A stretch of 44,456 nucleotides of DNA from Kineococcus rubinsiae. GTDB lineage: Bacteria > Actinomycetota > Actinomycetes > Actinomycetales > Kineococcaceae. This document shows positions 1 to 44,456 of the stretch, one piece after another. Position numbers and translations under genes: made by a program. The first letter of the stretch is position 1. The number at the start of each line of letters is the position of its first letter. Below the pieces are notes generated by a model, which saw only the letters and a list, made by a program, of their open reading frames with translations, was not told where the DNA came from and made no database searches. Where the stretch lies: NCBI RefSeq assembly GCF_011839805.1, contig NZ_VWPY01000037.1:1-44456 (forward strand), written 5' to 3'.

Positions 1-932
1 GCCCGGGCCTGGACACCCACGCCGTCACCCGGCAGCTGCAGGCCGCCGCCGCGGCGCCGGCCGGTGCCGAGGCGCCTCCCGCCGGGGTCACCTCGCGCTC
101 CGGGAGGCGACGACCGGCTCCGGCGACCCCGCCCGCCCGCCCGCAGGCGGACGCGCCGCGGGCGGGTGCGGCCCGCGCGGGCACCGGGCGGATGCAGGGA
201 GGAACGGGTCGCCTGCTGCTCGTCGGGGTGCCCGTCCTCGTGCTGGCCCTCGCCGGGGCGGCCGTCCTCGTGCACGAGCGGCAGGACGGTGCCGCGTCGG
301 CGGACGGCTCGTCGGGCAGGGGTGCGTCCGCAGAGGTGGCGGCGCCGGGGGTGGTCGCGCGCCGTGACAAGGAGGCGGCGCCCGCGTCCGACGCCGCCAC
401 GCCACCGGCGCCCAGCCCCGGGCTGCCGGCCCTCGCGCCGTCGCTGCCCGCGACGGGGTCGGCCGTGCCCGCCTCACCCGCAGTGCCCTCACCCGCAGTG
501 CCCTCCTCCGGTGCGCCGCTCCCCGCGGAGGGCGGCGACGTCGGCGCGGAGGTGCTGGCGGGGGACGACGTGACCGCGGCGGTCCGCGAGCTGGCGGCGC
601 GGCGCGCGCAGGCGCTGACGAGCCTCGTCACGACCGACCTGCTCCTGGCCGACGCGGGCGGCTCGAGCGCCCTGACCGCGGACATGGCGCTGCTCGAGCA
701 GCTGCGCTCGGCGGGCCGGCGCTGGTCGGGGCTGTCCTTCGACGTGCGGGACGTGCGCGTGGAGGAGTCCTCGGCCCAGCGGGCCGTGGTCCTGGCGAGC
801 GTCGTGACGGGCGCGCACGAGGTGGTCTCGGCGGACGGGGGCGTCACCCCGGTGGCGGCCGCCGCGCCGCGCACGTCGCGGCTGACCCTGGTCCGCGTGG
901 CCGGTCAGTGGCGGGTCGACGCGGTCGGCTGA
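1..932 (+). CDS. membrane-anchored protein, 3' part (5' end outside window)
   Basis: The frame is open from base 3 and keeps strong G/C third positions upstream of the ATG at 192, so I read this as the C-terminal part of a longer protein. The visible part has an Ala/Pro-rich linker, one hydrophobic transmembrane segment (about codons 66-85, LLLVGVPVLVLALAGAAVLV), a second Ala/Pro/Ser-rich linker and a roughly 110-residue extracytoplasmic domain starting near DDVTAAVRELAARR and ending RLTLVRVAGQWRVDAVG. This layout (cytoplasmic part, linker, single TM, small outer domain of SnoaL/Mce-associated look) is common in actinobacterial kinase-like and scaffold proteins, but no catalytic domain is in the window. 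The alternative is a short protein starting at ATG 192, which lacks a clear ribosome binding site. It ends 4 bp from the convergent epimerase gene. Confidence 0.6.
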   Translation, partial: PGLDTHAVTRQLQAAAAAPAGAEAPPAGVTSRSGRRRPAPATPPARPQADAPRAGAARAGTGRMQGGTGRLLLVGVPVLVLALAGAAVLVHERQDGAASADGSSGRGASAEVAAPGVVARRDKEAAPASDAATPPAPSPGLPALAPSLPATGSAVPASPAVPSPAVPSSGAPLPAEGGDVGAEVLAGDDVTAAVRELAARRAQALTSLVTTDLLLADAGGSSALTADMALLEQLRSAGRRWSGLSFDVRDVRVEESSAQRAVVLASVVTGAHEVVSADGGVTPVAAAAPRTSRLTLVRVAGQWRVDAVG

Positions 933-936
933 CGCC

Positions 937-1827
937 TCAGGCGCCGGCGAGCCAGTCGACGATCGTGGTGGCGTCGGGGTGGCGGAAGACGAAGCCCGCG
1001 TCCAGGAGCTTCTGCGGCACCACCCGCTGGCTCATGAGGACCGAGCTCGCGAACTCGCCCAGCACGGTGCGCAGCGCGATCCCGGGGACGGCGAGGACGG
1101 TGGGGCGGTGCAGCGCCTGCCCCAGCGCCTTGGTGACGACGGCGTTGTGCGCCGGCACGGGCGCGGTGAGGTTGACCGGTCCGGAGACGGGGTTCTCGAG
1201 CAGGAACGTCAGCGCGCGGACCTCGTCGGGCATCGAGATGAGGCTCCACCACTGGTTGCCGCTGCCGAGGCGGCCGCCCACCCCGAGGTGGAACAGGGTG
1301 AGGAGGCGGCCGAAGGCGCCGCCCGCGGGACTCGCCAGGAGGCCCGTGCGGGCCATCGCGACGCGGATCCCGGCGTCGGTCGCGGGCCGGGTCGCGGCCT
1401 CCCACTCGCGCACGACACCCGCGAGGAAGTCGTCGCCCCACGGGGAGTCCTCGGTGAGGACCGCGTCGCCCGCCTCGCCGTAGGCGCCGACCGCCGAGGC
1501 GTTGACGAGCACCGACGGGCGACGCTCCTGCGCGATCATGGCCGTGACCAGCGTCGACGTCGTCTGCACGCGGGAGCTGAGGATCTCCCGCTTGTACTCC
1601 GGGGTCCAGCGGTGGTCGCCCACCCCGACGCCGGAGAGGTTCACCACGGCGTCCGCGCCCGTCAGGGCCGCGGGGTCGATGCTCCCGCTCGCCGGGTCCC
1701 AGCGCAGCTCGCCGGGCCCGCGCGGCTCCCGGCGCACGAGCACCAGGACGTCGTGCCCGTCCGCGCGCAGGGACGGCACCAGGTGCCGGCCGATCAGGCC
1801 GCTTGCACCACTCACGACGACGCGCAC
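937..1827 (-). CDS. TIGR01777-family NAD(P)-dependent epimerase/SDR
   Basis: A 296-residue extended short-chain dehydrogenase-like protein. The N-terminus has the Rossmann motif GASGLIG (residues 7-13). It is followed by features of the TIGR01777/SDR39U1 (YfcH-like) family: an LSGVGVGDHRW stretch, a VNASAVGAYG active-site region and a late MPDEVRALTFLLEN helix. The physiological substrate of this family is not established. The GTG start at 1827 is preceded by a good GAGGAG ribosome binding site. It lies directly downstream of sucB on the same strand. In other actinobacteria the same gene sits between sucB/dlaT and lipB-lipA, which suggests a link with lipoate-dependent enzymes. lipB/lipA are not seen here because the opposing gene at 1-932 follows. 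Confidence 0.88.
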   Translation of the reverse strand: MRVVVSGASGLIGRHLVPSLRADGHDVLVLVRREPRGPGELRWDPASGSIDPAALTGADAVVNLSGVGVGDHRWTPEYKREILSSRVQTTSTLVTAMIAQERRPSVLVNASAVGAYGEAGDAVLTEDSPWGDDFLAGVVREWEAATRPATDAGIRVAMARTGLLASPAGGAFGRLLTLFHLGVGGRLGSGNQWWSLISMPDEVRALTFLLENPVSGPVNLTAPVPAHNAVVTKALGQALHRPTVLAVPGIALRTVLGEFASSVLMSQRVVPQKLLDAGFVFRHPDATTIVDWLAGA

Positions 1828-1879
1828 GGGGGTTCTCCTCGTTCCGGGGGTGCCCGGTCCCTGCTGGGGCCGGGCGTGG

Positions 1880-1915
1880 GACGGGCCCCGCCCCGCGAGG
1901 GGGACGGGGCCCGTC
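1880..1915 (-). terminator. hairpin terminator after sucB
   Basis: Perfect 11-bp inverted repeat GACGGGCCCCG / CGGGGCCCGTC. The interior can pair further (CCCC gcga GGGG), giving one long GC-rich hairpin. It starts 8 nt after the sucB stop codon on the minus strand. There is no clear U-tract, as is usual in actinobacteria. Confidence 0.7.
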
Positions 1916-1922
1916 GGGGACG

Positions 1923-3809
1923 TCAGAGCCCGAGGTCGCCCTCGAACGCGCCGTCCTCGATGCGCTTCTTGATCGTCTGCAGGAAGCGGGCCGCGTCCGC
2001 GCCGTCGACGATGCGGTGGTCGTAGGACAGGGCCAGGTAGGCCATCGACCGGATGGCGATCGAGTCCTGCCCGTCGGCGTCCGCGACCACGACGGGGCGC
2101 TTGACGATCGCACCCGTGCCGAGGATCGCCACCTGCGGCTGGTTGATGATCGGCGTGTCGAACAGGGCGCCGATGCTGCCGGTGTTCGTGATGGTGAACG
2201 TGCCGCCGGCCAGGTCGTCGGGGGTGATCTTGTTGGCCCGCGTGCGGGCCGCGAGGTCGCCGACCTTGCGGGCGATGCCGCCCAGGTTCAGGTCCCCGGC
2301 GTCCTTGATGACGGGGACGATGAGGCCCTTGGGGGTGTCCACGGCCATCGAGATGTTCTCGCTGGCGTGGTAGACGACGGTGTCGCCGTCGATGCTCGAA
2401 TTCAGCGACGGGTGCTGCTTGAGCGCCTCGACCGTGGCCTTGATGAAGAACGGCAGGAACGTGAGCTTCGCGCCCTCGGTCGCCTGGAAGCTGTTCTTCG
2501 CCTGCGCCCGCAGCCGCGCCACGCGGGTGACGTCGACCTCGATGACGGTCGTGAGCTGCGCCGACGTCTGCAGCGACTCGACCATGCGCTGGGCGATGAT
2601 CTTGCGCAGCCGCGACATCTTCTCGGTCGTGCCGCGCTTGGCGGAGACCTCGACGACGGGCGCCGACGGCTTGGCGGCCGGGGCGGCGGCCGGAGCCGGG
2701 GCGGCCTGCTGGGCCTTCGCGGCCTCGGCGGCCTTCGCGGCCGCGGCCTTCGCCTCCTCGGCGGCGGCCGTGACGTCCTGCTTGCGGATGCGCCCGCCGA
2801 CGCCGGTGCCCGTCAGCGCGGACAGGTCCACGCCGAGGTCCTTGGCGAGCTTGCGCACCAGCGGCGTGACGTAGGTGGTGCCGCCGGTCGGCTGCGCGGC
2901 CGGCGCCTCGCCGGCCTGCGGGGCGGGCGCGGGGGAGGAGGACGCGGAGGCCTTCTCCTCCTGCACCTGGGTGGGCTGCGCGGACGGCTGCGTGGCCTGC
3001 TCCGCCTGCTCGCGGGCGCTGTCGCGCACCGCGACCTCGTCGGCCAGCGTCTCCTCGGCCTTCGGCTCGTCCTGCGCCTCGGGGGCCGGGACCGCCGCGG
3101 GGGCGGACTCCTGGGGCGCCGACTGCTGGGGAGCGGACTCCTGGGGGGCCGACTCCTGCGGAGCGGACGGCTGAGCCGCGCCGTCGCCGATGCGGGCCAG
3201 GTCCGTGCCGACCTCGACGGTCTCGTCCTCGCCGACGAGGATCTCCTGCAGCGTCCCCGCCACGGGGGAGGGGATCTCGGTGTCGACCTTGTCGGTGGAC
3301 ACCTCCAGCAGGGGCTCGTCGACCTCGACGGCGTCGCCGACGGCCTTGAGCCAGCGGGTGACGGTGCCCTCGGTGACGCTCTCGCCCAGGGCGGGCATCT
3401 TCACGGCGGTGCCGCCGCCGGAGCTGGGCGCCGCGGCGGCCGCGGGCGGCTGCTCGGGCGACGGCTCCTGCTCGGTCTCGGGCGCCTGCTGCGCGTCCTG
3501 GGTCGTGGGCGGCTCGGGAGCGGCCTCGGGCTCCGGCTCCGGCTCCGAGGGGGCGGCGGCCTCGGGGGCCGCGCCGTCACCGATGCGCGCGAGGTCGGCG
3601 CCGACCTCGACGGTCTCGTCCTCCTCGACGAGGATCTCCTGGAGGGTGCCCGCGAACGGCGAGGGGATCTCGGTGTCGACCTTGTCGGTGGACACCTCCA
3701 GCAGGGGCTCGTCGACCTCGACGGTGTCGCCGACCTGCTTCAGCCACCGGGTCACGGTGCCCTCGGTGACGCTCTCCCCGAGCGCCGGCATCTGCACCGA
3801 GTTCGACAT
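1923..3809 (-). CDS. sucB: dihydrolipoyl acyltransferase (E2) of 2-oxoacid dehydrogenase
   Basis: A 628-residue E2 subunit carrying acyl groups on lipoyl-lysines and passing them to CoA. It has two lipoyl domains (residues about 2-78 and 135-210) with the lipoylation site in [12 protein letters not shown] (K43 and K174). A peripheral-subunit-binding domain follows (313-348, [17 protein letters not shown]), then the catalytic domain (393-628) with the active-site motif HRIVDG (H598, D602). Linkers are Ala/Pro/Glu-rich and include four SAPQE-type pentapeptides near 215-237. The ATG at 3809 is chosen because GGAG lies 10 nt upstream; the GTG at 3827 has no site. The family is usually named SucB in actinobacteria, but the mycobacterial homologue (DlaT) serves pyruvate dehydrogenase, because the actinobacterial 2-oxoglutarate decarboxylase KGD carries its own E2-like part. 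It is followed upstream on the same strand by lpd. Confidence 0.95.
3268..3331 (-). repeat. 64-bp exact repeat, lipoyl domain 2 copy
   Basis: This segment of sucB, in the second lipoyl domain around the lipoylated lysine, is identical base for base over 64 bp to 3661-3724 in the first lipoyl domain. The copies differ on both sides of the block. Confidence 0.9.
3661..3724 (-). repeat. 64-bp exact repeat, lipoyl domain 1 copy
   Basis: Partner of 3268-3331. It encodes the lysine-bearing hairpin of the first lipoyl domain. Identity at wobble positions as well as at amino-acid level points to recent duplication or gene conversion. Confidence 0.9.
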
Positions 3810-3886
3810 CTGTTCGGTTCTCCTCACGACGGGCGTGCTCCGGGCGCCCGGAGGACGCCCACGGATCTGACGGTTCTGCGAGTGCC

Positions 3887-3912
3887 GGCCAGCACCCGCG
3901 GGGGTGCCGGCC
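3887..3912 (-). terminator. hairpin between lpd and sucB
   Basis: An imperfect 11-bp stem (GGCCAGCACCC against GGGTGCCGGCC, one mismatch) begins about 9 nt after the lpd stop on the minus strand. It may be a terminator or a partial attenuator that sets the E3:E2 ratio, because sucB lies just downstream on the same strand. Confidence 0.5.
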
Positions 3913-3921
3913 GGGACGGGG

Positions 3922-5301
3922 TCAGCTGTGCGAGTGCAGCGGCTTGCCGGCGAGCGCCAGGAAGGCCTCGCCGACGGCCTCGTTCTGCGTCGGGTGGGTG
4001 TGCACGAGGGCCGCGACGTCCTCCGGGAAGGCCTCCCAGTTGACGATGAGCTGGGCCTCGCCGACCTGCTCGCTCATGCGTGAGCCGACCATGTGGACGC
4101 CCACGACGGGGCCGTCCTTCTGGCGGACGAGCTTGACGAAGCCGGTCGTGCCGAGGATCTGGCTCTTGCCGTTGCCCCCGAGGTTGTACTCGACGACCTC
4201 GACGTCGCCGAACTTCTCCCGCGCCTTGGCCTCCGTCAGCCCGACGGAGGCGACCTCGGGCTCGGAGTAGGTGACCTTGGGGATGCCGAGCTCGTCGATG
4301 GGGGCCGGGGCGAGGCCCGCGATCTCCTCGGCGACGAAGATGCCCTGCTGGAACCCGCGGTGGGCGAGCTGGAGGCCGGGGACGATGTCGCCCACGGCGT
4401 AGACGCCGTCGACGTTGGTCCGCAGGCGCTCGTCGGTGAGGACGAACCCGCGGTCCATCGTGATGCCCTGCTCCTCGTAGCCGAGGTTCGCGGTGCTGGG
4501 CCCGCGGCCGACGGCGACGAGCATGATCTCGGCCTCGAAGCTCTTGCCGTTCTCGAGCTTCACGGTGACGCCGCTGTCGCTCTGCTCGACGCCCGCGAAG
4601 CGGACGCCGAGGGAGAACGCGATGCCGCGCTTGCGGAAGGCGCGCTCGAGCGCCTTGCTCGCGGCCTCGTCCTCCAGCGGCACGAGGTGCGGCAGCGCCT
4701 CGACGATGGTCACGTCGGCGCCGAAGGAGCGCCAGACGCTCGCGAACTCGACGCCGATGACGCCGCCGCCGAGGACGACGACCGACTTCGGCACCGAGTC
4801 CAGCTGCAGCGCCTGCTCGCTGGTCATGACCCGGCCGCCGATCTCGAGACCGGGCAGCGTGCGGGAGTAGGAGCCGGTGGCCAGCACGAGGGACTTGCCC
4901 GTGTAGCGCTGCCCGTCCACCTCGACGGTGCGCTTGCCCACCAGGCGGCCCGCACCGCTGACCAGCTCGACCTTGCGGGACTTCACGAGCCCCTGCAGGC
5001 CCTTGTAGAGGCGCGCGACGACGCCGTCCTTGTACTTGTTCACGCCCGCCATGTCGATCGACTCGAGCGATGCGCGGACCCCGAAGGACTCGGCCTCGCG
5101 CGCGGTGTCGGCCACTTCGGCGGCGTGGAGCAGGGCCTTGGTCGGGATGCACCCGCGGTGCAGGCAGGTCCCTCCCAGCAGGTCCTTCTCCACGAGGGCG
5201 ACCGACAGCCCGAGCTCGGCGGAGCGCAGCGCGGCGGCGTAGCCACCGCTGCCCCCTCCGAGGATGACGACGTCGTACTCCTGCTCGGCGGCACCTGCCA
5301 C
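3922..5301 (-). CDS. lpdA: dihydrolipoyl dehydrogenase (E3)
   Basis: A 459-residue FAD flavoprotein that reoxidises the dihydrolipoyl groups of E2 and reduces NAD+. The N-terminal FAD site reads [21 protein letters not shown] and is followed by the redox disulfide in [13 protein letters not shown]. The NAD site has [17 protein letters not shown], and a second FAD motif is [10 protein letters not shown]. The C-terminal interface carries the catalytic His-Glu pair in [14 protein letters not shown]. All key residues are present and the length is normal. The GTG start at 5301 has GGGAG about 7 nt upstream. It precedes sucB on the same strand with 112 bp between, so the two probably supply one or more 2-oxoacid dehydrogenase complexes together. 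Confidence 0.97.
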
Positions 5302-5414
5302 GAATTGCTCCCGGTGTTGGCTGATGGCGACTGGGTCCGGGCAAGTCTGTCACCACGGCCCACCTCCGGCGCCAGGGGGGACGCCGGGTGCGTGCGGGTG
5401 GAGGCGCCCGGACG

Positions 5415-5457
5415 CGACGACGGCGGCACCACGGGTGCCGTGGTGCCGCCGTCGTCG
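5415..5457 (-). terminator. strong terminator of the KKES-repeat gene
   Basis: Perfect 18-bp stem (CGACGACGGCGGCACCAC / GTGGTGCCGCCGTCGTCG) with a 7-nt loop. It lies 40 nt downstream of the repeat-protein stop and about 110 bp before lpd. It insulates the repeat gene from lpd and supports the repeat gene being its own transcription unit. Confidence 0.85.
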
Positions 5458-5497
5458 TGCTGCGGGGGGCGTCGTGCGTGCCGGTGGGGCGCTGAGG

Positions 5498-5959
5498 TCA
5501 GCGCAGCCACTCCGTCGGCGCCGACTCCTTCTTGGCCAGGGTGGTCGACTCCTTCTTGGCGAGGGTGCTCGACTCCTTCTTGACCAGGGTCGCCGACTCC
5601 TTCTTCGCGAGGGTCGAGGACTCCTTCTTGGCCAGGACGGTCGACTCCTTCTTGGCGAGGGTGGCCGACTCCTTCTTGGCCAGGGTCGCCGACTCCTTCT
5701 TCAGGAGGGTCGCCGACTCCTTCTTCAGCAGCGTCGTCGACTCCTTCTTGGCGAGGGGAGCCGACTCCTTCTTGAGGATGACCGACTCCTTCTTCAGAGG
5801 AGCGGCCTCCTTCTTGGCGGGCGCGACGCTCGTCTGCTTCGCGATGGCGACGGGAGCGGCCGAGGCGAGACCGCTCGTCCCCACCACGGCGCCGGCCGCG
5901 AGGGCCGTGCCGACGGCGGCGAGGGTGGCGCGACGGGCGATGTGGAGCAGGCGGGACAT
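5498..5959 (-). CDS. secreted KKES octapeptide-repeat protein
   Basis: A 153-residue protein of no family I recognise. Residues 1-35 form a Sec signal peptide: basic MSRLLHIARR, a hydrophobic Ala/Val core, and a likely cut near LASAA. Residues 49-146 are thirteen tandem units: a first KKEA and then twelve KKES. From residue 63 the period is exactly eight residues, typically KKES(A/T/S)TL(A/L/V). It ends in APTEWLR. There is no wall-anchor motif, cysteine or second domain. The ATG at 5959 has AGGAGG 4 nt upstream; the in-frame upstream extension has no such site. Every unit gives about net +1 charge with a Leu near its end, so an amphipathic repetitive structure, or a polyelectrolyte binding anionic wall polymers, is conceivable. 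That is inference. It sits between pepA and lpd, which are close neighbours in related genomes, and has its own promoter region and terminator. Confidence 0.85.
   Translation of the reverse strand: MSRLLHIARRATLAAVGTALAAGAVVGTSGLASAAPVAIAKQTSVAPAKKEAAPLKKESVILKKESAPLAKKESTTLLKKESATLLKKESATLAKKESATLAKKESTVLAKKESSTLAKKESATLVKKESSTLAKKESTTLAKKESAPTEWLR
5516..5815 (-). repeat. 24-bp tandem repeat coding KKES units
   Basis: Tandem 24-bp units (minus-strand core AAGAAGGAGTC plus a more variable half). The Lys-Lys-Glu-Ser codons are almost invariant at the base level while the other four codons vary. The core contains AAGGAG, a Shine-Dalgarno-like hexamer, in the units. There are no unique spacers, so this is a coding minisatellite and not a CRISPR array. 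Confidence 0.85.
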
Positions 5960-6046
5960 GGGGCCTCCTGGGCGATGCAACCCGGCTGGGCCGGACGGTG
6001 CGAAAGGGTGGGCGGGTGGCGACGTCCCCCGAGGATCGTCACCAAG

Positions 6047-6066
6047 AGCATAGCGTCCGTCGCTAT
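6047..6066 (-). promoter_or_regulatory. possible promoter/operator of the KKES gene
   Basis: Inverted repeat ATAGCG-tccgt-CGCTAT at 6050-6066. Read on the minus strand it overlaps TATGCT (6052-6047), a fair -10 box about 90 nt upstream of the repeat-gene start. No convincing -35 is present. A repressor or activator site over the -10 is an inference. Confidence 0.4.
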
Positions 6067-6174
6067 CTGTGCACGACTCCTGATCCGCCCAGATCGGCAG
6101 GAGCTCGCCTGATCCTGAGGATCTGTGACAGAAAGTTACGGAGACCACGCTCAGCGCCCCGCCGTTAGCCCGAT

Positions 6175-6195
6175 CGGGTGACCGTCCGTCACCCG
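6175..6195 (-). terminator. hairpin after pepA
   Basis: Perfect 8-bp stem CGGGTGAC / GTCACCCG with a 5-nt loop, about 18 nt after the pepA stop. It probably ends pepA transcription before the KKES gene. No U-tract. Confidence 0.55.
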
Positions 6196-6213
6196 GTCCG
6201 CCGTCCGTCCGCG

Positions 6214-7710
6214 TCAGGACCCCGCGAGGTCCTCCGCCAGCGCCAGCAGCGTCCGGACGGCCACGCCCGTGCCGCCCTTAGGGGTGTAGCCGTGCGGCTC
6301 ACCCGTCTGGAACGCCGGGCCCGCGATGTCCAGGTGCGCCCACGGCACCGGCTCGCCGTCGGCGCCCGCGCCGACGAACTCCTGCAGGAAGAGCCCGGCC
6401 ACGAGCATCCCGCCGGCCCGGTCGCCGATGTTGGCCAGGTCGGCGACGGGGGAGTCCAGGCTCGCCCGCAGCTCGCGCGGCAGGGGCATCGGCCAGAACT
6501 GCTCGCCCGCGCGCTCGGCCGCGGCCAGCACGCCGTCGCGGAACCCGTCGTGGTTGCCCATGACGGCCGAGACCCGGTTGCCCAGCGCGACGACCTGCGC
6601 GCCCGTGAGGGTGGCGACGTCCACGACGTGGTCGGGGTGCTCGGCGGTGGCGGCCACGAGGGCGTCGCCGAGGACGAGGCGGCCCTCGGCGTCGGTGTTG
6701 AGGACCTCGACCGTCGTCCCGCCGTGCATCGTCAGCACGTCGGAGGGGCGGATCGCCGTGCCCGAGGGCATGTTCTCCGCGACCGCGAGCCAGCCGGTGA
6801 CGCGCAGCGGCAGGCCCAGGTCGGCGACGGCCTTGACCGCGGCCAGCACGGCCGCGGCGCCGGACATGTCGCTCTTCATCGTCTCCATGCCGGCCGGGGG
6901 CTTCAGCGACAGGCCGCCCGAGTCGAACGTGATGCCCTTGCCGACCAGGGCCAGGTGGCCCCGGGCGCCCTTGGGCGCGTGCTCCACCACGACGAGGCGC
7001 GGCGGCCGCGAGGAGCCCTGGCCCACGCCGAGGATGCCGCCGAAGCCGCCGTCGGCGAGCTCCTGCTCAGCGAGGACGCGGACCGTCATCGACGAGCCCT
7101 CCGCCAGGCGGACGGCCGCCGCGGCGAGGTCGGCGGGCGCGAGGTCCCCGGGGGCGGTGTTGATCAGGTCGCGCGCCACGGCGACGGCCTCGCCGACGAC
7201 CTGGGCGCGCTCCACGGCCGCCCGCAGCGCGCGGTCGCGCGGCTTGGCGACGAGGACGGCGACCTCGGCCACCGGGGCCTTCGGCACGGTGCGGTAGAGG
7301 GAGAAGGCGTACGCGCCGAGCGCGGCGCCCTCGGCCACGGCGGCGACGGAGATCGCGTCGGGCACCGGCAGCGCCAGCGCCACGCTGCGGCGGCCGGCGA
7401 GGGAGCGCACGACGGCGCCGGCCGCACGGCGCAGCACCTCGTGGCCGTCGGCCGCGGCGAGCGGGCCGACGCCGACGAGGGCGACGAGGGAGGTCGCGAG
7501 CCCCGGCACGGCGGGCACCAGGTGCACGGACTCCGCGGCCCCGGTGACCCGCAGGTCGGTGACGGCGCTCTTCAGCGCGGACGCGGCCGCGCGCGGCAGC
7601 TCCTCGGTGGCCAGCAGGACGGGGCTGCCCCCGTCGTCGGCGACCGCCAGCACCAGCACGTCGGCGGCAGCGCTCTTGAGGGACTTCCCGGACAGGCTCA
7701 GTTGGACCAC
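6214..7710 (-). CDS. pepA: leucyl aminopeptidase (M17)
   Basis: A 498-residue cytosolic di-metal aminopeptidase removing N-terminal residues from peptides. The N-terminal macro-like domain (about 1-165) is followed by the M17 catalytic domain. The metal and catalytic residues are visible in GKGITFDSGGLSLKP (Lys, Asp), METMKSDMSGAAAV (Asp) and the family signature NTDAEGRL (Asp, Glu), with the catalytic Arg in the last. Length is typical. The GTG start at 7710 has no ribosome binding site but lies 6 nt after a TAGGCT box, so the mRNA is probably leaderless. In related actinobacteria the gene is close to lpd and sucB, as here, apart from the inserted repeat gene. Confidence 0.96.
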   Translation of the reverse strand: MVQLSLSGKSLKSAAADVLVLAVADDGGSPVLLATEELPRAAASALKSAVTDLRVTGAAESVHLVPAVPGLATSLVALVGVGPLAAADGHEVLRRAAGAVVRSLAGRRSVALALPVPDAISVAAVAEGAALGAYAFSLYRTVPKAPVAEVAVLVAKPRDRALRAAVERAQVVGEAVAVARDLINTAPGDLAPADLAAAAVRLAEGSSMTVRVLAEQELADGGFGGILGVGQGSSRPPRLVVVEHAPKGARGHLALVGKGITFDSGGLSLKPPAGMETMKSDMSGAAAVLAAVKAVADLGLPLRVTGWLAVAENMPSGTAIRPSDVLTMHGGTTVEVLNTDAEGRLVLGDALVAATAEHPDHVVDVATLTGAQVVALGNRVSAVMGNHDGFRDGVLAAAERAGEQFWPMPLPRELRASLDSPVADLANIGDRAGGMLVAGLFLQEFVGAGADGEPVPWAHLDIAGPAFQTGEPHGYTPKGGTGVAVRTLLALAEDLAGS

Positions 7711-7716
7711 CTGCGC

Positions 7717-7722
7717 AGCCTA
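7717..7722 (-). promoter_or_regulatory. -10 box of pepA (leaderless)
   Basis: TAGGCT on the minus strand, then 6 nt, then the GTG start. The transcription start would fall at or next to the first codon. Confidence 0.6.
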
Positions 7723-7769
7723 GCGACGGGCCCGCGGCCCCCGGACGGGTGCCGTGGCAGGCTCCCCGC

Positions 7770-8456
7770 GTGAGCGACGAGCGGACGGGACGGCCGGCGG
7801 CCGCGCAGCGCAGTGCGGACGGCGGCGAGCCGAGGCTGCGGCCCTTCGCCGCGGACGACCTCGGCGACCTGCGGGAGGTGTGCCTGCGCACGGGCGACCT
7901 CGGCGCCGACGGCAGTGCGCTCACCGCGTGGCCCGACCTGGTGGGCGACGTCTACGCCGCGCCCTACGCCGTCGCCGACCCCGGTCTCGTGACGGTCGTC
8001 GAGCTCGACTTGCGGGTCGTCGGCTACGTCATCGGCTGCCGCGACACGCTCGCCTTCGAGGCGTGGTGCGCCGAGCACTGGTGGCCCGCGCTGCGGGAGC
8101 GCTACCCCGCACCCGGGCCCGACGCGTCCGCCTTCGACGCCCCCCTGCTGCGGCAGGTGCACACGGCACCCGTGGAGGAGCGCCCGTACCTGGCGACCCA
8201 CCCGTCGCACCTGCACGTCGACCTGCTGCCCGTCGCCCAGGGCCTCGGGCTCGGCCGGCGGCTGATCGACCACGTCCTCGGCCGGCTGCGCGACGCGGGG
8301 TCACCGGGCGTGCACCTCGGGGTGGGGGCGGCCAACACCCGGGCCGTCGGGTTCTACGCCCGGCTCGGGCTGCGACCGCTGGTCGAGCCCGAGCCGGGGG
8401 CCACGAGCTACGTGCTGGGGCGCTCGTTCGCCGCGGACGGGGACGCGCCCGCCTGA
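7770..8456 (+). CDS. GNAT N-acetyltransferase, OGA C-terminal-like
   Basis: A 228-residue GCN5-related acetyltransferase. The acetyl-CoA loop is AQGLGLGRRLIDHVL, and the usual late strand-helix NTRAVGFYARLGLRPL is present. The long insert with AFEAWCAEHWWPALRERYP and the LHVDLLP strand recall the Streptomyces GNATs that resemble the C-terminal domain of human O-GlcNAcase; the acceptor is unknown. The GTG at 7770 is preferred over the ATG at 7749, because CAGGCT lies 6 nt before the GTG in the layout seen for other leaderless genes here. It is divergent from pepA. Its last 49 bp overlap the end of the convergent CobT-family gene, so the end of each gene constrains the other. Confidence 0.85.
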   Translation: MSDERTGRPAAAQRSADGGEPRLRPFAADDLGDLREVCLRTGDLGADGSALTAWPDLVGDVYAAPYAVADPGLVTVVELDLRVVGYVIGCRDTLAFEAWCAEHWWPALRERYPAPGPDASAFDAPLLRQVHTAPVEERPYLATHPSHLHVDLLPVAQGLGLGRRLIDHVLGRLRDAGSPGVHLGVGAANTRAVGFYARLGLRPLVEPEPGATSYVLGRSFAADGDAPA

Positions 8457-9736
8457 GGCGCCGCCTCGTCCCGGTCGAGGTCGTCGGGGACCCGCTCGTC
8501 GGGGACCCGCTCGTCGGGGACCCGCTCTTCCAGGACCCGCTCGCCCGGGGCCACCTCGACGGGCACGACCTCGACGGCCACGACCTCGACGGGCAGGACC
8601 TCCACGGCCGCGACCTCGTCCGCGTGGACCGAGGTCGCCTCCTCTTCCTGGGCGCTCCCGGCCACGGGCTCCGGCTCGGGTTCCGGCTCCGGGGCGGGCG
8701 GGGCGTCCGCCGCGTCGGAGGCCGCGAGCGCTTGGGCGGCCCGCAGGACCGGCAGCGCGGTGAGCGCGGCGGTGCCGCCGCCGCGGCCGGCCCCGAGGTC
8801 GAGCAGCGGGACGAGCTTGGTGCGCTCCGCCCCGAGGACGAGCGCCGGCTCGGCGCTGCGGGCGGCCAGGGCCCACCAGCTCTCCACGCCCGGCACGCCC
8901 CGGGAGGCGACGAGCGCGGCCGCGACCGAGACCACGCCGTCGAGGAGCACGGGCGTGCGCCGGGCCGCGGCGCGCAGCAGGAAGCCCACCGCGGCCGCGG
9001 TGTCGGCGCTGCCGACGGTCTGCAGCAGCACCGTGGGACGGGTCGCGTGGCGCCGGCTGCGGCGCACCGCGTCGCGGATTGCGGCGGTCTTGCGCATCCA
9101 GGCGGCGTCGTCGACACCGCTGCCGCGTCCGACGACCTCGACCGCGCCCTTGCGCAGGCAGGCCGCGACCAGCACGGCCGCGACGGTCGTCGCCCCGACG
9201 CCGAGGTCGCCCAGCACCAGCAGGTCCACGCCCGCGTCGATCTCGGCATCCGCGACGGCCGCGCCCGCGCGCAGGGCGGTCTCGGTCTCCGCGAGCGTCA
9301 TGGCGTCCTCGACGCGCACGTCGCCCGAGCCGCGGCGCACCGCGTGCGCGGTCACGGCCGCGGGCAGGTCGGACAGGTCGTCGTCGACCCCGACGGCGTG
9401 CACCGCCACCCCGACCCCGTGCAGCGCCGCGAGGCTCGCGGTCGGCCCGCGGCCCTGCACCAGGGCCCGCACGGCGTCGGCCGTGGTGCCCGGCGCGAGG
9501 CGGGAGACGTCCGCGTGCGCGACGCCGTGGTCACCCGCGAAGACGACCAGCCGCACGCGGTCCAGGGGCGCCGGGACGTCGCGGTCCTGGGTGCTCGCGA
9601 GCCAGCGGCCCACGGTCTCCAGGCGCGAGTCCGCCAGCAGCGGGGCGTCCACGCGCGGCGGCGCGGTCTGCTGGCGGGGCGAGCTCAGGCCCTCGGCGAG
9701 CTCGCGCAGGTTCAGCGGCGGCGGGCCGTCGCTCAT
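8408..9736 (-). CDS. cobT: CobT-family protein with degenerate active site and acidic repeat tail
   Basis: A 442-residue homologue of nicotinate-nucleotide:dimethylbenzimidazole phosphoribosyltransferase, which normally makes alpha-ribazole phosphate for cobalamin. Family marks remain: VVFAGDHGVAHADVS, VEVVGRGSGVDDAAWMRKTAA and TPVLLDGVVSVAAALVA. However, positions that are near-invariant in working enzymes are changed. GGAAIN is GRGPTAS, GIGNTT is GVGATT, GHRSxEPGH is AARSAEPAL, and the LGEGTGA segment carrying the catalytic Glu reads GRGGGTA. The last about 100 residues are an added Glu/Pro/Val-rich tail with pentapeptide runs (VEVVP and ERVPD types). The ATG at 9736 has AGGAGG 7 nt upstream. 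The gene position is that of cobT in mycobacteria. It may be a non-catalytic or repurposed relative; the CobT fold assignment is firm, the activity is not. Confidence 0.85.
   Translation of the reverse strand: MSDGPPPLNLRELAEGLSSPRQQTAPPRVDAPLLADSRLETVGRWLASTQDRDVPAPLDRVRLVVFAGDHGVAHADVSRLAPGTTADAVRALVQGRGPTASLAALHGVGVAVHAVGVDDDLSDLPAAVTAHAVRRGSGDVRVEDAMTLAETETALRAGAAVADAEIDAGVDLLVLGDLGVGATTVAAVLVAACLRKGAVEVVGRGSGVDDAAWMRKTAAIRDAVRRSRRHATRPTVLLQTVGSADTAAAVGFLLRAAARRTPVLLDGVVSVAAALVASRGVPGVESWWALAARSAEPALVLGAERTKLVPLLDLGAGRGGGTAALTALPVLRAAQALAASDAADAPPAPEPEPEPEPVAGSAQEEEATSVHADEVAAVEVLPVEVVAVEVVPVEVAPGERVLEERVPDERVPDERVPDDLDRDEAAPQAGASPSAANERPST
8482..8615 (-). repeat. 15-bp tandem repeats in the CobT-family tail
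   Basis: Two blocks of 15-bp units: about 8482-8548 encoding ERVPD-type pentapeptides and about 8552-8615 encoding VEVVP-type pentapeptides. The second block is built on cgacctcgacgg cores. They lie just beyond the region that overlaps the acetyltransferase gene. Confidence 0.75.
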
Positions 9737-9938
9737 CGGGGTCCTCCTGGGGCGGGGCGTGAGGTGGTCGGCCGGGCGGCGCGTGGGGCGCTCGCCCGGG
9801 GCGGGGCCCCCGATCGTCGCACCCGGGCCGCCGCACCCCCGCCCCGCCGCGCGTCCCGCCCCCACCGGACCCCCGCCCGGCCGGACCCCTCGCCCGGCCC
9901 GGCCCGTCGCCCGGCCCGACCCGTCCGCGCCGCGGTCC
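9737..9938. other. divergent intergenic region with extreme C-rich/G-rich strand bias
   Basis: The gap between the divergent CobT-family and GAF-regulator genes. From about 9788 to 9930 the plus strand is a near-continuous run of CCC/CCCC blocks, so the minus strand, which is sense for the CobT-family gene, is full of GGG/GGGG runs with short loops. No ORF with convincing coding character and no cobalamin riboswitch core was seen. Confidence 0.6.
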
Positions 9939-9967
9939 TTGTCCCGGCCGCCCGCCCGACCTACCGT
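9939..9967 (+). promoter_or_regulatory. sigma-70-type promoter of the GAF regulator
   Basis: TTGTCC, then exactly 17 nt, then TACCGT (9962-9967). This is the best -35/-10 pair in the window. The leader to the GTG start at 10030 would be about 55 nt and contains the GGAGGAGGGGG ribosome binding site. Confidence 0.6.
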
Positions 9968-10029
9968 CGGCGGCACGCACGCCCCGGCCCGCCGGCCGCG
10001 CCCGGGCCGACGGTGGAGGAGGGGGACCG

Positions 10030-11325
10030 GTGAGGACGCCAGGCACCGCGGAGCCCCCCGAGGGCGACGGGCTGCTCGCCGCGCGCGACGACTGGCTGAG
10101 CGACAGCGCGGCCGGCCGGCCGCTGACCGGTGCCCGCGACCTCGTGTCCTCGTCGTGGTGGCGCAGCCGCGGCACGGGCCTGGACCCCGACCGCGTCCTG
10201 GCCCCGGTCGCGCTGGACGCCCCGGGACTGCGCGAGCGCCGCGCCGCGCACCGCCTCACGCCCGTCCTGCCGACCGCGCGCCGGCTCCTGCTCGAGGAGC
10301 CGCTCGGGGTGCCCGTCCTCATGGCGGTCAGCGACGCCGACGGCACGCTGCTCTGGGTCGAGGGCGACCCCGGGCTGCGCCGCGCCGCGGAGCGGATGTC
10401 CTTCACCGAGGGCACGCGGTGGAGCGAGGACGTCGCGGGCCTGAACGCCCCGGGCACCGCGCTGGCCCTGCAGCGCCCGGTTCGCGTCCGCTCCGCCGAG
10501 CACTACGCCACCGCGGTGGCCCGGTGGAGCTGCTCCGCCGCGCCCGTGCGGGACCCCGCGACGGGTGACGTCCTCGGCGTCCTGGACCTCACGGGCGGCG
10601 ACGAGCTCGGCCGCGAGCGGGCCCTGCAGCTCGTGCGCGCGGCCGCCGGGGCCGTGGAGGCGGAGCTGCGGGTCGCCGACCTGCGCCGGCTCGTCTCCGG
10701 CGGTGCTCCCCCCGCCGGGGCGGCCGCCCCCGTCGCGATGCTGCGGGTGCTCGGGCCCGCCGACGGCACGCTGGTGGCGGACGGGGTCCAGCGGTCGCTG
10801 TCGCTGCGTCACAGCGAGCTGCTGCTCCTGCTGCTCGCCGACGAGGAGGGCCGGGGCTGCGGGGCCGCGCGGCTGGCGGCGGCGCTGGACGAGCGCGACC
10901 TGGCGCCGGGCTCGGTGCGCGCCGAGGTGCACCGCCTGCGCGCGGTGCTGGGGGAGCGCACGGGCGGGGCGGTGGGCATCAGCGCCTCGCCGCACCGGGT
11001 CCTCGGCGACGTCCGCTGCGACGCCCTGGACGTGCGGGCCGCGCTGCGCGAGGGGCGCGTCGCCGACGCCGTCGCCGCCTGGGGCGGCCCGCTGCTGCCG
11101 GCCTCCGACGCCCCGGCCGTGCGGGAGCTGCGCGACGAGCTCGAGATCGGGGTCCGCACGGCCGTGCTGGAGGGCCGCGACGACGACGCCCTACTGCGCT
11201 GGGCGCGCACGGCGCAGGGCCGCGACGACGCCGGGGTGGCCGCCGAGCTGCTGCGCCGCCTCGCGCCGGGCGACCCGGCCCGCGGCGAGGCGCTCGCGCG
11301 GGCGACCCGCCTGCACGCCGTCTGA
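10030..11325 (+). CDS. GAF-domain transcriptional regulator (AcoR-like N-terminus)
   Basis: A 431-residue regulator. Residues about 15-215 resemble the N-terminal sensing part of AcoR-type activators: an SSWWRSRGTGLDPDRV entry motif, then a GAF domain with VSDADGTLLWVEGDPGLR, GTRWSEDVAGLNAPGTAL and a CSAAPVRDPATGDVLGVLDLTG core. There is no AAA+ sigma-54 ATPase domain. Instead the C-terminal half has a probable winged-helix region (LSLRHSELLLLLLADEEGRG) followed by a helical segment, as in a group of actinobacterial GAF regulators. A strong ribosome binding site precedes the GTG. It lies directly upstream of the aldehyde dehydrogenase gene on the same strand, so it very likely controls that gene in response to an alcohol, aldehyde or ketone. 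Confidence 0.82.
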   Translation: MRTPGTAEPPEGDGLLAARDDWLSDSAAGRPLTGARDLVSSSWWRSRGTGLDPDRVLAPVALDAPGLRERRAAHRLTPVLPTARRLLLEEPLGVPVLMAVSDADGTLLWVEGDPGLRRAAERMSFTEGTRWSEDVAGLNAPGTALALQRPVRVRSAEHYATAVARWSCSAAPVRDPATGDVLGVLDLTGGDELGRERALQLVRAAAGAVEAELRVADLRRLVSGGAPPAGAAAPVAMLRVLGPADGTLVADGVQRSLSLRHSELLLLLLADEEGRGCGAARLAAALDERDLAPGSVRAEVHRLRAVLGERTGGAVGISASPHRVLGDVRCDALDVRAALREGRVADAVAAWGGPLLPASDAPAVRELRDELEIGVRTAVLEGRDDDALLRWARTAQGRDDAGVAAELLRRLAPGDPARGEALARATRLHAV

Positions 11326-11373
11326 GCCGGCACCCGGTCCCGTCCCGCGCCCTGACCGCGCCGTCCGGGGCGG

Positions 11374-11392
11374 CTGCAACGGACCTGCAACG
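11374..11392 (+). promoter_or_regulatory. direct repeat, candidate activator site for exaC
   Basis: CTGCAACG at 11374-11381 and again at 11385-11392, 11 bp apart (one helical turn). The repeat ends 10 bp before a TAGCGT -10 box (11403-11408) in place of a recognisable -35. This is the expected layout for an activator-dependent promoter, and the GAF regulator just upstream is the natural candidate. Confidence 0.5.
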
Positions 11393-11402
11393 CCGCGGGG
11401 CC

Positions 11403-11408
11403 TAGCGT
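11403..11408 (+). promoter_or_regulatory. -10 box upstream of exaC
   Basis: TAGCGT about 50 nt before the ATG at 11460. There is no TTGACA-like hexamer at 16-18 nt spacing. Confidence 0.5.
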
Positions 11409-11459
11409 GGCGGCCTGCGCGCGACGAGGGAGTCGCGCAGAGCACCGCGGAGGTTCTTC

Positions 11460-12983
<1,524 letters not shown>

Positions 12984-12996
12984 GCCGACCCCGACC

Positions 12997-13037
12997 CCTC
13001 CGCGGTCGTGCAGGGACGCCCTGCACGACCGCGGAGG
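12997..13037 (+). terminator. 19-bp perfect hairpin between exaC and the DUF779 gene
   Basis: CCTCCGCGGTCGTGCAGGG pairs perfectly with 13019-13037 around a 3-nt loop. It lies 14 nt after the exaC stop and has no U-tract. The distal 12 nt of the right arm (CGACCGCGGAGG, 13026-13037) recur exactly at 13045-13056, giving an alternative partner for the left arm. It could be a terminator or an RNA-processing/attenuation element inside the operon. Confidence 0.7.
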
Positions 13038-13122
13038 CCAGGCTCGACCGCGGAGGACCGCGACACCGCGAGGAGCGCACCAGCGGGACGGGGAACCGTC
13101 CGCGACCCAGCAGGAGGAACGC

Positions 13123-13569
13123 GTGGAGCAGGCAGGGACCCCCGAGCGGGTGGCGGTGACGGACGCCGCCGCGTCGCAGCTGCGGCGGCTGCGGCGGCGC
13201 AACGGGCCGCTGATGTTCCACCAGTCGGGCGGCTGCTGCGACGGCAGCTCCCCGATGTGCTTCCCCGACGGCGACTTCATCACCTCCGAGGCGGACGTCC
13301 GGCTGGGCGATCTCGCGGTCGCGGCCGAGGGCGACGACGAGGCGTTCACCGTCCCCGTGTGGATGTCGAAGGAGCAGTTCCAGCTCTGGTCGCACACCCA
13401 CCTGACGATCGACCTCGTGAAGGGGCGCGGGGCGGGGTTCTCGCTCGAGGCGCCCGACGGCGTCCGGTTCCTCATCCGGTCGCGGCTGATCACGGCCGCG
13501 GGCGTGCCGGACGAGCTGTCGGGTCCCGTGAGCTGCGAGGTGCCGGCCGCCGGGGGGACCGGCCGGTAG
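13123..13569 (+). CDS. DUF779 protein, aldehyde dehydrogenase partner
   Basis: A 148-residue protein of the DUF779 family. The signature is visible: FHQSGGCCDGSSPMCFPDGDF, with a Cys-Cys pair and a third Cys likely to bind a metal, then VWMSKEQFQLWSHTHLTIDLVKGRGAGFSLE. The biochemical role of DUF779 is unknown. The family is almost always encoded next to ExaC/AldB-type aldehyde dehydrogenases, as here. The GTG start at 13123 has AGGAGG 5 nt upstream. Its TAG stop is the first half of a TAGCGT box that appears to drive the next gene. Confidence 0.92.
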   Translation: MEQAGTPERVAVTDAAASQLRRLRRRNGPLMFHQSGGCCDGSSPMCFPDGDFITSEADVRLGDLAVAAEGDDEAFTVPVWMSKEQFQLWSHTHLTIDLVKGRGAGFSLEAPDGVRFLIRSRLITAAGVPDELSGPVSCEVPAAGGTGR

Positions 13570-13572
13570 CGT
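13567..13572 (+). promoter_or_regulatory. -10 box embedded in the DUF779 stop codon
   Basis: TAGCGT whose TAG is the stop codon of the DUF779 gene. It is followed by 7 nt and then the GTG start of the Gfo/Idh gene, so a leaderless transcript is predicted. Confidence 0.55.
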
Positions 13573-13579
13573 CGACCGC

Positions 13580-14623
13580 GTGAGCACCCCGGCCGCCAGC
13601 GCAGCACCCGTCCGCACCGCCGTCGTCGGCTACGGCGCGGGGGGCCGGTTCTTCCACGCCCCCGTGGTCGCGGGCGCGGCGGGGTGCGAGCTGGTCGCGG
13701 TCGTGACCCGCTCGCCCGAGCGCGCGGAGCTGGCCCGCGCCGAGCACGGCGTGCCGGTGGTCGGTGCCCTGGAGGACCTCCCGGCGCTGGGCGTCGAGGC
13801 GGTGGCGATCTCCACACCCGCCGCGACGCACACCGCCCTGACCGAGCAGGCGCTGCGCCTGGGCCTGGCCACGGTGTGCGACAAGCCCTTCGCCCTGGAC
13901 GCCGAGGCCGCGCGGGGCACCGTCGCCCTGGCCGCCGAGCTCGGCGTGCTGCTCAGCGTCTACCAGAACCGCCGCTTCGACGCCGACCTGCTGACGCTGC
14001 GGCGCGTGCTCGACGAGGGCGGGCTGGGGCGCGTGCAGCGCTTCGAGTCCTCCTTCGAGCGCTGGGCCGCGGGGGACCCGCCGGAGGCCGGCGCCGGTCT
14101 CCTGCGCGACTTCGGCAGCCACCTCGTGGACCAGGCGCTGCTGCTGTTCGGCCCCGTCGCGACCGTGAGCGCGCAGACGCTCGGCGCGGACGGCGCCGAG
14201 CACGACGTCCGCCTGCAGCTGCAGCACGCGGTCGGCGTGCGCACCGAGGTCTCGGGCTCGTGGAAGCAGGCCGCCCCGGCGCCGCGGTTCCGGGTCACGG
14301 GCACCGCGGGCACCTTCGTCCTGGACACCCCGATGGAGGTGCAGGAGGAGCTGCTGCTCGCCGGGCGCACCCCCGCCGCGGAGGGGGAGGCGTGGGGCGC
14401 GGAACCCGCGCACCGCTGGGGCCGGCTGCACGTCGCGGGAGGGCCGGTGCTGCCGGTGCGCAGCGAGAACGGGCGCTGGCCGCTCTTCTACGAGCGCTTC
14501 GCCGCGGCCGTGCGCGGCACGGGGCCGGTGCCCGTCGAGCCCGCGGACGCGGTCGTCACGGCGACCGTGCTCGACGCCGCGCGCACCAGCGCCGCCGAGG
14601 GCCGCACCGTCGTCCTCGGCTGA
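13580..14623 (+). CDS. Gfo/Idh/MocA-family oxidoreductase
   Basis: A 347-residue NAD(P)-dependent oxidoreductase, substrate unknown (sugars, inositols or similar polyols in this family). The N-terminal Rossmann fold has VVGYGAGGRFFHAPVV; the conserved cofactor/substrate motif is CDKPFALDAE (EKP variant); and the catalytic-region helix is LRDFGSHLVDQALLLFG. The length is normal for the YvaA/IolW-like branch. There is no ribosome binding site before the GTG at 13580, only TAGCGT 7 nt upstream. It starts 10 bp after the DUF779 gene, so readthrough from exaC is also possible. Confidence 0.9.
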   Translation: MSTPAASAAPVRTAVVGYGAGGRFFHAPVVAGAAGCELVAVVTRSPERAELARAEHGVPVVGALEDLPALGVEAVAISTPAATHTALTEQALRLGLATVCDKPFALDAEAARGTVALAAELGVLLSVYQNRRFDADLLTLRRVLDEGGLGRVQRFESSFERWAAGDPPEAGAGLLRDFGSHLVDQALLLFGPVATVSAQTLGADGAEHDVRLQLQHAVGVRTEVSGSWKQAAPAPRFRVTGTAGTFVLDTPMEVQEELLLAGRTPAAEGEAWGAEPAHRWGRLHVAGGPVLPVRSENGRWPLFYERFAAAVRGTGPVPVEPADAVVTATVLDAARTSAAEGRTVVLG

Positions 14624-14665
14624 CACCCGGGTTCCAGGAGAGCCGGTCGCGGGCCGCGCATGCCC

Positions 14666-14671
14666 TAGGCT
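14666..14671 (+). promoter_or_regulatory. possible -10 box of the MHS transporter gene
   Basis: TAGGCT about 125 nt upstream of the ATG at 14799. The leader in between is GC-rich with imperfect inverted repeats (CCTGGTGG near 14703 against CCAC..ACCAGG near 14732). I could not match it to a riboswitch class. Confidence 0.35.
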
Positions 14672-14798
14672 CCTCGCCGCACCTCCCGGGTGGCCGGAGA
14701 CCCTGGTGGCCGGGGGTGCCCGCCCACGACCAGGCCGCCGAGCAGGACGATCCCTGCGCGCCCCGCGCGGCCGCCCCGTCCAGCAGAGGTCTCCTCCC

Positions 14799-16127
14799 AT
14801 GGGTCATCCCGACCTGACACCAGCCAGCACCCGCACCGCGCCGGGCACCGCCCCCGCGAACCCGATGCGCCGGGTCGCCGCCGCGAGCCTCGTCGGCACC
14901 ACGATCGAGTTCTACGACTTCTACGTCTACGCGACCGCGGCGGTCCTCGTCTTCGGGCCGCTGTTCTTCCCCTCCGACAACGACACCGCCGAGACGCTCG
15001 CCTCGCTCGCGACGTTCGGGGTGGCGTTCGTCGCCCGGCCCTTCGGCTCGATCGTGTTCGGCCACTTCGGCGACCGCGTCGGCCGCAAGACCACCCTCAT
15101 CGCCTCGCTGCTCGTCATGGGGATCTGCACGATCCTCATCGGCGTGCTGCCCACCCACGCCACGGCCGGCAACCTGGCCCCGTTCCTGCTGTGCGTGCTG
15201 CGCTTCGGACAGGGCTTCGGCCTCGGCGGGGAGTGGGGCGGCGCCGCGCTGCTCGCCACCGAGAACGCGCCGCCGAACCGCCGCGCGCTGTACGGGATGC
15301 TGCCGCAGCTCGGCGCGCCCCTCGGGTTCATCATCGCGAACACCCTCTTCATCGCGCTGTCCGCGGGCATGAGCGACGAGGCGTTCACGTCCTGGGGCTG
15401 GCGCGTGCCGTTCCTGCTCAGCGCCGTCCTCGTCGGCCTCGGCCTCTACATCCGCCTGAGCCTCAGCGAGACCCCGGTCTTCGCGCAGGCGCTGGCCGAG
15501 AAGAAGCCCGTGCGCGTGCCCGTCGCGGTCCTGTTCCGCTCCAGCTGGAAGATCGTCGTGCTCGGCGCCGTGTCGGTGATCGTCACCTACACGCTCTTCT
15601 ACCTGACCACGGCCTGGTCGCTGAGCTTCGGGACGTCGCCCACCGGCCTCGCCTACCCGCGCCAGGACTTCCTCCTGATGCTGTGCTTCGCGGTGCTGTT
15701 CATGGCCGCCGCGACGCCGCTGTCCGGGCTGGCCTCGGACCGCTTCGGCCGCCGCCCCGTCCTCGCGGTCGCGATGGTCGGCGCGGCCGTCGTCGGCCTG
15801 CTCACCGAGCCCCTGCTGGGCTCCGGCGACCGCGGTCTCGTCCTGCTCTGGCTGTGCGCCGGGCTGTTCTTCATGGGCCTGGTGTTCGGGCCCATCGGCG
15901 CCTACCTGCCCGAGCTGTTCCCGACGACGGTCCGCTACACGGGGGCCTCGCTGGCCTTCAACCTCGGCAGCATCCTCGGCGCCTCGCTGGCCCCCTACAC
16001 CGCGGTGCGCCTCGCGCAGGCGGGCGGGCTCAGCTGGGTCGGGTTCTACCTCGCCGGCACGGCCGTCGTGAGCCTCGTCGCGCTGGCCCTGCTGCGCGAG
16101 ACCCGCACGGCGTCGCTGTCGAGCTGA
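14799..16127 (+). CDS. MFS transporter, metabolite:H+ symporter (MHS) type
   Basis: A 442-residue, 12-TM permease of the MHS group (relatives of ShiA, ProP, KgtP), importing a carboxylate, osmolyte or similar solute with protons. The group signature is at the start of TM1, GTTIEFYDFYVYATAA. The loop 2-3 motif GHFGDRVGRKTTL and the TM5 region FGQGFGLGGEWGGAALLATENAP are typical, as is the C-terminal LPELFPTTVRYTGASLAFN. The ATG at 14799 puts the first TM at the usual position; the upstream in-frame GTG region is Arg/Pro-rich and not expected. A strong terminator follows. The substrate cannot be read from the sequence. Confidence 0.9.
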   Translation: MGHPDLTPASTRTAPGTAPANPMRRVAAASLVGTTIEFYDFYVYATAAVLVFGPLFFPSDNDTAETLASLATFGVAFVARPFGSIVFGHFGDRVGRKTTLIASLLVMGICTILIGVLPTHATAGNLAPFLLCVLRFGQGFGLGGEWGGAALLATENAPPNRRALYGMLPQLGAPLGFIIANTLFIALSAGMSDEAFTSWGWRVPFLLSAVLVGLGLYIRLSLSETPVFAQALAEKKPVRVPVAVLFRSSWKIVVLGAVSVIVTYTLFYLTTAWSLSFGTSPTGLAYPRQDFLLMLCFAVLFMAAATPLSGLASDRFGRRPVLAVAMVGAAVVGLLTEPLLGSGDRGLVLLWLCAGLFFMGLVFGPIGAYLPELFPTTVRYTGASLAFNLGSILGASLAPYTAVRLAQAGGLSWVGFYLAGTAVVSLVALALLRETRTASLSS

Positions 16128-16141
16128 CCCCTCGCCGCACC

Positions 16142-16175
16142 GACCGCCCCCGGACCCCGCGGTCCGGGGGCGGTC
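16142..16175 (+). terminator. strong terminator after the MHS transporter gene
   Basis: Perfect 15-bp stem GACCGCCCCCGGACC / GGTCCGGGGGCGGTC with a 4-nt CCGC loop, 14 nt after the stop codon. Confidence 0.85.
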
Positions 16176-16201
16176 TGCTGCCGGGCGGCGAGCGCATCGA
16201 T

Positions 16202-16207
16202 TAAGGT
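16202..16207 (+). promoter_or_regulatory. possible -10 box of pyrD
   Basis: TAAGGT in a locally A/T-rich island (ATCGATTAAGGTCGAT, with ATCGA/TCGAT arms) about 60 nt before the pyrD start. The -35 is unclear. Confidence 0.4.
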
Positions 16208-16267
16208 CGATCCCGGCCGCTCTGGCCGCGGTGGCGGGGGCTCGAGACGCAGGGGGCTGAGCAGGAC

Positions 16268-17353
16268 ATGGTGTACCGGGCGCTCTACCGGACCGTCTTC
16301 ACGAAGATCGACCCGGAGCGGGCGCACCACTGGGCCTTCTCCGCGATGCGCGCCGCTGCGCGCGTCCCCCCGGTCGCCGACCTCACCCGGCACCTGTTCG
16401 TGGCCCCGGACCCTCGGCTGCGCACCCGCGTCCTCGGCATGGACCTGCCCGGCCCGCTCGGCCTCGCGGCCGGCTTCGACAAGGACGGCCTCGGCGTCGA
16501 GGCGCTCGGGAACCTGGGCTTCTGCTTCGTCGAGGTCGGCACCGTCACGGCCCTGCCCCAGCCCGGCAACCCGCGACCGCGCCTGGCCCGGCTGACCGAG
16601 GACCGGGCCATCGTCAACCGCATGGGCTTCAACAACTCCGGCGCCGAGGTCGTGGCCCGCCGGCTGCGGCAGCTGCGCGCCGTCCCCCCGCGCCACCCCG
16701 TGGCGATCGGCGTCAACATCGGCAAGAGCAAGGTCGTCGACGAGGCCGACGCCGCCGCGGACTACGCGACCTCCGCCCGCCTGCTCGCCCCCTACGCCGA
16801 CTACCTGGTCGTCAACGTCAGCTCGCCCAACACCCCGGGCCTGCGCGACCTGCAGGCCGTCGGCAAGCTGCGGCCCGTGCTCGAGGCCGTGCGCACCGCC
16901 GCCGACGCCGCCGCGCACCGCCACGTGCCGCTGCTCGTCAAGATCGCCCCGGACCTCTCCGACGCCGACGTCGACGCGGTCGCCGACCTCGCGCTGGAGA
17001 CCGGGCTGGACGGCATCGTCGCGACCAACACCACCATCACGCGGGAGGGCCTGCGCACCCCCGCGGCCGAGGTCGCCTCGGCCGGGGGCGGGGGCCTCTC
17101 GGGGGCCCCGCTGAAGGAGCGCTCCCTCGCCGTCCTGCGCCGGCTCTCCGAGCGCACCACCGACCGCCTCGTGCTGATCAGCGTCGGCGGCATCGAGACC
17201 TCCGCCGACGTGGCCGCGCGCCTGGAGGCCGGGGCGTCGCTGGTCCAGGCGTACACGGCGTTCGTCTACGAGGGCCCGGCGTGGCCGCGGCGCGTCCTGG
17301 AGGGCCTCGCGGCCTCCCGGACCCGGCGGGAGTCCGACACCGCCACGCCCTGA
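16268..17353 (+). CDS. pyrD: quinone-dependent dihydroorotate dehydrogenase (class 2)
   Basis: A 361-residue FMN enzyme oxidising dihydroorotate to orotate in pyrimidine synthesis and passing electrons to the membrane quinone pool. The class 2 N-terminal extension ([23 protein letters not shown]) forms the membrane/quinone-binding helices. The FMN site is seen in [12 protein letters not shown], the substrate loop in [10 protein letters not shown], the catalytic Ser in [11 protein letters not shown], and the phosphate-binding end in [21 protein letters not shown]. It stands alone in its own unit after a strong terminator, away from other pyr genes. Confidence 0.96.
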
Positions 17354-17490
17354 GGGCGACGCCTCGCACGAGAGCCGATCCGGCGCGCCGGGTGGCGAGC
17401 GTGTCGAGTTGTGGGGGGCGACGATCCGGGTGACGGTCGGGGGTGGCGCCCACCGGCCCACCCCCAGCACCGCACCCGAGGAGAACCCCC

Positions 17491-19083
17491 ATGCCCGACG
17501 CCCCTGCGCAGCAGGGCGGCAGCGGTCAGCCCGACCCGCACCGCTGGAGGGCCCTCGCCGTCTGCCTCGCCGCCGGGTTCATGACCCTGCTCGACGTCTC
17601 CATCGTCAACGTGGCGCTGCCCTCGATCCAGGGCTCGCTCGGGGCGGGCCCCAGCCAGGTCCAGTGGATCGTCGCGGGCTACGCGCTGGCGTTCGGCCTG
17701 GTCCTCGTCCCCGCGGGCCGCTTCGGCGACCTGTTCAGCCGCCGCACCGTCTTCCTCGTCGGCCTGGTCGCCTTCACGGTGACCAGCGCGGGCGCCGGCC
17801 TGGTGCAGTCGGCCACGGCGCTCGCCGTCGTGCGGCTCGTGCAGGGCATCGCCGCGGGCATCCTGAACCCGCAGGTCATCGGCCTGCTGCAGGAGCTCTT
17901 CCAGGGCCCGGAGCGGGGCAAGGCCTTCGGCCTCTTCGGCACCACGGTCGGGGTCTCGACGGCCGTCGGGCCGCTGCTCGGCGGGCTGCTCATCCAGGTC
18001 TTCGGCACCGACGCGGGCTGGCGGGCGGTGTTCCTCGTCAACGTGCCGATCGGCCTGGTGCTGCTGCCGTTCGCGGTGCGGCTGCTGCCCCGCGCCGAGC
18101 GGGTGCGCGGGCGCAAGCTGACCCTCGACCTCGTCGGGCTCGCCCTGCTCGCGGTCGGCGTCGTGTTCCTCATGCTCCCGTTCGTGCTCACCACGGGCCA
18201 GGACGACGAGCCCCTGCGCTGGCTGTCGCTGGTGCCGGGCGTCGCGCTCCTCGTCGGCTTCGTCCTGTGGGAGCGCGCCTACGAGCGGCGCGGCCGCGAA
18301 CCCGTCGTGCCGTCCGCGCTGGTGCGGACCCGGTCCTTCACGGGCGGGGCCCTCGTCGGCATCGCCTTCTTCGCGGGCTTCACCGGCATCTTCCTCGTCG
18401 TGACGCTGTACCTGCAGTCCGGGCTGGGCTTCACGGCCCTGCAGGCCGGGCTCGTCCAGACGCCGTTCGCGCTCGCGTCGGCGGCCTGCTCGGGCCTCGG
18501 GGGGCGCTTCGTCAACCGCTTCGGCCGCCAGACCGTCGTCGTGGGCCTCGTCGTCATGTCCGTCGGGCTCGTCGCGGCGGACCTCGTCTCGGCTTCCGTG
18601 CAGGAGGTCCCCGGCGCGATCGCGCTGTCGGCGTGCCTCATGGTCGCGGGGGCCGGCACGGGCCTGGTCATCTCGCCCAACCAGACGCTCACGCTCGCCG
18701 AGGTGCCGACCGAGGTCGGCGGGGTCGCGGGCGGCGTCCTGCAGACGGGGCAGCGCGTGGGCTCCGCGATGGGCGTGGCGCTGGTCTCGGCCATCTTCTT
18801 CTCCGGCATCGCCTCCGCGGCCGGCGGCGGGCGCCCGGACAGCGGGGGCGGCCGGCCGCCCGAGGCCGTCCAGGCGCTGTTCGGCGACGCGCTGTCGATG
18901 GGGCTGCGCGTCTCGCTCGGCCTGGTGCTGCTCGCCCTGGTGCTCGCGCTGCTGGACCTGCGCCGCCGCAAGCACTCCGCGGACCCCGACGCGGGCGCCC
19001 CGCACGCCGCGGCCGGCGGGAGGCACGCCACCACGCCGGCGCAGCGCGGCCCGCGGCACCGCCGGGGCGCGCCGACCGGCTGA
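17491..19083 (+). CDS. DHA2-family (EmrB/QacA-like) 14-TM drug exporter
   Basis: A 530-residue proton-driven exporter. TM1 carries the DHA2 signature LDVSIVNVALPSIQ. Motif A is GRFGDLFSRRTVF and the antiporter motif C region is GTTVGVSTAVGPLLGGLLI. Two extra central TM segments (LVGLALLAVGVVFLMLPFVL and LSLVPGVALLVGFVLW) make 14 TMs. The tail is basic and disordered. The ATG at 17491 has GAGGAG 7-8 nt upstream. No TetR- or MarR-type regulator is adjacent, so substrate and control are open. Confidence 0.9.
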   Translation: MPDAPAQQGGSGQPDPHRWRALAVCLAAGFMTLLDVSIVNVALPSIQGSLGAGPSQVQWIVAGYALAFGLVLVPAGRFGDLFSRRTVFLVGLVAFTVTSAGAGLVQSATALAVVRLVQGIAAGILNPQVIGLLQELFQGPERGKAFGLFGTTVGVSTAVGPLLGGLLIQVFGTDAGWRAVFLVNVPIGLVLLPFAVRLLPRAERVRGRKLTLDLVGLALLAVGVVFLMLPFVLTTGQDDEPLRWLSLVPGVALLVGFVLWERAYERRGREPVVPSALVRTRSFTGGALVGIAFFAGFTGIFLVVTLYLQSGLGFTALQAGLVQTPFALASAACSGLGGRFVNRFGRQTVVVGLVVMSVGLVAADLVSASVQEVPGAIALSACLMVAGAGTGLVISPNQTLTLAEVPTEVGGVAGGVLQTGQRVGSAMGVALVSAIFFSGIASAAGGGRPDSGGGRPPEAVQALFGDALSMGLRVSLGLVLLALVLALLDLRRRKHSADPDAGAPHAAAGGRHATTPAQRGPRHRRGAPTG

Positions 19084-19192
19084 CGCCCCCCCCGTCCGGC
19101 GCACCGCCGCGGCCTCGTGTCGCGGGGTGGGTGTCGCCGGCGCGGGCTAGCGTGCGCCGGGTGGACGTCGCAGCAGTCGAGGAGGGGAACCC

Positions 19193-19405
19193 GTGAGCCG
19201 GATCGCGCAGTGGTCGTGGCAGCTGGAGGACATCGACGGCCGCCCGGTCGAGGGCGGCGGTGAGGTGTTCCCGACGCAGTCGGACGCCGAGGTCTGGATC
19301 GGGGAGAGCTGGCGCGGCCTGCGCGCCGGGGGCGTGGAGTCCGCGCACCTCTTCGCCGACGGCGAGCGGATCTACGGCCCGCTGAGCCTGCGCCCGGCGG
19401 ACTGA
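19193..19405 (+). CDS. conserved small protein (70 aa), unknown function
   Basis: A short soluble protein starting MSRIAQWSWQLEDIDGRPVEGG. It contains a SDAEVWIGESWRGLRAGGVESAHLF core and a YGPLSLRPAD end. No signal peptide, Cys or TM. I recognise this as resembling small, conserved actinobacterial hypothetical proteins, with no assigned role. The GTG at 19193 has a strong GGAGGGG site, and TAGCGT at 19148-19153 is a likely -10 box. It is followed by a strong bidirectional hairpin, so it is its own transcription unit or the end of one. Confidence 0.85.
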   Translation: MSRIAQWSWQLEDIDGRPVEGGGEVFPTQSDAEVWIGESWRGLRAGGVESAHLFADGERIYGPLSLRPAD

Positions 19406-19435
19406 CCGCCCGCGCCCGACGGGACACCCGGGCCC

Positions 19436-19470
19436 CGTGTCCTCCGGCCGGTCACCGGCCGGAGGACGCG
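19436..19470. terminator. bidirectional terminator between the 70-aa gene and the aldo/keto reductase
   Basis: Perfect 13-bp stem GTCCTCCGGCCGG / CCGGCCGGAGGAC (19439-19467, 3-nt loop). It extends outward by about 3 pairs through one wobble. It lies 30 nt from each of the two convergent stop codons. Confidence 0.85.
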
Positions 19471-19495
19471 GGGGTCCGGGCTCAGGAGCGGGGAC

Positions 19496-20506
19496 TCAGG
19501 TGAGGCGCTCGCGAGGCGAGCGGTCGGCCGTCTTGGCCACGTCGCGCTCGACGACGTCGCCCAGCGCCTCGTCGATGCGCTGCAGCAGCTCCGGCGGGAT
19601 CACGACCCCGGACGCCTGCGCGTTCGCGGTGACCTGCTCGGGCCGCGAGGCGCCGATGATGGCCGCGGACACGTTGTCGTTCTGCAGCACCCAGGCGATC
19701 GCGAGCTGCGCGAGCGTCAGGCCCAGCTCGTCCGCGACGGGCTTGAGCGCCTGCACGCGGGTGAGGACGTCGTCCTGCAGCCAGCGGCTGATCATGTCCG
19801 CGCCGCCCTTGGCGTCGGTGGCCCGCGAGCCCGCGGGCAGCTCCGCCCCCGGCAGGTACTTGCCGGTCAGGACGCCCTGGGCGATGGGGGAGAAGACGAC
19901 CTGCCCGATGCCCAGCTCGCGCGACGCGGGCACGACCTCGGTCTCGATGACGCGCCACAGCGCCGAGTACTCGGGCTGGTTGGACACGATGCGGAACCCG
20001 AGCTGGCGCGCCAGGTCCTGACCCGCGCGCAGCTGCTCCACGGTCCACTCGCTGACGCCGATGTAGAGCGCCTTGCCCGCGCGCACGACGTCGGCGAAGG
20101 CCTGGACGGTCTCCTCGAGCGGCGTCGCGTGGTCGTAGCGGTGGGCCTGGTAGACGTCGACGTGGTCGGTGCCGAGGCGCTGCAGGGACCCGTCGATGGA
20201 CTCGCTGATGTGCTTGCGGGACAGGCCGGTGTCGTTCGGGCCCTTGGGGCCCGTCGGGAAGTAGACCTTGGTCATGATCTCGAGGGACTCGCGGCGCTGG
20301 CCCTTCAGCGCCTGGCCGAGGACGGTCTCGGCCGCGGTGTTCGCGTAGACGTCGGCGGTGTCGAAGGTGGTGATGCCCGCGTCGAGCGCGGCGCGGACGC
20401 ACGCGATGGCGGCGTCGTTCTCCACCTGGGACCCGTGGGTGAGCCAGTTGCCGTAGGTGATCTCAGAGATCTTGAGACCGCTGCTGCCGAGGTGTCGGAA
20501 CTCCAT
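19496..20506 (-). CDS. aldo/keto reductase
   Basis: A 336-residue NADPH-dependent TIM-barrel reductase, close to the Kv-beta-like (YghZ/AKR) group. The catalytic tetrad is visible: Asp and Tyr in FDTADVYANT, Lys in IMTKVYF, His in YQAHRYD. The cofactor region has GVSEWTVEQL, SNQPEYSALWR, SPIAQGVLTGKY and the C-terminal IIGASRPEQV. It probably reduces aldehydes or ketones. The ATG at 20506 has no ribosome binding site but TAGCGT ends 6 nt upstream, so it should be leaderless. A hairpin separates it from the DUF3043 gene. Confidence 0.93.
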   Translation of the reverse strand: MEFRHLGSSGLKISEITYGNWLTHGSQVENDAAIACVRAALDAGITTFDTADVYANTAAETVLGQALKGQRRESLEIMTKVYFPTGPKGPNDTGLSRKHISESIDGSLQRLGTDHVDVYQAHRYDHATPLEETVQAFADVVRAGKALYIGVSEWTVEQLRAGQDLARQLGFRIVSNQPEYSALWRVIETEVVPASRELGIGQVVFSPIAQGVLTGKYLPGAELPAGSRATDAKGGADMISRWLQDDVLTRVQALKPVADELGLTLAQLAIAWVLQNDNVSAAIIGASRPEQVTANAQASGVVIPPELLQRIDEALGDVVERDVAKTADRSPRERLT

Positions 20507-20512
20507 GACCGC

Positions 20513-20518
20513 ACGCTA
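20513..20518 (-). promoter_or_regulatory. -10 box of the aldo/keto reductase (leaderless)
   Basis: TAGCGT on the minus strand, then GCGGTC, then the ATG. Confidence 0.6.
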
Positions 20519-20531
20519 GGGCCGTCGCCCG

Positions 20532-20556
20532 GCGCGGGGCCAGCGGGCCCCCGCGC
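20532..20556 (-). terminator. hairpin after the DUF3043 gene
   Basis: 8-bp stem GCGCGGGG / CCCCGCGC with a 9-nt loop, starting 14 nt after the DUF3043 stop on the minus strand. Confidence 0.55.
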
Positions 20557-20570
20557 GGCGGGCGTCCGGG

Positions 20571-21257
20571 TCAGCGGGGTGCGCCACCCCGGGGGACCAT
20601 CGGGATCGGGCGGCGCAGGCGGCGGATCTGCAGGGCGCGCGTCACGCCGTAGCCCGTCAGGCCGCCCTCGAGGGTGTCGCCGAAGCGCTCGGCGAGCGCG
20701 CGCTTGATGCGGCGGCTCAGCACGAAGGAGTCGGCGATCGCGACCGCGAGCATCCCGTAGATGAGCACGGTGGTGGCGACCAGCAGGGACTGCGAGCCGA
20801 GCGACTGCGACAGCAGGGAGATCAGCAGCGACGCCCCCGCGATGATGAGGAAGTACTCGCCGACGTTGCGGCGGGCGTCCACGACGTCGCGCACGAAGCG
20901 CTTCTGCGCGCCGCGGTCGCGGACGGGCAGGTGCCGCTCGTCGCCCGTGGTGAGGGCGACCTGCATGCGGGCGCGCTCCTCGCGGGCCGCCTCGCGCGCC
21001 ACCTTGGAGGCGGCCTTGCGGTCGGTGGGGACGAGGGGGCGCTTGTTGCGGGCCTGCGCGTCGCTGCGCTTCGGCGTCGGCCGGCCCTTGCCGCCCTCCT
21101 TGGTCAGGCTCGCCGGGGGAGTGGCCACGGGCGCCTTGCGCGAGGCGCGCACCAGGCGCCGGCCGGTACCCGCCGGCCGCGCGTCGCCGCCCTCCTTGCT
21201 CAGGCTCACCGTCGTGGTGGCCCCGGGGGCCTGCTTCTCCTTCGGGCGTCCGAACAC
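20571..21257 (-). CDS. DUF3043 membrane protein
   Basis: A 228-residue protein of the actinobacterial DUF3043 family, function unknown. A long basic N-terminal cytoplasmic part holds two similar SLxKEGG stretches and the family motif KGRPTPKRSDAQARNKRPL. A charged helix with VRDRGAQKRFVRDVVDARRN follows, then two TM segments (YFLIIAGASLLISLL and LLVATTVLIYGMLAVAIA) and a C-terminal part with RALAERFGDTLEGGLTGYGV. The GTG at 21257 is chosen because the family starts VFGRPKEK; the longer upstream frame runs into the divergent dipeptidase gene. In related genomes it lies near cobT, erpA-like and oxidase genes, as here. Confidence 0.88.
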   Translation of the reverse strand: MFGRPKEKQAPGATTTVSLSKEGGDARPAGTGRRLVRASRKAPVATPPASLTKEGGKGRPTPKRSDAQARNKRPLVPTDRKAASKVAREAAREERARMQVALTTGDERHLPVRDRGAQKRFVRDVVDARRNVGEYFLIIAGASLLISLLSQSLGSQSLLVATTVLIYGMLAVAIADSFVLSRRIKRALAERFGDTLEGGLTGYGVTRALQIRRLRRPIPMVPRGGAPR

Positions 21258-21337
21258 GAGCAGGAGCGTACGGCACCCCCGCCCGCGCGGGAGGCGGCGC
21301 GACGCCCCGGCGACCGGCCCCGCCCGGGCGACTTCGG

Positions 21338-21343
21338 TAGCGT
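21338..21343 (+). promoter_or_regulatory. -10 box of the M20 dipeptidase (leaderless)
   Basis: TAGCGT, 7 nt (CCGCACC), then the GTG start at 21351. No Shine-Dalgarno sequence. Confidence 0.6.
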
Positions 21344-21350
21344 CCGCACC

Positions 21351-22862
21351 GTGAGCGACGGCACCTCTGCGACCAGCGACCAGCGACCCGCCAGCGCGGC
21401 GGGCACGACCGCGCCGGGCGCCCTGCCCCCACCCGGGCCGGAGCGCACCGCGGCCCTGCGGGCGGCGTCGGCGGCCCAGCGCGACGCCACGCGCGCCGAC
21501 CTCGAGCGGCTCGTGCGCATCCCGAGCGTCTCCGCGCCGGCCTTCGACCAGGCGCACGTCGCGGCGAGCGCGGAGGCCGTGGCCGGGCTGCTGCGCGACG
21601 CCGGCCTGCCGGAGGTCCGGATCGTCACCGCCACGGGCGACGGCGCCACCAGCGCACCCGCCGTCATCGCGCGCCGGCCCGCGCCGGCCGGGCGCCCGAC
21701 CGTCCTGCTCTACGCCCACCACGACGTGCAGCCCCCCGGGCGCCCGGAGGACTGGGCCAGCCCCGCCTTCGAGCCCGCCGAGCGCGACGGGCGGCTGTTC
21801 GGCCGCGGCGCCGCCGACGACAAGGCGGGCGTCATGGTGCACGTCAGCGCGCTGCGCACCGTCCTGCCCCTGTGGGGCCCCGAGGACGGCGTGGGCGTGA
21901 CCGTCTTCGTCGAGGGCGAGGAGGAGATCGGCTCGCCGACCTTCCAGGCGTTCCTCGCCGAGCACCGCGCCGACCTCGCCGCCGACGCCATCGTCGTCGC
22001 GGACTCCGCCAACTGGCGCACGGGCGTGCCCGCCATCACCACCACGCTGCGCGGGCTCGTCGACTGCGACGTGCGGGTCGACGTCCTGTCCCACGCCGTG
22101 CACTCCGGGGTCAACGGCGGACCGGTCGTGGACGCCCTCACCTCGCTCTGCCGCCTGGTGGCGACGCTGCACGACGAGAACGGCGACGTCGCCGTGCGCG
22201 GGCTGCACACCGGCGTCGCGGCCGACCTCCCGCCGGGCACCGAGCTGACCGAGGCGCAGTTCCGCGCCGACGCGGGCGTCCTGCCCGGGGTGCGCCTGGC
22301 CGGGACCGGCCCCCTGACGAGCCGGCTCTGGACGCGCCCGGCCCTGTCGGTGATCGGCCTGGACGCCACCGACGTCGAGCACGCCAGCAACACGCTCATC
22401 CCCTCCGCCCGCGCCAAGCTCAGCCTGCGCATCGCCCCCGGGCAGGAGCCCGCGGCCGCCATGACCGCGCTGCGCCGCCACCTCGAGGCCAACGCGCCCT
22501 TCGGCGCCCGGGTGACGGTGACGGCGGGGGAGGCGGGGCAGGCCTTCGCGGCCGACACGTCCTCGCCCGCGCACGACGTGGCCCGCGCGGCCTTCGCCGA
22601 GGCCTTCGGCGCCGAGGTCGTGGAGATCGGGATGGGCGGCTCCATCCCCTTCGTGGCCGATCTGGCCGCGGTCTACCCCGGCGCGGCGATCCTCGTCACG
22701 GGCGTCGAGGACCCGGACTCCCGCGCCCACGGCGCGGACGAGTCCCTGCACCTGGCCGACTTCGCCTCGGCGTGCCTGGGGGAGGTGCTGCTGCTCGACG
22801 GGCTCGCGGCCACCGCGCCGACGACGACGTCCACGGCGGCGCCGGCCCCCGCGTCGTCGTAG
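21351..22862 (+). CDS. M20-family dipeptidase/metallopeptidase
   Basis: A 503-residue two-zinc peptidase, probably acting on dipeptides in the cytosol. Zinc-site motifs are visible: His in LLYAHHDVQPP, bridging Asp in GRGAADDKAGVM, the catalytic and ligand Glu pair in VEGEEEIGSP, Asp in VVADSANW, and a late His in SRAHGADESLHLADF. The dimerisation lid lies between (DVLSHAVHSGVNGG). The N-terminal 35 residues are low-complexity and the C-terminus is Thr/Ala-rich. It is leaderless by layout. The TAG stop is embedded in a TAGTCT box. Confidence 0.93.
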   Translation: MSDGTSATSDQRPASAAGTTAPGALPPPGPERTAALRAASAAQRDATRADLERLVRIPSVSAPAFDQAHVAASAEAVAGLLRDAGLPEVRIVTATGDGATSAPAVIARRPAPAGRPTVLLYAHHDVQPPGRPEDWASPAFEPAERDGRLFGRGAADDKAGVMVHVSALRTVLPLWGPEDGVGVTVFVEGEEEIGSPTFQAFLAEHRADLAADAIVVADSANWRTGVPAITTTLRGLVDCDVRVDVLSHAVHSGVNGGPVVDALTSLCRLVATLHDENGDVAVRGLHTGVAADLPPGTELTEAQFRADAGVLPGVRLAGTGPLTSRLWTRPALSVIGLDATDVEHASNTLIPSARAKLSLRIAPGQEPAAAMTALRRHLEANAPFGARVTVTAGEAGQAFAADTSSPAHDVARAAFAEAFGAEVVEIGMGGSIPFVADLAAVYPGAAILVTGVEDPDSRAHGADESLHLADFASACLGEVLLLDGLAATAPTTTSTAAPAPASS

Positions 22863-22865
22863 TCT
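22860..22865 (+). promoter_or_regulatory. -10 box embedded in the dipeptidase stop codon
   Basis: TAGTCT whose TAG is the stop codon of the M20 gene. Likely -10 for erpA, with a leader of about 105 nt. Confidence 0.4.
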
Positions 22866-22977
22866 TCAGGGGCGACGCCGAGCGGGGCGCGCGGGAACAC
22901 CCGTCACCCCGCGCCGGTTGAGCGAAGCAGCAGGCGAGAAGTCACGACCGCCGACGAGCGAACCGGAGACGATGTCC

Positions 22978-23349
22978 ATGACCACCTCCACCACCGTCCA
23001 GACCGAGCAGACCCCCGCGGAAGCCCACGGCGTGGAGCTCACCGAGGTGGCCGCGACCAAGGTCCGCACCCTGCTGGAGTCCGAGGGGCGCGACGACCTG
23101 CGTCTGCGCATCGCGGTCCAGCCCGGCGGCTGCTCCGGCCTCATCTACCAGCTCTACTTCGACGAGCGCACCCTCGACGGGGACGCCGTGCGCGACTTCT
23201 CCGGCGTCGGGGTCGTCGTGGACAAGATGAGCGCCCCGTACCTCTCGGGCGCCACCATCGACTTCGCCGACACGATCGAGAAGCAGGGCTTCACGATCGA
23301 CAACCCGAACGCCGGCAGCAGCTGCGCGTGCGGGGACTCCTTCTCCTGA
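22978..23349 (+). CDS. erpA: iron-sulfur cluster insertion protein ErpA
   Basis: A 123-residue A-type Fe-S carrier that delivers clusters to apo-proteins. The HesB/IscA fold is clear: VELTEVAATKVRTLLESEG, the first cluster Cys in QPGGCSGLIYQLYFD, and the last two in SSCACGDSFS at the C-terminus. The ATG at 22978 is favoured because GGAG lies 9 nt upstream; ATG 22972 (two codons earlier) is only 3 nt from it. The homologue sits in the same neighbourhood in mycobacteria. The Rieske and other Fe-S proteins encoded nearby are plausible clients. Confidence 0.93.
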   Translation: MTTSTTVQTEQTPAEAHGVELTEVAATKVRTLLESEGRDDLRLRIAVQPGGCSGLIYQLYFDERTLDGDAVRDFSGVGVVVDKMSAPYLSGATIDFADTIEKQGFTIDNPNAGSSCACGDSFS

Positions 23350-23377
23350 CGGTCGCACCCTGACCGTCGCGGACGAC

Positions 23378-23415
23378 CCGACGACCCCCGCACCGGCCGG
23401 TGCGGGGGTCGTCGG
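23378..23415 (+). terminator. strong terminator after erpA
   Basis: A 19-bp self-complementary palindrome (arm core GACGACCCCCGCACCGG) centred at 23396/23397. It folds into a stem of at least 15 bp and is followed by GCGTTTCC, with a short T run. It starts about 30 nt after the erpA stop. Confidence 0.85.
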
Positions 23416-23455
23416 CGTTTCCCCCCGCGTCAGCCGCCCCCGTGCGCGCGTCCCC

Positions 23456-24154
23456 GTGCCGCCGGCCCGCTTCGACTTCGCGCACCTGACGCCCGAGGCG
23501 GGGGAGGACCTCGTCGCCTCGGGGGGCGACCTGCTGCCCTCGACCCTGCTGGCCGCCTACGCGGCGGGCTACTTCCCCATGGGGCTCGGCGGGGGCGGCG
23601 AGGGACCCCTCGGGTGGTGGTCGCCGGACCCCCGGGGCGTCCTGCTGCCGGCCGCGGTGCACGTCTCGCGCTCCCTGCGGCGCTCCCTGCGCCGCTTCGA
23701 GGTCCGCGTGGACACCGCCTTCGCCGACGTGGTCGACGGCTGCGCGGACCCCTCGCGCGAGGGCGCCTGGATCACCGCCGACGTCGCGGCCGCCTACCGG
23801 CGCCTGCACGCGCTCGGGTGGGCCCACTCGGTGGAGGTCTTCGAGGACGGCGAGCTCGCCGGCGGCCTCTACGGCATCAGCATCGGCGGCCTCTTCGCGG
23901 CCGAGTCCAAGTTCCACCGCACGACCGACGCCTCCAAGGCCGCGGTCGTCGCCCTGGCGGGCGTCATGACGTCGGACGGCGTCGAGGGGCGGCTGGTGGA
24001 CGTGCAGTGGCGCACGGAGCACCTCGCCACCCTCGGCGTGCAGGCGGTCCCGCGCGGACGCTACCTGCGCCTGCTGGGGGCAGCCCTGGCGCTGCCTGTG
24101 CCCCCGTCCTTCTCGGCGCGCCCCGAGGGGTGCACCAGCTACGACGAGGGGTAG
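23456..24154 (+). CDS. aat: leucyl/phenylalanyl-tRNA-protein transferase
   Basis: A 232-residue enzyme that adds Leu or Phe from tRNA to proteins with N-terminal Lys or Arg, marking them for ClpS/ClpAP degradation. Family motifs: YFPMG early, WWSPDPRGVLL, the substrate pocket GGLYGISIGGLFAAESKFH, then DASKAAVVALAG and LVDVQWRTEHLATLG. The length is normal. The GTG start at 23456 lacks a clear ribosome binding site. The TAG stop forms part of a TAGTCT box ahead of ctaC. Confidence 0.95.
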   Translation: MPPARFDFAHLTPEAGEDLVASGGDLLPSTLLAAYAAGYFPMGLGGGGEGPLGWWSPDPRGVLLPAAVHVSRSLRRSLRRFEVRVDTAFADVVDGCADPSREGAWITADVAAAYRRLHALGWAHSVEVFEDGELAGGLYGISIGGLFAAESKFHRTTDASKAAVVALAGVMTSDGVEGRLVDVQWRTEHLATLGVQAVPRGRYLRLLGAALALPVPPSFSARPEGCTSYDEG

Positions 24155-24157
24155 TCT
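24152..24157 (+). promoter_or_regulatory. -10 box embedded in the aat stop codon
   Basis: TAGTCT overlapping the aat TAG stop, about 100 nt before ctaC. The leader holds a small hairpin (GAGGAG cacaca CTCCTC, 24184-24201). Confidence 0.4.
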
Positions 24158-24255
24158 CACCACTCAGCGGGACCTCTCCGTGCGAGGAGCACACACTCCT
24201 CACACGGGCGGCCCCGAACTTGTCGTGAGGACCCGTGGGAAGGCCGGCTTTGGTC

Positions 24256-25185
24256 ATGCGAGATCTGGGCGCGACACGTCGTCGCCGTCCCTCCGGGACG
24301 CTGCTCGCCGCAGCCGCCACCGGTGCCCTGCTGCTCCTGTCGGGCTGCAGCAGCAACGCCGACGTGCCGGACGCGAGCCTGCGCAACGGCTTCCTCCCGG
24401 ACGCCTCCGAGGGCGCGACCAACATGACGGAGCGCATCCAGACGCTCTGGAACGGCTCCTGGATCGCGGCGCTCGCCGTCGGGGTCCTCGTGTGGGGCCT
24501 GACCATCTGGGTCGTGGTCGCCTACCGGCGCCGCAAGAACGACCCGGAGCTGCCGGCGCAGGTGCGCTACAACATGCCGATCGAGATCTTCTACACGATC
24601 GTCCCGGTCATGATGGTCGGCGTCCTCTTCTACTACGTGGCGCGCGACCAGCAGGCCATCCTCGACACGAGCGAGAAGCCGGACGTGACCGTCCAGGTCG
24701 TCGGCAAGAAGTGGTCGTGGGACTTCAACTACGTCGACTCCAACGTCTACGACACAGGTCGCCAGGCCGACCTCACGGGTCAGTCCGGGGTCGAGGAGCA
24801 GCTGCCCACGCTCTACCTGCCGGTGAACGAGCGCGTGCAGTTCGACCTCTACTCCCGCGACGTCATCCACTCGTTCTGGATCCCCGCCTTCCTGATGAAG
24901 ATGGACCTCATCCCGGGCAGCCCGAACAAGTTCCAGGTCACCCCCACCAAGGAGGGCGACTTCCGCGGCAAGTGCGCGGAGCTGTGCGGCGACTACCACT
25001 CGGAGATGCTCTTCAACGTGAAGGTCGTCTCGCAGGAGGAGTACCAGGACCACATGGACGACCTCGAAGCCGTCGGGAAGACGGGCTCGCTGCCCACCTC
25101 CCTCGCGGGTGCCAACGAGCTCGCGGGGGTCCAGGCGGACTCCATCGAGCGTGAGAAGGACGCATCCGTGGACGGGAGCAACTGA
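24256..25185 (+). CDS. ctaC: cytochrome c oxidase subunit II (CuA)
   Basis: A 309-residue lipoprotein subunit that takes electrons from cytochrome cc (QcrC) through the CuA centre. Signal peptide with lipobox LLSGC. Two TM helices follow ([20 protein letters not shown] and [20 protein letters not shown]), then the outer CuA domain with the conserved aromatic KKWSWDFNY, the His in DVIHSFWIP and the CuA cluster [12 protein letters not shown] (two Cys, His, Met). The start at ATG 24256 gives a clean signal peptide; GTG 24235 is the alternative. Its stop overlaps the ctaD start by one base (TGATG), so the two are translationally coupled. Confidence 0.96.
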
Positions 25186-26972
25186 TGGCCACCGAGAGCT
25201 TCAACGCACCGGGGATCGCCGCCCGCGTGACGACGCAGGTCCGCCAGCCGCGCGGCGCCGTCGTCCCCCAGCGCCGCGGCGCCGTGATCGCCGGCTGGCT
25301 GTCCAGCACCGACCACAAGGTCATCGGCAACCTGTACTTCATCACCGCGTTCATCTGGTTCCTGCTCGCCGGGATCATGGCGCTGCTGATCCGCGCCGAG
25401 CTCTTCGAGCCCGGCATGCAGGTCTTCAACACCAAGAACGAGTACAACCAGGCGTTCACGATGCACGGCACGATCATGCTGCTGCTGTTCGCGACGCCGC
25501 TGTTCTCCGCGTTCGCCAACGCGATCATGCCGCTGCAGATCGGCGCGCCGGACGTCGCGTTCCCGCGGCTGAACATGTTCGCGTACTGGCTGTTCCTCTT
25601 CGGCGGCCTCATCGCCGGCGCCGGCTTCGTGACCCCGGGCGGCGCGGCCTCCTTCGGGTGGTTCGCCTACGCCCCGCTGTCCGACGTGGTCCACTCACCC
25701 GGCCTCGGCGGCAACCTCTGGGTGATGGGCCTGGCCTTCTCGGGCTTCGGCACCATCCTCGGCGCGGTCAACTTCATCACCACGATCGTCTGCATGCGCG
25801 CCCCCGGCATGACCATGTTCCGGATGCCGATCTTCACCTGGAACACGCTCATCACCAGCGTCCTGATCCTCATGGCGTTCCCGGTGCTCGCGGCCGCGCT
25901 GCTGGCGCTGGCGGCGGACCGGGTGATGGGGGCCCACGTCTTCGAGGCCGCGAACGGCGGCCCGATCCTGTGGCAGCACCTGTTCTGGTTCTTCGGCCAC
26001 CCGGAGGTCTACATCATCGCGCTGCCGTTCTTCGGCATCGTGACGGAGATCTTCCCGGTCTTCAGCCGCAAGCCCGTCTTCGGCTACAAGGGCCTGGTCT
26101 TCGCGACCATCTCCATCGCCGGCCTCTCGGTCACGGTGTGGGCGCACCACATGTACGTGACCGGCAAGGTGCTGCTGCCCTTCTTCGCCTTCATGACCAT
26201 GCTGATCGCGGTCCCGACGGGCGTGAAGTTCTTCAACTGGCTGGGCACGATGTGGCGCGGGTCGCTGACCTTCGACACCCCGCTGCTCTGGTCGGTCGGC
26301 TTCCTGGTCACCTTCCTCTTCGGTGGCCTCACCGGCGTCATCCTGTCGGCGCCCCCGTTGGACTTCCAGCTGTCGGACTCCTACTTCGTCGTCGCGCACT
26401 TCCACTACGTCGTCTTCGGCACCGTGGTGTTCGCGATGTTCGCCGGCTTCTACTTCTGGTGGCCCAAGCTCACGGGCAAGATGCTCGACGAGCGCCTGGG
26501 GAAGATCCACTTCTGGCTGCTGTTCGTCGGCTTCCACACCACGTTCCTCATCCAGCACTGGCTGGGGGCCGCCGGCATGCCGCGCCGCTACGCGGACTAC
26601 CTGCCGGGCGAGGGCTTCACGACGATGAACCAGATCTCCACGATCGGGTCCTTCGTCCTCGGCCTGTCCTTCCTGCCCTTCCTCTGGAACGTCTACCAGA
26701 CCGCTCGCCACGGCGAGAAGGTCACCGTGGACGACCCGTGGGGCTACGGCGCCTCGCTCGAGTGGGCGACCTCCTGCCCGCCGCCGCGGCACAACTTCAC
26801 CTCGCTGCCCCGCATCCGCTCGGAGCGTCCCGCGTTCGACCTGCACCACCCCGAGGTCGCCGCGCACGACACCCCGACCGACGGCCGCAGCAAGAACCTC
26901 CTCGACCACGTGTACGGCGAAGCCGATCTGTCCGGGCGTCAGGAAGACGTCCGCGGCGGGAAGGGGCACTGA
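25185..26972 (+). CDS. ctaD: cytochrome c oxidase subunit I (aa3)
   Basis: A 595-residue, 12-TM catalytic subunit reducing O2 to water at the haem a3-CuB site and pumping protons. Ligands and channel motifs visible: haem a His in [10 protein letters not shown], CuB and cross-linked Tyr in [13 protein letters not shown], the His pair in [10 protein letters not shown]-channel Thr/Lys region GVKFFNW, and the haem a/a3 His pair in [11 protein letters not shown]. The long soluble C-terminal tail ([20 protein letters not shown] onward) is typical for actinobacteria. It sits between ctaC and ctaF in one operon; in M. tuberculosis ctaD is elsewhere. Confidence 0.97.
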
Positions 26973-26978
26973 CCACTC

Positions 26979-27380
26979 ATGAAGGCTGAAACCTGGCTCT
27001 TCTCGGGCGGGATCCTCTTCTTCATCCCGATCGGGTTCGTCTACGGGCTGCTCACGCAGTGGAACGAGCCGGTCGGGCTGATCGCCCTGATCCTCACGGG
27101 CGGCCTGGCGCTGCTCGTGGGCACCTACCTCGCCATCACCGCGCGCCGGATCGACGACCGCCCGGAGGACAACCCCCGGGCGAACGTCGAGGAGGGCGCC
27201 GGCGAGCAGGGCTTCTTCTCCCCGCACAGCTGGTGGCCGCTCTTCCTCGCCTTCGGCGGGGCCATCGCCTTCGGCGGTGTGGCGGTCGGCTGGTGGCTCT
27301 GGCTCATCGGCGTCGTCGTCAGCATCCCGATGCTCCTCGGCTGGGTCTTCGAGTACTACCAGGGCGAGCACGCTCACTGA
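26979..27380 (+). CDS. ctaF: cytochrome c oxidase subunit IV (actinobacterial)
   Basis: A 133-residue membrane subunit specific to actinobacterial aa3 oxidases. It has about four TM segments: TWLFSGGILFFIPIGFVYGL, PVGLIALILTGGLALLVGTYL, and two near the end (LFLAFGGAIAFGGVAVGWWL, LIGVVVSIPMLLGWVFEYY). The middle loop has the usual PRANVEEGAGEQGFFSPHSWWPL. It starts 6 bp after ctaD and ends the operon at a strong terminator. Confidence 0.95.
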   Translation: MKAETWLFSGGILFFIPIGFVYGLLTQWNEPVGLIALILTGGLALLVGTYLAITARRIDDRPEDNPRANVEEGAGEQGFFSPHSWWPLFLAFGGAIAFGGVAVGWWLWLIGVVVSIPMLLGWVFEYYQGEHAH

Positions 27381-27396
27381 GCGGACGAACCCCCGC

Positions 27397-27430
27397 AGGG
27401 CCCGCAGCACCTCACGGTGCTGCGGGCCCT
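27397..27430 (+). terminator. terminator of the ctaCDF operon
   Basis: Perfect 15-bp stem AGGGCCCGCAGCACC / GGTGCTGCGGGCCCT with a 4-nt loop, 16 nt after the ctaF stop. Confidence 0.88.
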
Positions 27431-27905
27431 TCGTCGTTCCCGGCCCCGGCCCCGGCGCTCCGCGTCACCGGGTCGCCGGGTGACGGCTCAGGGCGTACGC
27501 AGGCCCCGTGTCGCGGCCGGGGGAGTCGCCGACGGCCGGGGCGCCCTCGCGGGACCCGGTCGCCCCGTACCCCGAGCCGACGGTCTCTGGGGGGGGCCGG
27601 CCCTGCTTGGCGCAGCACCGCGTTGGCGGCTCGGTGCGCGGCACTGCAGCCCGCTCGCACGGTCGTTCCCGGAGGGTGGGGGCTGGACGTCTCCCTCGAG
27701 CTCTCCAGGTACCGCTGGGCGCCCCGCACGCGGCTCGTGGCACCCGTGGCACCGCCGCGCGGTCCCGGCGGCACAGGGGGCACGCAGGGCGGGGGAGGTC
27801 CGGTGCCTCGTCCGCGCCGCCCGCACCAGGGCGGACCCGCGGGGTGGCCGCGGCCGGGAGATCCGCCTCCGCCGGCACCGCACCGCCCAGCCGACGTGTG
27901 ACGGA
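27431..27905. other. intergenic stretch without a convincing gene
   Basis: About 475 bp between the ctaF terminator and the L,D-transpeptidase control region. Open frames on both strands are Arg/Pro/Ala-rich with no domain and no ribosome binding site. I see no RNA gene or long repeat. Confidence 0.5.
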
Positions 27906-27950
27906 TCCGGAACACGTGGCGTGCAACGTTCCGGACCGCGGTGACGTCAC
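27906..27950 (+). promoter_or_regulatory. two palindromes upstream of the L,D-transpeptidase gene
   Basis: TCCGGAAC (27906-27913) and GTTCCGGA (27928-27935) form an 8-bp inverted repeat with a 14-bp spacer. A perfect 10-bp palindrome GTGACGTCAC follows at 27941-27950. Both lie just upstream of a possible CACGAT -10 box (27973-27978), so they are candidate operator sites. The GGAAC/GTT arms also resemble halves of ECF-sigma promoters, but the spacing is too short. Confidence 0.4.
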
Positions 27951-27994
27951 TCTGGTGGAGGGGACCGCGTGGCACGATGGCTGCGGGGGAGAAC

Positions 27995-28018
27995 GCCCGC
28001 CGGTCGTGACCGGCGGGC
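27995..28018 (+). promoter_or_regulatory. hairpin in the 5' leader of the L,D-transpeptidase gene
   Basis: 11-bp inverted repeat GCCCGCCGGTC / GACCGGCGGGC, ending 6 nt before the GGGGGAG ribosome binding site and 20 nt before the GTG start. It could shape translation initiation. Confidence 0.45.
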
Positions 28019-28038
28019 CGAACAGGGGGAGCACCGTC

Positions 28039-29289
28039 GTGAGCACGTCGTCGTCCAGCCGCACCACCGCGCCGCCGCAGCGCCGCCACCGGGCACGCCG
28101 GTGGTTGCCGGCTCTGGTGCTGGCCGGCCTGGCCCTCCCGCTCGCGTCGTGCCAGTCCACGGCGTCCTCCGACGGCGCGGCCGCGCCGGCCTCGTCCGCC
28201 GCCTCGCCGTCGGCCGTCCCGGCGACGATCGCCGTGACGCCCACCGACGCGACCGCCGACGTCCGCCTGGACGCCCCGGTGACGGTCAGCGTGAAGGACG
28301 GCACGCTGCAGGACGTCACGGTCTCCGGCCCCGACGGCGCCCCCCTGGAGGGGGCGCTGGACCCGGCCGGCACCACGTGGACGAGCTCCGGTGCCCTCGC
28401 GCCCGCGACGCGCTACGCCGTGCACGCCGTCGCCACCGGAGCGGCGGGGCAGGTGACGCGCGACAGCGCCCTGACGACGCTCACGCCGGTCGCGACCGCG
28501 TTCCCCGCGGTGGCGCCGCTGTCCGGCTCGACCGTCGGGGTCGGCATGCCGGTCATCGTGACGCTCGACGAGCCCGTCGCCGACAGCGCCCGCGCGGCCG
28601 TCGAGCAGAACCTGCACGTCACCACGCAGCCCGCCCCGGTCGAGGGCGCCTGGAACTGGATCTCCCCGTCGAAGCTCGAGTACCGGCCCGCGGACTACTG
28701 GCCCGCTCACACGACGGTCCACGTCGACCTCGACCTCGGTGACGTCGAGGTCAGCCCCGGCGTCTGGGGCAAGACCCGCGACATCGACTTCACCGTCGGC
28801 AGCGCGATGGTCAGCACCGTGGACATCGCCGCCCACACGCTCACGGTGACGCGCGACGGGGCCGTGCTGCGGACCATCCCCGTCACGCTCGGGCAGACCG
28901 GCAACGGCGGGAAGTACATCACCCGCAGCGGGACCAAGGTCATCATGAGCCTGGAGGCGACCCGCCAGATGGACGCGGAGACCACCGGCGTCAGCCCGGA
29001 CGACCCGAACTACTACAACGTGGCGACCAAGTACGCGATGCGCCTGACCAACTCGGGGGAGTTCCTCCACGCCGCCCCCTGGTCGGTGTCGTCCCAGGGC
29101 CGGGCCAACGTCAGCCACGGCTGCACCGGCATGAGCACCGCGGACGCGAAGTGGATGTTCGACAACTCCAAGGTCGGCGACGTCGTCTCCTACGTGGGCA
29201 GCGACCGCACCATCGAGCCCGGCAACGGCTTCAACGTGTGGAACGAGACCTTCCCGGAGTGGAAGGCCGGCTCGGCCCTCGGCGCCTGA
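28039..29289 (+). CDS. L,D-transpeptidase lipoprotein (Ig-like domain + YkuD)
   Basis: A 416-residue enzyme making 3-3 cross-links in peptidoglycan. Lipoprotein signal peptide with lipobox LASC (residues about 35-38), then a Ser/Ala linker. Two Ig-like modules of the actinobacterial LdtMt2 type follow (about 60-150 and 150-250). The YkuD catalytic domain (about 255-400) starts VSTVDIAAHTLTVTRDG and has the catalytic SHGC motif in NVSHGCTGMSTADAKWMF. The GTG at 28039 has GGGGGAG 7 nt upstream. It is a single-gene unit between the two respiratory operons, with a long upstream control region and a terminator after it. Confidence 0.95.
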   Translation: MSTSSSSRTTAPPQRRHRARRWLPALVLAGLALPLASCQSTASSDGAAAPASSAASPSAVPATIAVTPTDATADVRLDAPVTVSVKDGTLQDVTVSGPDGAPLEGALDPAGTTWTSSGALAPATRYAVHAVATGAAGQVTRDSALTTLTPVATAFPAVAPLSGSTVGVGMPVIVTLDEPVADSARAAVEQNLHVTTQPAPVEGAWNWISPSKLEYRPADYWPAHTTVHVDLDLGDVEVSPGVWGKTRDIDFTVGSAMVSTVDIAAHTLTVTRDGAVLRTIPVTLGQTGNGGKYITRSGTKVIMSLEATRQMDAETTGVSPDDPNYYNVATKYAMRLTNSGEFLHAAPWSVSSQGRANVSHGCTGMSTADAKWMFDNSKVGDVVSYVGSDRTIEPGNGFNVWNETFPEWKAGSALGA

Positions 29290-29364
29290 GCCCCGCTGCG
29301 GGACAAGTCGACCGACCTGCCCTCAGCACCCCGCACGACGAAGGCGCCAGCACGCCGACGGCAC

Positions 29365-29401
29365 GACGAAGGCCCCGAGCTCTCCGCCCGGGGCCTTCGT
29401 C
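29365..29401 (+). terminator. terminator after the L,D-transpeptidase gene
   Basis: 13-bp stem GACGAAGGCCCCG / CGGGGCCTTCGTC with an 11-nt loop. Its stem sequence is nearly the same as the qcrB-side terminator at 29850-29890. Confidence 0.8.
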
Positions 29402-29407
29402 AAAGAT

Positions 29408-29471
29408 CCCGACCACCCGCCGTGATCATGCAGGTAATACCTGCATGATCACGGAGGGGTCGGTGGTCGGG
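29408..29471. repeat. large nested palindrome (REP-like)
   Basis: Core: perfect 17-bp arms CCGTGATCATGCAGGTA / TACCTGCATGATCACGG around one A (29420-29454). Outer arms: CCCGACCACC (29408-29417) and GGTGGTCGGG (29462-29471), joined through an asymmetric bulge of 2 and 7 nt. It starts 6 nt after the preceding terminator, is more A/T-rich than its surroundings and lacks a U-tract. It may be a dispersed REP-like unit or a recombination/protein-binding site. Confidence 0.8.
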
Positions 29472-29849
29472 CTGCTGCAGGTGGGGGTGTGACGCCGCGC
29501 AAGTGCATCAGCTCGTCGGCTGAGGCCAGACCTCGTCGGCGAGGCGGTGCGCCACGAGCAGCCCGGCGACGGACCCCGTCGCCGGCACTGGCGGCGGCGG
29601 ACCACCGCGTCCATGCTCGACGAGCAGTCGGGAAGTCGGCAGTCCGTCACGACGACGACGGTGACGTCTTCGTTCCGGGGCGGGCGGCTCGCACCGTCGA
29701 CGGCGGGGGAGCGGCGGCACCGCGGACCCGGACGACGCCGAGCACCGCCTGCTCCACTCAGCTCGCCCGATCCAGTCCTCCTCAGCCGGTTGGCTCGTGC
29801 GTCACCTGACGACGACCCGGGCGGCCCGTCTCGCAGGGGTGCCCCGGAC
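29472..29849. other. intergenic stretch, possible gene remnant
   Basis: About 380 bp between the palindrome and the qcrB terminator. Codon-position bias is weak. A minus-strand frame ending near 29508 (…VAGLLVAHRLADEVWPQPTS) looks more protein-like than the rest but has no start signal or domain. I treat it as non-coding or decayed. Confidence 0.4.
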
Positions 29850-29890
29850 ACGACGAAGGCCCCGGGCGGATCGCCCGGGGCCTTCGTCGT
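29850..29890 (-). terminator. terminator of the ctaE-qcrCAB operon
   Basis: Perfect 19-bp stem ACGACGAAGGCCCCGGGCG / CGCCCGGGGCCTTCGTCGT with a 3-nt GAT loop, about 13 nt after the qcrB stop on the minus strand. Confidence 0.88.
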
Positions 29891-29903
29891 CAGTGCGGCT
29901 GGA

Positions 29904-31583
29904 TCAGCCGTGCAGCGTCTGGGAGGTGCCGATCGCGGCGTTCTCCTTGTCGCCGACGGCCAGGTGCTCCTCGTCGGAGCCGAGCTCGCCGTGGCTGTGC
30001 GCGGCCTCGACCTCGGCCGGGGTCACCGGCTCCACGCGGTCCTCGAAGTAGAACTTCGAGAGCCGGCGCTGGAACCGCCCGTAGAGGGTGTCGGGGTTGC
30101 CCGCGTCGACGCGGTCCTCGATCTCCATGGGGCGCTGCACCTCGTGCTGCACGAGGGTCCAGCGCTCCAGGTCGGACAGCGGGGCGTGGACCTCGATGAA
30201 CTCACCGTGCGGCAGCCGCACGATGCGCCCGGTCTCACGACCGTGCAGCGCCTTCTCGCGGTCCTTGCGCTGCAGGCCCAGGCAGATCCGCTTGGTGACC
30301 ACGAACGCGATCGCCGGCAGGACGAACAGCGCCACCCGCAAGAACCGGGTGATGTCGTTGATCGACAGCTGCATGATGTGGGCGATGATGTCGTTGCCGC
30401 CCGAGATCCACAGCAGCACGTAGAACGTGACGGCCATGACGCCGAGCCCGGTGCGGGTCGGGGCGTTGCGGGGGCGGTCCAGCAGGTGGTGCTCACGCTT
30501 GTCGCCCGTGGCGATCTGCTCGAGGTAGGGGTATGCCACCAGGGCGCCCATCACGAACAGGATGATCACGGTCGTCGGGATGAAGATGTTCAGCGAGAGC
30601 GTGTAGCCGAACGCCGAGATCTCCGTCCAGCCCGGCATGAGCCGGACCGCGCCGTCGAGCCAGCCCATGTACCAGTCCGGCTGCGAGCCGGCGGTGACGG
30701 GGGAGGGGTCGTAGGCGCCGTAGGCCCAGATCGGGTTGATCGAGAACAGCGCGGCGATCAGGGCGATGACGCCGAAGACGATGAAGAAGAACCCGCCGGC
30801 CTTCGCGGCGTACACCGGGAAGAGCGGGAAGCCGACGACGTTGTCCTCGGTCCGGCCCGGGCCGGGGTACTGGGTGTGCTTGTGGATCACCACGAAGAAG
30901 AGGTGGACCACGATCAGCGCCAGCATCACCGCCGGGAGCAGAAGGATGTGGATGGTGAAGAACCGCGGGATGAAGTCCTGGCCCGGGAACTCACCGCCGA
31001 AGAGGAAGAAGCTGATGTAGCTGCCGACGACGGGCACGGCCAGGATGATCGCGTCCGCGATGCGGATGCCGGTCCCGGACAGCAGGTCGTCGGGGAGGGA
31101 GTAGCCGGTGAAGCCCTCGAACACGGCCAGCAGGGCGAGGACGCCACCGATGACCCAGTTCAGCTCGCGCGGCTTGCGGAACGCGCCGGTGAAGAAGACG
31201 CGGGCCATGTGCACGATCGTCGCGGCGACGAAGACCAGGGCCGCCCAGTGGTGGACCTGGCGCATCAGCAGGCCGCCGCGGATGTCGAACGACAGGCGCA
31301 GCGAGGAGGCGTAGGCCTCGGAGACCGTCTGACCGGCCAGCGGGGCGTAGATGCCGGTGTAGGTCGTCTCCGCTGCGCTGGGCTCGTAGAAGAACGTGAG
31401 GAACGTCCCGGTGAGCAGCAGGATGACGAAGCTGTAGAGCGTGATCTCCCCGAGCATGAAGGACCAGTGGTCCGGGAAGATCTTGCGGGCGAATCCGTTG
31501 ACGATCTTGCTGGCGCCTGCGGTGTCGTCGGCGTAGTTGCCGATGCCCGCCGCGACCTTGTCGACGGTGGTCTGACTGCTCAT
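29904..31583 (-). CDS. qcrB: cytochrome bc1 (bcc) complex cytochrome b subunit
   Basis: A 559-residue cytochrome b holding haems bL and bH and the quinol sites of the bcc-aa3 supercomplex. Visible: the haem helices (RGGLLMRQVHHWAALVFV, FFTIHILLLPAVMLALIVVHLFFVVIHKH), the Qo motif in its actinobacterial form PDWYMGW, and the long cytoplasmic C-terminal extension (from about residue 430) normal for actinobacteria. The ATG overlaps the qcrA stop by 4 bp (31580-31583), so it is translationally coupled. This subunit is the target of the anti-tubercular drug telacebec in mycobacteria. Last gene of the operon. Confidence 0.97.
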   Translation of the reverse strand: MSSQTTVDKVAAGIGNYADDTAGASKIVNGFARKIFPDHWSFMLGEITLYSFVILLLTGTFLTFFYEPSAAETTYTGIYAPLAGQTVSEAYASSLRLSFDIRGGLLMRQVHHWAALVFVAATIVHMARVFFTGAFRKPRELNWVIGGVLALLAVFEGFTGYSLPDDLLSGTGIRIADAIILAVPVVGSYISFFLFGGEFPGQDFIPRFFTIHILLLPAVMLALIVVHLFFVVIHKHTQYPGPGRTEDNVVGFPLFPVYAAKAGGFFFIVFGVIALIAALFSINPIWAYGAYDPSPVTAGSQPDWYMGWLDGAVRLMPGWTEISAFGYTLSLNIFIPTTVIILFVMGALVAYPYLEQIATGDKREHHLLDRPRNAPTRTGLGVMAVTFYVLLWISGGNDIIAHIMQLSINDITRFLRVALFVLPAIAFVVTKRICLGLQRKDREKALHGRETGRIVRLPHGEFIEVHAPLSDLERWTLVQHEVQRPMEIEDRVDAGNPDTLYGRFQRRLSKFYFEDRVEPVTPAEVEAAHSHGELGSDEEHLAVGDKENAAIGTSQTLHG

Positions 31584-32620
31584 CCACGCTCCCAGAAGCT
31601 CGGGCCGACGGCTTCGTGGAAACCGCTCTGTGCCTGAAGGTAACCCTCTGCGTCAACCCGGATGGGCAGCTGCGGGAGGGCCCTCTTGGCGGGGCCGAAG
31701 ATCACCTTGCATTCCCGTGTCACGTCGAACGTCGACTGGTGGCACGGGCACAGCAGGTGGTGGGTCTGCTGCTCGTACAGGGCCACGGGGCAGCCCATGT
31801 GGGTACAGATCTTCGAGTAGGCGACGATGCCGTCGACCGCCCAGTCCTCGCGCCCGGAACCGGGGTTGAGGAGCTCGGGCTCGAGGCGCATGAGGAGCAC
31901 CGCGGCCTTGGCCTTGGCGTTGAGGATCTCCTCCTGGTCCTCGATGCCCTCGGGCATGACGTGCACGACGGAGCCGAGACCGAGGTCGGAGGCGCGGATG
32001 CGCCCGCCCTCGGGGTCCTTCGTGAGGTACATGCCCTCGCGCCACATCGTGGTCGAGAGGTCGTCGCCCGGGAGGGGGCCAGTGTCGCGGAAGAAGAAGA
32101 CCGCGGGGATCGGGAAGAGGACGCCGGCGCCGATCAGCGTGTTGCGGATCAGGGGGCGGCGCGCGATGCCGGACTCGTCGGTGCCCTCCTTGAGGATGGC
32201 CACCGCCTGGTCCCGCTCGGCCGTGGTGCCCCGCTGGCGGTGGCGGTAGTCGATGCGCTCGTCGTCGGGCATGAGGGTCTTGGCCCAGTGCACGGCGCCG
32301 ACGCCGAGGGCGAACAGCGAGAGGAACATCGACAGGCCGATGGCCTTCGTCGACAGGCTGATCTGATTGAAGGACCCGTCGTACTTGACGCCGATGATCG
32401 ACACCACGATGAGGACCGAGCCGATCATCGAGAGCACCAGGAGGATGGCGACCTGACGCTCGGCGCGGCGCGCGGCCTTCGGGTCGGTGTCACCCATGCG
32501 GTGCCGGTGCTCCGGCAGCCCCGGGTTCTCGAACTTCTCGGCGACGCCGCCCTGGCCGCGGGCGAGGGTCGTGCCCGGGCCCTGCCCGTGCGCGTCGCCC
32601 GCGCGCTCGATCTCGCTCAT
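31580..32620 (-). CDS. qcrA: Rieske iron-sulfur subunit of cytochrome bcc
   Basis: A 346-residue Rieske protein. Actinobacterial QcrA has three N-terminal TM helices; here they include VAILLVLSMIGSVLIVVSIIGV and ISLSTKAIGLSMFLSLFALGVG plus a third at about 160-185 (NTLIGAGVLFPIPAVFFF). The [2Fe-2S] ligands are in CTHMGC and CPCHQSTFD (two Cys, two His), each box also holding a disulfide Cys. It passes electrons from quinol to the dihaem QcrC. It lies 79 bp after qcrC in the operon. Confidence 0.96.
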   Translation of the reverse strand: MSEIERAGDAHGQGPGTTLARGQGGVAEKFENPGLPEHRHRMGDTDPKAARRAERQVAILLVLSMIGSVLIVVSIIGVKYDGSFNQISLSTKAIGLSMFLSLFALGVGAVHWAKTLMPDDERIDYRHRQRGTTAERDQAVAILKEGTDESGIARRPLIRNTLIGAGVLFPIPAVFFFRDTGPLPGDDLSTTMWREGMYLTKDPEGGRIRASDLGLGSVVHVMPEGIEDQEEILNAKAKAAVLLMRLEPELLNPGSGREDWAVDGIVAYSKICTHMGCPVALYEQQTHHLLCPCHQSTFDVTRECKVIFGPAKRALPQLPIRVDAEGYLQAQSGFHEAVGPSFWERG

Positions 32621-32699
32621 GCTCCCTGCCCGTTCGTGCGACGTACCGCTGACGCGGTGGTGGTGGTGAGGTGCGACCGGCCGGCGCCGGAGCGCCGGG

Positions 32700-33542
32700 T
32701 CACGAGGACTTCATCCCCAGCCAGACGGAGCACCCGATGAGGAGGCCGATGCCCGCGATCCAGGCGAAGAGGCCCTCGCTCACGGGGCCGACGGAGCCGA
32801 GGGTGAGCCCGCCCGGGTCGGGACGCTTCTCGTCCTGGGTCAGCCAGGCGATGATCGCCGTCTTGTCCTCGCTGCTGATGGTCGTGTCGTTGAAGACCGG
32901 CATCGACTGCGGGCCGGTCAGCATCGCCTCGTAGATGTGCTTGGCGCTGGCCTCGTCGAGGCTCGGGGCGTACTTGCCCTCGGTCAGCGCGCCGCCCTTG
33001 CCGGCGAAGTTGTGGCACATGGCGCAGTTGGTGCGGAAGATCGCGGCACCGCGGGCGAGCTGCTCGTCGTTCACCGTGGAGACGTCCAGCTGCTCCTCGG
33101 TGGGGATGGCGGGGCCGGGGGCCAGCGAGGCGATGTAGGCGGCCATCTGGTCGATCTGCTCCTGCGAGAAGCGGATCTTGTTGACCTTGGGCGCCTGCGG
33201 CCCGCTCTGCGCGAGCGGCATGCGCCCGCTGCCGACCTGGAAGTCGACGGCCGCGGCCCCGACGCCGATGAGCGACGGGCCCGGGTTCTGGGCGGTGTCG
33301 CCGTTGACGGTCACCCCGCCGCCCTGGGCGTTGAGACCGTGGCACGTGGCGCAGTTGGCGAGGAAGAGCTTCTTGCCCGTCTCGACGTCGTCCGCCGAGG
33401 CCGTCGCGGTGGAGGCCTCCGCCGCGCGCGGCGCCAGTGCCGCGTACAGCCCGCCGACGAGGAGGAGCGCCAACGCGATCAGCACGACGACGGCCAGCGG
33501 GTGGCGCCGTCGGGCGCTGAGGGCGGTGAGGGTCCTGGTCAC
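32700..33542 (-). CDS. qcrC: dihaem cytochrome c subunit of bcc (QcrC)
   Basis: A 280-residue membrane-anchored cytochrome cc that replaces a soluble cytochrome c by wiring the bcc complex directly to the aa3 oxidase. An N-terminal hydrophobic anchor (LAVVVLIALALLLVGGLYAAL) is followed by two cytochrome c domains with haem motifs CATCH and CAMCH, and a C-terminal TM (GLFAWIAGIGLLIGCSVWLGM). I start at the GTG 33542 (VTRTLTALSARRRHP), which gives the family's normal N-terminus; the longer open frame runs into ctaE. It follows ctaE by 71 bp. Confidence 0.94.
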   Translation of the reverse strand: MTRTLTALSARRRHPLAVVVLIALALLLVGGLYAALAPRAAEASTATASADDVETGKKLFLANCATCHGLNAQGGGVTVNGDTAQNPGPSLIGVGAAAVDFQVGSGRMPLAQSGPQAPKVNKIRFSQEQIDQMAAYIASLAPGPAIPTEEQLDVSTVNDEQLARGAAIFRTNCAMCHNFAGKGGALTEGKYAPSLDEASAKHIYEAMLTGPQSMPVFNDTTISSEDKTAIIAWLTQDEKRPDPGGLTLGSVGPVSEGLFAWIAGIGLLIGCSVWLGMKSS

Positions 33543-33613
33543 GGTCGTGGTGCTCGCTTCCGTCGGTGCTGGGCGTGCGGTTCGGTGCGGAGCCGTGGAC
33601 CGCTCCGGGAGGA

Positions 33614-34261
33614 CTACTTGAGGATGTAGATGACCGTGAAGAGGCCGATCCAGACGACGTCGACGAAGTGCCAGTAGTAGCTGACGACGATCGCGCTGGT
33701 GGCCTCCTGGTGGCCGAAGCGCTTGGCCGAGAAGGAGCGGCCGATGACGAAGAGGAAGGCGATGAGGCCGCCGAGGACGTGGATCCCGTGGAAGCCGGTC
33801 GTCAGGAAGAAGACGGAGCCGTACGCGTTGGTCGCGATCGTCAGGCCCTCGTGGGCGAGCTCGGCGTACTCGTAGACCTGACCGGTCACGAAGAGGGCGC
33901 CGAAGATGTAGGTGAGGACGAACCACTCCTGCATGCCCCAGGTGGAGGCCTGCCACAGGCGGCCCGTGCGTCGCGGCTGGAAGCGCTCGGCGGCGAAGAC
34001 GCCGAACTGGCACCAGAACGACGAGATCACCAGGATGGTCGTGTTCACGCTGGAGAACGGCACGTTCAGCTCGGCGGGACCGGACTCCCAGAGGGCCGGT
34101 GCGACCGAGCGGATCGTGAAGTACATCGCGAACAGCCCGGCGAAGAACATGAGCTCGCTCGAGAGCCACACGATCACCCCGACCGAGACCATGTTCGGCC
34201 GGTTCACGGAACCGTGAGCAGGGCTCGGGGTACTGCTCTGGACAGCCTGTGCACTCGCCAC
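33614..34261 (-). CDS. ctaE: cytochrome c oxidase subunit III
   Basis: A 215-residue, 5-TM subunit of the aa3 oxidase that stabilises subunit I. Typical regions are [22 protein letters not shown], the [16 protein letters not shown] helix, and the final [20 protein letters not shown]. The open frame continues upstream to 34357, but the GTG at 34261 gives the family N-terminus (ASAQAVQ…[11 protein letters not shown]) and has CATGAT 6 nt upstream, fitting the leaderless layout in this window. First gene of ctaE-qcrC-qcrA-qcrB. The oxidase is thus split between two convergent operons about 2.5 kb apart. Confidence 0.94.
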
Positions 34262-34273
34262 GTCGACATCATG

Positions 34274-34522
34274 CCCCACGTCCCCCGGGGTGCGCCGCTC
34301 GGCCCACCGACAACGTGTCGTAGATCTCCCGGCCGAGCCGGCGCGACGCTCCGTCACGGCTTCTCCGCAGGTCGCTCACGTCCCCGCGGAGGTCTCGGGG
34401 AGGACTCGGCGGGGTCGCGGGGAGGTCCCGGAGGGCGCTTCCCGCCGCGGCGGACGGCGCCTGGCCGCCCCGCGCGGGCCCGCCGCGCGGTCCCCGGGGC
34501 CGCCGCGGCGGGGCGGCGGCTC
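34274..34522. other. divergent intergenic region ctaE/trpD
   Basis: Shared upstream region of the respiratory operon and trpD, including a small palindrome CGACAacgTGTCG near 34308-34320. A TAGGGT at about 34525 may be the trpD -10 box. No gene is supported. Confidence 0.45.
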
Positions 34523-34568
34523 AGTAGGGTCTGGCTCGTCCTGTCCCCACCACCCCGGGAACCCCGCC

Positions 34569-35666
34569 ATGAGCAGCAGCCCGTCCCCGACCGCGGCGTC
34601 CGCACCCCGCCCGGCGGTGCCGACGTGGCGCTCCCTGCTGACGGACCTGCTGGCCGGCCGCGACCTCGAGGCGCCGCAGGCCGCCTGGGCGATGGGCCAG
34701 GTCATGTCGGGCGTCGCCGACGACGTCGCGCTCGCCGGCTTCCTCGTCGCGCTGCGCGCCAAGGGCGAGAGCGTGGCCGAGCTCGAGGGGCTCGCCGACG
34801 CGATGCTCGCCCACGGCGTGCCGCTGTCCGTCCCGGGGCCGCTGGTCGACCTCGTGGGCACCGGCGGCGACCAGGCGAACACGGTCAACATCTCGACCAT
34901 GGGGGCCCTGGTCCTGGCCGGGGCGGGGCACCGCGTCGTCAAGCACGGCAACCGCGCCGCGTCCTCGGCGTCGGGGTCGGCCGACGTGCTGGAGGCGCTG
35001 GGCGTCCGCCTGGACCTGCCGCCCCAGCGCGTGGGCGAGCTCGCCACCGAGGTCGGCATCACCTTCTGCTTCGCCCAGGTCTTCCACCCGGCCATGCGCT
35101 ACGCGGCGGGCGCCCGCAGCGGCCTGGGCGTCCCCACGGCGTTCAACGTCCTCGGGCCGCTGACCAACCCGGCTCGCGCGGGGGCCGCCGCCGTGGGCGT
35201 CGCCGACCGCCGGCTGGCCCCGCTGGTCGCCGGCGTCTTCGCGCGGCGCCGCACCTCGGCCCTCGTCTTCCGCGGCGAGGACGGGCTCGACGAGCTCACC
35301 ACCACCGGTCCCGCCGCGGTCTGGGTGGTCGAGGGCGGCGAGGTGTCCGAGACGCTGATCGACCCCGTCGCCCAGCTGGGGCTCGCCCCCGCGACGCTCG
35401 CGGACCTCCGCGGCGCCGACGCGCAGCACAACGCGGAGGTCGCCCGGCGCCTCCTGGCGGGCGAGCGCGGGGCCGTGCGCGACGCGGTCGTCCTCAACGC
35501 GGCCGCGGCGATGGTCGCGGCGGGGGTGCGCTCACCCGCCGGCGGCGACCTCGTCGGCGCGCTCGCGGACCACCTGGCCGAGGCCGTGCGCCGGGCGGGC
35601 GACGCGCTCGACTCCGGCGCCGCGGCCGACGTGCTCGAGCGCTGGGTGCGCGCCAGCGCGTCCTGA
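34569..35666 (+). CDS. trpD: anthranilate phosphoribosyltransferase
   Basis: A 365-residue enzyme transferring phosphoribose from PRPP to anthranilate in tryptophan synthesis. The PRPP site is [15 protein letters not shown]; the anthranilate/Mg regions are [21 protein letters not shown] and [31 protein letters not shown]. The N-terminal 20 residues are a low-complexity extension before [11 protein letters not shown]. The ATG at 34569 fits the helix start. The gene stands apart from other trp genes, next to the ctaE operon, as in mycobacteria. Confidence 0.96.
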
Positions 35667-35694
35667 CGCCTCGCGGCGCCCCGCAGGCGTCCTG

Positions 35695-35727
35695 GCGCGT
35701 CCGCGGTGACCCAGCGCGTCCGCGGTG
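35695..35727. repeat. short direct repeat between trpD and the AsnC-like gene
   Basis: GCGCGTCCGCGGTG at 35695-35708 and 35714-35727, a 19-bp period, in the gap between two convergent genes. Meaning unknown; no clear terminator hairpin is present here. Confidence 0.6.
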
Positions 35728-35742
35728 CCCCGGGGGCCCGCG

Positions 35743-36024
35743 TCAGCCGTCGAGGCCGAGGGAGAAGGCGCTCTCCAGGTCGTGGCGGGAGTAGGCGCGG
35801 AAGGCGATGTTCGTCGTCGTGCCGGTCACGCCGTCGACCTTGTTGACCTCGCCGGCGATGACGTCGGCCAGCTCCTCGTGCTGGGCGACGCGCACCATGA
35901 CGATGAGGTCGACGTCGCCGGTGACCGAGTAGACCTCGGACACGCCGCGGATCTCGGCCAGGGCGGTGGCGACCTCGGGGATGCGCCGACCGTCCGTCTG
36001 CACGTTCACGATGGCGGTGATCAC
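35743..36024 (-). CDS. stand-alone Lrp/AsnC ligand-binding (RAM) domain protein
   Basis: A 93-residue protein equal to the C-terminal ligand-binding domain of Lrp/AsnC regulators, without the DNA-binding helix-turn-helix: ITAIVNVQTDGRRIPEVATAL, GVSEVYSVTGDVDLIVMVRV, then VDGVTGTTTNIAFRAYS. Such small SraA/RAM-domain proteins form rings and bind amino acids. A role near trpD in sensing amino acids is possible but unproven. The GTG start at 36024 has TAAGCT 6 nt upstream and no ribosome binding site, so it is probably leaderless. Confidence 0.93.
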   Translation of the reverse strand: MITAIVNVQTDGRRIPEVATALAEIRGVSEVYSVTGDVDLIVMVRVAQHEELADVIAGEVNKVDGVTGTTTNIAFRAYSRHDLESAFSLGLDG

Positions 36025-36030
36025 GCGGGG

Positions 36031-36036
36031 AGCTTA
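36031..36036 (-). promoter_or_regulatory. -10 box of the AsnC-like gene (leaderless)
   Basis: TAAGCT on the minus strand, 6 nt before the GTG start. Confidence 0.55.
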
Positions 36037-36070
36037 GTGCGGGCGGGCCCCGCGCACCCGCCCTGCGGCC

Positions 36071-37837
36071 TCAGGCCTCCAGCAGGGAGCGCGCCCAGCC
36101 CGCCCCGTTGACGGGGCACGTCCACGGCGAGACCTCCGGGTCCTCCACCGACACCAGGCGCACGCCCGGCTGCTCCAGCCAGGTCAGCAGGGCGTCGGTC
36201 TCCTCCGTCAGCAGGCCGGGCCGCCCGGGGCCGGGAGGGGCCACGACCTCGCCGGTGGCCCGCAGGGCCTCCACGTACGGCATGGGGTCCGCGCCGCGCG
36301 GGGTCAGGCTCGTCCCCGCGAGGCGGCCGTAGCGCACGAGGACGAGCTCCCAGCCGCCCACCGGCCAGCCGGGCGACGGGGCGCTGCGCCGGGCGGCCAC
36401 GAGCTCCGGGGCGTCGCCCAGGGGGGCGCGGCGCTGCGCGCGCTCGGCCGCGCGCAGGAACGCGTCGAGGCGGTCGCGGTGGGTGGCAGCCTCCTCGAAG
36501 CGCTGCTGCGCGGCCAGGGAGGTCATGCGCTCGCGCACGGCCTGGAACGTCGAGCGGGCGTCCACGGTCAGGGCCTGGCGGGCCGCGTCGACGACCGCCG
36601 CGTAGGACTCCGCGTCCTGACCCCCGCGCTGCGGGCCCAGGCACGGGGCACCGCAGCGGCCCAGCTCGGCCAGGACGCAGGCGCCCGGGTCCTCCGCGCG
36701 CGGGGTGCGGGGGATGCGCCGCGTGCACTGGCGCAGCGGGACGGCCTCGTGCAGGGCGGCGACCGCGAGCTCGGCGGAGTGCGCCGAGCGGAACGGGCCC
36801 AGGTAGGCGGCCCCGGCGCCGGTGTCCTCGCGGACTTGCTTCACCAGGGACAGGCGCGGCCACGCCTCGGCCGTGAGCTTCACCCACGTCCCGCGCTCGG
36901 GCCGCTTGGAGCGGCGGTTGTACGGCGGCTCGTGCTCGGCGATGAGCCGCAGCTCGCGCACGCGGGCCTCGAGCGGGGTCTCGCACACGACCGGGACGAC
37001 CGTCGTGGCGGCGCGCACCATCTCCGTCATGCGGGGGCGCGTCTCCGAGGCCGTGAAGTACGACGACACCCGGCGGCGGACGTCGACCGAGGTCCCGACG
37101 TACAGGACGCGGCCGGCCGCGTCGCGGAACTGGTAGACCCCCGGCGCGGACGGCAGCCCGAAGGCCAGGTGCCGCTTGGCCCGGCGGGCGGCGGGCACGC
37201 GGGCCGCGAACGTCTTGAGGTCCTCCAGGGTCTGCACGCCCCGGTTGCCGAGGCGCCCCAGCAGCGCGTGCAGGACGTCCACGGTGGCCCGGGCGTCGGA
37301 GAGCGCGCGGTGGTCCGGCGTGGTGCTCGCGCCGAACAGGCGCGCGAGCGTGCCGAGCTTGCGGTCGGGGGCCTCGTCGGGCAGCACCAGGTGGCGGGCC
37401 AGGACGACGGTGTCGACGACCTCGGGGGCCGGCCAGGCGATCTGGCTGCGGGCGCAGGCGGCGCGCAGGAAGCCCGTGTCGTAGGGGGCGTTGTGGGCGA
37501 CGAGGACCGCGCCGCGCGCGAACTCCAGGAAGCTCGGCACGACCGCCTCCACGGTCGGGGCCGAGGCCACCATGGCGTTGGTGATGCCCGTGAGCACCTG
37601 CACGAAGGCCGGGATGGCCGACGGCGGGCGCACGAGCGTCTGGAACTCCCCGAGGACCTCGCCCCCGCGGACCTTCACGGCGCCGATCTCGGTGATCCCC
37701 GCCTCCGACGGCGACCCGCCCGTGGTCTCCAGGTCGACCACGACGAAGGTCGTGGTCGCCAGCGGACGGCCGAGGTCCTCGAAGCTCGTCTGCACGGCCT
37801 GCGGCCGGGAGGCCGGGGGGTGGAGCGCGGTGGGCAT
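36071..37837 (-). CDS. DEDDh 3'-5' exonuclease fused to a UvrC-like GIY-YIG nuclease
   Basis: A 588-residue two-nuclease protein. Residues about 28-190 form a DnaQ/epsilon-like exonuclease with all DEDDh residues: Asp and Glu in VVDLETTGGSP, Asp in HNAPYDTGFL, and His and Asp in HRALSDARAT. Residues about 230-305 are a GIY-YIG domain (GVYQFRDAAGRVLYVGTSVDVRRRV, late Asn in EPPYNRRSKRP). A UvrC-like region with CTRRIPRTP and CGAPCLGP Cys pairs and a UvrBC-type helix pair (RFEEAATHRDRLDAFL) follows. The mycobacterial homologue is adjacent to trpD as here. A role in DNA repair (Cho-like incision plus trimming) is inferred. The ATG at 37837 lies 7 nt after TACGGT. Confidence 0.93.
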   Translation of the reverse strand: MPTALHPPASRPQAVQTSFEDLGRPLATTTFVVVDLETTGGSPSEAGITEIGAVKVRGGEVLGEFQTLVRPPSAIPAFVQVLTGITNAMVASAPTVEAVVPSFLEFARGAVLVAHNAPYDTGFLRAACARSQIAWPAPEVVDTVVLARHLVLPDEAPDRKLGTLARLFGASTTPDHRALSDARATVDVLHALLGRLGNRGVQTLEDLKTFAARVPAARRAKRHLAFGLPSAPGVYQFRDAAGRVLYVGTSVDVRRRVSSYFTASETRPRMTEMVRAATTVVPVVCETPLEARVRELRLIAEHEPPYNRRSKRPERGTWVKLTAEAWPRLSLVKQVREDTGAGAAYLGPFRSAHSAELAVAALHEAVPLRQCTRRIPRTPRAEDPGACVLAELGRCGAPCLGPQRGGQDAESYAAVVDAARQALTVDARSTFQAVRERMTSLAAQQRFEEAATHRDRLDAFLRAAERAQRRAPLGDAPELVAARRSAPSPGWPVGGWELVLVRYGRLAGTSLTPRGADPMPYVEALRATGEVVAPPGPGRPGLLTEETDALLTWLEQPGVRLVSVEDPEVSPWTCPVNGAGWARSLLEA

Positions 37838-37844
37838 GTCGGTC

Positions 37845-37850
37845 ACCGTA
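37845..37850 (-). promoter_or_regulatory. -10 box of the exonuclease gene (leaderless)
   Basis: TACGGT on the minus strand, 7 nt before the ATG. Confidence 0.5.
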
Positions 37851-37968
37851 GGAGCCGCCTGCGACACACCCGCTGCGGCGCGCCGGGTCCGGCCGCTCCG
37901 GGCGTCGCGAGCAGCGTCGCGGGAGGGCGGTCCGGCCGGCGCCGGGGGCCCGTGTCGGAGGTCCTCCC

Positions 37969-37974
37969 TAGCGT
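37969..37974 (+). promoter_or_regulatory. -10 box of the four-cysteine miniprotein gene
   Basis: TAGCGT about 60 nt before the ATG at 38035. The leader contains CCGGTC gaggg ACCGG-type pairing. Confidence 0.4.
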
Positions 37975-38034
37975 GCGCCAGGCCGGTCGAGGGACCGGTC
38001 GGGCGGAGCAGCCCGCGACGGTGTGGAGGTGCCG

Positions 38035-38256
38035 ATGCTCATCGACTGCGACAGCTGCACCGAACGGCCCCGGGCCTGCGGCGAGTGCGTCGTCTCGGTG
38101 CTGCTCGGGATGCCGGGCGAGCGTCCGCAGGCCGCCGGGCCCGAGCTGGACGCCGACGAGCGAGGTGCCCTCGAGGTGCTGGCCGGGGCCGGGATGGTCC
38201 CCCCGCTGCGCCTGCACCGCCGGGAGGGGGCGACCGGCCGCCGCGCCGCGGGCTGA
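38035..38256 (+). CDS. small four-cysteine (zinc-ribbon-like) protein
   Basis: A 73-residue protein starting MLIDCDSCTERPRACGECVV. Two CxxC pairs (residues 5-8 and 15-18) separated by six residues suggest a small zinc or Fe-S knuckle. The rest is a short helical stretch with ELDADERGALEVLAGAGMVPPLRL. The ATG at 38035 has GGAGG 5 nt upstream and is preferred over the upstream GTGs. I recall similar small proteins in other actinobacteria near this exonuclease, but no function is known. It is its own unit, with a hairpin right after the stop. Confidence 0.85.
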   Translation: MLIDCDSCTERPRACGECVVSVLLGMPGERPQAAGPELDADERGALEVLAGAGMVPPLRLHRREGATGRRAAG

Positions 38257-38293
38257 GCACCGGCCCCCGCCGAGGGGCGGTGCGGGCCGGTGC
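38257..38293 (+). terminator. terminator after the four-cysteine gene
   Basis: Outer 10-bp stem GCACCGGCCC / GGGCCGGTGC and inner CCGCC / GGCGG pairing, starting directly after the stop codon. Confidence 0.75.
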
Positions 38294-38323
38294 CGAGGGA
38301 GCGGGCGGTGACACGATGCCCGG

Positions 38324-39781
38324 GTGCCGCCGACGTCCGGACCCCGCCGCGGGCGAGCCACCCGGCGCGCGGTGCTCGGCGCGGTGGGTGCGGGTGCGGT
38401 CGCGGCGCTCGCCGGGTGCACCGGCGGCCGCGACGACGCGGCGCAGGGTCCGGCGACGGGTCCGGGCGAGGCCGCCGTGCCCTCGGTGACCCCCGGCAGC
38501 GTCCCCGTGCCCACGGCCGAGGAGGTCGTGGGGCTCCTGCAGCGGCGCGGCCTCGCGCTGGTCGCCGGGGCGGACGCCCTGGCCGAGGTGGTGGCCGCCC
38601 CGTCCGAGCTGGACGCGCTGCGCACCTCCGACGCCCGGGCGGTCGCCGCGGGGGTCGCCGCGTGGGCCGCCGACGTCACGGCGGCCGCGACGCCGGGCAC
38701 GACGGCGGCCCCGTCGCCGTCGGACCCGTCGCCGGGCTCGTCGTCGGTGGGCCCGTCGTCGTCGGTGAGCCCGTCCGCGGCCGAGCCCGAGGGCGCCGTC
38801 GAGCTCGCCGCCACGGCCGACCTGCTGCTGCGCGTCCGCGTGCGCGGCGAGGAGCGGGACGTCGTCACCCGCGCCCGCACGGGCGTGGTGCGGCGCGAGG
38901 GCCGCTGGCTCCTCGCGCCCGTCGCGGACCCGGGGACCCCGCAGCCGTGGGACCTCGGCGACGTCGAGGTGCTGCCGGGGGAGCGCGGGGTGGTGCTGCG
39001 CATCGCGGGGAGCGGTCCCGACGCGGTGGACACCGCGGCGCTCGCCGCCGAGCTGGCCGGTGACCTGGGCGACGCCGCGCAGCGGGTCGACGCGGCCTGG
39101 GGCACGGACTGGCCCCGGGCGACCGCGGTCGTCGTGCCCGCGACGGCCGCGGACGCCGCCCGCCTGGCCGGGGTCGCGCCGGCGCAGGTGGCCGGCCTGG
39201 ACGCCCTCGCCGTCGGCGTCGAGGCGGAGCTCCCCGACGGCCGCCCCGCGGGCGTGCGGATCGTCGTGCAGCCCGCCCGCTTCCCGGGCCTCACGCGGCT
39301 CGGCCGCCACATCACGCTGACCCACGAGCTCGTCCACGTCGCCACCCGGGCCGCCACCACGGTGACCGCGCCCGGGGCGCTGCCCCGCTGGCTCGTCGAG
39401 GGCTACGCGGACTACGCGGCCCGGGCCGGTCGCGGCCTGGACGCCCGGGCCCTCGCGCGGCCGCTGCTGGACGCCGTCGCGGCGGGGGCGCCCGTCCTGG
39501 TCCCGGACGACGACGCCTTCGCCGCGGCCGACCCCACCGCGCTGCAGGTCGCGTACGCAGCCGGCTGGACGCTCGTGACGTCGGTGGCCCGGCGGACCGC
39601 CGCGGAGGCCGTCACCGGGCTCTACCGGGGGCTGGCCGCTGCTCCCGACCGCGGCGGCCTACCCGCCGCCGAGCCCGCCCAGCGGCTCGACGAGGGCTGC
39701 TACCGCGCGTTCGGCGAGGCGTTCGAGGACGTCCGGCGCCGCTGGGAGGCCGACGTGCGGGGCGGGCTGGACGGCTGGTGA
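38324..39781 (+). CDS. Tat-type lipoprotein with an HExxH metallopeptidase-like domain
   Basis: A 485-residue exported protein of unknown function. The N-terminus combines a twin-arginine motif (RRAVLG) with a lipobox (LAGC), so it is probably folded before export and lipid-anchored. An Ala/Ser/Pro linker containing a PSPSDPSPGSSS stretch lies near residues 125-150. The C-terminal half has THELVHVATR (HExxH) followed about 27 residues later by LVEGYADYAA, where the Glu would be the third zinc ligand, as in gluzincin peptidases (peptidase-MA-like). The C-terminus has YRAFGEAFEDVRRRWE. The GTG start has CACGAT 6 nt upstream. In mycobacteria an NlpC/P60 hydrolase gene occupies this general area, so a cell-wall or envelope role is plausible but unproven. 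Confidence 0.85.
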   Translation: MPPTSGPRRGRATRRAVLGAVGAGAVAALAGCTGGRDDAAQGPATGPGEAAVPSVTPGSVPVPTAEEVVGLLQRRGLALVAGADALAEVVAAPSELDALRTSDARAVAAGVAAWAADVTAAATPGTTAAPSPSDPSPGSSSVGPSSSVSPSAAEPEGAVELAATADLLLRVRVRGEERDVVTRARTGVVRREGRWLLAPVADPGTPQPWDLGDVEVLPGERGVVLRIAGSGPDAVDTAALAAELAGDLGDAAQRVDAAWGTDWPRATAVVVPATAADAARLAGVAPAQVAGLDALAVGVEAELPDGRPAGVRIVVQPARFPGLTRLGRHITLTHELVHVATRAATTVTAPGALPRWLVEGYADYAARAGRGLDARALARPLLDAVAAGAPVLVPDDDAFAAADPTALQVAYAAGWTLVTSVARRTAAEAVTGLYRGLAAAPDRGGLPAAEPAQRLDEGCYRAFGEAFEDVRRRWEADVRGGLDGW

Positions 39782-39840
39782 CCGGCCGCGCCGGTGACCG
39801 GGGCGCTGCCGGTGGCGCCGGCGACCGGGATGATCGGCGC

Positions 39841-41061
39841 GTGAGCACGCTCGTCGTCACCAACGACTTCCCGCCGCGCACGGGCGGCATCGAGTCCTTC
39901 GTGCTGGAGGTCGTGCGGCGGCTGCCCGCCCTGGCCCGCGCCGACGCGGACCGGATGGACGCAGCCGACGGGGAGGACGCGGCACGCCCCGCCGTCGTCG
40001 TGCACACCGCCCGCCAGCCCGGCAGCGCGGCGGTCGACGCCGAGCTCGCGGCGCAGGGCGTCCACGTGGTGCGCGACCCGTCCCGCCTCCTGGTACCCAC
40101 CCCGGCCATCACGCGCCGCGTCGCCGCGACGGCCCGCGCCCACGGCTGCGACCGCGTGTGGTTCGGGGCGGCGGCCCCGCTGGCCCTCATGGCGCCGGCC
40201 CTGCGCCGGCACGGGGTCCGGCGCGCGGTGGCCACGACCCACGGCCACGAGGTGTGGTGGTCGACCCTGCCGGGCTCCCGCCGCGCCCTGCGGCGCATCG
40301 GCGAGGCGACGGACACGCTCACCTACCTGGGGCCGTGGTGCCGCTCGCGCATCGAGCGGCCGCTCACCGCGGCGGCCCGGGCGCGGATGCGGCAGCTGAC
40401 CCCGGGCGTCGACGACGCGGTGTTCCACCCCGGCTGCGGCGGCGAGCGCGTGCGCCGCGAGCTGGGGCTGGGGGAGCGGCCCGTCGTGGTCTGCGTGTCC
40501 CGGCTCGTGGCGCGCAAGGGACAGGACGTCCTCGTGCGGGCGCTGCCCGCGATCCGGCGCGCGGTGCCCGGGGCGGCCCTGCTCATCGTCGGCGACGGCC
40601 CGCACCGGCGCCGCGTCGAGCAGCTCGTCGCCGAGCTGGGCCTGCAGGACGACGTCGTCCTCACCGGGGCCGTGCCGTGGTCGGACACCCCCGCGCACTA
40701 CGACGCGGGCGACGTCTTCTGCATGCCGACCCGCACGCGCCTGGCCGGTCTCGAACCCGAGGCGCTGGGCATCTGCTACCTCGAGGCCGCCGCGTGCGGG
40801 CTGCCCGTCGTCGCGGGGGACTCCGGCGGCGCCCCCGACGCGGTGCTCGACGGGGAGAACGGCCACGTCGTGGACGGTCGCGACGTCGCCGCGGTCGCGG
40901 AGCGGGTCTCCGCGCTCCTGCTGGACCGCGCCACGGCGCGTGCCTTCGGCGAGCGCGGGCGGGCGTGGGTCAGCGGGCGCTGGGGCTGGGCGCTCCAGGC
41001 GCAGCGGCTGGACGCCCTGCTCGCCGGCCGGGACGTCGAGGACGCGCCGCCGGCGCGCTGA
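39841..41061 (+). CDS. pimB: GT4 glycosyltransferase, PimB-like mannosyltransferase
   Basis: A 406-residue GT-B glycosyltransferase. The acceptor half starts LVVTNDFPPRTGGIESFV; the donor half has VVVCVSRLVARKGQDVLVRALP, GDGPHRRRVEQL and the E-x7-E motif in LEPEALGICYLEAAACG. It fits the GDP-mannose-dependent PimB' family that adds the second mannose to phosphatidylinositol mannoside, and sits as in mycobacteria next to a fadD15-like gene. The GTG at 39841 is chosen (family start, GATGAT 6 nt upstream) over the longer frame from 39778. Its last 92 bp overlap the end of the convergent GT87-like gene. Confidence 0.88.
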   Translation: MSTLVVTNDFPPRTGGIESFVLEVVRRLPALARADADRMDAADGEDAARPAVVVHTARQPGSAAVDAELAAQGVHVVRDPSRLLVPTPAITRRVAATARAHGCDRVWFGAAAPLALMAPALRRHGVRRAVATTHGHEVWWSTLPGSRRALRRIGEATDTLTYLGPWCRSRIERPLTAAARARMRQLTPGVDDAVFHPGCGGERVRRELGLGERPVVVCVSRLVARKGQDVLVRALPAIRRAVPGAALLIVGDGPHRRRVEQLVAELGLQDDVVLTGAVPWSDTPAHYDAGDVFCMPTRTRLAGLEPEALGICYLEAAACGLPVVAGDSGGAPDAVLDGENGHVVDGRDVAAVAERVSALLLDRATARAFGERGRAWVSGRWGWALQAQRLDALLAGRDVEDAPPAR

Positions 41062-42361
41062 CCGCGGGCGCCTGCCCGGCGCGCGCGGCCAAGGCCTCCA
41101 GCAGCAGGCCGCCCACGAGCCAGTACTGGTTGTAGAAGGCCTGCTTGTTGACGAGGTTGGCGACCAGCAGCACCGCCGCGCACCACGTCAGCAGACCCGG
41201 CAGCCCCACGGGGTGGCGGCGCAGGCGCACGACGGCCAGCAGCAGCACCCCGCCGATCAGCAGGCCGACGACCGCGAACGGCAGCTGCACGCCCGTCTCG
41301 TTGAGCAGCGCCGTGTAGAGGGTGTCCGCGAAGCGCAGGGGCGGCAGCTCGAGCATCGTGGAGACGGTGTCGTGCAGGAAGTCCGGCAGCCCCGCGACGA
41401 GCCAGGGCGCGACCAGCAGCCCGGCCGCCCCCGCGGTGGCGAGGGTGCGGCGCAGCCCGAAGCGCGGCCACACGGCGACCAGCGGCAGCAGCAGGACGAC
41501 GTGCTGCTTCGACGCCAGCGCCACCGCCAGCGGCACCACGGCCCACCAGGCGCGCTCGCGGGAGACGAGCAGCGCCCACGCGGCCAGGCCGACGAGCACG
41601 GTCGGCTCCGTCCACGCCTGCTCGACGAGCGTGCTCGTCCCGGGCGAGAGCAGGAGGAGCGCGGCCGCGCCGAGCGCCGGGCGGCGCCAGCGGCCCGTCG
41701 CCGCGACGAGCAGGGCCGTGAGGACCAGCAGGCCCGCGAGCGCCCAGCGGACGTCACCCGCGAGCCAGCGCCCGGGGGCCGTCAGGACCGCGGTCCACGG
41801 CAGGTAGGCGAAGGCGTCGGTGATGCCGGGGGAACCGCGCCACACCTGCGCGTACATCGAGCGGCCCTGCGCCATGCCGTCCGCGGCCTGCTGCAGGATC
41901 ACCCAGACGTCGATGTGCGGGGCGGGGTCGCCGACGACCACGGCGGCCGACGTCCCGGCCGAGGCGGCCACCGCCACGACGAGCGCCACCGCGCCGGTGC
42001 CCCGGCGGGGGAGCGCCAGCAGCACGGCCACGAGCACCGCGGCCACGGCGAGGGCGGCCCGGACCGCCAGCAGGGTCGAGGGCGCGACGTAGCTGAAGGG
42101 GGTCAGCGCCAGGTGGGTCGCGGCCACCAGCAGGAGGACCCCGCCGACCGCGCCCGCCCACCGCCGGCGCGGTGCGCTCCTGCGGTCGGTGCCGCCGTCA
42201 GCGCTGCGGTCGTCGCGGCCCGTCACCGCGAGCAGGACGACGACGACCGCCACGGCCACGTAGCCCGCCACCAGCCACCAGCGGTAGCGCACGACGCTGT
42301 GGGTCGCGAGGGCGAGCAGCACCCACCACGCGAGGAGCGTGGTGGCCGAGCGGCGCGTCAC
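40970..42361 (-). CDS. polytopic GT-C (GT87-like) mannosyltransferase
   Basis: A 463-residue protein with about 10-12 TM helices. The first large extracytoplasmic loop carries GDPAPHIDVWVILQQAADGMAQGRSMYAQVW; its Asp is the likely catalytic base, as in GT87 polyprenyl-phosphomannose-dependent mannosyltransferases. Later parts are VEQAWTEPTVLVGLAAW, ALASKQHVVLLLPL and NKQAFYNQYWLVGGLL. The C-terminal 25 residues are basic, Pro/Ala-rich and encoded antisense to the end of pimB. The GTG start overlaps the fadD stop by 4 bp (42358-42361), so it is coupled to fadD. It probably extends lipomannan-type glycolipids along with the PimB-like enzyme; substrate not shown. Confidence 0.85.
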   Translation of the reverse strand: MTRRSATTLLAWWVLLALATHSVVRYRWWLVAGYVAVAVVVVLLAVTGRDDRSADGGTDRRSAPRRRWAGAVGGVLLLVAATHLALTPFSYVAPSTLLAVRAALAVAAVLVAVLLALPRRGTGAVALVVAVAASAGTSAAVVVGDPAPHIDVWVILQQAADGMAQGRSMYAQVWRGSPGITDAFAYLPWTAVLTAPGRWLAGDVRWALAGLLVLTALLVAATGRWRRPALGAAALLLLSPGTSTLVEQAWTEPTVLVGLAAWALLVSRERAWWAVVPLAVALASKQHVVLLLPLVAVWPRFGLRRTLATAGAAGLLVAPWLVAGLPDFLHDTVSTMLELPPLRFADTLYTALLNETGVQLPFAVVGLLIGGVLLLAVVRLRRHPVGLPGLLTWCAAVLLVANLVNKQAFYNQYWLVGGLLLEALAARAGQAPAVSAPAARPRRPGRRAGRPAAAPGAPSPSAR

Positions 42362-44157
42362 GGGGCGTAGATCGCCTCGACGTCGGCCGCGAAGTCCTTC
42401 AGCACCTCACCGCGCTTCACCTTCTGCGACGGCGTCAGGTACTGGTTCTCGACGGTGAAGTCGCCGGGCAGGACGCGGAACTTCCGGATCGACTCGGCGC
42501 GGCTCACGGTCTCGTTGACGGCGTCGACGGCGCGCTGCAGCTCGGCGAGGACGTCGGGGTCCTGCCGGGCGCGCTCGACGTCCAGGCCCGGCTTGCCGTG
42601 GTTGGTGCCCCAGCTCGGCAGCGACTCGGCGTCCAGGGTGACGAGGCAGCCGATGAAGTGGCGCTGGTCGCCCACGACGACGCACTGCGAGACGAGGGTG
42701 TGGGCCCGCAGCCGGTCCTCCATCTGGGCCGGCGCCACGTTCTTGCCGTTGGCCGTGACGATGATCTCCTTCTTGCGCCCCGTGATCCGCAGGTACCCGT
42801 CGGCGTCGATGTCGCCCAGGTCGCCCGTGTGGAACCAACCGCCGGCCATCGCCGCGGCCGTGTCCTCGGGACGGTGCAGGTACTCGGAGAAGACCTGCGG
42901 GCCGCGGGCGAGGATCTCGCCGTCCTCGGCGATGGTGAGGTCGGTGCCCGGCAGGGGCGGCCCGACGGTGCCGATGCGCAGGCGCGACGGGCGGCTGACG
43001 GCCAGCGGCGCGGTCGTCTCGGTGAGGCCGTAGCCCTCCAGCACGACGAGCCCGACACCGCGGAAGAAGTGCGCGAGGTGCTCGCCCATCGGGGCGCCGC
43101 CGGAGACGGCGAACTCGACGCGCCCGCCGAGCAGGGTCCGCAGCTTGGAGTACACGAGCCGGTCGAACAGGGCGTGGCGCGCACGCAGGACGGGGCTCGG
43201 GCCCCGGTCGTCCAGGCTGCGGGACCAGGCGATCGCCGTCTTCGAGGCGCCCTCGAAGATGCGGGCCTTGAGCTTGCCGCCGGCCGCGGCCTTCTGCTCG
43301 GCGCCGTTGTAGACCTTCTGGAACACCCGCGGCACCGCGAGGATGAAGGTCGGGCGGAACCCGGCCAGGTCCGGCAGCAGGTCCTTCGCGTCGGGCGTGT
43401 GACCCATCCGGATCCGGTTCACCAGGCACAGGCCCTGGATGAAGCGCGCGAAGACGTGGGCCAGCGGGATGAACAGCAGCGTGGCGGCGCCCTCGCGGGC
43501 GAGGACCTCGGGGATCGCGGCGTAGGCGTTCAGGGACAGGTCGCGGAAGTTGCTGTGGGACAGGACGCAGCCCTTGGGCCGGCCGGTCGTGCCCGAGGTG
43601 TAGATGATCGTGGCCGGGTCGTGCGGGCCGGCCGAGGTGCGGGCCCGCTCCAGCTGCTCGTCGCCGACCTCGCGGCCCGCGGCGGTGAGCTCCTCGACGG
43701 CGCCCGAGTCGATCGTCCACACGTCGCGCAGACGGGGCAGGTCGCCGCGCACGGAGGCGACGCGGGCCGCGTTCTCGGGGGTCTCGACGAGGCACACGAC
43801 GGCCTCGGAGTCGGCGAGGATCCAGCGGATCTGCTCGGCCGAGGACGTCTCGTAGACGGGGACGGTCACGGCCCCCGCGAACCAGGTCGCCACGTCGGCC
43901 AGCGTCCACTCGTAGCGCGTGCGGCACAGCAGGGCGACCTTGTCGCCCGGTTCGACGCCCGCCGCGACGAGGCCCTTGGCGAGGCCCCGCACCGCGGTGA
44001 GGAACGCCTCGGCGGTGACGTCGTGCCAGCTGCCGTCGGGGGCCTTGGTGCTGACGGTGACGTGGGCCGGCGCCTCGCGGGCGGTGTCCACGACGCAGTC
44101 CGTCATGTTCCCCGTCGCCGCCACCTCCACGAGCAGTGGCTCGCTGGTGCTCCGCAC
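42358..44157 (-). CDS. long-chain acyl-CoA synthetase (FadD15-like)
   Basis: A 599-residue AMP-forming ligase that activates fatty acids to acyl-CoA. The P-loop-like motif is TIIYTSGTTGRPKGC; the A5/A7 motifs are EGYGLTETTAPLAV and WFHTGDLGDIDADGYLRI; A8 is GRKKEIIVTANGKNVAP; and a C-terminal Lys is in the expected SQKVKRGEVL context. The length and order fit the FadD15/ACSL group with its C-terminal extension. The GTG at 44157 has GAGGAGGAAC directly upstream; the longer frame to 44361 is rejected. TAGGGT at 44251-44246 (minus strand) may be its -10 box. It is first in a two-gene unit with the GT87-like gene. Confidence 0.93.
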   Translation of the reverse strand: MRSTSEPLLVEVAATGNMTDCVVDTAREAPAHVTVSTKAPDGSWHDVTAEAFLTAVRGLAKGLVAAGVEPGDKVALLCRTRYEWTLADVATWFAGAVTVPVYETSSAEQIRWILADSEAVVCLVETPENAARVASVRGDLPRLRDVWTIDSGAVEELTAAGREVGDEQLERARTSAGPHDPATIIYTSGTTGRPKGCVLSHSNFRDLSLNAYAAIPEVLAREGAATLLFIPLAHVFARFIQGLCLVNRIRMGHTPDAKDLLPDLAGFRPTFILAVPRVFQKVYNGAEQKAAAGGKLKARIFEGASKTAIAWSRSLDDRGPSPVLRARHALFDRLVYSKLRTLLGGRVEFAVSGGAPMGEHLAHFFRGVGLVVLEGYGLTETTAPLAVSRPSRLRIGTVGPPLPGTDLTIAEDGEILARGPQVFSEYLHRPEDTAAAMAGGWFHTGDLGDIDADGYLRITGRKKEIIVTANGKNVAPAQMEDRLRAHTLVSQCVVVGDQRHFIGCLVTLDAESLPSWGTNHGKPGLDVERARQDPDVLAELQRAVDAVNETVSRAESIRKFRVLPGDFTVENQYLTPSQKVKRGEVLKDFAADVEAIYAP

Positions 44158-44245
44158 GGTTCCTCCTCGCCAGGGCCCACGGGCGTCGTCGACCGGTGTG
44201 CTGCCTCGTGCACGTCCGCCGGTGGCAGGCGCGGGCAGGGACCCG

Positions 44246-44251
44246 ACCCTA
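44246..44251 (-). promoter_or_regulatory. possible -10 box of the fadD-GT87 unit
   Basis: TAGGGT on the minus strand, about 90 nt before the GTG at 44157, in the divergent gap. The -35 is not evident. Confidence 0.35.
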
Positions 44252-44366
44252 CCCGGCGCCGGGGTGCTCGTCGGGGAGGGGAGATCGAGCCTGTGGACGG
44301 GTGGCGCGCGGTGCTCAGGAAGCGCGGCCGGCGGCCGATCGGCGGGACAGAGGAGGTGCACCCCCG

Positions 44367-44456
44367 ATGGACGACACCCGCGCGCCCGCCGCCGGCGGCC
44401 GCCACCGCGCGCCCCGCGGCACCGCGACGCCTCCCGCGCACCCCGGAGCGCCCGCC
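44367..44456 (+). CDS. 5' end of an unidentified gene (cut by the window edge)
   Basis: An ATG with AGGAGGTG 8 nt upstream opens a frame that stays open for 30 codons to the window end: MDDTRAPAAGGRHRAPRG and then a Pro/Ala-rich stretch. The strong ribosome binding site supports a real gene. The disordered basic start could precede a TM or signal segment. No family can be named from so little. Confidence 0.55.
   Translation, partial: MDDTRAPAAGGRHRAPRGTATPPAHPGAPA

Follow-up and report, generated by a model that had tools for sequence, protein, structure and literature searches.

The gene that lies between pepA and lpd in Kineococcus rubinsiae raises two questions: what selection has preserved in a secreted protein built almost wholly from a short tandem repeat, and what such a chain might do outside the cell. 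The gene is carried on a 44,456-nucleotide stretch of DNA (contig NZ_VWPY01000037.1), the whole of which is referred to here as the window. The initial annotation had suggested that a strict Lys-Lys-Glu-Ser register of eight residues, with a leucine near the end of each unit, was selected as a regular charged, amphipathic surface.

Architecture and transcription of the repeat gene

The features of the locus and its neighbourhood are as follows.

3922..5301, minus strand: flanking gene lpd, dihydrolipoamide dehydrogenase (Pfam for the fold family; name taken from the family and the neighbouring E2 gene)
5415..5457, minus strand: terminator-type hairpin, 20-bp perfect stem without a T tract, -44.4 kcal/mol
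5498..5959, minus strand: coding sequence of the KKES-repeat secreted protein, 153 aa, including the stop codon
5501..5521, minus strand: C-terminal tail APTEWLR (EKER and ERER in relatives; EWPR in the sister-genus repeat)
5522..5815, minus strand: repeat array, 13 units of KKE[AS], residues 49-146 (unit counts and tandem-repeat calls)
5816..5857, minus strand: short linker, residues 35-48 (from the sequence)
5858..5959, minus strand: Sec-type signal peptide, residues 1-34, with cleavage presumed after ASA (sequence, orthologue pattern and a model helix at residues 3-23)
5964..5969, minus strand: ribosome-binding site AGGAGG (from the sequence; GGAGG in 10 of 10 orthologues)
6019..6042, minus strand: inverted repeat GTGACG...CGTCGC, a predicted 5'-terminal mRNA hairpin or DNA operator
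6047..6052, minus strand: TATGCT box (-10 region), invariant in 10 of 10 orthologues
6069..6074, minus strand: GTGCAC box (-35 region), with variants in 3 of 10 orthologues
6214..7710, minus strand: flanking gene pepA, M17 leucyl aminopeptidase (Pfam)
8408..9976, minus strand: CobT-like phosphoribosyltransferase (DBI_PRT; Pfam)

The open reading frame lies exactly where the initial annotation had placed it, on the minus strand. Its start at 5959 is supported over a longer GTG frame from 6148, because AGGAGG stands at 5964-5969 and the conserved leader overlies the longer frame. By inspection, the n, h and c regions of the proposed Sec signal peptide are all present, with A-S-A ahead of the assumed cut after residue 34, and in every one of the ten orthologues a simple pattern finds A[SL]A ahead of the presumed cleavage site. 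The count of thirteen units, one KKEA followed by twelve KKES, was correct, as was the exact period of eight from residue 63 (the first two steps between unit starts are of 7 residues each and the following ten of 8). The mature chain contains 13 KKE[SA] units, whereas 20,000 shuffles of it gave 0.21 on average and never more than 4, and Tandem Repeats Finder reported periods of 24 and 96 bases over the array DNA.

The description of the protein as unlike known families also stood. The best rows in Pfam and NCBIfam, DNA_primase_lrg (11.7 of 22.4 bits) and RNase_Y (17.2 of 454), fell well short of their curated cut-offs, no PHROG or PDB chain matched the window protein at 0.01, and the database searches met no characterised family. 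No published description of the protein was found in the Kineococcus literature, mainly open-access, and no such protein was found in the accessible portions of papers on copper proteomics and codon-predicted expression in K. radiotolerans. In the available part of one paper, PepA of that species is listed as Krad_3276 and Krad_1149 (PMC2587704); no literature was found on the neighbouring tags Krad_3275 and Krad_3277.

The initial annotation had credited the gene with its own leader, and the case is now stronger than was claimed: a promoter and leader block is common to ten of ten orthologues, in the order GTGCAC, TATGCT, GTGACG four bases on, and GGAGG before the ATG. In the window the upstream GTGCAC box is palindromic, and TATGCT lies 16 bases further on. 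A consensus scan reported no sigma-70 consensus promoter at the window leader. A covariance model (R1) built from the ten leaders themselves gave one match per genome in all ten, at E 1.4e-13 or better. When the 12 genomes of the family were searched with R1 and the best 150 candidates per genome were scored, the next best matches had E values of 0.19, 0.92 and 1; none was convincing as another copy, and a regulon with a common leader was rejected on these values.

Within the GTGACG hairpin, 96.3% of cells were paired, compared with 39-55% when the partner was slid. All changes in the hairpin were one-sided, with no two-sided covariation among the ten orthologue leaders. An RNA structure in the leader is therefore unproven, and the inverted repeat may be a DNA dyad rather than an RNA structure. 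No Rfam family reached its gathering score in the window. A relaxed Rfam scan of ten loci returned ten rows, all below gathering scores, and a riboswitch or other known RNA in the leader was rejected. The relaxed scan placed a 6C RNA on the gene strand of one locus (L007) at E 4.7, below its gathering score.

The claim of a strong terminator held in part. The perfect 20-bp stem at -44.4 kcal/mol is in its favour, but it lacks a T tract and was missed by the consensus scan. The hairpin starts 41 bases past the stop codon, and every one of the ten orthologues has a hairpin behind its stop, with energies between -22 and -52 kcal/mol. The arginine codon CGG was found 2 times in 125 in the orthologues, against 13% in three ribosomal genes and 29% in seven window genes, the orthologues being of shared ancestry and from several genomes and the reference genes from one genome. 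Avoidance of CGG, together with the AGGAGG site and the conserved promoter, gives a hint that the gene may be well expressed. GAA makes up about 2% of the glutamate codons of seven window genes, but it encodes the core glutamate in 6 of 13 units of G006 and in 5 of 9 units of G009 (L004, L005), an excess that may reflect a change spread by duplication.

The codons also bear on a role at the level of the RNA. Nearly every unit carries AAGGA[GA], which is both Shine-Dalgarno-like and CsrA-like, and the mRNA could act as a sponge or ribosome pauser. The CsrA-type motif is ANGGA. AAGGA is present in 100 of 102 units of the family, ANGGA was seen by inspection in 5 of 6 units of a sister-genus protein (in genome G011, described below), and csrA is present in K. 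radiotolerans according to the available part of PMC2587704. However, AAG-GAR is forced by Lys-Glu together with codon usage (78 of 78 Lys codons in seven genes are AAG), and the signal peptide and reading frame are conserved. We consider an RNA-level role extremely unlikely.

Occurrence in Kineococcus and a possible counterpart in a sister genus

The genomes of the family comprised 11 from Kineococcus and one from another genus (G011). An orthologue with a signal peptide and 6-16 [KR]KE units lies beside pepA in 10 of the 11 Kineococcus genomes, so both the open reading frame and its signal peptide are present in sister species. In a contig scan the nearest pepA relatives of the window were those of K. 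siccus R8 (92% identity) and K. indalonis T90 (77%). In the window and in these two species lpd adjoins the gene, and the start of lpd was seen downstream in several others.

The eleventh genome, G010, is filed as Kineococcus and is 99% complete. Its match to the family was the signal peptide of another secreted protein and was rejected. In this genome pepA was found only as a distant paralogue, lpd was absent at 1e-60, and a 9.1-kb DNA probe of the region recovered three scattered pieces (among the best 40 of 1628 candidates). Since the pepA-lpd region seems absent from the assembly, perhaps through a gap, G010 is uninformative and counts neither for nor against retention of the gene.

The gene had been called an extra one in an otherwise conserved neighbourhood, and comparison with other genera bears this out. 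Of 53 loci in the contig scan, 38 carry pepA and lpd together, and 36 of these are from outside Kineococcus. A tandem peptide repeat is absent from the interval in 34 of the 36; in the other two, arginine-rich frames over a gene reading as an oxidoreductase were rejected. All 36 loci were covered by this test, and longer lags on the gene strand gave the same result.

Wider searches gave the same picture of a restricted family. In the order, 18 of 297 genomes matched at E 1e-4 (best 13 candidates per genome scored), 10 of them Kineococcus; the eight others were rejected as other secreted or Lys/Glu-rich proteins, or as frames across unrelated DNA repeats. In the class, 8 of 394 genomes matched at 1e-5 (best 10 candidates per genome scored). 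The seven besides our own were two EESTPAA-repeat proteins, one foreign signal peptide, one NlpC/P60 enzyme and three DNA-repeat frames. In the phylum, 2 of 396 genomes matched at 1e-8 (best 9 candidates per genome scored), namely our own and an EESTPAA protein. No true relative from beyond Kineococcus was found among the matches scored in these 297, 394 and 396 genomes. A plasmid match with 33% identity and E 0.02 was not accepted as a relative, and the weak matches L012-L016 were rejected on reading. L090 and L093 are other secreted proteins, L095 is a frame over DNA repeats, and L094 and L096 contained nothing under the pattern applied.

Some of these loci have repeats of their own. L124 and L125, from a large-genome actinobacterial genus, encode secreted EESTPAA-repeat proteins with a LAETG-type C-terminal anchor; they are unrelated to the Kineococcus protein and similar in repeat style. 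L128 (G569:C31) encodes, on the minus strand, an enzyme of the NlpC/P60 type in which Pfam recognises a peptidoglycan-binding domain. In frame before it is a repetitive stretch containing RKEST, RQESSG and NEWESSG, which recalls the RKES and EWPR repeats; the first 80 codons of this frame contain no ATG or GTG start, and the stretch may be untranslated.

In G011, the only other genus of the family examined, the family profile had no match. The pepA-lpd interval of this genome contains a gene for an 83-aa protein (L111:3177-3428, G011:C6) with a signal peptide and six EWPR units spaced by A[MT], which ends at the last arginine. It resembles the window protein in its place between pepA and lpd, in gene order and strand, in its signal peptide, and in a short tandem repeat that runs to the C terminus. 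As in the Kineococcus orthologues, a strong hairpin (-50 kcal/mol) follows the stop, and the A[MT]EWPR unit is similar to the TEWLR with which the window protein ends. It differs in that the repeat unit is wholly other, with Trp-Pro, and in that the net charge is about zero. Its leader was no more similar to Kineococcus leaders than shuffled sequence in 7 of 10 comparisons (75-243 of 300 shuffles reached the score) and weakly similar in three (G008, 5; G007, 12; G000, 16 of 300); the two alignments printed fall in a GC-rich stretch past the promoter boxes. The G011 protein is likely, though unproven, to be homologous to the Kineococcus family, and we think that it may be the same gene in which another piece has been amplified. 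With the G011 protein as query, the ten other matches in the order at 1e-3 (11 of 396 including itself) appeared to be frames across other genes or DNA repeats, several of them interrupted by stops, and were rejected.

Turnover of the repeat and predicted disorder of the chain

The ten orthologues are 96-176 aa long. Unit number, which the initial annotation had proposed to compare between related strains, ranges from 6 to 16 in the sister species, and all mature chains are net positive (+4 to +16). Among 102 units, 70 are RKES, 13 KKES, 12 KKEA, 5 RKEA, 1 KKEV and 1 RKET, so that the core [KR]KE is kept in 102 of 102. In the nine bases that encode this core, 17 of the 102 units depart from the majority of their own array, all synonymously, with no change of amino acid. 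Selection on the charged core was thus upheld.

The other elements of the proposed register were not. Of the 92 steps from unit to unit, 73 span 7 residues and 13 span 8, the window contributing 10 of the latter; four span 6 and two span 5, and mixed spacings of 5/8 and 6/7 occur in G003 and G008. A strict eight-residue register is therefore not supported as the selected trait. Nor is a leucine near the end of each unit, since most species have Ala, Thr, Asp, Gln, Asn or Glu in its place, and the serine is missing from 12 of 13 units in K. siccus, where 9 of 12 spacers contain proline. Each array has 2-10 kinds of spacer. The window protein and its K. siccus orthologue end in TEWLR, six orthologues in EKER and two in ERER. 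In a PepA tree the window pairs with K. siccus and G003 pairs with G008, and a third group holds the remaining six orthologue-bearing genomes, each fork at 100/99, and each of the three groups has a distinct repeat style; G011 falls outside the Kineococcus groups at a fork of only 84/95. Because changes in the core are synonymous only and the spacers vary, the arrays appear to turn over by duplication of units, with [KR]KE held by selection.

Such turnover might instead be selfish or nearly neutral expansion of a repeat in a dispensable secreted orphan. Repeat number, spacing and spacers do change fast, and several arrays look homogenised within a species, but the promoter and leader are found throughout the genus, the core is without exception, and every informative genome has retained the gene. 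Neutral expansion is in our judgement distinctly unlikely.

The spacers bear on another reading, in which the protein is a multicopy precursor that a protease cuts after the basic pair to free short E[SA]xxx peptides. The chain has a signal peptide and units parted by dibasic KK or RK, then E and mostly S or A. In this it fits, by sequence, the available description of fungal KEX2-processed repeat proteins, which also have a signal peptide and repeats parted by dibasic residues (PMC9769878, in part). Spacers are nearly uniform in G005 (7 of 8 alike, two kinds in all) and in G001 (13 of 15), and the G011 array ends exactly at an arginine. The Kineococcus protein differs from these in being bacterial, with units that are often heterogeneous. 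Against the precursor reading, the 12 spacers of the window are of 10 kinds and all six spacers of G008 are different, which is poor for a defined signal, spacers differ between species, and no maturation gene adjoins the locus, the flanking genes being pepA and lpd. Processing of this kind is unlikely. A fuller version, that a bacterial multicopy precursor yields 5- to 8-residue peptides whose sequence is renewed between species, and was exchanged completely for A[MT]EWPR in the sister genus, is slightly less likely still; if true, the locus would be a source of a species-private peptide signal or effector from one fixed chromosomal slot.

By the charge-hydropathy line, all ten mature chains are classed as disordered. 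An AlphaFold2 model of the window protein, made from a thin alignment of three sequences, had a mean pLDDT of 50.8 and a pTM of 0.16; its lone helix covers residues 3-23, in the signal peptide, and there was neither helix nor strand in the repeat array. Hydrophobic moments were taken at the harmonics of the repeat, as 100 degrees over whole chains is misleading for heptads. For a helix the moment of the window array was 0.02 at 103 degrees and 0.26 at 90 degrees, and that of G001 and G006 was 0.43-0.44 at 103 degrees. Compatibility with a helix thus drifts within the genus, the spacers of K. siccus being rich in proline, and a helix is possible in G001 and G006.

These values are relevant to a regular amphipathic or coiled-coil repeat capable of self-assembly, as the initial annotation had suggested. 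In its favour are the heptad spacing of most species, the presence of a hydrophobic residue in the majority of units, the moments of G001 and G006, and a match to bZIP that the K. siccus chain attains at the borderline (27.7 against 27.6 bits). The near-absent moment of the window array at 103 degrees, the prolines of K. siccus, the mixed spacing in G003 and G008, and an array without helix in the three-sequence model all argue against it, and we regard a coiled coil as very unlikely. The Pfam bZIP match belongs to the K. siccus orthologue at L017:3848-4276, in which no stretch passes the cut-off alone. It probably arises from heptad leucines and lysines and is a trap for automatic annotation; a leucine zipper was rejected on the window period of 8, the prolines of the K. 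siccus units and the model.

Since phase, serine and leucine drift and proline is tolerated, the sequences suggest that what is conserved is a disordered, charge-patterned secreted chain rather than a fold or a strict amphipathic eight-residue register. We rate the protein as a lineage-restricted, secreted, disordered repeat protein whose special feature is replacement of the repeat at a fixed locus.

Candidate roles of the secreted chain

Because the spacing, number and filler of the repeats change between species, the evidence favours a flexible, charged chain at the cell surface or in the matrix over a folded machine. Its most likely role, which was among those suggested by the initial annotation and which we put forward tentatively, is to bind anionic polymers of the wall or matrix through many weak contacts. 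The chain would be exported by Sec and the mature part would be unfolded afterwards. Two bases and one acid in every 5-8 residues would make weak, interchangeable contacts with an anionic wall polymer, the extracellular matrix or extracellular DNA, and the strength of binding would be tuned by the number of units. Slippage of the repeat would renew the array and selection would keep its charge pattern; neither an enzyme activity nor a fold would be expected.

Sortase-anchored wall proteins have a C-terminal LPXTG-type motif, a hydrophobic stretch and a basic tail. By inspection, no such anchor is present at the C termini TEWLR, EKER and ERER. This absence counts for the binding role, together with the conserved place, the invariant core, the drifting spacing, the predicted disorder, the net positive charge and the hints of good expression. 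Also in its favour, K. radiotolerans forms cubes of cells joined by a thick extracellular matrix, according to the part of PMC2587704 available. Against it, the G011 protein, if it is a homologue at all, is near-neutral, so that a net positive charge is not a constant feature at that distance; moreover, nothing conserved explains retention, and the chain may diffuse away.

Two known systems may work in a similar way. The mycobacterial heparin-binding haemagglutinin, HBHA, has lysine-rich C-terminal repeats of the types KKAAPA and KKAAAKK (PMC3293801, in part). It is likewise an actinobacterial surface protein with short Lys-Lys repeats that include Ala or Pro, and the K. siccus unit KKEAAPL resembles KKAAPA. 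We take HBHA as a candidate for similar working, by binding of polyanions, and not as a homologue. At its N terminus HBHA has a hydrophobic stretch, and it also contains a coiled-coil domain (PMC3293801). Its repeats are free of Glu, whereas the Kineococcus protein has a signal peptide, one Glu per unit and no other domain. In the sequence there is no room for an HBHA-type coiled-coil domain beyond the signal peptide, linker and array, and the AlphaFold2 model has no helix outside residues 3-23. In exported Plasmodium proteins, lysine-rich repeats such as EKK localise better as repeat number increases, which the authors ascribe probably to electrostatics, and repeat length varies between strains (PMC5207086, in part). 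These differ in being eukaryotic and directed to a host cell, and are without homology; the likeness would be one of working only.

A rather unlikely alternative to polymer binding is that the chain is an extracellular protectant in drying, a hydrophilic disordered polyampholyte that would work as LEA proteins do, through composition more than exact sequence. K. radiotolerans resists drying, and the chains are charged, rich in Ala, Ser and Thr, disordered and free to drift in sequence; a near-neutral version such as that of G011 would also be tolerated. Known LEA proteins are mostly intracellular, which counts against a protectant, as the Kineococcus protein is exported. No LEA family in Pfam was matched, the sole row being a sub-threshold DNA_primase_lrg at E 0.16. 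Hydrophilins and LEA proteins are likewise charged, hydrophilic and disordered, but the hydrophilin criterion, as given in the part of PMC4190154 available, is more than 6% glycine, and the ten mature chains contain 0-2.4%. In favour of a protectant, K. radiotolerans is described as radiation resistant in the accessible part of PMC2587704.

Whichever role applies, the locus is a natural experiment in the evolution of a secreted repeat: place, promoter, signal peptide and a three-residue core have been held, and period, number, spacers and perhaps the whole repeat have been replaced. It also illustrates that low-complexity secreted proteins can be genus-wide yet nameless in the family libraries searched. 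If the protein is a component of the matrix or wall, it would offer a way into the matrix that joins cells in a genus one of whose members resists radiation.

Other short repeats occur in coding sequences of the window. The E2 acyltransferase has a linker of tandem QESAP repeats (3099-3168) between its lipoyl and later domains, and the C-terminal tail of the CobT-like phosphoribosyltransferase (8481-8630) consists of short charged repeats of the VPDER and VEVVPVEV types.
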